A stretch of DNA of 64,000 nt from Isoetes taiwanensis (Eukaryota > Streptophyta > Lycopodiopsida > Isoetales > Isoetaceae): the NCBI GenBank assembly GCA_021234155.1, contig JAJEKV010000017.1:16156946-16220945 (forward strand), read 5' to 3'. Shown piece by piece: positions 1 to 64,000 of this stretch (positions are counted from its first letter, which is position 1; every line of letters begins with the position of its first letter). The notes beneath the pieces were generated by a model. That model was not told the DNA's origin, did no database searches, and saw only the letters and a list, made by a program, of their open reading frames with translations. A program made the position numbers and the translations under genes.

Positions 1-213
1 TATGTATTGCTGAATTCCACTGGTTGCTGGTGTAGCAGGAGCAACTAGATTGTATTTGCTTACTATTTCTTGCAGAAAACCTTTGGTTGGTTGTGTTGTT
101 GATTCGTTCTTGGCCTTGCACAGAGCATTCAGATTAATGCCTGCATCTTTGATCAGCTTTACCATCTGTGATCTTGTCATGGTCCGGTTGCCCAAACCCT
201 CTGGTCGTGTCAT
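1..213 (-). CDS. Partial ORF inside the left direct repeat, unknown function
   Basis: The minus strand is open from a Met at 213 (in-frame stop just upstream, near 277) to the window edge, at least 71 codons. It reads like real protein: it begins MTRPEGLGNRTMTRS and continues with VKLIKDAGINLN and KGFLQEIVSKYNL. The equivalent frame in the right-hand copy is broken by small indels but then continues into the element as an acidic tail (see 7545-7898). I do not recognise the family. The charged helix-turn-helix-like composition could suit a nucleic-acid-binding protein, but that is a guess. Confidence 0.4.
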   Translation of the reverse strand, partial: MTRPEGLGNRTMTRSQMVKLIKDAGINLNALCKAKNESTTQPTKGFLQEIVSKYNLVAPATPATSGIQQYI

Positions 214-1388
214 CCCAGGCGCTCTTATCTCCGGTTCTCCCTCAGACTTGTGTAATTCTCGGCCCACCCATTTTCAAGGATTACTATTTGCAGTCTTTCT
301 AACTACATTTATCAGCACTTTCTTTACCTCTACTTATCTAGAGCTAGCTAAAAATGGCTGTCCCGAAGTCTGCATTTAGCATTTTACCTGTTTGTTGCAT
401 TGTGTTCCAAGATCCTGCCCACTTTTGTGCGACCAGCTGGTTCGCCATCATGAGAAAGTATTGCTCTGTTTGCTTACCGGTGTCCTTTTTGCATGCGTTA
501 TCTCCCAGTCCTGTGAATGATGCCCAGCGGCACCATGGTCGGATGGAGTTTTGGAGCGGCATCAGCAACCCTAAGTTTTGCCCTTCTGCTATATTCGTCT
601 CCATGGTTTTTTACTTCCTCTAATGTGGTTAGGTTTCTCCCTGGAAGCCTCCCTTAACCACTCCGTCATATATCTGCTGACTTCATATTTGTTGCTATTT
701 GCCTTAGCATTTTACATTTTGCATTATTGCAACCTTATATGCAGCTACGAAACCACTTTTCTTGTCCATCAAACCCAGATGTTATTTTTCCTACTTGTTA
801 TGTCCCTCCTTTTAATTTACATTTCTATTTTTTATTCCTTCCATTAATATTCGAACCCCATCGCTCAGTATTATTGGCTCATTTACATGGTGCAAACCAA
901 ATGCTTACCTGTTTTTCACCGTCAATGCTTTTGTATCTGTCGTTTTGCATCGATCTTTCTTTCACTTCTCGTTGCATGCCTTTGGCGCCCCCTTTTTTTG
1001 TGATGTTCATATTCTCTCTTTCATTTTAATATTTCTACCCAGCAGATCTATAGAGTATTTGACACAATCCACTAAAGCCACTAGTTCACGTGTCTCCATA
1101 TCATTATTAATTAGTCCATTTTCTCCCTTGGGTTTCCCAAGCCCCTTTCTACAGTTTAACGGTCCATAATCCCTGGGATTGAGACCCAATTTTTTGCTTT
1201 GGGCCATTGATCCTGGTTTTTTGCCCAGCTCCCTATATCTTCATGTATCATTCATTAGTATTTCTTGCTTGTGGTTTTTCTCCATCACCCTGTTGTTTTT
1301 GCCTTGCGACTCCATGTGGTCCACCTTCTTGGCTCAGCTCTGCTCATTTTTGTGACCCAACACCAAACAAATCTTTTGATATATATAT
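1..1388. repeat. Left copy of the long direct repeat (3' copy relative to the ORFs)
   Basis: Matches 7683-9075 in the same orientation. From about 445 to 1375 I see essentially one difference (C/T near 1090). In the first 390 bases there are many small indels against the other copy. It is cut by the window start and ends in a (TA)n run (about 1378-1424) shared in type, but not in length, with the other copy. Confidence 0.9.
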
Positions 1389-1436
1389 ATATATATATAT
1401 ATATTTATTTATATATATATAAACTAAATCCTACCT

Positions 1437-1513
1437 CCTGCCGGAAGGCAGGGTTAAGTTCCTAGTGTAGAGTATGGGATGGGAGGGTCCCTACTCTACA
1501 TAAGGACCCTCCC
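1437..1513 (-). other. Hairpin plus interleaved stems (possible H-type pseudoknot) at the end of the RT ORF
   Basis: Three exact pairings are visible. CCTGCC(GGAA)GGCAGG at 1437-1452 is a simple hairpin. TGTAGAGTA (1466-1474) pairs with TACTCTACA (1492-1500), 9 bp. GGGAGGGTCC (1481-1490) pairs with GGACCCTCCC (1504-1513), 10 bp. The last two interleave, which is the topology of an H-type pseudoknot. They overlap the final codons of the RT ORF, and the hairpin lies in the 3' UTR. The pairings are seen directly; the function is inferred. Confidence 0.55.
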
Positions 1514-3645
1514 TGCCCACTAAAACTTAATAAATGTGTAATGTATATTCTATAGACATACCTGAGTTCCTTAAGTGCCCTGTTCACAGCCATGATGTCG
1601 TACTTTAGACCTGGGAAGCTTTCCTCCTTCAAGGTCCTGAAGACCCGTTGTTGTACATCAGTCTCTTTGAACCCATTGGTTACAAATTTCTGGATAAGAA
1701 TCTGCAGGTCTCTGGCTGCTTTTATTGGATTACTATTCACATATAGAATGGGCATGATCTGTGATATGATTACATTTAATGCCCAGTGGTATGGTCTGCA
1801 CGCCTCAGCTTGTACGTATTTTGTTATTTGAAGGGGCAGCATGTCCCTCTTATCATAATGATATGTCTCGTACAATCCATGGAATGGATTCATTACCTCA
1901 ATAGACAAATTTAGAAAGTTTACTCTTCTTCCCTTGAACTTGTTTCTCATGTGCTCCTCCCAGTAGACAGTTTCATCCTTTATTTCCAAGTATTCCAGAT
2001 TGTAGATTGTATGGTCAGGCTTATCATTACCTGCTAACCCAAGGTATTTCCTTATCTGAAAGCTATTTAATCCTAAGAGGTCGTCAATGTACCTAAATGT
2101 GTTGGAAAATGAAGCTGCTTCTTCATGTCTGTCTTGCCTTATTAACTTCATGATAAACTGCATCTCGAACCATGCCAGGTACAAGTTGCACCAAGCTGGA
2201 CTGCAGGCGAATCCCATTGGGATTCCTTTGATCTGCTTCCAAACATTTCCTGCCATTTGTAAAAAACAATTTCTCAGAAGCCAGTTATTCATGTTGTTGA
2301 ATGCCACTTCATCAATACACTCCCAGCAATCACTTGCTGGTGACTTTCCCCTCCATATCACCTGTGCTTCCCCATTTTTATTGACCTTATACCAAATGTT
2401 ACTTCTTTTCTTCTGCTTTGCTTGATGCTTCCACACCTGTGCTGCAATATTGGTCATTATATGGCATATACCTTCATTTCCATCCAATGGAATATTTTCA
2501 TAGCATTTAGCTATGTCTGCGACAAAAACATCAGAGATTTCTTCTGGAAGATTGCAGGTCACATCGTACACGGAATTAATTAACCATGACCCTTTAATCT
2601 TCTTTTTCCTGAACATGTTGACTGCTGCCAGTTTTGTTTCACACATATCAGGCCATACCTCTAAAAAGGAGTTCAGAATTTTGGCCACCAGACTTGCTAG
2701 CTGGGAAAATATGGAAGCATGTGCGTTAGTTATCCAACGATAACTCCTTTTGTGGGCCTTGAATATGCCTAATATGTATGGTAGGTTGCTTGTGTCAAGT
2801 TCCCACTTTCCCATGAACTCCTGTATCTGTCTACTGCAGGTTTCTTGAATTTCCTTTGGCGTATTCTCCATTTTGCAGAAGTCATTGCTATCTAGTCTAT
2901 TTCTGGCCTCTTCTCGTATATGCTTTGGGCATATAAATGCCGGATTATTTCCAGCTTTGTCTATTCCTACAATGTAGAGGTTATTGCTTAACCATTCCAT
3001 GTTTTTAATGACCTTGGTATCATTGATTTGAAACTTTTTCTCCTTCTGGTTACCTCTGATAAAATCCTTGGCTAGTCTGTATGCTTTTTTAATTATATCA
3101 CTTCTGCACTGAGCTATTTTTTGATTTGATTCACTGATCAAACTAAATCTGTGCGCTTGGAAAAATTGGTCAACCGAATCCTGTATTTCTTTCTTAAATT
3201 GCAAAAGAGTGAATGGCCTGTCGGGTATATAGTTTAGGCCAGCTCTCAACCAATTTCTAAGTGCCCTGCTGTGCACTATCCCTAAATCCATGGTTCTGAT
3301 ATGTCCTATCTCTTGGCAGACATATTTTTGTAAGGTCGGATTGTTGCATGGGCATGCCATTTCTTTTTCCTCTGCGAACACCTTCCTTGGCTTGTATAGT
3401 AGGTTTTTCAAGCTTCCCATAAACCTCCATCCATAAGTGGTATTTTCACAAATATTCTCCCCTAGTTTACCAAAATGTTGGCTCATACTTTCTTTAATTA
3501 CATTGGCAAACTTGACTTTTTCAACTGCTTTGGAGAAGAAGTTGAAATGTACATATTTTTTGTCTTGCTTGATTCTAACTGTTAATAACTTGTATCTGCC
3601 ATTTGCCATCTTAACCAATGTTCTGCTTTTGGTCTGTATAATCAC
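1462..3645 (-). CDS. Reverse transcriptase of a Penelope-like element (727 aa)
   Basis: An uninterrupted 727-codon ORF. RT motifs appear in order: RWITNAHASIFSQLASLV (about 303-320, the region before motif A), motif A VADIAKCYENIPL with the catalytic Asp near 377, motif B KGIPMGFACSPAWCNLYL (473-490), and motif C FRYIDDLLGL with the Asp pair at 521-522. A VNFLNLSIEV block follows (575-584), then a YDKRD...ISQ tail (597-629), a pattern known from Penelope-type and related RTs. The N-terminus has a small Cys cluster (CPC...C, 98-110). Met1 at 3645 or Met13 could be the start; I kept the longer. No endonuclease domain is attached, as in endonuclease-deficient Penelope relatives. The enzyme would copy the element RNA into DNA. 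The intact frame suggests recent activity. TERT-like or other RT lineages are the alternative. Confidence 0.8.
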   Translation of the reverse strand: MIIQTKSRTLVKMANGRYKLLTVRIKQDKKYVHFNFFSKAVEKVKFANVIKESMSQHFGKLGENICENTTYGWRFMGSLKNLLYKPRKVFAEEKEMACPCNNPTLQKYVCQEIGHIRTMDLGIVHSRALRNWLRAGLNYIPDRPFTLLQFKKEIQDSVDQFFQAHRFSLISESNQKIAQCRSDIIKKAYRLAKDFIRGNQKEKKFQINDTKVIKNMEWLSNNLYIVGIDKAGNNPAFICPKHIREEARNRLDSNDFCKMENTPKEIQETCSRQIQEFMGKWELDTSNLPYILGIFKAHKRSYRWITNAHASIFSQLASLVAKILNSFLEVWPDMCETKLAAVNMFRKKKIKGSWLINSVYDVTCNLPEEISDVFVADIAKCYENIPLDGNEGICHIMTNIAAQVWKHQAKQKKRSNIWYKVNKNGEAQVIWRGKSPASDCWECIDEVAFNNMNNWLLRNCFLQMAGNVWKQIKGIPMGFACSPAWCNLYLAWFEMQFIMKLIRQDRHEEAASFSNTFRYIDDLLGLNSFQIRKYLGLAGNDKPDHTIYNLEYLEIKDETVYWEEHMRNKFKGRRVNFLNLSIEVMNPFHGLYETYHYDKRDMLPLQITKYVQAEACRPYHWALNVIISQIMPILYVNSNPIKAARDLQILIQKFVTNGFKETDVQQRVFRTLKEESFPGLKYDIMAVNRALKELRYVYRIYITHLLSFSGQGGSLCRVGTLPSHTLH

Positions 3646-3970
3646 AGAAACAACACTAATAATTATTAGGCATAAGACAATTATCTACTTACCTAATATC
3701 GTAGTGTGATGCTGGCCTTCCCTTTGTCTACGACTGTATTTCTGCTGCCATTTGCTCATAGATAAGCCAGATGCTTTTCTTTTAGTCTCCCTTTCGGGTG
3801 ACTTATTCTTATAGTGAGTCTTGCTCACTTATTTTCTTTTTGGTTAGTACATGTAATCCCTTTGATGTTCTACTTTATTTTTAAATCTTTTCAATGCATT
3901 ATCAAGACTTAAACATTTTCATGTCATTCACCAGAATTAAATATTTCGAAAAAATTAACTTACTTTTGCT
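3646..3970 (-). other. Spacer between the two long ORFs of the retroelement
   Basis: This 325-base spacer contains good splice-like signals on the minus strand: GTAAGTAG near 3697 and TTATACAG near 3634. It also has an ATG AGC AAA TGG start near 3760, but none of the three phases across that putative intron stays open into the RT frame. I see no other gene. Confidence 0.35.
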
Positions 3971-5632
3971 CTAAAAGGTAAGCTTGGTCGGCAGTATTCC
4001 TGTCCTCATTCCATGTTCTCCTTTGGTTGGCTTATTCACAGACTTGTCCACATGCGTGCTTCTCTCATTGGTAGTATTCGCTGATTCAATACCACTGTTT
4101 CCAGTCACCTCAAGTGCTCTCCCTGGTTTCTTTTTGTATTTGGGTGGCATCACGATCTGTATTTCATTTTCTTCTTCTTTTTTGTTCTTTCTTTTTCTGA
4201 AATTTGTGACTCGTGTGTCTTGTCCCTCCATTTCCAATGCTTTCTCGAGGAAATCAGCAGGTCTGATTGTTCTTTCAAGTATGATTGCTGTTTTAGATCC
4301 CCCACATTCCTTTGCTAGATCCATTGAGTTGTATAAATCTGTCATCTTGATCATGATTTCCCTTACTTTGAGGTAAGCTATGAATGCTATTGCGCCTGCC
4401 CTCATCGGTTTAGTGTTCATGAGTGCATGAAATTGTAAGAACCTATACCGACATGTTTTTTCCGGCCAAAGTTTGTCCAGGCTATTAATGATATACCATA
4501 CCGCATGGTCATACCATGTGATATGATCTCTGCAGGCATTTCCTCCCTGTTTGAATCTGTCACAGCAGCATTTTAGGTATGGACAAAATGTCCTCCACAT
4601 TTTTCTAACGTAAAGATCATCCCTGCTTTCTTCCGTTTTCGCCATGTGCCCTTTCTGGCCGACATACACTCCTGAGTTTTTATCACATTTTTTGCCAAAA
4701 AATTGTGTGTTCTTGAAAGGAGGTTTATCCATGACCATCATGTTGATCCTTTTATTGAAGTTCAGGGCATCCTTATGCGCTTGTTCCACTTCTGCATCAG
4801 TGATGTTGCAAAAGGATCTTAATGTTTCCTCACTAATAGGTGCCAATATTCCTAAATTCTGTGTTTCCCAGAATCCTTGTTTGCATTGGACCCCTTGTAG
4901 TTCTGCCAGCCTGCTTGAAATAATTGGATAGTGGTAACAGTTGTATATTGTTAGCCTTTTGATGTCATAATTTTCCAGTTCTTCTTCGATATCCAATGCT
5001 TCAACACCATCCTCATTTATTGGGTCATTGCCAAGTAATTCTGTTTGCTCTTCCTCTGGGAGCATTTCAATGTCAAACAGACAGTTGGATAGTTCCACTG
5101 GTTTTATTACCTCCTTTGCTGGTTCTTTCTTTTTTCTGGCCCTATTCTTTGGTGGATATGCAATCCTCACGTTATTTGCTTTCTGTATCACTGTAACCCC
5201 TTTGATGAATCTAAGGACGTCCTTTATTTCCCTATTTTCCGCTTCAAAATGTGCCATAGGTAACTGCTCGTACATCTCATCTATTATTTTCATGCCTGTA
5301 ACTTGGTCCACATCATTCTTGTTCAGCTTAGAAACCAATCTGCACATGTTGTTGAAGCCCAAAAATGTAATGACTGAAGTGTCATCATCCTCCATAAATG
5401 TTTCCCTCTTGATAAGATATTTGTGCAATTCTGGTTTCACCATGCATCCAAGCATAACCTGGACAGCTTTGTTGGGTGGTATAATTCTTGTTGCTCCATA
5501 TCCCATTTTTATTAAATCAGGATACCAAGATGTTCCGTTGCTGAATTTGATTGTTGTATCAACTGTGTATTGTCCCGTATGTTCCCCATCTTCCAATACT
5601 TGTACACCTTCTGTGTCCACAGGATTACCCAT
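3971..5632 (-). CDS. ORF1 of the retroelement, 553 aa, function unknown
   Basis: A long intact ORF on the same strand as the RT and 325 bases upstream of it. I recognise no family. Visible features: basic patches RARKKKE (about 164-170) and RKRKNKK (479-485) that could be nuclear-localisation signals; an acidic stretch (about 190-222); a Cys/His-rich patch CPYLKCCCDRF...CRDH (350-370) that might bind zinc; and a low-complexity Ser/Thr/Asn tail. A gag-like nucleic-acid-binding role would fit its place before the RT but is inference. The open frame continues upstream of Met1 to about 5669, where TTTTATAG precedes GAAGGTGCACC, a plausible splice acceptor, so the true protein may start in an upstream exon. 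Confidence 0.6.
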   Translation of the reverse strand: MGNPVDTEGVQVLEDGEHTGQYTVDTTIKFSNGTSWYPDLIKMGYGATRIIPPNKAVQVMLGCMVKPELHKYLIKRETFMEDDDTSVITFLGFNNMCRLVSKLNKNDVDQVTGMKIIDEMYEQLPMAHFEAENREIKDVLRFIKGVTVIQKANNVRIAYPPKNRARKKKEPAKEVIKPVELSNCLFDIEMLPEEEQTELLGNDPINEDGVEALDIEEELENYDIKRLTIYNCYHYPIISSRLAELQGVQCKQGFWETQNLGILAPISEETLRSFCNITDAEVEQAHKDALNFNKRINMMVMDKPPFKNTQFFGKKCDKNSGVYVGQKGHMAKTEESRDDLYVRKMWRTFCPYLKCCCDRFKQGGNACRDHITWYDHAVWYIINSLDKLWPEKTCRYRFLQFHALMNTKPMRAGAIAFIAYLKVREIMIKMTDLYNSMDLAKECGGSKTAIILERTIRPADFLEKALEMEGQDTRVTNFRKRKNKKEEENEIQIVMPPKYKKKPGRALEVTGNSGIESANTTNERSTHVDKSVNKPTKGEHGMRTGILPTKLTF

Positions 5633-5889
5633 TACAGGTCCTATATCATCCTCTGATGGTGCACCTTCCTATAAAATTTTAACCTGTTAGTTCTCCAATC
5701 ATGTTGTTTGACATCAATTTACCTTTGCAGACCTTTTGCCATAAACCCTGCTGCGGTTTCATTTCAAATGTTACTACATTCTAAAGCCATAATCATCTAA
5801 AACCAAGTCATGGTCAATATACTAGTTAGGAAGTCTGGTTATTGTATGCTCAGGAAGTCTAATTATTATACGTTTTGGGTCTCCAAGGC

Positions 5890-6150
5890 TTACTGTGGTT
5901 TAACCACAGTTCTGAAATCTAAGAATATGTATCCTTTCCTGTCTTGTTCCCCTGGACCAAGCCAAGCAATCCCAATCAATCTTTCAACCAATCGAGACTT
6001 ATCAGCCACCAGCCGAAGCTGGTGAAGCCTTGGAGACCCTTCATTGTTCCAAATATATGCGAAATGCTTAATTTCCGTGTTATATCCTACTGCCAATTCT
6101 TTGCAATCATTGATAACTCGTTTTAGTTTCTTATTCCTTCCTGTTGCCAT
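5890..6150 (-). CDS. Small ORF (86 aa) upstream of ORF1 in the retroelement
   Basis: Reads MATGRNKKLKRVIND... and ends TVVKPQ. The composition is protein-like (basic N-terminus, few rare residues) and it lies on the same strand as ORF1 and the RT. The last codons sit on CCACAGTAAGCC, so CA|GTAAGC could be a splice donor. Joining to the acceptor near 5669 does not give the ORF1 frame, so I treat it as a separate small ORF. An extra Met lies one codon upstream at 6153. Family unknown. Confidence 0.4.
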   Translation of the reverse strand: MATGRNKKLKRVINDCKELAVGYNTEIKHFAYIWNNEGSPRLHQLRLVADKSRLVERLIGIAWLGPGEQDRKGYIFLDFRTVVKPQ

Positions 6151-6159
6151 CACTAATTT

Positions 6160-7544
6160 TCAGTCTTCTTCCTGTCTAATATAAGTTTCACCTATGTCCA
6201 GTCTTGTTTTTTTCTTTTTACCTATTTTGCTTAATTAGCTTCTGTTTATTTTTAGTCCCTATGTTTTTTATTATTCCTTCTTTATTGACTGTTTCCCCAT
6301 TCTCATTAGCCATGCCTTTTATACAGCATTATCTATTTCCTTCAATTTCCATCCGAATTTAATTGTGCTCATCTAATCATTATTTATTTTAACATTTTTA
6401 TCCAGGCTAATGCTTTATTGCCTCTGCATATTCCTTTTAATGTGATCTACCATGGTTTTAGTCCTAAATAAACCCATTTCTGCTTTCCCTATTTTAGAAT
6501 AGGTTTCCATTTCTAGGCTTAATTTAACATTCTTATTTTATCCACTACTACTTTCATTGTCTTAACTATATAAACCAGTTTTCGTACTGCATACCTTCAA
6601 CATTTCATAATCTACATCTTTATGTGTTAATGAGAACAGATCCATCCCTTATTTTTTCGTAATGTATTAATCCTATTACTTGCCTTATCCTTGTTTATCC
6701 TGCCATGCATTACTCCTAAAAACATTTTTGATAAGTCTTCCATTCATGTGTTAGAGTTTACTTACAGTTTTTCTCCAACATTATCATGCTTTTCCAGTTG
6801 CCAGTATGTCCTTTTCATGTGGCATTCATTTATCCTTTTGAACAATAGCATGACCGAATATAAAGTCTGCTTACCAAAATGCCTTTCCAGCAAATAGAAA
6901 CTTGAAAACAGAAATATGCAAAGTCTTGTATTCATAGTGTATGAAAACTAGAGATCTGCTAGCAGCTTTCCCTTTTTGCATCACATCCACATCAATCCAA
7001 AAAACATGAGTTTATGGAGATATAGAACAGGTTACCTGCAGCCAAACAAAACCCAAGTTAGCATGATAATGGTAACTGAGTTAGGGTCGTCATGTAAGCT
7101 ATTGTTCTATATGGCTCTTCGCCCTTCACCATAACATTTATAACATAAATTATAATAACTCAAAACCACATGGGTCACTAGCTTTAGTGACCCTCTTTTA
7201 TTGCCTGTAACATCAGATTCATAATGTTCCAGTTTAAGAAATCAAAATATTAACAATCCGTCAATAATCTTTCAGAAACTCCTCTTTCCTCCTAACTGCC
7301 TATAACCTCATATCTACGATGTCCAATTCTAGGTAATCAAACATTCTTGATTAATGTCTTTAGTATCGATACTTAATTACCCCCATTAGTGTCGATGTCC
7401 TTTAGAATCGGACTACTATTTAATGCCTTCGTATCAACTAGCCTTTAGAATCATACTACTAATTCTTGCCTTTAGAAAAGATGGCTAGATAGTTGTAATG
7501 ACCACTAATAAATGCCTTTGGTATCGGATATACTATGCATGAGT
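6160..7544 (-). other. Internal untranslated region of the retroelement
   Basis: AT-rich, no convincing ORF. The part at about 7330-7560 repeats short pieces such as CCTTTAGAATC and TTAATGCCTT with irregular spacing. I see no RNA gene. If the right-hand repeat carries the promoter, this would be leader or intron sequence. Confidence 0.4.
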
Positions 7545-7898
7545 TTAGAAAACCTGATTTAATGCTATGTCCGGACTCTCCTCGACTTCTTCTTCAATGT
7601 TTTCATTCCCATCCTCCGTTCGTGAGCCTTCGCAATGCTTGTAATGTTCTCGTCCATGTTGAGCTCCACGCTTTTTGTTGCCTATGTATTGCTGAATTCC
7701 ACCGGTTGTTGGTGTAGCGGGAGCAACTAGATTGTATTTGCTTACTATTTCTTGCAGAAAAACCTTTGGTTGGTTGTGTTGTTGATTCGTTCTTGCCTTG
7801 CACGCGAGCATTGATTAATGCCTCGCATCTTTGATCAGCTTTACCATCTCGTGATCTTGTCATGGTCCGGTTGCCCAAACCCTCCGGTCGTGTGTCAT
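7545..7898 (-). pseudogene. Frameshifted ORF spanning the right direct repeat and the internal region
   Basis: This is the counterpart of the open frame at 1-213. From a Met at 7898 the frame breaks several times through small indels relative to the left copy. The later part (from about 7811) is open again and runs past the repeat edge at 7683 into unique DNA, ending in an acidic tail with NIEEEVEESPD before its stop at 7545. In the left copy the same segment is unbroken, so the breaks here are either recent mutations or sequencing errors. No known domain. Confidence 0.4.
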
Positions 7899-9075
7899 CC
7901 CAGGCGCTCTTATCTCCGGTTCTCCCTCAGACTTGTGTAATTCTCGGCCCACCCATTTTCAAGGATTACTATTTGCGCCTTTTCTAACTACATTTATCAG
8001 CACTTTCTTTACCTCTACTTATCTAGAGCTAGCTAAAAATGGCTGTCCCGGTGTCCCGTGATTTAGCATTTTACCTGTTTGTTGCATTGTGTTCCAAGAT
8101 CCTGCCCACTTTTTGTGCGACCGGTGGTTCGCCATCATGAGAAAGTATTGCTCTGTTTGCTTACCGGTGTCCTTTTTGCATGCGTTATCTCCCAGTCCTG
8201 TGAATGATGCCCAGCGGCACCATGGTCGGATGGAGTTTTGGAGCGGCATCAGCAACCCTAAGTTTTGCCCTTCTGCTATATTCGTCTCCATGGTTTTTTA
8301 CTTCCTCTAATGTGGTTAGGTTTCTCCCTGGAAGCCTCCCTTAACCACTCCGTCATATATCTGCTGACTTCATATTTGTTGCTATTTGCCTTAGCATTTT
8401 ACATTTTGCATTATTGCAACCTTATATGCAGCTACGAAACCACTTTTCTTGTCCATCAAACCCAGATGTTATTTTTCCTACTTGTTATGTCCCTCCTTTT
8501 AATTTACATTTCTATTTTTTATTCCTTCCATTAATATTCGAACCCCATCGCTCAGTATTATTGGCTCATTTACATGGTGCAAACCAAATGCTTACCTGTT
8601 TTTCACCGTCAATGCTTTTGTATCTGTCGTTTTGCATCGATCTTTCTTTCACTTCTCGTTGCATGCCTTTGGCGCCCCCTTTTTTTGTGATGTTCATATT
8701 CTCTCTTTCATTTTAATATTTCTACCCAGCAGATCTATAGAGTATTTGACACAATCCACTAAAGCCACTAGTTCATGTGTCTCCATATCATTATTAATTA
8801 GTCCATTTTCTCCCTTGGGTTTCCCAAGCCCCTTTCTACAGTTTAACGGTCCATAATCCCTGGGATTGAGACCCAATTTTTTGCTTTGGGCCATTGATCC
8901 TGGTTTTTTGCCCAGCTCCCTATATCTTCATGTATCATTCATTAGTATTTCTTGCTTGTGGTTTTTCTCCATCACCCTGTTGTTTTTGCCTTGCGACTCC
9001 ATGTGGTCCACCTTCTTGGCTCAGCTCTGCTCATTTTTGTGACCCAACACCAAACAAATCTTTTGATATATATAT
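7683..9075. repeat. Right copy of the long direct repeat (5' copy relative to the ORFs)
   Basis: Same orientation as 1-1388. Near-identity over the last 930 bases suggests recent insertion or gene conversion. The first 390 bases differ by many 1-3 base changes, often CAG/CTG in the left copy against CG-containing strings here (for example GCCTGCATC against GCCTCGCATC). Conserved short minus-strand ORFs (86-90 aa at 8019-8291 and 66 aa at 8694-8894) exist in both copies, but I cannot show that they are coding. Confidence 0.9.
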
Positions 9076-9538
9076 CTAACATATATATGTTCTTATGTTT
9101 GTCCTGTTGAATCCGGCCGTTGATCCGAGATCCTACGGCTCACGTGGCTTTGGGATGTATCGTGCGGCCCAGATGGCTTGGGAGTTTGTGTATAGACTAT
9201 ATGTAAGCGATCCTACGGTCCAGGTTGATTCGATCCTGATCGTTGGTTCGAGATCCTACGGCTCACGTTGGTTTGGGACTGCACATGGCTTGGGAATTAT
9301 ATGTAATCGATCTAACGACCCAGGTTGCTCTTGATCTTGATCGTCGATCCGAGATCCTACGGCTCAGGTGGCTTGACACATATCCTACGGTCCAGATGGC
9401 TTTGGGAATTATATGTAATAGATCCTACAACTCATATTGCTTTTATCTGGTGAGATCTTGATCCTTGATCGAGTCTAAGATCCTAAGGCTCATGTTGAAT
9501 GCTCGTCCTTTAAGGAAGGCTTTTTAAAATTTTTTATG

Positions 9539-9608
9539 TTATTGGGGGGATTCGAACCTTGGGCCTCAACCCCCCAAAACCCCCACTCTAACCACTAGAC
9601 CAAGCATT
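9539..9608 (-). repeat. tRNA-derived (SINE-like) segment, copy 1
   Basis: On the minus strand an A-box-like TGGTCTAGTGGTTAG is followed about 35 bases later by a B-box GGTTCGAATCC. This matches the internal RNA polymerase III promoter layout of a tRNA. It is not a clean cloverleaf, so it is a tRNA-derived repeat and not a working tRNA gene. Confidence 0.65.
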
Positions 9609-9735
9609 AATTCTATGAAAAAATTATGTTTCAAATATACTTAAGGGTAATGTTCTAATTAAAATAAAATAGAATATAACATCCTAGATAGTTCAGGAAT
9701 GGGAATCTTCGGAAATGTAAGGGAATAGGGAAATA

Positions 9736-9807
9736 CTTCCAGAAAGTTCTAGGATGTTTTGAAAGTTTCAGAATGTTCCAGAAAGTTCTAGAAATTTCTA
9801 GAATGTA
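9736..9807. promoter_or_regulatory. Array matching the heat-shock-element consensus (copy 1)
   Basis: From 9771 to 9803 the modules GAA and TTC alternate every 5 bases seven times without a break (GAAtgTTCcaGAAagTTCta and so on). This is the inverted-pentamer consensus bound by heat-shock factors. Flanking bases continue the pattern less perfectly. Confidence 0.5.
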
Positions 9808-10388
9808 AGGGAATCGAGGAGAATTAAAGGGAATATAAGGAAATCTCATAAATTGTAAGAGAATGTAGGAAAATATTTACAAGTCTGACGGAATCGCTTA
9901 AAATCTAGTTCAATCTAAGGGGATATTCATAATATCTAAGGGAATCTAAGAAAATCTTGATGAAATCTTAGAGTTTTTTTTAAGATTTTACAAAGAGCCA
10001 CAATAGAATGTTCTAAAATGTTTCATAATAAAGGTGTATAATATAAATGTTGAAAAAAAAATGTTCTAGCTCAGGGCAAGCGTCTCAGTCTAAAAATAGA
10101 AAGTGTTTTAGAAATGTTGCACAGATCCAAAATAGATTATTTTGGAAGGTTCTAAATGCTCATGGGTAAGCACCTCAATCAAAATAGAAAATTCTAAGAG
10201 AATCTAGGGGGAATCTTCATGAATGCTAAATATAGTACATAGAATGTTGAAGAATATAGAGGAATCACAAGAGAATCTCAGTAGAATCGTTGGTTATCTA
10301 GAGCACGACAGGGCCTTGCACCATAAGAACATGCTAAAACTGGAACAATGTGCCGTAAGACGCATTAAATTTCTTGTATATATATATC

Positions 10389-11405
10389 ATAACATATATA
10401 TGTTCTTATGTTTGTCCTCCTGAATCCGGCCGTTGATTCGAGATCCTACGGCTCATGTGGCTTTGGGACGTATCGCTTGGGAGTTCGTGACCGATTATAT
10501 GTAAGCGATCCTACGGTCCAGGTTGATCTGATCCTGACCGTTGGTCCGAGATCCTACGGCTCACGTTGCTTTAGATATATCCTACATGATCCTACGGTCC
10601 AGATTGATCATAATCCTTGGTCCAAGATCCTACGGCTCACATTGCATGCTCGGGCCTTGGTATTTTCAACAAATCTTAAGGAAAGGCTTTTAAAAATTTT
10701 TATGTTATTGGAGGGATTCGAACCCTGGTTATTAATCCCCCAGCCTCCCATTCTAACCACTAGACCAGGCATTAATTCTATGAACAATTTATGTTTCAAA
10801 TATACTTTAAAGGTAATATTCTAATTAAGATAAAATGGAATATAACATTCCAGATAATTCAAGAAAGTTCTAGAAAGTTCTGGAGGCTCTAGAAAGTTCT
10901 AAAATCTTCTAGAATGTTCTAGAAAGTTCTAGAATTCTAAAATGTTTTGGAATATAAGAGAATCTAGGGGAAATCTAAGAGAATCCTTCCAAATGTAAGG
11001 GAATCTTTGGGAATGTAAGGAAATAGGGAAATACTTCCAGAAAGTTCTGGGATGTTTTGAAAGTTTCAGAATGTTCCAGAAAGTTCTAGAATGTTTTAGA
11101 AATTTGTAAAATGTAAGGGAATCTAGGAGAATTAAAGGGAATCTAATATAAGAGAATCTAGGAAGATATTTACAAGTCTAAAGGAATCTCTTAAAATCTA
11201 GTTGAATCTAGGGGAATCTTCATAATATCTAAGGGAATCTAAAAAGATCTTGATGAAATCTTAGAGTTTTTTTAACAATGGAATGTTCTAAAATGTTTCA
11301 TAATAAAGGTATACAATATAAATCTTGGAAAAAAAATTTTCTAGATGCTTAGGGTAAGCGCCCCAGTCTAAAAATAGAGTGTTTTAGACATGTTGCACAG
11401 ATCCA
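10389..11405 (-). repeat. Composite repeat copy 2, truncated
   Basis: Same order of parts as copy 1. Its tRNA-like segment lies at 10704-10775 (A-box TGGTCTAGTGGTTAG and B-box GGTTCGAATCC on the minus strand), and HSE-like arrays at 10861-10935 and 11036-11100. It stops near GTTGCACAGATCCAA (about 11391-11405), where copy 1 continues. The inverted-repeat element at 11420 begins just after, so the copy was interrupted by that insertion and its remainder is missing. Confidence 0.75.
10704..10775 (-). repeat. tRNA-derived (SINE-like) segment, copy 2
   Basis: Minus-strand A-box TGGTCTAGTGGTTAG and B-box GGTTCGAATCC with the same spacing as in copy 1. The T-arm part AGGGTTCGAATCCCT pairs well here. 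Confidence 0.65.
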
Positions 11406-11419
11406 AGCAACACATAACT

Positions 11420-11864
11420 ACCAACACATAACTACCATTGACATTAATAAATATAACCATTGGATCCAACACATTTAAATTAAAATCCCCCTTAAACCCC
11501 CTTTGGTTTGGGTGCATATTCACACGGGGGGTGACTCCGGGCATCGAGAGCTGTCGGATTGGCATATTCGCCCCTTATTCCTTAATCTACACCGTACGTA
11601 AAGTTCCTCATTTGTGGGGTATGCAAGTACAAGATTTGCTATACTGTATAATAAGATTCGCAAAATACTATAAGATTTCAACCGGAATACTATATGGTGT
11701 TGATTTCGTACGTGCAAAATACAATTATGAGGGCTCTCGCTGCCCTACGTCACCCCCCGTGTGAATATGCACCCAAACCAAAGGGGGTTTAAGGGGGATT
11801 TTAATTTAAATGTGTTGGATCCAATGGTTATATTTATTAATGTCAATGGTAGTTATGTGTTGGT
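11420..11864. mobile_element. MITE-like or foldback element with 116-bp perfect terminal inverted repeats
   Basis: 11420-11535 is the exact reverse complement of 11749-11864 over 116 bp, as far as I can align by eye. Pairing continues imperfectly for about 20 more bases inward. The loop is about 200 bp and has no coding sign. The ends read ACCAACACATAACTACC. I could not find a clean target-site duplication; CACATAACTAC is present twice at the left end, which confuses the boundary. It sits where composite repeat copy 2 is broken. ORFs read through this region are palindrome artefacts. Confidence 0.85.
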
Positions 11865-11874
11865 TATTATACTA

Positions 11875-11911
11875 AAAAAATTTTTTGGCCCTTCGGGCCA
11901 TTAAAAAAAAA
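11875..11911. other. Strong hairpin flanked by A/T runs
   Basis: TTTTTTGGCCC-TTC-GGGCC followed by ATT and an A run gives a stem of about 11 bp. It resembles an intrinsic terminator or a Helitron 3' hairpin, but no CTRR follows, so I leave it unassigned. It lies just outside the inverted-repeat element. Confidence 0.45.
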
Positions 11912-13870
11912 ACAGACGTGAGAATATAAAAGACATTTAAAACATGAAGATAGTGTAGGGTTGCATCTTGAACCTTGGAATCCAAATATGCACTAAGGAT
12001 TTAATATTTGAAGTATACTAGATAACCATCGTTTAAATATTTAGAACTTGAACAATTATATTGAACTTGGGAATTCACATGTGATTGTGTCGAATGGAAT
12101 GGAATGTGTGATGTTAACGTTAATAAAGCAAATCGTCTAATAAAGCAATTGTCTGTACAATAGCCTCTCCAACTTGTTTCCTCATCAAAAAAAGGAAAAA
12201 ATGTGCCAATGGCAATTGTTCCCTGCATCAGTCAAATGCACATTCAATTTGATAATTAACTAATACTCAAGTCCAATGTGACAAAAATTTGCAAACATTT
12301 CGTCTAACCTTAAATGGGGATCTCCAAAACTCCCCGCCAATGCCCGGATTCAACCCTATAATTATGGAGCACCTAAAACGACACCGTAAAACAAGTACCC
12401 AATTACAAAACCCACATGCCCAAATGACAAATACACATTTGGAACCAAGAAATCTTCGGCATAATGATTAGAAAGGTGCAAAAGAGGCTTAATCCCATGG
12501 GTCCCAGGAAAGAACGGTTGGGTATGCCAAGAACATCTCGCAAGAAGGATTCAAGCATAGGACAATATCTACTCATTTTCCACCATACTTTCCACTTCGA
12601 AGTCCACAGCTTAGATACATCCCGGAAAGGAAGAATTTATTGTTGAAATGGCCAATTGCATAAAATATGCTATTTATTGGACAAGGAAATCCCGATGTAT
12701 ACAAAGGATCGAAGTGTAGAAACGTTTGCTTCAACCAATAAATCAATTCAATGAGATTAAATCAATGAATTTTGTTTTCATTCTCGTGTAAAAGTGGACC
12801 TTACCTTGATTTCCTACGGAGTAATATGAAAGTATAGACGTGCAAACTTCTTGTGTCTTTGAGATCACAAAGTCCTCGCTTAATACGTAGGTCGGATTTG
12901 TCTCATATAGAGTCTTCATTTGCCTTGTAGATTTAGCATCTTCTTTCTTCGAAGCCAATCTGAACACCTAAAAGGCATCAAGCCATATTACACCAACCGG
13001 GTTCCCGATGGCGAGGTCCATTTGATATTATTGGACCAGCTGAAGTAATCGAACCGATAGGTGATTCAAGAACTGGCTCAATTTCTAGAAAAGGCAAACG
13101 GTATGATGTCGTCCGATGCAAACTCACAAAAAGGAGAGTGTGACCCATCCTAGTAAGCCGATTGCCCAATAATTACTCATTCCTTGTATAACTCCCCAAG
13201 AAATCAAATATCCTACCACAATTCCCCGACAAATGACCTAAAAAAACTGGCCTCGGGGAACAATTATAGATGTGAAAATCGAGATTCAAATGGGGCAAAG
13301 CCGATAGGCAAAGAAAGAACCCCAAACAGTTCCAGCTTTGAAGAAGGTCGCTTTCTTTGCAAGTATGGTCATCCATCCAAAACCACACACGAATAACCAA
13401 CAAAGACGCACTCTTACAGAAAACTCCAACTTAAATCATGTGAATGAGCACATGATAAATCCCCGCAACCGTGGAGCCCGTAAACAACAATTAGGAGTAA
13501 CGATATATCGCAAATAATATCGCACCCCAAGACCAAGGTCTTTCAAATTTTCAAGAATCCCAAGGCTCCACAGGGCGCTCATATTAAAGATTAGATCAAT
13601 CCCACATCCGAGTAACCTATGTTCTTGTTTTGAATGTAAAACCAGATAGCGGAACAAATGGCGATTAAACAACTGCTTACAGGTTTCTCGAGTATGTCGT
13701 AGATGAGAAGGCGACCCATTTGTGTATTTTGTTACATGGGCACCGGAATTGCTCCAACGAAGATCCGATCTATGATGGGTACCCAGAAAAAAAGGCATTG
13801 AAGATCACGACCTGTCAAACCCGGAATTCTCCTGTTCGCAGATCGCCGGAATGCAGATATATCGCCGGAA
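11912..13870. other. Unassigned stretch between composite repeats, with one weak exon candidate
   Basis: Moderate AT content and no recognised gene. The best candidate is a minus-strand exon at about 12805-12967: TTTTAG acceptor, an open frame starting VFRLASKKEDAKS, and AAG|GTAAGG donor. The protein piece is unknown. If the AUG6 transcript runs leftwards, this region would be intron. An ORF at 13436-13798 (minus) has no convincing coding character. Confidence 0.25.
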
Positions 13871-13880
13871 TTTATATATA

Positions 13881-13915
13881 TATCTTATCTTATCTTATCT
13901 TATCTTATCTTATCT

Positions 13916-13945
<30 letters not shown>
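13881..13945. repeat. (TATCT)n microsatellite
   Basis: About 13 copies of TATCT, directly joined to the left edge of composite repeat copy 3. The other copies have TA runs at that position. Confidence 0.9.
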
Positions 13946-15283
<1,338 letters not shown>

Positions 15284-15764
15284 ATCATATATATGTTCTT
15301 ATGTTTGTCGCGCTTATCCGACCGTCCGTTCGAGATCCTATGGCCCACGTGGCTTTGGGACATATCCTACGGCTCAGATGGCTTGGGAGATTCTATATAT
15401 ATTCTATGTAGACGATCCTACGGTCCAGGTTGATTTGATCCTGATCGTCGGTTCGAGATCCTACGGCTCACGTTGCTTGAGGACACATCCTACGGCCCAG
15501 ATGGCTTGGGAGTTTCTATGTAGACTCTATGTAATCGATCCTACGGTCCGTGTTGCTCTTGATCCCCGATCGTCGATCCGAGATCCTACTCCCACGCTGC
15601 TTGGCACATATCTTACGGTCTACATGGCTTTGGGAATTATATGTAATAGATCCTACGGTATATTGCTTTTATATGGTGAGATCTTGATCGTTGATCGAGT
15701 CTAAGATCCTAAGGCTCATGTTGAATGCTCGTCCCTTAAGGAAAGGCTTCTAAAATTTTTTATG

Positions 15765-15835
15765 TTATTGGGGGGATTCGAACCCTGGAACTCAACCCCC
15801 CAAACCGCCCACTCTAACCACTAGACCAAGCATTA
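15765..15835 (-). repeat. tRNA-derived (SINE-like) segment, copy 4
   Basis: Minus-strand A-box TGGTCTAGTGGTTAG and B-box GGTTCGAATCC, same layout as the other copies. Confidence 0.65.
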
Positions 15836-15966
15836 ATTCCATAAATAATTTATGTTTCAAATATACTTAAGGGTAACGTTGTAATTAAGATAAAATAGAA
15901 TATAACATTCTAGATAGTTCAAGAAAGTTCTAGAATGTTCTGGAGGCTCTAGAAAGTTTTAAAATC

Positions 15967-16004
15967 TTCTAGAATGTTCTAGAAAGTTCCAGAATATTCT
16001 AGAA
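15967..16004. promoter_or_regulatory. Array matching the heat-shock-element consensus (copy 4)
   Basis: Eight alternating TTC and GAA modules at exact 5-base spacing, starting TTCtaGAAtgTTCtaGAAag. A weaker run precedes it at 15915-15950. Canonical heat-shock elements need three or more such modules. Confidence 0.5.
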
Positions 16005-16794
16005 TGTTTTAAAAGATAAGAGAATCTAGGGGGAATTTAAGAGAATCCTTCCAGAAAGTCCCAAATTCTAGAACATAAGAGAATCTGGGGGGAATCTAAG
16101 AAATTTCTTCCAGAAAGTTTCAAATTGTTCTAATAAGTTCTAGAATGTAGGAGAATCTACGGGAATGTAAGTGAATCTAGGGAAATACTTCCAGAAAGTT
16201 CTAGGGTATTTTGAAAGTCTCAGAATGTTCCAGAAAGTCTTAGAATGTTCTAAAAAGTTATAGAATGTAAAGGAATCTAGGAGAATCTAACGCAATCTAA
16301 AAAAATATCATAAAATGTAAGAGAATCTAAGAAAATATTTACAATCCTAAGGGAATCTCTTAAAATCTAGGGTATCTAAGGGAATCTTCATAATATCTAA
16401 GGGAATCTAAAAACATGTTGATGAAATCTTAGAGTATCTAGGGGAATCTTTATAGAATCTCTTTGAATCTCATATAATGTAAGGGAACCTAGGGCAATCT
16501 CATAAAATCTAAAGGGATCTAAGAGAATCTAAGGGGATCTTCATAGAACCTTGAAGAATCTATGAAATCTAATAGAATCTAGAGGGAATCTTATAAAATT
16601 TAGAGGAATCTCGACGAAACCTCCAAGAGAACCTTGGTAGAATCTTAGAGAATGTATGAATTTAGAGTATTCTTAAGAGATCCTTTTAGAATGTAGGGCA
16701 CGACAAGAACTTGCACGTAGGAACATGCTAAAACTCGAACATGCACCGTAGGACGCATTAAATTTCTTGTATATATATATAACAATAAAAGTAC

Positions 16795-17411
16795 CTTTCG
16801 GAAGTGTCGAGATTGCACAGCATCAAATATCGGCCATACACCAGCAAAGTCCTAAACAACAGGGTAAACAAAATATTGTCAATCATTAGATTTCTGGAAT
16901 GTGTATGTTTTATGAATCTATACAAATACAAAAGTGTAAAGCTGGAATATATAGTTCTCTCGCTAATTCAAACTTCAGCAGCATTTATACTATCCATTGC
17001 CCTGTTCTTTTCCTAATCTGGTTGTTTAGTATATTTTAACTGTATGTACAGCTTTTGAGCTTCACTTATAACTTCATGCTTGTCCAGCTCTAACTAATAA
17101 GTTCGAATAATAGACTGATAAAAGTAAGGGGATATAGCGACAAATATATTTCTTCAACATAAAATGCGACAATCCTGAACTCACAACCAATAGCTCGCAA
17201 AACAATTGACCTGCACTAAATGTAAAAACAAACGAACCTTCGCTGCTTGTGATGGACCACGCAGAGCTGAAAGCAGAAAATGCAAAAGTGTCTCGCCAAC
17301 TCTAGGATTAGAATGGCGAAACAATCCAGCCTTTCCTGCGCCAACACCCTGACCTAAGATCGAAGGATCCAAACCCAAAAGAAGGCAATTGCCAATAAGA
17401 GCTGCTTCCAT
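16795..17411 (-). CDS. AUG6: AUGMIN subunit 6 (HAUS6-like), exons 1 and 2 only
   Basis: Exon 1 (17411-17238) encodes 58 residues starting MEAALIGNCLLLGLDPS and containing GLFRHSNPRVGE and SALRGPSQAAK, the signature N-terminus of plant AUG6. The start is fixed by an in-frame TAA about 40 bases upstream with no ATG between. It ends AAG|GTTCG. Exon 2 (16851-16795) encodes 19 residues, DFAGVWPIFDAVQSRHFRK, flanked by TTTAG acceptor and AAG|GTAC donor, both phase 0. In plants the augmin complex recruits gamma-tubulin to existing microtubules for spindle and phragmoplast nucleation. Exon 3 onwards is not found. The gene would continue leftwards through the repeat-filled DNA at 9-16.8 kb or is broken off. 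The family is clear; whether this copy is functional is not. Confidence 0.9.
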
Positions 17412-18600
17412 ATCGCTTTCTCGATCTCTGATGGCCGATCGCTGCCTTGCCAGTTACCCGGTTGCAATGAGACGTGGAGTTCTTTACATCTGACCGAGAG
17501 TTTACAGGAAATAGGGGGTTTGGAGCAGTCACCAGCATATACCTAGGATATTCTAGCATATACCTAGGATATGCCAAAAACCCACATAAACAAGGGTTTG
17601 CCCCCCTAGGGGCAACCCAAAAAGTGAATGCAATGAAGGTGAATACAATGATGTAAAGCTCTATCTTTCTGGTTTTGTAAAAGAGGATGCCAACCGTTAT
17701 TCCTATTTGAGAGATGCTTTTATCATATGGGCAGCTATAGATAAGTATTCTTTTTCATTTATATTTTCTTTCCCTTGAAGCATTCTCCCTAGCATTGGAA
17801 ATGACAGGAAATGCACTTCCCGGCATTGAAGATGATAGTTGAAATGATCTTTTCCGGTGCTTGGAAATCTATCTTTGCAAGGAAAACTCTGGAATAGGTA
17901 AATAATACTGGAGCAGAAGCATTCGAATGCTTCGATTATGGAGCTTTAGTTTTTCTTTGTTTTCATTCCTTTTGGTTGCAAGCTCTTTGCCGATTGTGCT
18001 AGAGGCTGGGCAGATATGGAGTACTATCTGTGTAGGCACCAGAGATTCTATAATGTACCCGAGAAAGGTCAGCAGGCTTTCAGCATAAATATTGAAGATC
18101 ATCATTCTCCTGGTTTTCCAGAACTCTCTAAGTCTGTCATTCAAGACGTTTAAGGGCCTCTTTAAACCCTATTCAGTTAAGGTAATTGTTTGAAAAGAAA
18201 ATATGTTTTAAGGTGCATTTGCACATATTTAGACAGGAAAACCATTCACAGTTGCAGTTGCAGTTTATCTTACTAAAGCTTCTGATGCATTGCAGGGTCT
18301 ATGATATATGTCGATTGCAACTTTTCTGAATTATTTGATTGGAAATTACTGTCTGCAGTGGTTCAGTAGTAGCTGTCCACGTTGCAGCCAGCTGGGATTT
18401 TTGTGCACGTAGAGAGTCTTAAAATCATTGGATTTCATCTACGGTTATAAAAATTCAGGGAAATTCTAGACTGTTCATATGCGGCCTTGGGAAGTTATGA
18501 CCGCCCCTGGCAAAATGCGGAGGCTCAACTCCATTTATGATTAAAGCGGTGGTCTTCCGGCATTCTAAAAGAGGTTACAGAGGAAATTCCCATTTTGTTG
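17412..18600. other. Region upstream of AUG6 exon 1, no gene recognised
   Basis: Should contain the AUG6 promoter if the gene is alive. A hairpin GGGTTTGCCCCCCTAGGGGC lies near 17592, and a duplicated CATATACCTAGGATAT sits at about 17536-17575. A minus-strand ORF at 17869-18144 (91 aa) shows no recognised domain. A poly-T run lies at about 18597-18611. Confidence 0.3.
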
Positions 18601-18779
18601 TTTTTTTTTTTATTCAACCTTTTTAGGTATCAAAGCCATCCAGTTTCTCTGGCCATGGCTCTGCTCTGGAAAGAACAGATAAGAATGGGCAGATAAAAAC
18701 TTCAAAATGGACATATAAGAATGGGCTTCCAGAATGGGCACTTCTGGAATGATTTTCAAATGCTTCGGGATCTGTTCTG

Positions 18780-19381
18780 GCAAAAAACTCTTCGTTGTCC
18801 TCCCTATCATGAGGTGAACTAAGGCTTCTTGAACGGTACGTTCTGATTCTGCATCTAGAGCACTTGTGGCTTCGTCAATATCTTCAAACATTGCGTCCTG
18901 CTTGCCATAGAGTATGTTTTCCTCAATGGTTGTTGCAAATAAAACTGGCTCCTGGTCGTGGCTATCAAGCAGGATCTCCCCTTTGTAGATGATCAATGTA
19001 TCAGATATGTACAATATAGATACAAGTATAAATGACTTTACTTTGTACCTGAAGAAGGATTGTAGAATCTCTCAATAAGCGAAATAAAGTGCTCTTTCCA
19101 GAACCATTTTCTCCAACGAACGCCACAGTTTTCCCTGTTGGAATTTTGAAGCATAGATCTTTGAATATGGCTACACTTGGCCTTGAAGTGTAACTAAAGA
19201 AAACATTGCAGAAGTCGATGTTTCCTTGTACTACAGTTAGTACCTCACCCATCTGCTTGTTCCCATGTATAAGAGGTTTATAGTTAATCAACTGCATAAG
19301 CTGATAAGCAGCTGCCCTTGCCTTTGAAAAGGTTGCAATGCTTGGAACAGCTTGTCCTAGGGAGCTTGTAAACAAGGCCAA
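18780..19381 (-). pseudogene. ABCB-type (P-glycoprotein/MDR) ABC transporter relic
   Basis: Minus-strand pieces of a plant ABCB nucleotide-binding domain. The upper part has SLGQAVPSIATFSKARAAAY, the end of the transmembrane domain, then Walker A region VGENGSGKSTLFRLL. The lower part (about 18985-18790) has GEILLD, QEPVLFATTIEENILYGKQD and the Walker B to D-loop piece DEATSALDAESERTVQEALV. The stretch after GEILLD is missing about 20 residues. The whole LSGGQ signature region between GKQDA and DEATSALD is gone, and the H-loop is replaced by unrelated sequence. Full family members are about 1200-1300 aa, so this cannot transport anything. The deletions are clean and in frame more than frameshifting. 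Confidence 0.85.
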
Positions 19382-19913
19382 TATAATTCAGTATGTATAT
19401 AATTTGGAACTTAAAGCTTCAGGATAAAGTAAATATCTGGTATACATACAGGCCACCGATGAGGATTGCAAATATCCCTGCTCAATAGCCTTGGTAGCTT
19501 GTCCTAGCCAGCCTTGGTAGCTGGCTAATGGAGGCAATGCCATTTTAAAGATGTGGCAACTTTGCAGCAGCTCCTGAATAGTATATGACTAGAAATATCT
19601 GGCTGTTTGGGATTTCTAAATAAAGAGGTGACATCAAACAAAAAGACATCGTGAGCCCAAAAGATCTAACATTTGATAATTGCCTTTTCGAAAAATAGGC
19701 ATGCACCTGACAACAGTTGTTCATCTTATAGCAGGATTTAAAGTCAAAAGACACAGCATATGTCTGTGAACTATATCAGAGTAGAGGGAGTCAAGGGACA
19801 AGGCAAAATGAAGAGATCTTAGCTAATTCAATTTGTCAAATAGTGGGGAAGTATGCATGTAGTTTTATTGTTTCTCTTGGGAAGAGTTTTTTGTTACCAT
19901 ATATGACATTAAA
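19382..19913. other. Intergenic region between the ABCB relic and the serine hydrolase
   Basis: The minus strand near 19455-19550 has a duplicated piece (CCTTGGTAGCTTGTCCTAGC and a near copy) that may be more decayed ABCB sequence. The rest would hold the hydrolase promoter. No clear TATA box. Confidence 0.3.
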
Positions 19914-20716
19914 ATGACGGAGAACTCAACAACAAAGAAGCTGAAGATTTGTGCCTTCATGGGTTTTGTCAAAATGCTTCAAATTTCAAAGCAAGAATGT
20001 CGTCTTTAAGAAGAAAACTGAAGCACGTAGTGGATTTTCTATATGTTAATGCACCACATGTTTTGCCTTCTGTATATCAAATTGATAGTAAAGATACTGC
20101 CTCTGAGATTAAATTGCCAGAGGTTTGGAACAAGAAATTTGCATGGCTTGTAAGCTCTGAAGCATCATGTCCTAAAGGAGGTGATACCTTGTTCTTGGAA
20201 GATGGGACAGAAGATATGCACATAAGAACAACAAGGCAGCCTTTCAATCCTCTGCAATATCAGTTTCAAGATGCGGGATGGGCAATAACATGGGAGCACC
20301 TCCAAGAGATCTTTTCCAAGATGGGCCATTTTGATGGAATCTTGGGATTTTCTCAAGGGGCAGCAATTGCTATCTGTCTTTCCTATTTGAGGTGTAAAAT
20401 GCAGTCAGTTAATTTCAAATTTGTCATAATTTGTTCTGGATTTGTGCCACCTATACTTGATCAAGAGGAGTTTAAATGCTTCTCCAATCCAGAAAATGTT
20501 CTTACTTGCCCATCATTGCACATATTTTGTGGAAATGGTGGGGATGACCGGCAAATCGGCGTGGCTGAAATCCTAAAATTGGCATCTTTTTTTAGTTCAG
20601 CTTCATGTGCCATTATTCAACACAATTCTGATCATATGATCCCTACTCAACCTGAGCATGTGCAACAGTATACTTATTTCTTGATGCAATTCTTACAGAC
20701 GTCTGACGAAATTTGA
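19914..20716 (+). CDS. FSH1/OVCA2-family serine hydrolase with a one-base frameshift near its start
   Basis: An alpha/beta hydrolase in a single exon. The open frame from 19949 gives about 255 residues: oxyanion LHGFCQN, nucleophile elbow GFSQGAA (Ser about 135), a likely acid in GNGGDDRQ (Asp about 199-200) and His about 229 in NSDHMIPTQPEHV. Family members are about 220-260 aa cytosolic esterases with poorly known substrates. A good start ATG at 19914 (MTENSTTKKLKI) is in another frame. One extra T in the T run at about 19948-19950 would join KLKI to LCLHGF, so this is either a one-base deletion or a homopolymer sequencing error. An AATAAA follows at 20779-20784. Whether it is a live gene or a recent retrocopy is open. 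Confidence 0.85.
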
Positions 20717-20789
20717 TGTTAATCTGCTGTGAGGCTATTGTTTTTTCCGTTTCCTGTAGTGTTCAGAAACACATTGACAATAAATGCAT

Positions 20790-22660
20790 TTGTTACTGCA
20801 CTTCAAGAGGTTGGGAGGTTCTGTGTAATGGCCAGCACTGATTGTAAGTTCTTGATGATTAAAAGCCATTATTTTCACTCTAAACTTAAAAGTATTTAAA
20901 GCATTGGCAGGTGCGGCTTAGTCCATATAAACTTCTCAACGTACAGGTTTGATAAACGCTTCTTCTTTGCAGTGCCTTCTCCATGCTTCTTCTTTGTGTG
21001 CCATATTTTCTATATTTTCTGCTCCTATATTTAGAGATGTACTTTTTCTTCTCTCGAACATGAAGTCTTGCGTTAGGTAAATGCATATTGGAGCAAATTT
21101 AGAAAATGACAACACTCAAGGAGCACATTCATATAGAAATAATAATTGGCACTACGATTAGTTAAAAGCTGGTCTGCCTGCCTTTAAGGCTCCCTCATGG
21201 TCAAGACACATTGGGAAGCCTTTGAAATGGTGGTGAGGAAATACTAATATCTAGAATAGATTTAAGCCATAATTTGAGGGCGACAGAGCTATCGCATGTG
21301 AGGATATTGGATTCATTGTAGAACAAGCATATGATGATTTCATTTCGATAAGAATGGCAGCAAGCAGAAGGAGATACTGAAACACTAAGAGGATGGTCAA
21401 AGCTCAACTTTCATAAAGTCGAGAGAATGAATAATATAGATAACATTTCACAATGTGATGAAGAGAGCATTGATGAATAGGTGGTCAATATGCAAGATAT
21501 TCACGCATAACACCTTGATTATTTACACCACATGGTTGTTAGTGTCTAAGGGAACAAAATTGGTGGCTGTCATGCCTCTTTCCTCCTTTCCTTTTTTACC
21601 CAACTACAACCTTTCTAGAGATTCTAGCGTATCCATATATATGAATAATCTTTGTTTTTAGTTATTTTGCTTGTTAAGGACATTGAACTTATCTATGATG
21701 TTGTAATTGTTATTGTTGCATCTACCATTGGTGGTGGTGTTTTGGAATCCTTGGACAACAAGTGATACTTGGTGACTTTGCTTAATGTTATCACGTATAG
21801 TTCTTAAGTTATTAGTTTTCTCTTTTTAATGATGCAAGGCATTTGCAGAACAATCATACAAATTAATTACATTTCGATGATGTATTGGCCTATACTTTGA
21901 CGTGATTTTTTTTAAGCATTATAACTCTTCCATCAAAACCTATAGTTGAGTACCCTGGTTTCGATGATGGACTAAACAATAGATTTGTCTGTTAAAAATT
22001 TAAAGGCTAATAAAAAATTTGTGATTACATAAAGCACTTTCCAGATCGATATACATTTTTATTTTTTAGAATACCTATTCTTATACTTCACGAAGCTAAG
22101 GCGATTCAACTTATCCATCGCTCTAGTTGTGGTACATACTATGTAAAGAGGAGCTTGTTGTAGTTTATAACTGACTATCTTAGTGATTGGGTTGCACATG
22201 ATTTTAATGCCTTAGAAAAAAATGCATATGTCCTTCATACCTTAACTAGGTTCCTTCTATCTTTTCTTTGGGATTCATAATTCTAGTGAAATGTTGCAAT
22301 GGTTACACATTTTATGATATAGCAAAGAGGAGGGTTTAATGGCTGTACAAAAACTGATGGGATCGTGCAACCATGACCATAAAGAAAACAACCCTATGAC
22401 AATTGAGGTGGTCACCCACATATTAGATAACAATCTAGCATTAGAACTATACGGCATCATAGAATTCTTTCTAAGATGAAACATTCAACGTAATTGAAAT
22501 TAAAGCTTAAAAGACAATTGATACTCTAATGCAAAACAAGCTTGCTTTTAAATTTACAATCTATAGTGACTAATGTAGATCCATCATAAAAATACCCAAC
22601 ATTTAACAATTAAATTACCTTAGACGAAAGTTCAACGTTGTAAGGCTAATAAAATTTATT
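20790..22660. other. AT-rich intergenic region, nothing recognised
   Basis: Short ORFs only, with no domain, repeat or RNA gene that I can support. Confidence 0.4.
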
Positions 22661-22666
22661 ACACAT

Positions 22667-22984
22667 ATGACAAAACTAACTCATGTTGAAACAGGTGCAA
22701 AACCATCAAAACAAGACAATCCAATCAAAATATACAAGATATCCTGCATACGAAATAACAAAACGTGCATTGGCCAATCCAAGCATCCAACAAAAAGATT
22801 CTTCCAACACCTAAAAAAACCAAACATGAAAATGATTCATGACGCAAATCTCTATCATCCAGCAATAGACAATTTCAAATTGGAAATACTCCATCAAACA
22901 CAAGAAAAAAAAAAGGCAAACAAACTAAAGAAGACTTACATCGCAAAATTAAACACAGCAAAAGAATATTATCAAAACATGTAA
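22667..22984 (+). CDS. Small GIY-YIG nuclease-like protein (105 aa), probably degenerate
   Basis: An ORF with the compact GIY-YIG layout: KIYKISC (about 22-28) for the GIY strand, CIGQS (36-40) for YIG, Arg and His at the expected spacing (PTKRFFQH, 42-49), then a helix and LKKTYIAKLNT (87-97), which corresponds to the usual L-E-x-YI-x-x-L-N-T block. The YIG Tyr appears as Cys, and the conserved catalytic Glu position appears as Lys, so activity is doubtful. The codons are A-rich, unlike the neighbours. Such domains occur in homing endonucleases, Penelope elements and large DNA viruses. The nearest Penelope-like element here ends 13 kb away, so a link is only speculative. Confidence 0.55.
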   Translation: MTKLTHVETGAKPSKQDNPIKIYKISCIRNNKTCIGQSKHPTKRFFQHLKKPNMKMIHDANLYHPAIDNFKLEILHQTQEKKKANKLKKTYIAKLNTAKEYYQNM

Positions 22985-22989
22985 TTTCT

Positions 22990-23837
22990 ATAAAAAGTAA
23001 TCAAACGTGTTTTTGGCTAGTTTTTTTTTTTGGGTTGCATGACCAACATATTTCCCTCCTCTTTTTCTTGATTCGTTGGTTATTGTTTGTTTGCCTTTTT
23101 CTTTACCCTTCTTTATGTATCTTAGTGGTTTCCCTTTTATGGTTTTCGGTTGGACGTGCATTTGTTCCACCATTTTCTTTCATTTCTCGGTACTCTTTAT
23201 ATCAGTGCATTCTTGGAGACAAGCCTCCTCTCTTATGTAGTCTATATTTTGGGAGTTATTGTGCCCTATTCTTGTGTTTTGGTGATCCTTATCCCTGTGT
23301 TTTTGGTCTCTTTTAAATTCGTCAACGAACTCCTTTCTTCTTGGACGTTTTTAAGGTATGTTCATTCTTTCTTTCTTTCTTCATTTCGTTCTAATGTTGT
23401 TCTTTCTTTAAGCATGTCTTCTTCTTAGATTATATTTCCTTTCTTTCGAATTGATCTTATTCCATAACTTCTTTCATTTCTAAATTGTGAATTCCATCCC
23501 TTTAAAGCCTTCGTGCCTTTTCTGGTCATTTTCCTGATTGATTTCTAACGTGGTTTCTCAACATTCTACCATACATATTCCAATTGATGTAGCAGACCTT
23601 GTCTACTGCAATATGGTATCTCTTTCATTGCTTTTCTCAGTTACTTCTTGCACATTGTTCTTTCCATGATTTTCCTTAAGTTTATGTACCATGCTTTCTT
23701 TTCTAGTCTTAATTGTTTGCTTTTTCCAGAGTTGTCCGATCTTGGTGCAGTTTTTTCCTCTCAATTTCTTGCTTTTCGTGTGCTGTATTTTTTCTTGCAG
23801 ATTGCCATTTCTAGCCTCTGATGTGCTTGATTCTAAC
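22990..23837. other. Pyrimidine-rich (T/C) stretch, no gene
   Basis: Strong T/C bias on the plus strand. Long ORFs here come from base composition (Phe, Ser, Leu-rich). It leads into the tandem repeat at 23838. Confidence 0.4.
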
Positions 23838-25990
23838 AATTTGTTCAGGCCTTTGCATGCATAAGTCACGTTCTTTAATCTGCTGCTTTTTTGTTTCTAT
23901 CAGTAGTTCACTTGCACCTTTTAGGGTCAGTGTAACCCCGCCTCCCCGCCAAGTATCTTTTCTTGGATTTTTTTGCCCTCTTATACTTGCCTTTGCTGTG
24001 CTTGAGTCTAACATTTGGTCAGGCCTTTGCATGCATAAGTCGTGTCTTTTCCTGCCATGTTGTAACCTGCTGTTGAAACCTGCTCCATGCCTTTATAGCA
24101 AGACTCTGCTGCAGCACTTTGACCAGTCATGTTCTCAGTTTGGTTTCTTTTCATGTTGTTCCATATCTTCCTTTCTTTTGTGTTTCTATTCTTCTTTGCT
24201 TATTCTTTGCAGTGCATGCTCCATGGTTTTGAACTCGGTTTGCTTCTTTCCTTTGTCCTGTTGTCCTTTTTATGCTGGTTGCTTTTGACCTTTTCCAAAT
24301 TGCTTGACTATTTATGTTCATACCTCTGCATGCATAAATCGTGTCCTTTCCTGCCATGTTGTAACCTGCTCTCTGCCTTTTTAGCATTTTGACCAGTCAT
24401 ATTTTCAGTGTGTTTTCTTTTCATGTTGTTCCTCATCTTCCGCTCTTTTGTGTTTCTATTCTTCTTTGCTTCTTCTTCACATAATCCGGCAACTCATATA
24501 TGTTGATGATGTTGACCTGCTCGCATATACCCCAGAGGACATGCAACGCCACCTGGATGCTTTGGACACTTTCTGCCAATTCACTGACATGAGAGTTAAC
24601 TTGGCCAAGACAAGGGTGCTGCTGGTCCCATCATCCCGGCACCCACGTCTTCCCTCATTCACTTACCAGGGGCAGGTAGTGGAGGTGGCTCAGTCTTATA
24701 AGTATTTGGGCATTGAGTTTTCTACTACCACACACCGGGATGCATCCATCAGTTACGGTCATCAGCAGTCGGAAAGCCCCCAGATGCAATGCAAAAACAA
24801 CAAATACAAGGCGTAGCCAGATGCATGGGATCACTAGGCACACTTGTTCGGGCCTTGGTTGAACCGGTCCTCCTCTATGGGGCGTATGTGGGGGCCGGTG
24901 ATATCCCTCACCACTTGGAACGATCTAGAGCAGTGTACGTAAGGCTTTCTTGGCCCGGCAATCGGGAGTGAAATCCACGGTCCCATATCAGATCTTGCTC
25001 CAAGAGACAAAGCTTCCTTCCATTACAGAGGCCTCATACTGAACGCCACATTATTTACTTCCGGAAGGTGGTGGCTATGGATGAAGCCCTACTGCCCAAC
25101 CTTGCTTTGGCGGGGCGATGGGCCCGGCGACTCAAAGCTTCTTTGGAAAGACAAGCAAGCCCAAAGGTTCTCGCTATGGAATGTGCAGCACACGATGTGG
25201 ACCAAGCATACACCGAAGGAACGCTACGCCTTGAAGCAAGATTTGGATGCTTGCTTCATGGCCAAGCTTTGGGATGCAGAGGCCCCGCACATGTCAAGGT
25301 GGCAAATTATCGACGCAGGTTAATCCCATGCTCACGAGGGCCCACACCACTACACTCAAGCACCCATCTACCCATGAAAAAGCCGTGGGGTGATTGCTTC
25401 CATTCAAGACAGTGCACACCACCTCCGCATTGAGACAGGAGATGGATTCGGGAGCCGCGTGAGGATAGAGTCTCACAACAGGCCCATTGAGGATGAAAGT
25501 CACGCCTCCGTGCTCGCTCCGACATCTGAGCATATCCGGCTCGGGTGATGCTCGCTAGTTGTGCCCCATCGCCTTGCATGAGCTACCGAGCACGGCCCTC
25601 GTAGGCTTGTTGGGATCATACCTCCGGAGGTAATGGATACGCTGACTCGCTTATGCCCCCTCGTCCGACATTAACCTCACCGTGCACTTGTGATTATGTA
25701 TATAATCGTGCGGTGTCGTCAAGATCCTTATTGCTACTAAGGTTTTTCCCCCGAAAACCCTTCGGGGCAGGGGTTTTTTAATCCTGGTAGTAATACGCCT
25801 GCTGCTCTCTCTTTGTACTTGGGTCCCATAGGCCAGTTGGTCTCCGTGGACGATAAAATCATATTCTATTCTATTCTTTGCAGTGCCTTCTCCATGGTTT
25901 TGAACTCGGTTTCCTTTTCCTTTGTCCTGTAGTCCTTTTTAAGTTGGTTGCTTTTGAGCTTGTCCAAACTGCTTGACTATTTATGTGGAA
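23838..25990 (+). repeat. Tandem repeat of about 180-300 bp units, split by a LINE
   Basis: The phrase CTTTGCATGCATAAGTC recurs at about 23852, 24030 and (with changes) 24326. The following text, TTCCTGCCATGTTGTAACCTGC onward, repeats with a period near 297. The last unit is interrupted at about 24470 and resumes at about 25874 with CTTTGCAGTGC...CTTGACTATTTATG, matching 24205-24315. Confidence 0.75.
24470..25873 (+). mobile_element. 5'-truncated LINE (non-LTR retrotransposon) with (ATTCT)n tail
   Basis: The first part encodes the RT motif C region QLIYVDDVDLLAY followed by MRVNLAKTRVLLV and YKYLGIEF, the usual LINE order after motif C. Further frames give LVRALVEPVLLYGA, the post-RT region. 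Stops and frameshifts break it by about 24816. The 3' end has a hairpin (CCCCGAA-AACC-CTTCGGGG near 25753), then TCTCCGTGGACG and a short (ATTCT)n tail at about 25862-25876. Removing it rejoins the host tandem repeat. TTCTTTGC is present at both edges, but the undisturbed repeat already has two copies of it, so a target duplication cannot be proved. Confidence 0.8.
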
Positions 25991-26640
25991 CTTGTTTCAT
26001 ATTAGCTTCTTTGCCCCGTCACTATTAAATTTAGCAGAAACCTTGTGAAATACACACAAGGATGCTAGACGTCTTAATGCAAATAGTGAACATGTTTCAT
26101 AATGGAACATGCCAAATGAAATATACATTTGGCTGAGACAACTTAGTACAAGAGAACAGAGCAGGGTGTAATAGTTTTCTGAAGAAATTCCAAGAGTGTT
26201 ATTTTTTAAAAGTATAGATACTATCATTCTTAAGCTTTTTTTATGCTCTTATCTATATTTTAGCTTTGACATGGATAACAACTGGGTGGTGGCTATGACA
26301 CCTGCAGTTCCCAGGTCTAGTTACTATTCTTATACTAACTTAAGCTCCTGGATGGTTCAAGGTACCACGCCTCTACCCATGAGCAAAAATGTAGATAATG
26401 TTTTTGAAATTTAAGGATGTGGTGAGATCCTTCTTTGAAATTTAAGGATGTGGTAGATCCTTCTTGTAAACAAACTTGCACTTATGAACTTGCCGAAGTT
26501 TAACCATGTTTGCAAACATATTTGTTGAGTCAAGTTTAATGGAAATTATTTCATGCAACTTTATGGTATGACTCGAAATGATGCACTTGTTCCATGATGA
26601 GCTTATGAATTTAAGTGGCTTTCTCTCATGTCATATGATA
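25991..26640. other. Intergenic, no gene recognised
   Basis: Contains one short duplication, TTTGAAATTTAAGGATGTGG, at about 26402 and 26435. Nothing else supported. Confidence 0.35.
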
Positions 26641-26644
26641 TGAA

Positions 26645-26817
<173 letters not shown>

Positions 26818-27228
26818 AAAACTAGGATTTGGAGTGCAAGAACAAGCTATGGTGTGGTGAAATGATTTTTTTTTTATAATGTGATTTTGTATATCATGAA
26901 ATAGTTTATGGCAGTCATTGCAATAACGTATCCAAACTTATGCATTTACATGCTATGTTTTGTTATGTTTTGCAATGATATGAAGCGGCACACACACACA
27001 AATTTTTGTCAATAATGTATATTTCTTGCATTGCTTTTGATTATTCTGAGAATTCGAAGGTTAAAGATCTCCAAGCTTAGACACATTTAGTTCAATTTTG
27101 GAGGTCCAAAATAAGATCCTTTCGACTTAACATAGAACCTGATTTATGACAAGTTGGACAAAAGAAATGTTTGCAGCGACCAAATCTAAAATTGCTCAAA
27201 ATTATGCACTCAATAACGTTTCTATAAC

Positions 27229-27490
27229 AATAAATTTAGTACATGAATGACCATCAAAGCTTTAACTCGTGCCTCCTTTAGTACATTAATAACAGTTGAC
27301 CAGTGCAAGGAAGCTGCTATAACAACAAATTTTGTACATGAATGACCATCAAAACTTTGACTTGTGCCTCCTTTAGTACATTAATAACAGTTGATCAGTG
27401 CAAGGAGGCTGCTATAACAACAAACTTTATACATGAATGACCATCAAAGCTTTAACTTATGCCTCCTTTATATAGTACATTAATAACACT
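27229..27490. repeat. Tandem repeat, period about 95 bp, nearly three copies
   Basis: ACATGAATGACCATCAAA occurs at 27241, 27336 and 27431, with the surrounding text (GCCTCCTTTAGTACATTAAT, AGGAAGCTGCTATAACAAC) repeating in step. No coding sign. Confidence 0.85.
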
Positions 27491-29170
27491 TGCTAATAGC
27501 TTGCACTGTATTTGCTTTTGTTTGAGTTGAGTGTGTAATAGAATATGAAAAGATCCCCAACAAACAAAATGAAATTGTGAAGAAGCAAAGGAAAGAGAGA
27601 CAAAATATTGATCTTTAAGTTTTTTATGGGCTAAATAGCTGCAATGCGAAGAGGATGATTTGAAGGATAATCTGCTGTATGAATGAGTGTAATAGATTCT
27701 GAACTCCAAATTGCTATCATAAGCAAAACAACTAGGTTGTAGAAATAAACTTCTACATGTTGGCATTTCCCATAGATTTTGAACTCCAAACTACTATCAT
27801 AAGCAAAACAACATATGATCATAAGCACACATCGTTCCCCCCTTTTTTTAATGACTTTTGGGGTCAACAACTTCGAGGATGCGCAGAAAAATGTTTTAGC
27901 AGTGTCACTTCCCTACACACAGGGTATCGGCAAAGAGAATGTTCGTATGCCTTGGCCGCCGACGATAAATTTCTTGTATATCTAAATTTTGTTACGTGGT
28001 AGTGTATTTTAAACGCTGATATTTTTATTGTCTAAAATGTTTTGTCAGATGTCAAGCAAAGCCATATTATGCCATTTTTTTAAGACCGTCAACAACAATT
28101 TAACCAATTGTTGCAGCAATCTGGTGATTGTAGAAGAGGTAAGGTAGCTACAGTTCAGTTCTCGACTGAAGAGTAGCCTTGTATTGAAGCAATTCGTATC
28201 TAAGAGAATGCTGTGGAAAATTGCAAAGGCAAGAAAGTGGAAAAAGGCAAAGCAAGAAACGAAAGAGGCAATCAAGTCAATGGGCCAAAGATGGAGATTT
28301 TCAGGAAGATCCGGTGAGAACCATCATCCAATTAAATTGGGATTATGTCAACTCCAAAATCACGCCAACCTATAGTCATTTCGTAATGAAAAATTGGTTT
28401 TTGAGCTAGTTGTTTGCAATCATGAAATCTCATTTATGTTGCATTTTCGTAGGGTACTTTTTATCTTACTTGAGATATTATAATAAAAGACACAAACTTC
28501 CTAGAATTAATAACGTTGTATCGTAGAGTGATAGACCAAAAAATTATCAATGTTACAAGTTTATTTAGGAAAATATACAACAACAAGAATATGGTTAAAT
28601 CCAAAACCAATAATGCCAATTACCTGAGGTTTTGATAATAAATACAATTTTTTACTTCACCAAAAATACACTAAAAAACTTAGTTTAATTTGAGGAACAT
28701 TTAATCAGAGGTTCTTTTGGTCTTGTTTTTCACCTCATGACCACATGACCTTTGGAGTATAACCATCTTCAAATTCTCAACCATTGCGATGAATTATAGA
28801 TGTCGAAGCACCAAGGACGAGCTTATGGCGTCGAATCTCCATTACATCCGGTCGAATTTAGCTCTGAGTCTGGCTCCATTGATGGGCCTTTGAAGTGGCC
28901 TAGGATGGACCAAACTAAGATTGACACTCGAAATTCCCCAGTTTGTTTCTAAGCATGAACAACAAGATGAAAGAAAAACTTGCTGAAAGTTGATGACTGC
29001 ACAACGTAACCAATTGTTTAGATTTTCCAAGCTATCCTTAGAGTTTCCTTAGAAAAGGCCCTCGTGACTTATCTGATTCAATGATTCAGGTACCTCTTGT
29101 TCAAACTCGTCATCAAGTTCCTCTAATTTTCTACATGATCCAAACAACTAAAACCTGGTTATGAAACAAA
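27491..29170. other. AT-rich intergenic region, nothing recognised
   Basis: Only short ORFs. CTATCATAAGCAAAACAACT and a near copy occur at about 27712 and 27793, each preceded by GAACTCCAAA, a small duplication. No gene can be supported. Confidence 0.35.
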
Positions 29171-29171
29171 A

Positions 29172-29440
29172 CAAATTACGCAAAGCGTGTATTAGCCAGC
29201 ATAATATTGCAGATAGAACCTGGCTATAGAACAAACAAATCACGCCAGGCGTGTATTAGCCAGCATAATATTGTAGGTAGAACTTGGTCATGGAATAAAC
29301 AATTCACGCCAAGCGTGTATTGGCCAGCATAATTCACGCCATGTGTGTATTAGCCAATATAATATTGTAGAGGACATTTGGTTATATAAAACAAAACAAA
29401 TCACGCTAAGCGTGTATTGGCCAGCATAATCATCCTATAG
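29172..29440. repeat. Minisatellite built on CACGCC-AAGCGTGTATTRGCCAG
   Basis: The motif GCGTGTATT (one copy GTGTGTATT) followed by RGCCAGCATAAT occurs at about 29185, 29249, 29313, 29344 and 29410 (steps of about 64, 64, 31 and 66). The core CACGC-cAA-GCGTG is itself an inverted repeat. Stray cores lie at about 29616 and 31555. Confidence 0.8.
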
Positions 29441-32403
29441 ATGTGAAGCTTAGAAGACAGGAGAAAATCCAGTTAAAAAAAAAAAACCATATTGGAAGTT
29501 CCAGACAGAGAGTCTTGCCTTACTACTGTGATGAAGCCATCATGAATCTTTCATGTTGCTAAGTTGCAAATTACTCAAAAATAATTGCAAAAGCATGTGC
29601 TCAAGAAATCACGCCATGTGTTTTTTATTTCCTCTCAGATTCAAAACCATGGATCATGTACCTTGTTTGCATGAGAAATAAACCCAACTCCAAGAACCCT
29701 TAAAAACTAAGCGTAAAACTTCGATCCGATTTAGAAAACACAAGCTTATGTACATGAAATTTTATCCTACGATTTGAAATTACCTCGAACTTCGTGTGTC
29801 GAAATTAGAACATCAAATACGGAGAGAACTAACCCCCCACAACATGGAGCAATCAATCAGGTCATCACATGACGGATTCCCAACAATGGAGTTATCTCAT
29901 GGGTCCATTTGCTCGCACCCATTGGCTCAAACCAAAGCATTTGCGTGACCCATCGCCTCCGAACACAAGATTTGCGAGAGATCCATTTGCCACCAATGCG
30001 CTTTAAAGCTTTTGCACATGCCGGTTTGCACCATATTGATTTGCTAAAAGCTCAAAGCTAGATGGATTTTTTCAAATCTCGGATGGATTTTGACTAGAGG
30101 AATATTGGGCGCACTGCTTGCTCAAATGGCCTTGCAAAGAGACGAAAGGCGACGAGTATGCGTTCAAAGATGACAACATTTGGAGGGCAATAGAACACCT
30201 GTTATTTCTAAAATGGGCAGATTGGAAAGAGCGTACCTTTGCCGGATTAGATGGGCACAGACATTAGAATGAAAGCCTTGAATCAAAGAAAAGAGCCGAT
30301 CTAGAAAAAAAACCTTCGAATCGGAGATAAAACTATATCTTTAATTTGCTACATCAGATAATGAATTTGCTCCGCATCAGAGGTGCCGGTAACCCTTGAT
30401 TTTTGCAGATATTGTTCTGCTATCTCCGTCCGATCAACCTTGCCGCGTGCGCAGTCTGCTGTTGCAAAAGGTACGATTTTCTTTTGGTGATTCAACTGCT
30501 CTTACTTTCATTCCGGCGATTTGATGATCCATTCCGACGATTCAACAGACTTTGTTTTCCACTCTGAGAGCTTTTCCCGCATTCAAACGCCGCTTATCCG
30601 ATTAATGTCACGTAACAACAATGTACACTGCTTTTTCTCAGATACCTGAAATGGCCAGTCCCTGTCCCGAAGCTTTGGAATCAAGAATCGCGGGCGCCAA
30701 GCTCGCTGACCCAACGGAACGATTGATTACAAATCCAGGGAGCAATGTTGATGACAAATCCAAATATCAAATCTGCAAAGTGAAAGGATGCAAGAAAAAG
30801 CCATGGATCGAGCAAGAAGATACCGAAAAGCATTGAAAAAGAAGCACAAAATGTGAGTTCGAATTTTGTGCATTTTGAATTTGAATTGTGTGACGTGGCC
30901 GAATCTAAATGATAGCACCCAAACACAGGGTAGAAAGACTTGAACCAGGGATTGACTTGAACCGTATGCTTTGTAGAATCGCTCATTGGATTGGATGAAT
31001 CGAATTTTTTTTCCTCCCAAAGCATCGGTAGAGCAAAGGGGCCGGGCAGCGAAATAAAGAATAGGCAAGTGCAAGTAATACGAACCTGCTTTGAAAGACT
31101 CATAAGCGTCGGATGAGTAGAAGGCCTATCTGATGCGAAATGTTTACAGGTACCACGCATAACAATCCAAGTCCTTGTATATCGTATAATATTTTTGATC
31201 AATCCAAAATCCTTGATGCAGCCAGCAACACTACAGAAAGCAAGCATGCTAGGCAATGGCATGAAGAGGCATCTATATCAATGGGGCACAAATAAATTTG
31301 GTGCTTTTCACAAAATAGGAAAAGTTCTTGGCTGAGACAGAAAAACGGCTCCAATTCCATATCCTGTAAGGTAAGATTTCTTTCGTCAATTTGATTCTTC
31401 AATAGCTTCATGCTGCTTGCCGAGGCGGTGACATTGCAATCGTATGGGCTTCTTTTTCTTGATTTCTTTAAAGAATCTCTCTGATTTTAAAATTCTTCTG
31501 CCTAGGAGTTTTAGTCATTTTGACAACATTCTTTAGTTTTGAGCCATAAAAAAGCCACGCCAAGCGCGTACTATTTGTTTCTTATTTTTTAGCTTATTTT
31601 ATGTTGCTTGGACTCGTTTTTGGAGATGTCGTGGCCTGATATAGCGCCCTGATATAGCCATTGAGAATTCTAATACCTAAGAATCTAGACAGTTGGGATC
31701 GAAGGTAGAATAAACTAAATAATTTTATGTAAAAGTCTTATCCATCTTATCTAAGCTATTGTTACTATGTTTGTGTAGGTACAAAAAGCACGTTCAAAAT
31801 TTCTAAAGCATTTTTGGGATAACATCTATTTTTCTATCTATCTTTCTTAGTAAGTCTTCTACAGCTATACCCTTTTATCTTATATAGAAAACGTTATTGC
31901 TATCTTTATTAAGACTTCTTGCACTTTAAAATCATGTTGAATGTAGTAGCATGATTTAGATGGGTGGAAAATCTTATATATCCACTTGTTGTGAGTCTCT
32001 CTTACATGGATTTTGAGCGACTAATATCCATTCCTTGAATATTGTAGCTCTGAGTTGAGAAGATATATGCTAAGAAAGTTTTTACTTTGGAAAACTGGAG
32101 AAAGATGAGGAAAGCACTAGAAAACTGGAGGAAGAAGGCTATGATATCATTGGGGGTGCTTGAAGAAAGTTGAATAACTATGTAAATTTTTGATTCACGT
32201 TTTTATGATATGGTGCTATATTGTGAAATATTGACTATTTTGTAAATAACATGATATTACGTTTTCATAATTTTGAGGTGAAATGTGTGAATTTGAATAT
32301 GCTACTAAAAACATGCAATATGAAATTTGTCCCAAAATTAAGACATAATCCCAATTTAATTGAATGATGGTTTGAGGAGATTATCATGCATAGGGGCCTC
32401 TAA
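29441..32403. other. Mostly unassigned; one possible first exon at 30621-30836
   Basis: The plus-strand ORF at 30621-30836 (71 aa) contains MASPCPEALESRIAGAKLAD and a Cys/Lys-rich end (CKVKGCKKKPW). It follows about 200 bases of pyrimidine-containing leader-like DNA with a possible splice donor at about 30471. No family recognised. The rest shows no gene. Confidence 0.25.
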
Positions 32404-33060
32404 TTGAGGAAGATGAATTTGGATTTCCTAGAACAAGCAGAGCTCGTTGCAATGCAAAAACTAAATGTTGACATGTAGCTGAAGTTGGATACAATCAAGA
32501 AGCATGCTGGTAAAATGTAAGGTAAAGAGATGGAAAATGGAAGGGAAATGTGTGTAGTGAGGTAAAAAACCAAGGAGGATTGTAGGCACTTGCAGAAGAA
32601 ATACAGGGAATTTTTGGTAAAGAAAGAATTAGCCATTGCGGAACCTAATCAAAGACTTGCTTCAAAAGGTGGCTGATAAAACTCTGCAAGCGAGACTAAT
32701 GCAACTACAAGTTTTATTTCATGTGTTAAAAAAGGGAAGACCTGTGACCGATTATCCTGAGGAGAAGGAGATTCTAGAATTGCGACGCTGCCATAACTTC
32801 TCTATCTCGCATTGGTCTAAGTAAAGGAAGTTTGCAAAGTGCATATATGAAGTGCATCGCTAGGATTTGGAAGAGAAACTAAGGAATATTGAGTATTTTG
32901 CTATTTTATTGGATGAGGCAATGGCCAAAGGCAAGTCTTCACGGCTGTACATGATAGTATACTTCGTAACTCACTTTGTTAGATATGCATCTTATGTGAG
33001 GATCACACACTTGCTAAAAAAATGCAACCGAGAAAACATATATGGTAATCTGTTGAGGAG
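32404..33060 (+). pseudogene. hAT-like transposase fragment
   Basis: Plus-strand frames broken by stops. The readable pieces are VLFHVLKKGRPVTDYPEE (about 32717-32770), CHNFSISHWSK, and LEEKLRNIEYFAILLDEAMA...YMIVYFV (about 32867-32970). The order (a KGRPxxD/E-type block, then SxxHWS, then IxxxxYFAxxxDE) matches DUF4371/hAT-type transposases, where the DE follows the first catalytic Asp region. It stops exactly where the foldback element begins at 33061, so it was probably split by that insertion. Several in-frame stops make it inactive. Confidence 0.5.
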
Positions 33061-34386
33061 AGGGTGGATATCTTCATTAAATCAAGGGCCAATTAAGAAA
33101 ATTATAAATATTTTGAGGAGCAAAATGCTCCTCCTCCCTACCGGATCCACCGAATTTTGCAAGAGGATGGCAGCCTCTTGCTTGATTCAAGATCAAGAGG
33201 CTCTCCATGGTTTAGAGACATGGAGAGCTCATCCATTTGTATTCTTTGCCTATTTTATTTTATATGAAAGGCTTCTTTGGTCCCAAGAATTTCTTCTTCA
33301 AGTTTCTCTTATTTTCCTTTTGCAAGAGCAAAGATTATATTTGATCTCATCTCCGCCTTTTAGAAGGCCGAATGCATGTGGGTTGGGGAATCCGACATCA
33401 TTATGGAGGTCCTACCGAGATGTAAATCTTCCGCGAGATCATGCTTGATGTTGCTTTCTTTCTCGTCCTTTATTTTACCACATTCTATTGCCATTGCCAT
33501 CCGCCTTTTTTCGTCCGCTTTGTCATCTCACCTTTCTTTTTCGCCTCATGCCTTGATTGATCCATTCATCGCCTAGATATTTGCTAAAGAACAATGAGGG
33601 AATGCATTGGCCAGCCAATATTTAGGAGGCCAAGATTCGTGTGGGCAATGCCTGCTGGAAGCCTTAACCTCGTGAAATTCAACCTATCCGGCTGTCCTCC
33701 CGCTCTATCCGAGCTGCAAATGAAAAGAAGAATGAGGAAAAAGTCGTTGTTGAAGATGCCGCAGATAAATCAAAATACTTCTTGATAATTTATGGGAGAG
33801 CTAGCAAGGCCGGCCCTCCAATCCTATCCGAATCGTGCTAATATGTGCCCCGTGGTTTTCTTTCTTTCGCTATAGCTTTTTCTAGTGCTCTAAAATCCTT
33901 GTCTTCATTTGGCCGCTTTTTGTAACAAGTACCGCTTTGCTTGCTTCATAGCTTTTTTCCGTTTCTCAAATCCTTGCCTTCATCCGGCCGTTTCGTAAAG
34001 AAGCACCTATAACAAAAAAAAAAAAAAAGAAGAAGAAGAGATTGAAGATTTTCCATAGCCTCCACAATGATGCCGGATTCTCCAACCCCATGCATGCTCG
34101 GCCTTTTAAGGCATAGATGAGATCAAATATGTGCAAAGAAAGGAAAATAAGAGAAACTTGAAGAAGAAATTCTAGGGCTTAAAAGAAGTCTTTCATATAA
34201 AAATAAAATAAACAAAGAATACAAATGGATGAGCTCTCTATGTCTCTGAACCATGGAGAGCCTCTGATCTTGAATCAAGCAAGAGGTTGCCACCCTTTTG
34301 CAAGATTCGTGGATATTTTGCTCCACAAAATATTTATAATTTTTTTATTAAATCTTGGCCCTTGATTTGATGAAGATCTCCACCCT
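33061..34386. mobile_element. Foldback element with long (about 330-350 bp) inverted repeats
   Basis: The left arm (33061-33411, weakly to 33436) is the reverse complement of the right arm (34058-34386, weakly from 34040) with scattered differences and small indels. Shared blocks include TTGATTCAAGATCA, CTCTCCATGGTT, GAGCTCATCCATTTGTATTC and GGTTGGGGAATCC. The outer ends are AGGGTGGA. The loop has a degenerate internal duplication (AAATCCTTG...TTCATYYGGCCG at about 33894 and 33970). No transposase is visible. No clear target-site duplication; the ends are not diagnostic for a superfamily. Confidence 0.8.
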
Positions 34387-36667
34387 TGATAGTGGGCTGG
34401 TCACGCGTGTCAGGCGACAAAAATACATTAAACAATTAAGGGGGGGAGGATGGGTTTCAAAGAATAGAGAATAAGGTACTGCTGAGAGAGAAGAGGAAGC
34501 GCTGATGAGACGGTGATGAAGAACCCCGCCTAATATAGCGATCTCCCAACTGGAGAAAGCATGCAATGTATGCATGCAAGATATGCATGCTCGCCCTCTC
34601 TAGAATCTCGATCCGAGGGCTCGGATCGATGGGATAGTGCTTTTTGGCTAGTTTATAAGCAATGGTCCGGGTCACTAACTGAATCCAATCAATACCATAT
34701 CAATAGTTTATGAACTTCTAAAATTCACATTGTCTATTTGATCAATAAGTTGTGCTTTGCTTAAGGCTTAAGGCTTAAGGTAGAAAAAAACTAAAGTTTT
34801 GAGGCTGATTAAGCACGTTAAAGAAAAAACTAGCACTTGCAGCTTTAATTATTGCATAACAAATATATGATATTTGCCACCAAGGAATCAATCAAGAAAT
34901 CTAGGATGATTTATCAGACCGCAACTTTCAAGTCTAATTGTTGTAGAATATGAATGAACAGTCAACTTGATTTCCCTTGCCCATTCAAATCGACTTTGAT
35001 TCAAATGTGCATTTCAACAAATTAAAATCCTAATTTGCACATGGTAAAAACTTAATCAACTTATGAATTATCAATATTCAGATACATTACTAGCAACTGG
35101 AAACTCCACGTGTCTGATCCGGATCGAGGATCCCACAGAATGCATTCCCGCGCAATGCCTAATGACAGCCGAATGTCAATAGAAATTGACTTTTGCATTT
35201 GTTTTTTCCATTTTGTTATTCGTAATAGAATGCAAGTGAATTGGGTATTTAGTAAATCTAGAAATATTTATTTTAACATTCTTGGACTATTTAGTTGACA
35301 AGATTAGGTTGTTTTGATTTGGTTTTCAGTAAATTCATACAGTTATATAAGCCAATAGATCTATTTCTGAAGAGGAGTGATATTTTTGGATTGCCCCTGT
35401 TATTAAGGGGGCAATTCGTTAGGGGGAGGGTGGTTTTGGCATATTCTGGCATATCAGGGGTATATCTGATAATCTGACGGCCGTCATTACTGATTGTTTT
35501 TCCGGCGGTGAAAAACTTTTTGGTTTTTTTGCGTATGAATATACGCTAAGGTTTTCCGTGTTTTGGACGCCAAATTATTTTTCCCATGATCGGAAACTCG
35601 TTTTTTTTTGTGAAAAACTATTGGTTTTTTTAACCTTTGGGCTAGAGATTCATTTTTTTAGAATTTATCTTTGGGTTTTTTATTTTTCAAACAAACTATT
35701 TTTTTATTGGAATGTATTTATAGAAAAGGATTTGTAATCCCTTCACTAGCACACCAGCCCTGAGATTTGTTCGGGTGCTTGGACGAGGACGGTGGGGTTT
35801 TTGTTTCCGACAGTTTTCTTTATTTGAGCTTTTTCTTTCTAGTTCCGCCCTTTGTGTTGCAATTGTTGTACCTTACATTGGCCTCCCTCTCTCGAGTGTT
35901 ACGACCTAGTATGTTGCTTCTTCATGTAGGCCCCGCAAAGAATGTTGTCTTGGAAAGGCTATGCGAAGGATGTTCTCTTCAAAAGGTTATACGTTAGAAA
36001 TTGTGAACAAGCATCCTTTTCTTTCCCGCATTGTCAAAGGATTCTGGAGGTCCTTTGTAAGCTTGTATGAATGGTAAGCTTGCTCCAATTTTATTCTTTC
36101 AACGGAATCATATCCTCAGAAATATATGTTGGAAGACAAAAAAGTTCAAATCCATCAGGAGTTGTAGCACGAGATGAAGCAAGAATACCACCTTTTCTAT
36201 TGAGGCTACTTGAACTCCATTGGGAAGACCACCGAAGCACTAGATGAGCAAGAATGCAGATCCAATTTTCTCGACAGTGTTTGTGGCCTCAACGCTTTTT
36301 ATTGATGCTTTTCCCCGGATTAACAAAGCAGCTTAAAGAGGTAAGAATTATCTTTATGTTTGTTTGCATACAACACAACCTATTAATGGTCTGTGGCTTT
36401 TAATATAGGTACATTGATTAAGTCTTTACGAATAGCATCTTCCTTCTCCTCGGTGTCGCAGCAAAGTATTGTTAAAAGCCTTCATCTAATCCTTTGTAGA
36501 ATTGCTGGAATTCTTTTGGAACACCTTGGTCTGTTACATTTCATACCATAATGTATAGTTCATGGATTACCAAGTGTTGGCCCATGTATACTCATTCTAA
36601 ACAAGGAGCTTTTACCAATTGATGCGTGTCTTTCACATGGTGAAGGACATAGCAGATAAAGTGATAT
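34387..36667. other. Unassigned region with a palindrome and a dispersed repeat
   Basis: Holds a 22-bp palindrome at 34608-34629 (TCGATCCGAG-GG-CTCGGATCGA) next to ATGCATGC repeats. A segment at about 35383-35530 (TTTTTGGATTGCCCC onward) is related to 41025-41150 and more weakly to 40430-40500. No gene recognised. Confidence 0.35.
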
Positions 36668-38801
36668 GTGCGCACCACATTTGAAGCACATGGTAATACT
36701 GGATATAATAATGAGATAGATGGTGTCACTCCTTTGTTGGTGATGACAGTTGAAGAAGATACATATGATAATGCTGGTTATGGTGATGAGATACATGGTA
36801 TGAGTCATTTTTTAGAGATGACAGATAAAGGGAATGTATTTGTTGAGCAGATGCTAATGCTAGACATGGTGATGTGATAAATGAGCTGAATTCTTTTTCA
36901 GAGATAACAGATGAAGAAAATGATGTATGTGTTTATTGCACCTTGCTAGAACATTCAATTGATGAATGCCCAGTCTTGGAGTATTATAAAATACATTCTA
37001 TATGTCCTTATTGTGAGAAAGGTCATGTGGCAAGTGAATGTCAAGTTAAAGAATACCATGAGCAGTACTTAGTTCGATTGAAGAACTCAGACACTTCTGC
37101 AAGTGATTTGGTAGACACAAATTTTGAACGTTGTCATGCTAGCATAAATGGAAAAGAGCAGTTTGATGCCAATACTGTTTTGATGCCAATACTGTTTTGA
37201 TGCAAGAACATAGCTACATAATAGATAGGCAAGAAGTATATCATAATGAAGAGGATGTGCTAGTGAGTGTTACACCAGCATCACTTTCACAGAAGCTACC
37301 CTTGTTCCAGACCAGAAAAGAACAGTTTCCAGAAAGTGTTGCACTAATGAATTTTGAAGGAGGGATTCAGCAAGCATTTGAGCTCGCACAGAAGGCTTGG
37401 CAAGATTCAGAGGTATGCTTTGATATTGCAAAAATGCTTGAAGAATTAATACAGGGATGTGGACCTATCTTGCCAGTGCCACAGACAATGTGGATGGCTT
37501 TCAAACTTCATTGTTCTGATCAGATTGATCATTCTGCAAGAGTTCATGCTGCAAAACGTACTGCCCATGTTGACACTCCTGCTGTTAAAACCTTTTCCAT
37601 GTTGCCTTCTGCTAAGATAAGCTCTAATTCTGCCAAATCAACTGTCTGCCTATTCTCTGCTTTGAGATTCCTCAACCTCCAATGAGAAAGACATGCATCT
37701 TATCCCCAAGCAATAGCAGTGCAGAAGAAAAAAGAGCCGCAAGTGAGATGAAAGTCTTAATTGATGAATACCTAGAAAGCAATTATGACAAAGGTAACAA
37801 AGGGATTGATGATTTGTTGAGCAATCTCCAAATTACAGAGGAGCAATATATTTTCCTGGGCCTAAAGTATTTATGCAGAGGAAAATTAAAGATGCATATA
37901 CAAATCCCTTCAATCCTACTATATCTCGACTATGGAGAGCAAACACTGATTTACAGTATATCATTGATCCATATGCCGCTTTCAAAGATAATTGTCTTTT
38001 CTTATATTACCAATCCCGAAACTGATATCTCAGCAACATTATCGAAGATTATAGAAGAATGTAAAGTGAATAATGTGGATACAATACAAAGGATACGAAA
38101 ACTCGGTAATGCATTCATACGTTCTCAAGAGGTTCCTGTGCAACAAGCTCTATTCCTTCTATTAGGAATGCGATTATAAACATTATCTCGAACTGTAATA
38201 TATATTGATACAAGTGAACCACACAAACGCATACCTTCCGACTCAAGTCAAAAGAACAGGTTGAAACAACTCACCCCGATAGCACCGATATTGCAAAATT
38301 TCTTCGCGGATAGACAAATATAAGAGCAGGGAGAATGAACTTGAAGAACTATCATTGGCAGTAGTTGTATCCTCATATATCGACTCAAAGGGTAAGTACA
38401 TAGACAAGAGAAGAATGAATAGAAGACATGAAACAAAAGATGCAGTTATTCGTTTCAACAACTACAATATGACAATAGATATAGAAGCGTGGGCATATGA
38501 ACGTTTGCTTTTGCATTTGCCATTCCGAAATGAAGATGAGCTTTTATGTGGTCAAAGCACATTCCATAATGCATATTTGCATTGTCAACAACAAATTGAA
38601 GAAGCACACAAGAAATTTGTATTCAGTTCATCTAATGAATTAGATGAAGTATGGACTCATATAGAGCAAATAGCTGATCAATCACATCCATCAACGTTGT
38701 CAAGTACACGCAACATTTATGAATTTGCAAGTAATACTAGCACTATTGAAGTCCATTCTATACATAACACGAATGATGGTAACCATCTCGATGCTGCCTA
38801 A
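36668..38801 (+). pseudogene. Helitron Rep/helicase polyprotein relic (N-terminal half)
   Basis: Frames joined by frameshifts read in the order seen in plant and animal Helitrons. First come three related segments of about 25 residues (NxGxxxEIxxxxxxxMT type, 36695-36930), then two zinc-knuckle-like motifs, CVYCTLLEHSIDEC and CPYCEKGHVASEC (36930-37060). Next are CFEIPQPPMRKTCIL (frame change at 37681), the block with LLSNLQITEEQYI, NPTISRLWRANTDLQYIIDPY (about 37910-37970) and IRKLGNAFIRSQEVPVQQAL (38098-38155). Last is RRHETKDAVIRFNNYN...LLLHLPFRNEDELL (38425-38550), which precedes the helicase in intact elements. The helicase itself and the Rep HUH motif are not visible. At least four frameshifts or stops; non-autonomous. 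Confidence 0.8.
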
Positions 38802-41625
38802 AGGTTACCTATCTCATCTTCTTAGCCAAATATGCAAAAGTAGAAGTATAACGCTAGTTTTGTAAGACTTGGGTGATAAAGGCTGTGCGCAGTTAGATTT
38901 TGGAAATTGTTTTCAATGGCTATGCAGTTGGTCGTTTGGAAATGCATGTGGCAACACATACCTAGACCACATGTCATGAATATATTCTTTGTTGAAGACC
39001 CAAACTATTATTTCGATTTTTGTCATTATCCAAATGTCTAGAGTCTACAATTAGCACCTTATTCTACTATACATTGTATAACGTTGAGATGGAATCTCTA
39101 ATGGAGTTTCGCTCAAATATATTGTACATACCTGCTCCAAGAATTGTCACGCTTAGAATTATGTTATAGAAGTACAATTAATGCTCACAATGCATATACA
39201 CAACGATCTTGCTTGATTTGTCGGGCACCAAGATGTACTAACACATTGGACTAATTTTAAGTTCTACATTCCAATCCCATTCTTTTAAATGAAGCAACAA
39301 ATTCAAACGAAAAAGCAACCCGCTTTAAATCTCACATATGCCCTTCTAAAATAATGTGCACTACATCCAATTTGACTTTATGTCCTCAATGGCAATCAAT
39401 AGATGAACTAATCTTCCAATGTATACTAATATAATTGTTTAGAAGCAAGAAGGTCGTGAGCAACAAGCTACAATGCCATGTGCATTTTTATGCATCTCTA
39501 ATGCAGGAGGGATGTAAACAATATATTATCAAAATAACTTACCTTTGTAAACTAAAAAAAGGCAATCGCAAACATAGTCAATGAATCTAACACTAAAAAA
39601 GTTATATTTACAGCCACACTAAATAAAACGGATTGGAACCACCCATAACCAATCAACCTAATTATAACAATCAATATATTTTAATATACAATACAAAAAT
39701 AAATTCAAGACAATCTCTTTAATATATACTACACTAAGCATCGCAAATGATAGTGCTAAGCATTTCGAAGTATTTAGAATCATGGCTATTGCTTTTAAAG
39801 CAAAACTAGACACTTTTATATAAATGATTTACTTTTACGTGATTTTAAAAATTCAAATCCCATATGTTACTCATGTTATTCAACACTAAGTTGAACCCTA
39901 CACCTCAAAGGACTTAACCATTCAACATAAACACATGCTAATAAATAATGTTCAAAATCTACATCTAAACATCAAAAAAAAAAAGTTACGCATCACCCTT
40001 AACAAAACAAAAAAAATACACATGAATTGTCAACACGGGATCAGAATAGAAAAACAACATCTTCGTGATATTGGCCACTTACCTCTTTGCCTTGCAAAAA
40101 CAAAGACATATGCAACGAAACGATTCATCCATGTTCCTATACTACTTTCAAAATAATTAAATAATTTAAATAATAGATAGATAGATAGTATTTTAACGCC
40201 ACACCACTAGGCAAAGATCCAACCGGACATGTGACAACACTACATTGCTTTGTTGGGCCCGCCCCCAACCACTTTTACATTGGGCCTCTGTGGGTTTTGA
40301 CACCCAACAGCCAAAAGTGCGATTCTCGGGCGGCCTCGCACTGAGACCTATAGTTGCTAGACCTAGTGTATTACCACTAGACTAAACGCACTGCACGCAT
40401 GAAGATACATTTATAAAGTATTCATAATAGCATTTTGGGGGCAATCCACAGTGCTTTGCACCTTGTTTTTGAAAAACTTTTTTGATTTTTTGTCTGCAAC
40501 GAATATGTATGTATTGTTAATATTAGAGGTGAAGTGTTATAGGGTATCCTTAGCCATGAGTATAGATGTCTTTGAAAGAATCGCTCAAGTTGTGAACACT
40601 ATTTATATCAAATATTGTGAATAATTTCAATTCCTTCAAGAAATTTATACTTACATCTGTTCAAATTAGCAATTCCCATTAGCAGTTGGGTTAGATTAAA
40701 TAGGGCAAATAACAAAAACTTGCTTTTGCAATAGCACTTAAGTTACTACCAGTTAAGTTAGGATTTAGTTAGATTTTAACTATAGATAACGTTAACTAGG
40801 CCGTTTTCATACTGATAATAGTTAAAACTTTAACTGGACCCCTCATTTTAAACTAGAAGTCAAGTGACATAGGAGAGGTACACTTAACTCGGTTAAGAAC
40901 TAACTTAACCTAATTGTTAAGTGAAAAATGGGTAACAATCTAGTTAGGTTATTTATTTTTTATATGAAAATGCCATTTTCCTTGTTGCCTCTTTGAATAT
41001 CTAGAGTAGCTTGAGGATTTAAAAGTTTTTTGGATTGCCCCTGCTCAAGGGACAATTTATTAGAATCGATATCCGAACATGTAACGACTAGACTTTGTGG
41101 TTTTTTTTTTCGATGGTGGAAACATTTTTTAGATTTTTTTTCAAAAGAGCGTGTACCTACATATTTTCCCTTTCCAAATGCCAAGAAAAATGTGACACCC
41201 ACCAAAAATAATGAGACATCGAAATTGAGCTTCAAAAAAGAGACAAATACAGAGAGAAGGAATAGAGACAGAAAAAAGATATCGAAAGTATGGAAAGAGA
41301 AGAGAGAGAAAATAGAACATGTATCTATGGATTGTTTGTTTCAACAACTAAGAGATACTTTTAAATTTCATGGCATTTTTATCTGAAGTGAAGAATGGAC
41401 ATAGTTATCTCTAACCTAACAAAGCCTCTTAACTACAAGTGGGAAGCACCAACTCACCGTAAATGTTAGGTTAAGTTGATTTTATGAATTTAACCCAAGT
41501 GATCCCTAACAAGTTTAATGGGAATGTATATCTTCATAATCCGTTACGTTAGTCTTAACTTAACGACCTTAATGGAAAAGCATAACCTCTTTTCAGTTAA
41601 GCTAAGAGAGAATCAACCATTTAAA
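38802..41625. other. AT-rich intergenic region with relic repeats
   Basis: Near 40260-40400 the minus strand has an A-box-like TTTAGTCTAGTGGTAAT and, after an insert, GAGAATCGCAC where a B-box would be, so it may be a decayed tRNA-derived repeat. The segments at 40430-40500 and 41025-41150 are related to each other and to 35383-35530. No gene. Confidence 0.35.
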
Positions 41626-42120
41626 TTAACTTAACTTGATGGCGAGTGGGAAATGGCCCTTAGGCTCTTTAGCTAGAACATCGTATAATTTGATCATTTT
41701 CAAAATCTTCCATTGTTTCCTGGCTTGCGAATGGTCTATCATGGCATCTCTATTCATGATTCTATGATTGTTTTGCCCGAAACCCCATGACATCCAATTA
41801 TAACCTTTAAATATGTTAAACCAACTCCTCAATTTGGCCACAAATTGCATCAAACCAACCAATACAAATAGGTATTGTTCCCGATTTGAACTTTGATTTG
41901 CATGATTAAATATTAGATTCATCAATTCCGCATTACTTGCAAAGACGCTTTTGTCTAATTCATCTCTCGCCGTATAAAGACAAACATCGCTTCCTATAAA
42001 GTTAATAAGTAGAAGCACGAAAGGGTGTGCCAAATTCCTTCTTAATTTATGAAAAAAATGCATGAACTTGGAGTGCATTTTTCGGAACGAATTGTAAAGT
42101 TTGAATTGCCACGTCACCAA
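41626..42120 (-). CDS. Hypothetical ORF, 164 aa
   Basis: A fairly long minus-strand ORF in AT-rich DNA, unrecognised, with aromatic-rich helices (NLIFNHANQSS, LFVLVGLMQFV). No start context or splice evidence. It could be a chance ORF or an exon of a decayed element. A plus-strand ORF at 42354-42629 is equally unsupported. Confidence 0.2.
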   Translation of the reverse strand: MVTWQFKLYNSFRKMHSKFMHFFHKLRRNLAHPFVLLLINFIGSDVCLYTARDELDKSVFASNAELMNLIFNHANQSSNREQYLFVLVGLMQFVAKLRSWFNIFKGYNWMSWGFGQNNHRIMNRDAMIDHSQARKQWKILKMIKLYDVLAKEPKGHFPLAIKLS

Positions 42121-42914
42121 GAGTTAGTTCGACATTTGAATTGTGTTAAATTCGTATTAACGAGGGAAATTCTAATGAGGGAAAATGCCAAATCAAGAAA
42201 TGTTTTCCCTCTCACTGAATTCCATGCAGCAAAATCTCTCACGAAATTCCGTGAAACTTTGATTGTAATGAAAATCTGTGCAGCTCTCTTTCATGTAGTT
42301 TTGAAGGTAATCAATGAATTTTAGATTATGCTTCTTTTTGTAATCTCAGTTGTGTGTGTATCCAATCCGAGTCTCAAATATTGCACCTTGACCAGAGGAG
42401 TGTAATGGCAGCAAAATTGTTGGAGTATCTAGATGTTAAATTGTTCTTTGAACCAGTACTTGAAAATCCAAAAGGGGCAGTTGTCAAAGGTATGCTCCTC
42501 ACAAATTTGAGAGAAGGACTTCAAGAAGTGAAAAACTCTAATGGCAAAGACAAATTAGCAGCTAAGCATACTCCACTCTCTATGGTTGTAGGAAAGGATG
42601 GTGGCCTCAAACAAAAGGGATTGGCATAAAAAATATTAGGCTTGTAACCAAGAAATATTAGGGTCTCATTGTCAAAAGAAGATGAATGATTATGGCAGGT
42701 AGACAATCGTGGGCTCTTGGGGGAAGAAAACCAAGAAGAAATAGAATAGATGAGGAAATGAAAGAAAAAGTTCGAGTTTTTTTTTGAGGCACACGAAAGT
42801 TTCACCTAATGTGAGGGACCTGAGGAAAAAAAGAAATGAAGCAATTCGTTACCTTGATATTCCTCAGGTATATGAAGGTTGAAAACTCTTTTAATTTTAT
42901 GCTTTTGTGCTCTC

Positions 42915-43030
42915 TTAGATGGGTTGTTGCCCTTGCATATGCCGTCCCATAACCCGTTGGGTTTCCGTGGACGTAAAAATTCATCTTATCTTATCTTATC
43001 TTATCTTATCTTATCTTATCTTATCTTATC
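42915..43030 (+). mobile_element. Very short 3' end of the same LINE family, with (TCTTA)n tail
   Basis: GTCCCATAACCCGTTGGGTT and TCCGTGGACG followed by a few As and about ten TCTTA units (42982-43030) resemble the 3' end of the LINE at 25820-25876 (GTCCCATAGGCC, TCCGTGGACG, ATTCT tail). It is a severely 5'-truncated insertion of roughly 65 bases plus tail. Confidence 0.6.
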
Positions 43031-44470
43031 CCTTGCATAAATTTATCCATGTTTCTAAGTTCAGATGATCTCCTTTTTCTGTGCATAAGCAGCAAAGTGT
43101 ACATGTGGTACTATCCATGACTTTGGTGCAGATGGAGTCTTGGTGCATGGAATACAACTCGATTGGTGCATACACTGCACAACCATCCATTTATACTAAC
43201 CAGCATTTATGTTTGCTAGCAATGCATTGTAAGACATTTTTATGCACCATAACACTCACTTGTACAAGAGGTAGATGACTCATGAAGGCGCATGCATGAA
43301 CATGAATTTTCAAATGTACGAGGATGAACAAAATGTATGCTAGTGATCATCCTTCATGACATCACGTACATTCGTGAACATGAATTTGCACATGCACATG
43401 AAAGAACATTGTAATTTGGTTATCATCCTTTATGACATGTGGTACAGTTTTGCATGAGTTCACATATATATAGTTCTTAGACAATTCTATGCTATATTTC
43501 CTTTTCCTTTAGGCTGAACTGTACATGCATTTAAGAATAAAAATCCCCGTATGAAGATTGGTCTTCGAACATTTGAGTACATGAAACCAACTTGTGTGAG
43601 AAGGTTGAAAGAGAGGAATACATGTTTGTGCACGAACACATGAGCAAATGGATCTATTCAAAAAAGCTTTCAACAATGAGATCAGAGTTGCATGAGAATT
43701 GTACTTGCAATTGCTCAGTCTGCCTTGCTAATGACCATGAAGGTATTTGCCAAGCAAAGAATAGTAGATACAATTGGTACATTATGGAGAGCCACTGTTT
43801 GTGACAAATATATTGGTATAGAATGGCATGTGTTGGACTGTCTAAAGGGTACCTTCACTAGATGTGGGACAAAATAAATTGCAATGTGTCCTCAAGAAAT
43901 TGCAAATGGTAGTGAATTAGAAGAGGTGGAATGGGGCATGTTTGATTATTTGGCTAAGTTTACCCCCGGGGGTCTCACCTAGGCATATGGGGATACCACA
44001 TCTGCGTGCAAGGGGTCCAGAGAAAACCCCTGTATACGACTTTTTGGAGGTGGAAAACCCCTACATAATGAAATAGGAAAAGCCAGCCCAAGCCCCTTCC
44101 CGTAGCTGATGTACTTTCGGACGACCCTAGTTTTGACATACCCCTACCCGATCTTGTACTTGAGTTTGTGTTTGTGCACCCTACCCCTATGTATAGAAAA
44201 AATAAAATTTCAAAATGTTTTTAATTGACATTTCTCGCATCTATTTCTCGCATTTCCCTGGGGTTCTTACATGCATGCGACATTACAAGGGTAATTCTAA
44301 GGAGCATTTGCAATTTTGAACACGTATTTAGGAGGCCTTGCCCTAAATACGGGACAATACGTGGACAATACATGGTAATAACAATACATGAAATTCATGC
44401 TAAGAAGAATAACATCTATAATAGACTACACCCATAGGGCACCCATATAGATGAATGTTCTAAGACTATT
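43031..44470. other. Intergenic, no gene recognised
   Basis: A stretch at about 43960-44200 is unusually rich in CCCC runs (TACCCCCGGGGGTC, AAAACCCC repeated), unlike its AT-rich neighbours. I see nothing else that can be supported. Confidence 0.3.
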
Positions 44471-44644
44471 ATTGAATGTTCTAAACTATTATGTTATAAG
44501 ACTATTATGGTCTATGTTAAGAAATGATACCTCTAAAACTATTATGGTTGGCTCGTTATTGAATGTTCTAAACTATTATGTTATAAGACTATTATGGTCT
44601 ATGTTAAGAAATGATACCTCTAAAACTATTATGGTTGGCTCGAC
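44471..44644. repeat. Perfect tandem duplication of 87 bp
   Basis: 44471-44557 is repeated at 44558-44644 with no difference that I can see. 87 is a multiple of three, so the plus frame carries a 29-residue repeat, but there is no other coding evidence. Confidence 0.9.
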
Positions 44645-44707
44645 TTTTGAGGCATGCAGCATAATTCCAACCATAATGATTGATTCGACCCATCCTAGCA
44701 ACTGTCC

Positions 44708-44716
44708 TATATATAG
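44708..44716 (+). promoter_or_regulatory. TATA box
   Basis: CTATATATAG lies about 125 bases upstream of the ATG at 44834, with a pyrimidine-containing leader between, a good plant core-promoter layout. Confidence 0.5.
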
Positions 44717-44833
44717 TCCCTTGATTTTTTCCTTGGCCATTCGTCTTCGACTCCAGTCCCGCTTCTAGTCCGCTTCCAGCTTTCTTCCTTCAAAATTCCG
44801 CTCCCATTCCGGTGCCTTTCTTCTATTTCTGAT

Positions 44834-44998
44834 ATGGCGAGGCTTAAATACACAGCCAAGAAGCCCCGGGCTGAAGAGTCATCCTCTTCTAGCCATCCGG
44901 GCATGCAGATGACCTGTGTTGCCAAGTTCTCTTGCTTGGAGGTAGTGCGATTAATGGAGCAAGGAGCTACGCCGGGAGAAAAGTCCGTAGTGGGTTGA
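44834..44998 (+). CDS. Small ORF (54 aa) with a histone-H3-tail-like start
   Basis: ATG at 44834 begins MARLKYTAKKPRAEESSSS and ends VVG-stop. The first dozen residues resemble the H3 N-terminal tail pattern MARxKxTAxK, but no histone fold follows, so this is not a histone gene. Just past the stop another frame reads LIERYADERFLIADNGG, so a one-base shift may have truncated a longer protein. Downstream DNA (45115-45380) has a duplicated CTGGCTCTTAACTCTTAG and T-rich, 3'-UTR-like sequence. It could be a small gene, or the start of a retroelement ORF. Confidence 0.35.
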   Translation: MARLKYTAKKPRAEESSSSSHPGMQMTCVAKFSCLEVVRLMEQGATPGEKSVVG

Positions 44999-45758
44999 TC
45001 GAAAGGTATGCCGATGAGCGCTTTCTTATCGCCGACAATGGAGGCTGATTGCATTTACCTCCGTGTGGACTAAAATGCCCCGTCGGCTTATTACACTACA
45101 TCGCCGCAGTTGAATCGCTCTTAACTCTGGCTCTTAACTCTTAGATTTCTGCAGTGAATCTGGCTCTTAACTCTTAGATTTCTGCTCTTACTTTTATCTC
45201 GGCTGTATATCGGCTGCAAGGAATGTAAAGTTCAAGTTTTTGTCTTAAAAACTCAAAGCTTTTTTGTAAACAGATGCAAGCTCTGATGTAAACAAGTTTT
45301 TTTGTAAAACTCCAGCTTTTATGAATATGTAATAGTGCTTTTTCATAATATATGAAGTCTATTGATCAGATTCGTGGAGTATGTACAATTTTTCAGTAAG
45401 AACAAGCCCTGATCTTATTCATAACATGCAGAGAAGTTTTCAAATCGAGTCCTGATCAAATCAAATATGCCACAATTTTTAAAACCAAAATGCACTTTAA
45501 AAACAACATGCAGATACACAACATGCAGATACACAACACTTTAAAAATCAGTGCAGATACAAAAGATACATATTTCACATTAAACATAAGATATATTTCA
45601 CATTTCACATCAAAAGATACACATTAAACCGATACTTTCATTCAAAAGATAACAATTCAGAAATTAAAACCCTGATTCACAGCAGATACAATGCCAATGC
45701 CTTTCATATGAAGAGTATATATGCCAAAAGCACCATTTTTAAACCTTGCAACTTAAAT
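44999..45758. other. 3'-UTR-like and AT-rich spacer
   Basis: Contains a direct repeat TCTGGCTCTTAACTCTTAGA at about 45128 and 45159, and small repeats (CATGCAGATACACAACA, ATTTCACAT) at 45500-45620. No gene. Confidence 0.35.
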
Positions 45759-46235
45759 CTAAGGTAGTGGAGTATACCATCTAATGGAGACTGTTTTCAA
45801 ATACGTCTTAAAACCAAATATGCCACAAGTTTTGTTTGATATAAACTGCCCATAAACTGTATTTTCACCTGTAGATAACATACTTGACTCATCAAAACCC
45901 GTGAATAAGCCCCCAACCACCACCTTCAAACTAGCTTGGCCTTGCCTTTGTTTCCTGCAGTAAACATGATTTTGTGAGGCAAAAGTTAGCAATGAAATGA
46001 AGCCAATCACAAAATAGAGATAAACAAAATAGCAATCAAAACAATAGAGACCTTTTTTCTGATCAGCCAAAAACTTATCAAATTGCAACCTATCATGATC
46101 ATCAAGCTGGTATCTACCATTATCTGGGTTGTAAGTTAAAGATGCTAGTGCTATTACAGAGTCTAATGAGATTGATTGACTATCCGATAGATCAAAAAAC
46201 GTATTCACGGCCTCCCCCGCTTGTCTTATGCTCAT
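45759..46235 (-). CDS. Hypothetical protein, possibly two exons
   Basis: The minus frame starts MSIRQAGEAVNTFFDLSDSQ and includes ALASLTYNPDNGRYQLDDHD. The middle (about 45960-46050) looks like intron: AAAAAG|GTCTCT, hydrophobic low-quality peptide, then a CTGCAG acceptor near 45958. The second part ends TVSIRWYTPLP. It lies downstream of, and on the same strand as, the large transposase-like relic at 46498-50515 and may be its last exons. No domain recognised. Confidence 0.35.
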   Translation of the reverse strand: MSIRQAGEAVNTFFDLSDSQSISLDSVIALASLTYNPDNGRYQLDDHDRLQFDKFLADQKKGLYCFDCYFVYLYFVIGFISLLTFASQNHVYCRKQRQGQASLKVVVGGLFTGFDESSMLSTGENTVYGQFISNKTCGIFGFKTYLKTVSIRWYTPLP

Positions 46236-46497
46236 TATACCAAGCCAAATTAAGGTCTATGGAGTATGATGGTCTCTAAAACCAAATCAACCGGCTCCCT
46301 AGTTTCTTTCCATCCTCTCCCAAGTTTCTTGCGCATACTTAGAACTCTTCCCAAATACCATGAAACTTGCTTCACGCATTCTTATTTCTCGTTTCTTAGC
46401 TCCTTCTTGCTGCTTGAATCCATCTCAAAGAAGATTGCACAATCCTGACCCAATACCAAGGAGGTTGTTCTTGCATTTATGAACTTGTTCTCGAGGC

Positions 46498-49400
46498 TTA
46501 TAAGAGATCACGCTTGACCTTTGTCAATCTGTCCTTAGATAGCCATGGATTACCATTCAGTTGTCTGACCAAAGTACCTTTGCACATAATCTTATTATCA
46601 AGCATTACATTTCTTTCAATTTTTTTGGTGAATGGCGCTTCTATCTCGCCTAACATGGAGTCAAAGGCATGTCTTAGCTCTAATTCTCTTTGTAAACTCA
46701 TTGGGCAAGTCATTCTTGCATTCGGAATACCATCATTCTCTTGTTCTAAATTCACCTCATCATCGACTCATCTCCAACCGTGGTTGTGTCTAGTTCCTTA
46801 AAGTAGTCTTTGTTGAAGAAATCTTCGTGCTTCCAAGGTTTGCTCCACCAAGTATCCTCTCCACTTTCCTCACAAGTGATTCCCACTCGTACACATAATT
46901 CAGATGCATGCTTGAGTCCTGCCTCCAATGCTTCCACAATCAGCTCATTCGTGCCTACAAGGGTGTAATCAGCCAAATCACACTTCAATTCATTGCCTTC
47001 CCCATCCAACCTCTTCTCCAAGACTTGCCAAATGTTCTCCCCGCTTGGCATGGGCTGCGTGGAATATCGGGCTTTCCCCTGAAATTCTGCCACTCTATTA
47101 AGAGCTTTGCACTCTCAAGTACATCAAAGCACTGTGTAGGATCTTTCGCTCCTTACCATTCCACCTATCTTTGAGAAGAAATTCTAAGATGCATCTGACC
47201 CCGTGGAATCCAACGGGACAGCAAGATCTCTACAATAATCTCTAAAAAACCTTATGAGTAACACAACAAAGTGGCAAGAAAGCTGAATGTCCAGAAAGGT
47301 CTCACGACTAAGGAAATTTGATTTCAAACAATGTGTCTCATGTCTTGAAATCCAAAGTCTCCATAACCTGCAAGTACAATAAGATAGTGAGAAATAGTTA
47401 CCACAATTATAAATAAGTAAAGAAGAAGCTTACCTTAAGAAGAAAGATACGGTTGAGGCTGCTTTTATCCGATTCCATAAATCCATGTGAGGAGAGAGGA
47501 ATATGTCAATGTAGAGGGAAACCACGTAGAGATAAGTTTCGATCCCCAACGTACGCATTGGATTACTGTGCTTCGGATCACGTAGCCTACTCAAGCACAT
47601 TTGAACTTTTCGAGAAGCAATCCTCTGGGCAGCCCGCCAATTCTGCCTATCTTTTCTTTCCACATCACCTATTTGAAGACCATGCTCGCCTTGAAAGGTG
47701 TGGAAAACATGCCACACATCATTTAGAGTGACGAGATCTTCACCCAAGAATAGCCTCCGAGATGCATTATCAAGTGGATTGATCAGCTTCTTCCCATTAT
47801 GGATGAAATCTTGATCGTGTAGTCCATGTATGCTGCTGTCTTTGTTTAGGGCAGCAGTAAAAACCCATCCTTCCCATGGAATGCCAAACTTCCTTCCCGA
47901 TTCTTTCAAAGGAAGTGTATTCTTCCAGCATACAAGCCCTCCGACGTGCATCTCCATCAGAAGAGTGTCCAATTAGTGGACCTAACACGCTTTTTAAGTG
48001 TAAATTCCAGAAATGCTCGATTTGATCCCATTGACATCTCACGGCCTTATGGTCAAACCTATTGCATGTCAATTGTATTGACAATACGAAGCTTGGGCAA
48101 ACGTGCATGTAATGGATTCACAATCATGACACGCATAATTTGCAACCACGCTTCATCTCAAATGCATCAACAACATTTCTCAGAGCCCTCTTCCCCACTC
48201 CCAACATGAACTACAAAATCTGTAATACAAGCATGATCCTCTTTCTTCCCACAAAAACCTACCAAACTATCGTCTCGAGCACACCATTGGACTGCCCTCT
48301 TGATTGCGGTCTCATCTTCGGCCACGATAGTTGGTATACTTCCAAGGATCAAGCCATTTTTCAAGATATGATTGGAATATATCTTTGCCAAGTATGCAAA
48401 GGTTTCCTCATTTATTCCAGCCTTGTAGAAAAGTGTCTTACCAGTAGACCGCCTTGTTGTTGCCATACTTGGACCTCCAAAGTTCATAGACAAGAAGTTG
48501 TGCATCCTCCTCCCTCCCCAAATTTTGATTGTTTCAAACAACTCTTTTGTTGTTTGCTTGTACCGCTTCTTATGGCCGTGCCTTAAGATATTCTCACAAG
48601 AATGTCAGTTAAGAAATCCCACAATGCAGGCTTGCCTTCAAATTTACCTCGAGAATATGCCTCTTTAAGGTCCCTGCAAAACTTATGCACATCACCACGT
48701 TTCATAGATTCACACAATGTGTCTCGAAGAGATCTCACCTTTACTGACAATGCAAGTGTCCTTATTCTGCATAATCTCAATTCCCTTCTCAAGATTCTAT
48801 TCTCATTCCTTGTTTCCTTCGCATGTTTGCGCAACTCGAAGTTTGTCAAATAGTCAACTCTTAAATGAGAACTAGTGTTCCTCAAGCCTCGCTCTACTTT
48901 CTCCTCACTTTGTCTATGAACTCTCATACGGAAGTCTCTTTCCTTGGGGATGGCAGCGCAGTAAGAACATTGAAAGTTTGCAAACATAGCAGCTCCTGCA
49001 CTCACTCTAGCACATTTGACATGCCTAAATGTTCCTTGGATATTAACTACCTGGCCATCTACCATAAACTCTCCATGCAAATCTGCCTCACAGTACCAAT
49101 TCAGGCCAGCCTTAGACTCATCCAAGAATGGCCTCAAATCCCTTGGCTTAGATGCATATCTATATGTTAGTTGCCAAAAACCCCAACATAGATATGCCAG
49201 ATGCAAGTTTCCTGTGTATTTTTTTTCCCAAGCAAATTGAGAATGAGAACAAGAACAAAAAACAATCATCTACTACATAACAATATAACAACGAACAAGC
49301 AAACAAGTAATGGTACATGTTCTCTTTACATACTTGATCTCTCGCTTGAATGGCTTGTCTCAGCCTCCTTAGAGTGGTCTGCAGCAAAGCAAAGGGCCCA

Positions 49401-50515
49401 TAAATATCAGAATTTAAGAAAACATGTTTCAGCCCATTAGGAAAACAGATTTCAGCATATTGAAATGGAATAATACCTCGATGTAAGAATGATAGCATGC
49501 TCTTTTGTGAAGGATCCACAATATCCTTTCGAGGCCTTCCAACCTTGCTTTGTTCATGCTCTTGGTTCCTCTCTTTGGCGGTTGATTTTTGCACATGTCT
49601 ACTACTCTTTATATGCTCCCTCATGTTTTCAACCACGTCTCCTCTTGATGGAAAAAGGAGTAGAGACCTCTGACAAAGCACACATAAAATGCAAATGTTC
49701 TCTTTCTTTGCATAGCTTCCAATGGTCTCCTTATATAGCTCAAACACGACACCGGTTTGCTCGACAAAAGGACCAACTTTCGAAGACATACATTCTTCAA
49801 CTGCTGCCCTATTTTCAGCCATAATATCACTTGCCAATGTTTCCTTTGAGACACTTTCCCCGGGTCAACAACAGTTTGTGTGTTTCTTTGCAAGTTCAGC
49901 TTGTGTTCCTTTGATTCCATGTGGCGGCAAAGGAAATTGTACATCATGTCATCTCCTCCTCTTCCATATTTCATTTGGCATTCAAGGCACCAAATGCTAA
50001 AGACTCCAACTCCGTTGGCATCATAAGACATGAGATCAAACCGATCTTTCTTACCCTGAATTTGCATTTTCATCTACTTCCTAAAGGTGTGAATCCACCT
50101 ACATGTATCAGCCCTAGATGCAAATTTGGATTGCAACCTACCTTCAAACTCGACACTCCCCACACTCAAACTTGCCTTCTCTTGGCTGGCTGGGGTCTGA
50201 TCTGCAACCTCAATGGCAGCCACATTTTCTTCTTTTTAGCTCATTAAGCACTAGACGCCTTCTCTTCAAGGGCTGCACATCTTCTTGAGTATCAGTCACA
50301 CGAACAAACACCTCCTCATCGGGAACTTTGTACCTTTCCTCTTGCCTTGTTGACAAAGGAAGCTTCCTTTCAACCAAAAACACAAACTCGTGTCCCTCCA
50401 AGCCATCAATCTCATCCAAGTTAATAGCTTTTCTTACATCGCAAGATAATGTTGCATTTTGCTTGACTTTGACAAAACCAACCTCGGAGCACTTCTCGGT
50501 CCCACAATTGCACAT
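46498..50515 (-). pseudogene. Large zinc-finger, AT-hook transposase-like gene relic (superfamily not assigned)
   Basis: Minus-strand exons in order. 50515-50210: Cys-rich start, basic KRRR end. 50073-49900: C2H2-type finger CLECQMKY...HMESKEH. About 49740-49480: second finger CVLCQRSLLLF...HIKSSRH, then AT-hook GRPRKD. 49200-48590: block with KHAKETRNENRILRRELRL (coiled coil). 48541-48167: core with AEDETAIKRAVQWC. About 48130-47880: VNPLHARLP, TCNRFDHK, then GPLIGHSSDGDARRR. 47860-47430: DQDFIHNGKKLINPLD and DRQNWRAAQRIA. 47360-46750: SCHFVVLLIRFFRD and a GSD motif. The acidic residues in DET, SDGD and DQDF could form a DDE/D-type site. At least four frameshifts (three at 48170-48050) make this copy dead. 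I recall similar uncharacterised proteins in other eukaryotes but cannot name the superfamily. Confidence 0.55.
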
Positions 50516-50519
50516 ATAA

Positions 50520-51670
50520 TGATATTTGTTTCAATGCCATTTGCTACAAGTAACCCAAAGAAAGAGTTAGGAACCCGTTAGGGAATTAATAACTTACTTG
50601 AAAGACTTGAAATACCAAAAATATAAGACATTTACCAAAGATAAACTAGAAAGATCTATGAAAAATTTGAGGTCTCTAGAGCTCCTCCCCAAAAGCACCC
50701 GCCAAAGCACACTCAAGATCGGGGTTTTTCCATGAATGCTAAAAAAATAGAGATGACCACTTAGCAATTCATCCATCAAATGAACACTAGATTATTAAGT
50801 GAGACAAGGCAGATCAAGGTGATCAAGAAGCTTTTAGTCCCGTTTCGTGCAGAAGAATAAGTTATTTCATTACCAAAGTCTAGATACAAATACAATAAAA
50901 ATTAACACACCATCCACTTTGCCATCGAGATATCCTAACAATGGCAAGCAAATAAGCAAGAAGTTTGGATTCTAACCTCGTAAATTTGTTCTTTAAGGTT
51001 ATCTTGATCCAGAGTTTTGACAAAATATTTCTTTCTTGGCGAAATCCAAATGACTTCAATTGTCCATTCCGTGGCTTCCTCCGATCTTCGAGCATTCTGA
51101 GTTGGAGTAGCCCCTAACGCCGATCTATCTGGATCGGACCTTCCCGCCCAACTCCCCTTCGACCACCTACGGGAAATGGTGGTCGGCCAGAGGAGGCAAA
51201 GAAATCAGATACACGGACGCCGAGTTCAAAAACCCCTACCCAACCACGCCTTGGGTCATAACGGGGTTTCAATGGTGAAACCCCCGGAGTTTACCATACA
51301 TAACTTCACCTTACATTGGCGACCGACAATTCAAAATTTGCGGGACAACTTGAAAAATGATGTTTGTGCTTTTCGGTTCTAGCCTTTTCGAGAGAGTTAC
51401 ACACTTCAACCCGATAGGGAGGTCCAGTCCCAACATTGACACAATCAGCAGTAAACTATAATCGGGTCCATATTACTATGCTAAAATGAACGAGGAACTG
51501 AAAAAGATAGTTCATTTTTATATTTCAACGTAATTCATGACTTCCATTTTGTCCAACATGCATTTAAATTGCATCAAGCCGGGTCAGCGTGGATATTAGG
51601 GGCAACACACATCGCACATCATATCGTATGGTCCGATGGTTGTGCTTCACAGCTTTAAGTAGGCCCATAT
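50520..51670. other. Intergenic, no gene recognised
   Basis: Short ORFs without domains. The part at 51100-51470 is more GC-rich. This may be the upstream region of the relic at 46498-50515. Confidence 0.3.
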
Positions 51671-51674
51671 CGCC

Positions 51675-52567
51675 TTGTTTCTGGACAGATATTTCTTGAT
51701 GCATAAAATCAGAATGTGCTGGAATTATTTTGCATCAGGCCATAGTAAGGGGGAGCATGATGCAGAGTCTGCCAAGGCAAAGAATGCCTTATATGATGAT
51801 CAACTTAAAGAAGAAGGTCTGCCAATAAATGATGATACCATAGCTTGTGCTTCCTTGAAGAAGAAATTCCCACCATCAAAAGGTGGTCCACATAGGCTAT
51901 TTTGGGAGGTCAAAGCAGAGGAAATGGGCAAAAATGTGTCATATAGCTGTAAGACATTGCCAGGGACATTAGCCTGACATTCTGTAATGGCTCTTGACAA
52001 GTCAAACCTCGCTATGGTAATGACTAGATCACTTTCTTGTTTCTGTCCTGCTTGTAGGATAATACAATAGGAAAGTTGTGAAAATCTGCTCCATGTTGGG
52101 ATATCAAAGTTTTGGTGCTAACAGATAATCATGCATCTAATGAAGAAGAAGAACAGACTGAAGATGCATTGTTTGTATCCAAGAAAACGTTTTATTAGTT
52201 GACATTGTCAAAGCTAGAGATGTTTTTGCCTCCTTTGTAGCTCTAGACAATATAGAAGGTGCTCTCTACTATTTTCTTATGTGTAAGAAAGAGAACGACA
52301 CTACAGGAGGCAACTAGAGATGAATATGAGAACCAATTATTGGCTGAGGATGATGTTGTTGAGGCATTCTACTTTGAGCAGATAAAAGGGTGTCATAATA
52401 AGTACAAATTGCTTCGAGATAAAACTGTCTTTGTTCATACATGCTCCATTATTGGAGCAAAGCTGCAATTGGCTGAAGATAAACACAAAATTAAGAGTTG
52501 TCCTGAACCTTATGCACTATCTAAGGCTGACCATGCAATGCTGGCACTAAGTGTATCAAATTGTTGA
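51675..52567 (+). pseudogene. C-terminal part of a transposase-like protein, broken
   Basis: Plus-strand pieces. FASGHSKGEHDAESAKAK (about 51738-51790) resembles the GSGHGKGxxDG-type motif seen in several transposon proteins. CASLKKKFP and HRLFWEV follow. After a stop, another frame gives SCFCPACRI (about 52035-52060) and FVALDNIEGALYYFLMCKK (about 52236-52292). A third frame gives VVEAFYFEQIKG...YKLLRDKTVFVHTC...YALSKADHAMLAL (52345-52560). Together this looks like the end of one protein with several frameshifts. Assignment is by memory of motif order only. Confidence 0.4.
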
Positions 52568-53385
52568 AGTAAATGAATGAAATGAGTTATTCTTTTTAAT
52601 ACCAATTGTTTATTCTTTTTAATACCAATTATTTTCATTTAAACTTAAAGCTTGTTGTTCAATAACAACTTTATACCTAAATGAAGAACTCAATTGCATA
52701 GAATAATAATGCTAAAAAAAATCATTTCACTTATAAAAAAAAAAAGTCAGCGATACAAAAAATGTATCAGAAGATTCACAAAAATTAAAAACTAGGTACA
52801 TGATGCATCAAACTTCAAACTCGGTTTCATCTTCGGAGTTGTCAGAATAGGTATTTTCATCCTCTTGATCTTCATTACTTCCTTCTTCCTCGGATTCCTA
52901 GAAAGAAGGGGGTTCAAAAAGGGCTTCAGAAGACTCAGAGTCTTCATCATGTGCCTCTTCCTCACAAGAGGTGTAATTTGACAAATCGAATTCAGAGGAG
53001 GCAGAGGAGAAGGAATCAGAGTAATCTATGTAGGATGAATACTGATTTTTGCTTGGCCCCTGGACTACCAGGGACCATCTCCAGTGCATGGAGGAAAGGA
53101 ATGTCCAGCAATCTTCTCCGCTTTGGAGAAGATTGCTCGCTTTCTTGCGCCAATCTCTTCGCTAACTTCTGTTAGCAAATGAGAATAAACAGAAAGTATT
53201 TTATCCTAAAAAATCCGTAGGCTTTCTAGACTATAATTAATTCCCAAAAAAGGTTCGTAGGCTATAATGAATTCCAGCAACGTACACGCCTATAGGGGTA
53301 CGAAACATTGTAGGCATATGGAGCAAGCTTTCAATCTTTAATAAAGTTATTAAACTTTTTAAACAAGGTTCTTTACATAAGAGAA
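52568..53385. other. AT-rich spacer with an acidic minus-strand reading frame
   Basis: From 53089 down to about 52811 the minus frame encodes a Ser/Asp/Glu-rich tail (SSASSEFDLSNYTSCEEE, then ESEEEGSNEDQEDEN) interrupted by one TAG at about 52898. It looks like the acidic C-terminus of a lost gene. TTTCATTTAAACTT-type AT-rich DNA fills the rest. Confidence 0.3.
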
Positions 53386-53615
53386 AAAGACAAGATCATG
53401 CGATAAGAAATACAAGGTGGTGTGACAAAAACTACAAGATGAGGTGGACCTTAACAAATTTCACAAGCAAATTTTTGAGGCTAGTTGCAAAACGAATTGG
53501 TAAAACAAGGCAAGAGCAAGGTCATGTGGCAAGAAGTACAAGGTGCTATGGCAAAAACTACAAGGTGAGGTGGATAAACACTTAACAGATTTCACAAGCA
53601 AACTTTTGAAATTGA
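53385..53615. repeat. Imperfect direct duplication of about 100 bp
   Basis: 53388-53485 (AAGACAAGATCATGCGATAAG, ACAAAAACTACAAGATGAGG, TTTCACAAGCAAATTTTTG) recurs at about 53511-53612 with scattered changes. Confidence 0.75.
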
Positions 53616-53928
53616 ACAGTTGGAACTTGGGTGGATGTTTCTTGGCGCAGCCCTTAGCGCCTGCGGCTAGGGCGGCAGCAGAGGAAGGAGGCCGCCCTCC
53701 TCTCCTCTTCCGCAAGACGCTGCTGCACCTTCTTGCGTGATCAAAGACCAAACCGGTGCTAGTGGGGGTTTGCCGGGTGCTCCGCATCATTTTGCCTTCA
53801 AAGAATTTGCGGTCGATTTTGAAGCGGCTTCAAGGCGGTCTTTTGATTCATAAGGTAAGCCACTAACGTGGCATTTTGCTCTCAATCTTTAGAAGAATGA
53901 TGATTTATATCACACCGAAAGGGCGTAG

Positions 53929-54435
53929 CACTACAAAACCAAAGCCCTGCATTTATCGGCGTCTATTACGACGCCCGCACGCCGCTTGCATCGCCGATGA
54001 TCGACGCCGAACGCCGATAACGACGCCTATTTCGACGCCGGAAGGCCGATATAACGACGCTATGCGCCGCTATACGCTGCCGCGAATCGGCGGGCGTTTT
54101 GCTTACGACATGACGCCGCTCAACGCCGCTTGCATATAATGGGTCACCACGCAAGACCGCCGCCAGAGTGATCAAGCGCTGCGTCGGCCGGGCGGGCGAT
54201 GACTGCAACGCCGCTCAACGACGAAAAGTACACGCCATCATGTCCGGCCCAGCTGGCGCTAATAGCCAGAAGGCCGACGGGTCGCCAGCAGTGAAACGCC
54301 GCTCAACGACGTTGTCGCGCCGGGTCGACACTGCCCGCCGCGGTTTGGCCACCACCGCCCCGGCGCCACGCACGACGCCGCCGCTCAACGACGCGCCGAC
54401 GCGGGCGCTTAACGCTGCATAACGCCGCTCAACGA
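53929..54435. repeat. GC-rich subterminal repeat array (left)
   Basis: CGCCGCTCAACGACG occurs about four times (near 54210, 54297, 54379 and 54423), with many shorter GACGCC/AACGACG units and CGGCG inversions. These are probably the transposase-binding subterminal sites of the CACTA element. ORFs read here are by-products. Confidence 0.75.
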
Positions 54436-55140
54436 CGATTAAAGAATTTTGATAAAAAATATTTATTTAATATTATTCAATATGATTTAACTGGACGCTT
54501 AATATTCATATGCAAAATTAACAAATATTTAATATAAATAAATATTTAGTAATATTTATTAATATTAATATTATCAATAATATTAATAGTATTAATAAAT
54601 ATTAAATATGAACAAAATAAATCGAGAATAAATATTTAAAAATTTAAAAATTCGAAAAATAGAAACAAATATTGATTAAATTATATTAATGGTAGATAAG
54701 CATTATTGTTTAATATGTAATTAAATGTTTAATAAATCTAAGAATAAAAAAAAATAGAATCGAAAGCATAAAATTAACATAACAAAAAAAAATCACAAAT
54801 AATAAGAACAAAGCATAAAAAATTTAAATTGAATTCAATTAATATATTTCACAATGTAATTTGCACATTACAAAATATATTAAGTCTTTAGTTGTTGCTC
54901 TCTTCTTCTTCTTCTTCATTGGCTTCGGTCTTCATTTACCTCGCATTATATTGTATCGCAACAATTAGTTCATTGTAGTCACAAAATAATTATCTAATGA
55001 ATGATACACACTTCATCCCCTTTCACGCTAGCATGACGCGATGGCCGCATGATCGCTTTGTTTGAAGGCCCTTTCGCTGCTTCATCTTTAGCGGCCGGGC
55101 GACCAAAAAATGACGCCTAGTGAGAATGAGCACCAAAACT
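54436..55140. other. Very AT-rich interior stretch of the CACTA element
   Basis: Runs of AATATTTAT and TTAATATT dominate 54440-54900, in sharp contrast to the GC-rich block before it. No gene. A TTC microsatellite (about 7 units) at 54902. Confidence 0.4.
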
Positions 55141-55144
55141 AATG

Positions 55145-58100
55145 TTAGTGTTCAACTCGAGAACCTACATTATAAACCAAATTTATACTTACAAATAGCT
55201 TATCCGTAAAGCCATAACCGCCGTAGACCCAGTCTTTATTGGCACTATGGTCGCCACTTGCTTCGTCGTATTCTCGGCCCAAATGCTTTGTTCTAGCTTC
55301 CCCTTTCTTTGATAATATGTTGGCCTTCAAACACTACAATGCAATACAAGGACTTAGTCCACATGGCATCATCTAATTATACGACTCATGGGAGAGATGA
55401 TGTACTTGAAATGCCTCATTAGTCAACTGGATAGGGTGCATTGCCACTTCCTCTATCGGGACTCCTCCGTAGCTTTGGCAAGATCTTTCACCGCTTTTCC
55501 GATTACCTGCAAAATATAAATAAAATATGAGTACAATGAGGTTATAATGAAGAACGAAAGAGCCTAATACACCGTGGATTTAACATGTTTACCCCTCGCT
55601 TTGAACAAAGCTCCCTCCATGAGATCTCTCCCGACTTGAGCTCGGGATATTCTCGCTTCTAAAATCTCCTTGATCCTCTCTTTTTTCCTCATCATAGGCT
55701 CCCCGAGTTCCATTCACCCTTGTGGACGTTATGGCAAACGCTATTTGTGACATTATTAGCCATCTTCCAAAAATTGTCGCCATCCGCAAAGGTCGGGCGC
55801 AACTTTGCTACTACACTCAACATACGACTAACATATGAATATGTGTTAGTGAACAAAAAGGCATAATTCAAGATGAACTCACTCATATTGAAAGAGATGC
55901 CTTCGTGGAGGTGGTGCGTGTGGTGCACGCATCTTTAACAGCTTGAAGAGGAATTGCGCCCACTCCGACGTGGGATCGACTGGCCGGCGCCTCCTTCGGG
56001 GGGTTCATTCTCCTCGTGCTCTGAACGCCCCAAGATTGAATTCTCAAGGAGTGTATGAGCTATGACGTGGAGGGTCATGGGGGCCGACCTCCCTTACTTT
56101 GTTCAACAACTACCGGGCGCGCAATCTCCATTTCTCGCGGCGACATCCCTAATTGCAAGGCATTCCACCTATCTTCGTGGTTATCGCCTGCTTGATATCT
56201 CTGGAGTTCCCCGCTCTTCGCCTTCCTCGCCGGATGCGAGGTCCTTTTTCCGCCTCTTCTACGGGTGGTGATGAGAAGAAGATCCTTCCATAACCAATTT
56301 TACGGCGAACATTATGCATAGGAAAAGAAGGACGAACCGCATTTACACGCTACATTTAAAAACATTAGAACGTTAAAAATAAATGGTTAACTTACATTTT
56401 ATCCTAGAAAAAAATTCATACCAAATCCACACAATGGTGGAGGTGGCGGTGGTGGCGAAGCTAAACCCGAACGACCAACTTAACCTCTTAAAGGCCTTTG
56501 CGTTTAGGGTCGTCAATAAGGCTACCAAGCCACGCGAGAAGTAAAGTTGTGAACAATAGATATGCCATCGCGTCCGCATCCCATGGTTGTTTGGACATGT
56601 GCAAAAACTTGCAAGTTATTTATATGGAGTGCGATGAATAACATAGTAGGAAAGCAACAAATGTTAGCAACATGGGAAGTTCATTACAAAACATTGGGAT
56701 TTGAATAATTAAAAGTGTCTTTATATATTTGGTTATTAGACAATTAAAAAATTTAATACTCTTAAACATGGCAAGATATACAATATTGTATTCATTATTT
56801 GAGTTGTGACAACAACAATTTTGACATCTCCAAGGCATCCATGCACTTCATGTGTCGCCTTTGTCTCACAACCATGGTAGAAGATATTCCAACACTTTGT
56901 AAGGCTTCAACAACTTCGAAGCTTTGGGTCGTGATGAGAATACGCCTTCCACGTAGGCACATCATTCTTGTTTTTGCTCCTCCAACTTGTCAAGACGCCG
57001 TTGGTACATATGGGTTGGATTAATCCATTGGGCATTGTTGTTATTATTAAACCACTCCATTCGTCGCATAGCTTGCACGAAATCCGTACATCTCATAAAT
57101 ATATCCCAATGCATAGACATCATGAATTTCGTGTCCCCATACACGATCATCATCCTTTTGATTTCTCAAACACGTTTCCTCTAACCATGGATATTTTGCT
57201 TGTCCATCCGAAAGTAAGTACCGACACTTCAACAAGGGACGACGCTCTTTGGCGAAAAATGAATTGCATTGTCCCAATCACCAATGGCCACCCACACATT
57301 TTGGTACTCATCATCAAAATGTAATTTGACTCTCTTGCAATTAAGCTTTGTGTGAGTGAAGTGGCCTTTGTGGATCTCAACGACACCTTCTCGCTAGGGC
57401 AAGAGCTATCTCTGAACATAATCGATATACAACTCGTGATTTTGCTCCTAAGTTCAAATACTATGTGTTTGTCGGTTCTTCTTGGCTTAGCAATTGCATT
57501 TGACCATCTTCTAAAACGTGACAAGTTATTAGGTAAATAGTCAAACAAGTGTGCAAGTGTCTCTCCATTCATGAAAGGTAGAATCACCATTGGCCCTATG
57601 GTATCCCCACTAGAGCTAGCAACTTCATATGCAAGTCCAATGGATGTAGCCAAAGCAGATGCGCTCTTGAAAGCGTATGTATCTTTGAGCCATCTCATAC
57701 GCCTCGCCTCTATCTTTTGCCCTTGAAAACCCATCCACCAGATAGCTCATCATCTTGGAAGTGTTGTGTTCCGCTGATTTTGATTTGATACGTATGCGTG
57801 TGTTGGTTTCTCCTCAATAAGGTGTATCACATCCACGGCCTCTACGGGCATGGGATCAACAAAGATTGATGTGTTCATGTGATTCTCCAAAGAAAAGTGG
57901 GGCTTGCTAGGCCCTGCTCCACTAGAGCTTCCCCCCTGATGCAAAGCATTTTTAATTACCTCCAACTGACGTGCATTGAGATCCGCAATGATGTTCTTGT
58001 GATCCAAACGTCGCTTCTTTGAGGAATTCCATGAAGCTACCCATTCCTTGACACGAGCCTCGGCATTGGGACTTTTAAGCTGCACTGAATGCTTCAAACA

Positions 58101-58187
58101 TGTCTTCAGTTCATCCATGGGGTTTCCAATCATTGGCTTTACATGTGTGTCAAGGAGAGAAGTCAACATTTCTTCTTGACCCGCCAT
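55145..58187 (-). pseudogene. Broken multi-exon gene inside the CACTA element, unknown family
   Basis: The clearest piece is the 145-codon ORF at 58187-57750 starting MAGQEEMLTSLLDTHVKP, with NSSKKRRLDHKN (a possible nuclear-localisation signal) and a Ser/Gly-rich GGSSSGAGPSK. Downstream minus-strand pieces are KYPWLEETCLRNQKDDDRVWG (57180-57120), WINPTHMYQRRLDKLEEQKQ (57030-56962), LRPTFADGDNFWKMANNV (about 55803-55750) and NKDWVYGGYGFTDKLF (about 55240-55195). Frames change between them, so it is decayed or badly base-called. It could be a TNPA-like or captured host gene; I cannot assign it. Confidence 0.35.
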
Positions 58188-58668
58188 TTTTGTGCTAACT
58201 CAAATTGGCACTTCCTTTTCACATGTCCGACAAAATGGTCGACACGCTGACCGGTTTGCATCTCCTCGGGGACTTTCGTTAGCACATATCTCATTTATGA
58301 CCATGCGCCTAATCTCACTAATCATTAGTGTCTTCACAAATCGGGGCCATACCTACAAAACCAATTTAGATTCATTAATCTTGCTTTGTGACTTTTTTCA
58401 AACCTTCATTATGAATCTTTACCTACTTTCTTAAGAGTTAGTTTCCCTTTTAATTTTTTTTTAAAACCAACTATTTAAATTTTTTTTTCTTGCTCTTAAC
58501 CACTCCACATCGGTGTTTCTTTGACATCCCTAACATCTTTAAAAACAACATTCTTAACTAGAAACCCAAAATCAATAATGCAATTTTTTCAAAAACCCGC
58601 CTTGTCCAATCCCCAGAAAGATTTCTATTTATTGATATATTAATAAAAAAAAAACAAGAGGCGGTGAG

Positions 58669-58973
58669 CTTGGACCCGAACACCTAGTCTTCCACTCACT
58701 CAAGGCGGGCCGACCATGCCCTTGTCCAAGTCTCCCCAAATTTTTCTAAACTAAATACATTAATCAATAAAATTTCAAGAGTAACGGTGAGCTTGGACCC
58801 GAACACCTAGTCTTCTCCACTCAAGGCGGAGCCACCATGCCCCTTGTCCAAGTCTCCCCAATTTTTCTAAACTAAATACATTAATCAATAAAATTACAAG
58901 AGTAACGGTGAGCTTGGACCCGAACACCTAGTCTTCTCCACTCAAGGCGGAGCCGACCATGCCCTTGTCCAAG
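58669..58973 (-). repeat. Three tandem 121-123 bp units with a tRNA-like fold
   Basis: Each unit contains CTTGGACCCGAACACCTAG...CCTTGTCCAAG (58669-58730, 58792-58852, 58913-58973). On the minus strand CTTGGAC pairs perfectly with GTCCAAG as a 7-bp acceptor-like stem, with GTGTTCGGGTCC where a B-box/T-loop would be and CTCC...GGAG inside. This suggests a tRNA-derived repeat. The linkers (TTTTTCTAAACTAAATAC) repeat too. Confidence 0.65.
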
Positions 58974-59343
58974 TCTCCCCCAAGTTTTTTTTTTTAACCT
59001 AAATAAAACATTAAAATTTTATTCTCCTACTCAAACTCAAATTCTTACCTAGAATGTCTTCGAGTCATGAAAAATCGATTTCCAAGAGCTTACGATTTTG
59101 TTATTAGTGTACATGCAAAAAAATAAAGGCATTCAATAATTAGAAAACTTACATAAATAAAGAAATAAAAAAAAAAAAAAAAAAAACAAAAAGACGATTC
59201 ACATTGAAAAGATCATTGACATTAAAACTATTTACATTGTTAATTAAAAAGAACTATATATTGACATGTAAAAAATGAAAATAAAAAAAAAAGAAGAACA
59301 TAAAAGAAGGGGCCTCGCCTTTTCAAACCATCGCCCTTCTTCC

Positions 59344-59542
59344 ATGGAAAAAAATAGAAGAGGAAGAAGAAGAAGAAGAGGAGGAAGAAGAAGAAGAAGA
59401 AGAAGAAGAAGAAGAAGAAGAAGAAGAAGAAGAAGAAGAAGAAGAAGAAGAAGAAGAAGAAGAAGAAGAAGAAGAAGAAGAAGAAGAAGAAGAAGAAGAA
59501 GAAGAAGAAGAAGAAGAAGAAGAAGAAGAAGAAGAAGAAGAA

Positions 59543-59573
<31 letters not shown>

Positions 59574-59586
59574 AAGAAGAAGAAGA
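59344..59586. repeat. (AAG)n microsatellite, about 75 units
   Basis: A near-pure AAG/GAA run with one TAA interruption at about 59543. ORFs of poly-Arg, poly-Lys or poly-Glu through it are artefacts. Confidence 0.95.
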
Positions 59587-59934
59587 GATAGGAAAGAAAG
59601 ATTGAATAGAATGAGAAAGTGGTGAAGAAGAAGAAGAAGAAAATGAATAGAAGATTGGAAGAACTAAGATTAGAAGGAAGAAACCAATGATTGGAAGATC
59701 ATTGGAAGAAGAAGGAGGAGGATTCGATTCATACTAATAAGAGGCTAAATGGATTGAAGAAAACAAGGATGGAAAGAAGAGGAGGATAGAAATGGGATGG
59801 ATTGAAAACAAATAAGAAAAACAAGAAGCCCTAAATCTATCAAACAACAAGCCTAATTCAAAAATAGAGTTGATTGATCCATTGAAATACCTTTTGATGC
59901 TTGCTTGAAGCTTGAAAGGACCATTGGATGATCC

Positions 59935-60117
59935 GCCAAAAATCGCCCTAAAAAACGCTCCTCCAGCCGCTTAGAACCAAAACTAGGCGCGAAAAGCCGC
60001 TCTGCTTCTCGATAAAAAGTTACGACGCCGCTGAACGACGCCGCGAGGTCGCTTAACGACGCTTCTAATAGTCGCTAAACGACGCCTATAACGACGCCTT
60101 TGTGTTAAACGACGCGG
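59935..60117. repeat. GC-rich subterminal repeat array (right)
   Basis: AACGACGC units at about 60035, 60055, 60076 and 60107, with GACGCC and GTCGCT variants, match the left array in motif and in the same orientation. The block ends at GACGCGGCCC, followed at once by poly-T and AT-rich DNA. Confidence 0.65.
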
Positions 60118-60686
60118 CCCTTTTTTATTAAGTTATAATTATAAGTTATTATTATAATTATAATAATAATGCTTAAGTCAAGTGCACACACACGCTCAAT
60201 CCTTACAATTGCAATTGATGGTGAATTTGACGAGAATGGGGCTCCATGTGACACATCCATTCCAAAGATTATAGTTGGCCCCTCGAGACCTTTGGAAGAC
60301 CACTTTGATTAAATTCCATCGATAATATCGTGATATATCCTCCACACTACTGCTGAAAGTAAGTCTTCGCAATGAACGTGGGAGCCATTATGGGGTACCA
60401 AGTGAGTTACCTTGGCATTAATTTTCAAAGCCACATTCGTCAAGTAATCATCATTTATATTACGGGAGGAACTATACACCGATTAACAACTCCAACGCCC
60501 CGACAAAATGCTTTGTTAAACGTATAAACCACGTGAAACATCTCTCTCAGATAAGTATGCATTGCATCTTCCTTCAGAACTACATATAAAAGGAATCAAA
60601 CCATTACACAAAGATAGAGATCGGGCTTTCTCGAGGTAGAATGCATAGAATAAACTCGGTGGCTCTTTTAATGAGATTTTAAAGCA
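60118..60686. other. Spacer, one short unassigned frame
   Basis: The plus frame at about 60206-60311 reads AIDGEFDENGAPCDTS...PLEDHFD then stops. It may be another exon relic of the fragment at 60687. Nothing else seen. Confidence 0.25.
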
Positions 60687-60940
60687 TTGAACATCATTGA
60701 AAACTCGGTGGAATATCGATGGGGAGGAAATCAACATGATGCTATTGGTAACAATGATACAGATAACAAGGAATCGTGTGAGAATGATAGTTGGGGAATT
60801 GCATCAAATGGAAATGACAGATGGGGAGGAGGCAACCTCGGGATGCCAATGATTCTTGGGGTATTGCTTCCAATGAAACTCACACATCCGGAGCGTATAA
60901 TAATGGAGCACTAGTTGGCAATGATTACTTATGTATTTTA
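60687..60940 (+). pseudogene. WG/GW-repeat fragment (Argonaute-hook-like)
   Basis: The frame reads VEYRWGGNQHD, CENDSWGIASNGNDRWGGGN, then after a frame change near 60838 DANDSWGIASNETHTSG. Four WG pairs in an Asn/Asp/Ser/Gly-rich context are typical of AGO-hook platforms of the plant RNA-directed DNA methylation pathway (Pol V largest subunit C-terminus, SPT5-like). No core domain of either protein is visible nearby, so this is an isolated fragment, and its identity is inferred from composition. Confidence 0.4.
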
Positions 60941-61320
60941 TCTATCCTTCTTTATCTATCCACTTCTAGATTTCTCTCCATCCTTGTTTATCTATCCACT
61001 TTAATAAACCTGCATTCTTGTACCATTGAGCTTCACTTGCATACTTTCATACTAAATCAAGCTTTGCCAATCACTCACCATGACCGGTGAGCAAAGTGCA
61101 AACATATGGCTCACCGTGTTGCTCTTCGCATACAATCTACACAAGGCATGCCCAAACACACCCATGCAAAGTCAAAGAAGAAGAGCTTCTTTGATTTGCC
61201 ATATTCTCGCGCATGATCACATACAACTTCATATATGGTTGCAGACCTCTTCATAGATTAACGCTAAGGAGTTTTGGACACGGTTGAGTTTCCACGACGT
61301 CTCACCTTGAATTTCGAGTT
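60941..61320. other. Spacer before the tandem array
   Basis: A short duplication (TATCTATCC.TCTTTATCTATCCACTT) at about 60938-61003. No gene. Confidence 0.3.
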
Positions 61321-64000
61321 CCGGGGCCTTGGGGAGAGGAAACAAGACAGCCCTCGGGAGGGATTTTGGGTTCTGCCCGGGCCGTCAACACCCCACCTCC
61401 CCTTCAAGACATCTACGCAATAGTCCCGGGCCGAATGGACAAAGAGGGCCTCCAAACGTAAAACCCCGTGGGCCGGGCTCGAAAAGGGTTCCCTACGTTT
61501 GGGGGCGAGTCACAGTGCATTACTGGGACTGGCCAGAAAGCAACGACCAGAATCGACAAGAGAGGCAGCGGAGGCGGAGTTTGGGCCTCCTCGATGTAGC
61601 AAGAAGTAGAAGTGGTAGCACTCTTGATGGCAAGACGATACGTAAGTGTAATTAATGCATTGCACGAAAATAAATTCGGTTTTTGCCGGCCCGGAATCCC
61701 TAATAATTCATCAGCGGCTACATTGAATTTTGAGATTTTAGGAGGAGTCTAGGTCAAGGGGTTAGCATTACAGAGCGGTCGGGGCGGCGGGTTCTGCCCG
61801 GGAGCAGCCAGAGCACCCTTCCCCAAGTGTCCCGAGCGGGGAGGCGGGACCTTGCGGGGGTCCCTCCTGAGGAGAGTCGGGACCCGAGGCCGGGATCAAG
61901 GTTTCCGGCTGACCCTTCTGGCGGCTCCCAGGAGGCTGCCTTGCTCAGCCTACCCTCAGCCCGGTTCCCTCTCCAAGTGCAGACCACCATTCGGGCCCCT
62001 CTTGGGAAGGTCAAAGATTCAGTCGGTCGGGAGAACTTGTCAAACATGAGCGTCGATGTCGACCTTGTAGAAACCTGCTTGTTTTGTCGTTAGACGCGGG
62101 GATGCTCCCGAGATAGCCGATAGACCACGCCAAATCGTCAGGAATGTTGAAATTACCTGAGAACAAGTTGCAGTCGGTTTTGCGAAGAAAGGAAACACTC
62201 CGCCCTCCACGGCCGGTATCCGCGCCCACATCACAGGCCAGTGGCTACAGAGTGTGATGGAAAGCGTGAAACTACTTTGCAGCTTCTTGGAGTTGGTCTT
62301 ACAGCCCGCACGGAACTTGGTCGAGGGCAATGTCGGCGTTCTGAGTCCATTGAAATCAGATCGAATTCGGAGGCCCGGAGGTCTCCCGTCAGGTCCCCAG
62401 GGCAGGAGAGAGGAGAATTTAGAACAAGCAGCCTGGAGGATTTTAGGAGTCGGCCTTTCTGGCGTCAACACTAACCCGCCAGAACCACGAGCAGGTCGGC
62501 CGAATCTGCCTCCGAAGCGTAAACCACTGTGGGTTGCCGGGGCTCTAGAAGGTTTACGTTTTTGGGGGCCAGTCTGATACGGTGCACTGCAGGACTGGCC
62601 GGCAACGGCCAAAATCTGAACAAAGAGGCCCGGCGGGCCCGGAGTTTGGGCGCCTCCTCCTCGATGTAGCAAGTAGAAGTCGGGCGCTTTTGATGTGTAA
62701 GACATTAAATGGGGTGGTCAATGCATTGCGAAAATAAATTCCGGTTTTGCAGTAGGATCCTAATTCATCTCGGCCTACGGCCCAATTTTCGGGTACCGGA
62801 GAAGGTCTAAGTCAAGGTTAGCATTAGAGCGGTCGAGCGGCAGATTCTGCGGGTATAGCAAAGTGGCACTAGAATCAAGCGAGGCCGGGACCTTTGAGGA
62901 TCCCTCACAAGAGGAGAGTCCGGACCAGGCCGGGATCAAAAAGGATTTCCAGCCCTTCCTGGCGCTCCCGGCTGCGCTAGCCAGGCACCCTCCCGGGGCA
63001 GTTTTATCCGGCCTTGGATCCTCTAGTTCGAGGGGCCCTCTTAGGGAAGGTCCAAGATTCGGTCGGTCGAGAACTTCTTGTCAAACGGGGCGATCGATTA
63101 ATAAAGCCTTGTGAAACGCCTTTGTTTTGTCGTTAGACACTTTGGATGCTCGGAATGGCAAATAGACCACCCTAGATCGTCGAGATGGGCGAATTACCCT
63201 GGGGGAGCAGAGTTACGGTCGGTTTCGAAGGAAACACTCGCCCTCCGCGATGATTGTCCCATGCACATCCTGGGCCAATTAGGCTACACGGTGTGGAGTG
63301 AGCTACTTTGGTAACTTCTTGGAGTTGGTGGTCTTCACGAACTTGGAGTCCCGAGGGCAATGTGGGCGTTCGAGTCCATTGGCGGTCGGTCGCGATTGGG
63401 AGGCGGTCGCCCGTCAAAATCCCAGAGGGGCCTTGGGGAGGAAATTTAAGAGACAGGCAGCCTGGGAGGGTCCAGCGTCAACACCCCAACCCCACTTCAA
63501 GACACGGCGCCAAGGTCGACCGAATCGACAAGGGCCTCCAGGCATAAACCACGTGGGTTGCCGGGCTCTAGAAGGGTTTACGTTTGGGGAGGCGGTATCT
63601 CAATACCATTGCACTGGGACACGGCCGAGCGGCCCGGTAGAATCTCTGAACAAGGGGCCCAGCGGAGGCGGAGTTTGGGCCTTTCTCCTCCCGATGTGGC
63701 AGAGTAGAAGTCGGGCGCTTTTTGCGGTGGCAAGACATTCGTAAATTCGCAATTAATGCATTGCGAAAATAAATTCCGGTTTTGCGGTAGGGATCCCTAA
63801 TTCATCTCCGGCTACGGCCCAATTTTGGAATTTTCGGAGAAGGTCTGGGTCAAAGGTTAGCATTAGAGCGATTGAGAACGGCCACGTTGCCGAGAACAGC
63901 AGTGGCACCAACCCTAAGTCAGCGAGGCGGGACCTTGGGGATCCCTCACAAGGAGAGAGTCGGACCCAGGAGGCGGGGATCCAGCAGCAATGCACCTTCC
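61321..64000. repeat. GC-rich tandem array, period about 1.04-1.07 kb, at least 2.5 copies
   Basis: The landmark GCATTGC...GAAAATAAATTC occurs at about 61658, 62723 and 63758. The landmark CAGCCTGG/GTCAACAC occurs near 61385, 62433-62468 and 63460-63485, and CTTCTTGGAGTTGGT at 62282 and 63314. Successive copies align over their whole length but differ by many small changes, often CAG in one and CG in another (TTGCAGTAGG against TTGCGGTAGG). It runs off the right edge. No rRNA core and no convincing ORF is seen. AATAAA in each copy may be chance or a former 3' end. Confidence 0.75.

Follow-up and report, generated by a model that had tools for sequence, protein, structure and literature searches.

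A probable Penelope-type retrotransposon family of Isoetes taiwanensis, with no endonuclease found, carries a covarying RNA in its long direct repeats

The element described here, from a 64,000-nucleotide stretch of Isoetes taiwanensis DNA (the window), represents a family of defined anatomy in which an ORF1 and a reverse transcriptase (RT) are conserved together, boundaries lie at TA tracts, units occur in tandem, and the direct repeats (R) contain a covarying RNA. We consider it probable, at roughly 0.6, that this is an endonuclease-lacking retrotransposon family of the Penelope type, possessing pseudo-LTRs and forming tandems, and that it spreads by the mechanism proposed below. Its membership among the Penelope-like elements (PLEs) is suggested by the anatomy and by comparison with an animal RT sequence. 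The layout of two ORFs without an endonuclease is not new, because such PLEs have already been published. More surprising is a 129-nt RNA structure in the repeats, which is also present in tandem units with no match to either ORF.

Results and Discussion

Two ORFs conserved as a pair

Both open ORFs reported by the first-pass annotation are present on the minus strand, as are the GIPMGFACSP, FRYIDD and YDKRD motifs (Table 1). Their description as intact holds in so far as they are open; the start positions, however, are not conserved between copies of either ORF, and the coding exon that we place in R is frame-broken in the 5' repeat of the window, although open in the 3' repeat. The proposals that the element represents a real retroelement family, and that ORF1 belongs to it, were both borne out: ORF1 and RT occurred together in all eight fetched stretches, the window's own among them, and ORF1 lay alongside RT in 40 of 61 scored RT matches (among the matches listed). 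Both proteins are under purifying selection, with a dN/dS of 0.10 for ORF1 (window versus the C974 copy) and of 0.21 for ORF2.

Table 1. Features of the element in window coordinates
Feature	Position	Strand	Remarks
ORF2 (reverse transcriptase)	1462-3645	minus	727 aa from GTG; 715 aa from ATG at 3609
ORF2 motifs		minus	CPC, DKAGNNP, GIPMGF (GIPMGFACSP), YIDD (FRYIDD), YDKRD
ORF1, extent in first-pass annotation	3971-5632	minus	553 aa
ORF1 main exon	3971-5668	minus	565 codons open from acceptor
Putative first coding exon of ORF1, in 5' R	7554-7958	minus	ends LNQ before GT; upstream limit approximate
Putative ORF1 intron, ~1.9 kb	5669-7553	minus	donor CAG|GT, acceptor TAG|GAAGG; predicted from sequence
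Possible 59-nt intron	3634-3692	minus	AG|GTAAGT ... TATACAG; predicted from sequence
5' direct repeat R, pseudo-LTR-like, 3.16 kb	5925-9088 (contig 16162870-16166033)	minus	contig self-alignment
3' direct repeat R	-1757..1402 (contig 16155188-16158347)	minus	in-window part 1-1402 only
(TA)n tract at ORF2/R junction	1379-1421		
Short TA tract at 5' end of element	9066-9088		adjoins a repeat; a relative of that repeat lies beside (TA)57 at 15167-15280
Structured RNA motif, covariance model R1, 129 nt, in 5' R	7010-7138	minus	129.3 bits

ORF2 matched the Pfam family RVT_1 with E=6.9e-5, which is below Pfam's cut-off, and RVT_1 was found at E<=1 in all nine RTs of the family alignment. Against the animal RT, ORF2 showed 25% identity (E=4e-32), with matching CxC, DKA.NN and YDKRD motifs. 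The Naiad/Chlamys group, reportedly described by Craig et al. 2021, is a PLE clade with a CxC motif and an N-terminal GIY-YIG domain fused to the RT; its members show microsatellite bias and are not known to have a canonical hammerhead. It is a real, if tentative, possibility that our element belongs to this clade and has lost its endonuclease. CPC is invariant in 9/9 RTs, and in microsatellite bias and the absence of a listed hammerhead, as in CxC, the quillwort family resembles the clade; the similarity to the animal RT points the same way. Against the assignment, where the Naiad/Chlamys proteins have GIY-YIG fused to the RT, the quillwort family has a separate ORF1, with no endonuclease found in the ORFs or, among the matches listed, within 20 kb. 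This alternative is a matter of classification and is compatible with the endonuclease-lacking, Penelope-type reading.

The first-pass claim that no endonuclease is attached agrees with our searches. Pfam found no GIY-YIG domain in ORF1 or ORF2, and among the matches listed, none of 61 RT and none of 78 ORF1 matches lay within 20 kb of any of 121 GIY-YIG matches. Ten of these 121 loci (~3.2 kb each), scanned as a source of the endonuclease, gave no RT match at E<=0.01. An endonuclease may nevertheless have escaped detection. One such case would be ORF1 itself, as a very divergent enzyme cutting TA tracts, given that its GVYVGQKGH resembles a YIG motif and that C316, GQKGH and R337 are invariant in the seven aligned ORF1 proteins. 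We find this improbable, since none of the seven matched the Pfam GIY-YIG family at E<=1, no GIY half could be made out by eye, and the cysteine and histidine positions rather suggest a zinc finger: zf-C2H2_aberr matched three of the seven (best E 0.0014), though the match in the window's protein fell short of the family's cut-off. Across the family alignment ORF1 retains GQKGH, CP..KC.CD and W.DH..W, and it is lysine-rich close to the C-terminus. A profile search of the PDB returned no chain for ORF2 at E<=5; the two weak matches to ORF1 (best E 0.033) were judged to be chance. No relatives of ORF2 were found in the viral_contigs, phages and plasmids collections, and none of ORF1 or of the animal RT in viral_contigs, the single collection searched with ORF1.

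ORF1 probably gains its first exon, which lies within R, by splicing. The phase of its AG|GAAGG acceptor matches that of the LNQ|GT donor, which was found in 6 of the 12 R copies scanned and not in the other 6. The exon in R has no confident Pfam domain. A fusion of ORF1 to ORF2 by splicing was rejected: in the window, the upstream candidate exon and ORF2 are in different phases. The possible 59-nt intron lies immediately 5' of the conserved part of ORF2.

Long direct repeats bounded by TA tracts

The direct repeats had been put at about 930 bp. Self-alignment of the contig extends them to 3.16 kb, with 98.05% identity over 3178 columns; the 3' copy reaches 1.76 kb beyond the left edge of the window, within which positions 1-1402 and 7683-9088 are 97.9% identical. 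The repeats resemble Penelope pseudo-LTRs, as the first-pass annotation had held: R pairs of 2.4-3.2 kb were found in five elements, and head-to-tail units form an array, C126. The window element and the C974 copy share the R end. Within these two elements R identity is 98.05% and 97.3%, versus 92.9-93.6% between them; in C457 the pair is 93.6% alike internally and 94.5-95.0% alike to the window's R.

Paired direct repeats of this length, closer within than between for two copies, might also mark an LTR retrotransposon whose RT is unusual. That reading is highly improbable: neither ORF1 nor ORF2 gave a Pfam match to a protease, RNase H or integrase (E<=10), the motif-bearing units stand in head-to-tail arrays, and the ends lie at TA tracts.

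Differences between paired repeats cluster near CG. Such sites account for 25 of 38 difference events in the window's pair (versus 15% of positions), 31 of 47 in C974 (15%), 65 of 111 in C457 (23%), 5 of 11 in C1067 (12%) and 4 of 21 in the neighbour (10%). Real frame loss is therefore not separable from base-calling error or decay through methylation.

TA tracts were seen at nine of ten ends examined in five elements, the sole exception being the 3' end of C457. The 64-kb window holds only two tracts of (TA)8 or longer, one of them at the ORF2/R junction. Since 11 of 21 such tracts in the fetched stretches lie away from element boundaries, they are common in these stretches. The 5' TA tracts may be the element's own sequence. 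At the 5' R/internal junction the UA tract reads TATATAT in C1067 and the neighbour; the window, C974 and C457 have only ATACATAT there.

A covarying RNA in the repeats

Each R usually contains one copy of the structured RNA, the second copy of the window element lying in the 3' R outside the window. The first-pass annotation missed this RNA. In an alignment of 15 sequences, 22 of 39 pairs showed compensatory change, and covariation reached 0.555 against 0.184+-0.016 in shuffles (0/500) and at most 0.116 when the structure was slid. An exact 18-nt piece of the motif occurs 905 times genome-wide (its reversed control 0 times), and among the first 100 places listed its spacing is regular in several contigs. 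Specificity was controlled by searching with the RNA model 88 loci of public collections that share the 18-nt pattern (8/8 stretches of viral_contigs and 80 of at least 120 of genome_contigs). Only five reached E<=0.01, the best at 26.1 bits, whereas the same search of two host-genome loci (L047 and L048) gave six copies of 70.8-104.4 bits. The model was unmatched in some of 24 sources, among them the 10-kb stretch of C1030 (L029), in which neither repeats nor the motif were found; several others are short or flank pieces. A match at 26257-26388 of the window (22 bits, many broken pairs) was dismissed as chance although its E-value passes 0.01.

In C126 the head-to-tail 3.56-kb units usually bear one motif each, with no match to ORF1 or ORF2 in 10 kb of the array. 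Compared with 12 R copies (E<=1e-3, sense strand), these units had the motif as the sole common segment found. We read the RNA as a putative cis signal for mobilisation, one that may mark the RNAs to be copied.

Rfam reported no family at the gathering score in the whole window, and the hammerhead scan suggested for the repeats listed none at E<=5 in positions 1-14000. In place of the hammerhead of other PLEs, the motif might be a self-cleaving ribozyme belonging to an undescribed class and yielding unit-length or circular RNA from tandem transcripts. The usually single motif per R and per unit, its conserved core and the lack of a listed hammerhead would fit, as would the fact that C126 units and R have the motif alone in common, comparable to the hammerheads that metazoan retrozymes and PLEs both carry (PMC7229834). 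We nonetheless think a ribozyme unlikely: no known ribozyme core is recognised in the motif, which lies ~0.85-1.1 kb from the 3' insertion end, so that cleavage there would not define the ends.

The motif also lies inside the putative ORF1 intron, and might hide a 3' splice site by pairing with CUUACCUG, leaving part of the RNA unspliced. The hidden site reads as a CUAAC branch-like site, a U-rich tract and UGCAG|GUAACC, and its branch-like and acceptor-like letters show little or no variation in the alignments. Such splice control is quite unlikely, as C126 units retain the motif without an ORF1 match in 10 kb, and the deduced ORF1 junction takes a different acceptor, 1.3 kb downstream.

Proposed mechanism and related elements

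As an endonuclease-lacking, Penelope-type family, the element would have the repeating unit R-ORF1-ORF2-(TA)n, a further R following since successive copies are placed head to tail. In unspliced RNA, an ORF2/ORF1 particle would bind the hairpin conserved in R. A (TA)n microsatellite carrying a break or nick would prime reverse transcription by pairing with a UA tract in the RNA where R and the internal region meet, and template jumping from one UA tract to another would produce tandem R-only and R+ORF units. ORF1 would be translated from spliced RNA joining the R exon to the ORF1 exon, so that the 5' R hairpin would stay with intron-containing genomic RNA. Selectivity by the intron alone would need transcripts ending before the 3' R, because that R also has the motif.

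A bolder version, which we hold to be rather doubtful, is that the motif represents a new class of functional RNA, either a ribozyme or an RT-programming signal, whose presence alone renders an RNA mobile. A single endonuclease-free RT system would then serve autonomous elements as well as ORF-less tandem units having nothing but the motif in common with them, finding targets by base pairing of UA tracts in the RNA with (TA)n microsatellites, as a microsatellite counterpart of telomere-attached PLEs.

In Athena-type EN(-) PLEs, which lack the endonuclease, the RT is the second ORF, as in the quillwort element. The first-pass annotation had taken two ORFs without an endonuclease to be unusual for PLEs; EN(-) PLEs are, however, in print, the table of PMC9033089 listing them for Selaginella moellendorffii, Pinus taeda and Picea abies. 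According to PMC6431247, PMC9033089 and PMC3846280, such elements of rotifers, fungi, protists and plants (Athena, Coprina, Selaginella, conifer) likewise have two ORFs, an RT without GIY-YIG and tandem copies. They are described as largely attached to chromosome ends, whereas the quillwort ends lie at (TA)n tracts in internal contig positions, the window element for instance at 16.2 Mb of a 22.0-Mb contig, with no telomere-type repeat seen by eye in the flanks inspected. The quillwort family also differs in having no listed hammerhead and in that its repeats, 2.4-3.2 kb long, carry a structured RNA and a coding exon.

Canonical EN(+) PLEs (Penelope, Poseidon and PAc of Anolis) share with the quillwort family pseudo-LTRs, tandem or partial tandem copies and AT-rich targets (PMC11167929). 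In PAc, reverse transcription begins within the RNA, close to the pLTR/ORF junction (PMC11167929). PAc carries both a GIY-YIG domain and a hammerhead, neither of which was found here. In retrozymes (plant LTR and metazoan tandem hammerhead types), according to PMC7229834, non-autonomous units and a candidate helper share a small structured RNA type, as here; their RNA, unlike ours, is a hammerhead, and the metazoan unit measures 150-450 bp versus 3.56 kb.

The family bears on how endonuclease-free PLEs choose sites, on how these elements retain introns in genomic copies and on the RNA features that their RT recognises. It offers a defined 129-nt covarying RNA in hundreds of copies, together with ORF-less units containing the same RNA; with such natural material, recognition, cleavage and priming on TA repeats are directly testable in vitro. 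The word Penelope occurs 0 times in the main texts of two Isoetes genome papers, and the family may explain unassigned repeats in quillwort genomes.

Organization and genomic copies of the element

The genome searched comprised 1,658,258,908 bases in 1110 contigs, the window lying within a contig of 22.04 Mb. It contained at least 61 scored matches to ORF2, the reverse transcriptase (RT) (51-100% identity; 4785 first-look candidates), and at least 78 to ORF1, the first protein of the element (46-100%; 3328 first-look candidates). When 1.39 kb of the long direct repeat R served as query, six full-length matches (90-100%) were obtained, forming three pairs that belong to the window's element, to C974, a copy 93.8% identical to it over 11.0 kb, and to C457, which is broken. 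The same plan recurs in the relative C1067 (ORF1 71%, ORF2 61%), where the R copies are 2.37 kb long and 99.1% alike and the element is flanked by (TA)71 and (TA)39. Directly beyond the window's element, and sharing its (TA)34 tract, lies a distinct second element of this plan, the neighbour.

Features of the element, its neighbour and the surrounding window (window positions unless stated otherwise)
Feature	Position	Strand	Remarks
R, first copy in element orientation	9088-5925	minus
ORF1 exon	5668-3971	minus
ORF2	ends at 1462	minus
(TA)n tract	1421-1379	element read on minus	between ORF2 and second R
R, second copy	runs to -1757	minus
(TA)34			beyond second R, at the element's 3' end
Neighbour element	contig 16145297-16155133	opposite orientation	left of window; ORF1 37%, ORF2 47% identical
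Repeats of ~1.3-kb unit	9072-16435		10-bp TTCTAGAA-type internal repeats and tRNA-like GATTCGAACC segment
FSH1 serine hydrolase ORF	19949-20716	plus	domain E=1.4e-34
(AC)83	26648-26813		long microsatellite, 100% matches
(AGA)77	59356-59586		long microsatellite, 97% matches

The first-pass annotation had proposed collecting copies to define the ends. In the window, neighbour, C974, C457 and C1067 elements, nine of ten ends were found at TA tracts, the exception being the 3' end of C457, which continues for another 0.74 kb, reaching into a partial copy of ORF1. At the 5' ends of three elements (window, C974 and C457) the TA tract is short and may be part of the element itself. Runs of (TA)8 or longer are not rare: 21 occur in the fetched stretches, 10 of them at element boundaries or ORF2/R junctions and 11 elsewhere. 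A related repeat adjoining (TA)57 (window 15167-15280) has the appearance of an empty counterpart to the element's 5' flank. Between the window's R copies (5925-9088 versus contig 16155188-16158347), CG sites account for 25 of 38 difference events, as against 15% of positions, reflecting either methylation decay or base-calling error.

Coding capacity

That ORF1 belongs to the RT element, as first supposed, is supported by the joint occurrence of ORF1 and ORF2 matches in all eight fetched stretches, the window's included. Among the scored matches listed genome-wide, 40 of 61 ORF2 matches are preceded on their own strand by a scored ORF1 match at a distance of 227-906 nt; three of the other 21 were fetched (C457, C202 and C1061), and their ORF1 matches are broken, more divergent or partial. 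The dN/dS ratio between window and C974 is 0.10 for ORF1 and 0.21 for ORF2; in comparisons with the other relatives, synonymous sites are saturated. RVT_1 was found in nine of nine RTs at E<=1 (best 3.9e-7), the window's own RT scoring under the Pfam cut-off. Family profiles detected no confident domain in seven ORF1 proteins, across which GQKGH, CP..KC.CD and W.DH..W are invariant; these positions suggest a zinc-binding, nucleic-acid-binding protein.

The claim that no endonuclease is attached was likewise supported, none being found. With 150 of 263 candidates scored, the genome yields at least 121 GIY-YIG matches at E<=0.001. All 121 listed are more than 20 kb away from the listed ORF2 (61) and ORF1 (78) matches; among these matches, the element family is therefore without GIY-YIG. 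No RT match was present at the 10 GIY-YIG loci read of those 121, and other nucleases were covered by the family profiles on ORF1 and ORF2. ORFs of about 115-156 aa with GIY-YIG are found repeatedly in this genome, not adjoining RT (L033-L042), several of them next to ORFs resembling, by eye, PIF1/Helitron helicase ends. The initial view that two ORFs without endonuclease are unusual for Penelope-like elements (PLEs) was not supported, as two-ORF EN(-) PLEs have already been published.

The start codon of ORF1 is not conserved, the window's ATG being absent from the C974 copy. In four elements (window, C974, C1067 and C1067b) the open frame begins EGA directly after a stop codon, which in the window is TAG, usable as a splice acceptor. 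We infer that ORF1 may be joined by splicing from an exon in R, because an exon ending LNQ|GT in matching phase is present in 6 of 12 R copies scanned (w3, w5, c974_3, c457_3 and both neighbour copies), although it was not found in the other six (c974_5, c457_5, c1067_5, c1067_3, c1039_5 and c202_5). A separate comparison gave PNQV in C1067 and LNQV in C202 at the corresponding place.

A structured RNA motif in R

Among the R copies compared, diverged families share two conserved segments: one is the putative coding exon, the other a stretch of about 130 nt that does not evidently code for protein. The latter has 39 predicted pairs, 22 of them with compensatory changes (alignment A6, 15 sequences). 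Paired cells amount to 94.8%, against 75.9+-1.2 in shuffles, and covariation to 0.555, against 0.184+-0.016 (reached by 0 of 500 shuffles; at most 0.116 in slid versions), while the 22 doubly changed pairs were equalled in 1 of 500; the structure was derived from the very alignments tested and the sequences are related, both of which favour structure. An 11-sequence set gave the same picture. The predicted pairing is unlikely to have arisen by chance, considering how wide the margin over the controls is and that helix 3 has 10 of 10 pairs doubly changed. Helix 4 has a nearly invariant core (CUUACCUG with CAGGUAA), which makes the alignment a weaker test of that core's pairing.

A model of this RNA gave 25 matches at E<=0.01 in 24 sources: 21 complete and strong (89.6-134.8 bits), three clipped by locus ends and one weak. 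The strong matches lie on the sense strand wherever element orientation is known; the same search found no motif in C1030. The weak match (window 26257-26388, plus strand; 22 bits), with many pairs broken, is probably due to chance. An 18-nt piece of the motif has 477+428 exact occurrences genome-wide, the backwards pattern 0+0. We found no description of Isoetes PLEs or of such an RNA in the literature searched, which is weak evidence of absence as the search was incomplete for central PLE papers, and we rate the motif as the part of the element with most claim to novelty.

ORF-less units and a possible mechanism

The array C126 consists of 3.56-kb units, 96-97% alike, with no ORF1 or ORF2 match in the 10 kb read. 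In C334, three RNA motifs are spaced 2.2-2.4 kb apart, near ORF remnants.

The 5' R/internal junction reads TATATAT in C1067 and the neighbour and just ATACATAT in the window, C974 and C457; TA tracts are longer at ORF2/R junctions. In PAc, a Penelope-like element of Anolis, the RT begins within the RNA near the pseudo-LTR/ORF junction, joining RNA to AT-rich DNA (PMC11167929), and Terminons attach to telomeres via short reverse-complement telomeric repeats (PMC6431247). By analogy, UA-tract RNA of our element could be primed on (TA)n DNA ends, and jumps between UA tracts would yield R and R+ORF units. The base-pairing step is our own extension, since the RT start site of PAc has no homology to the cut DNA (PMC11167929), and PAc counts against base-pairing priming being general. 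The simplest reading of the RNA motif is a binding or initiation signal, because it is the sole part found in common with ORF-less units: between a C126 unit and 12 R copies, the only common stretch found spans 114-116 nt of the unit and is the motif (blastn E<=1e-3, sense strand).
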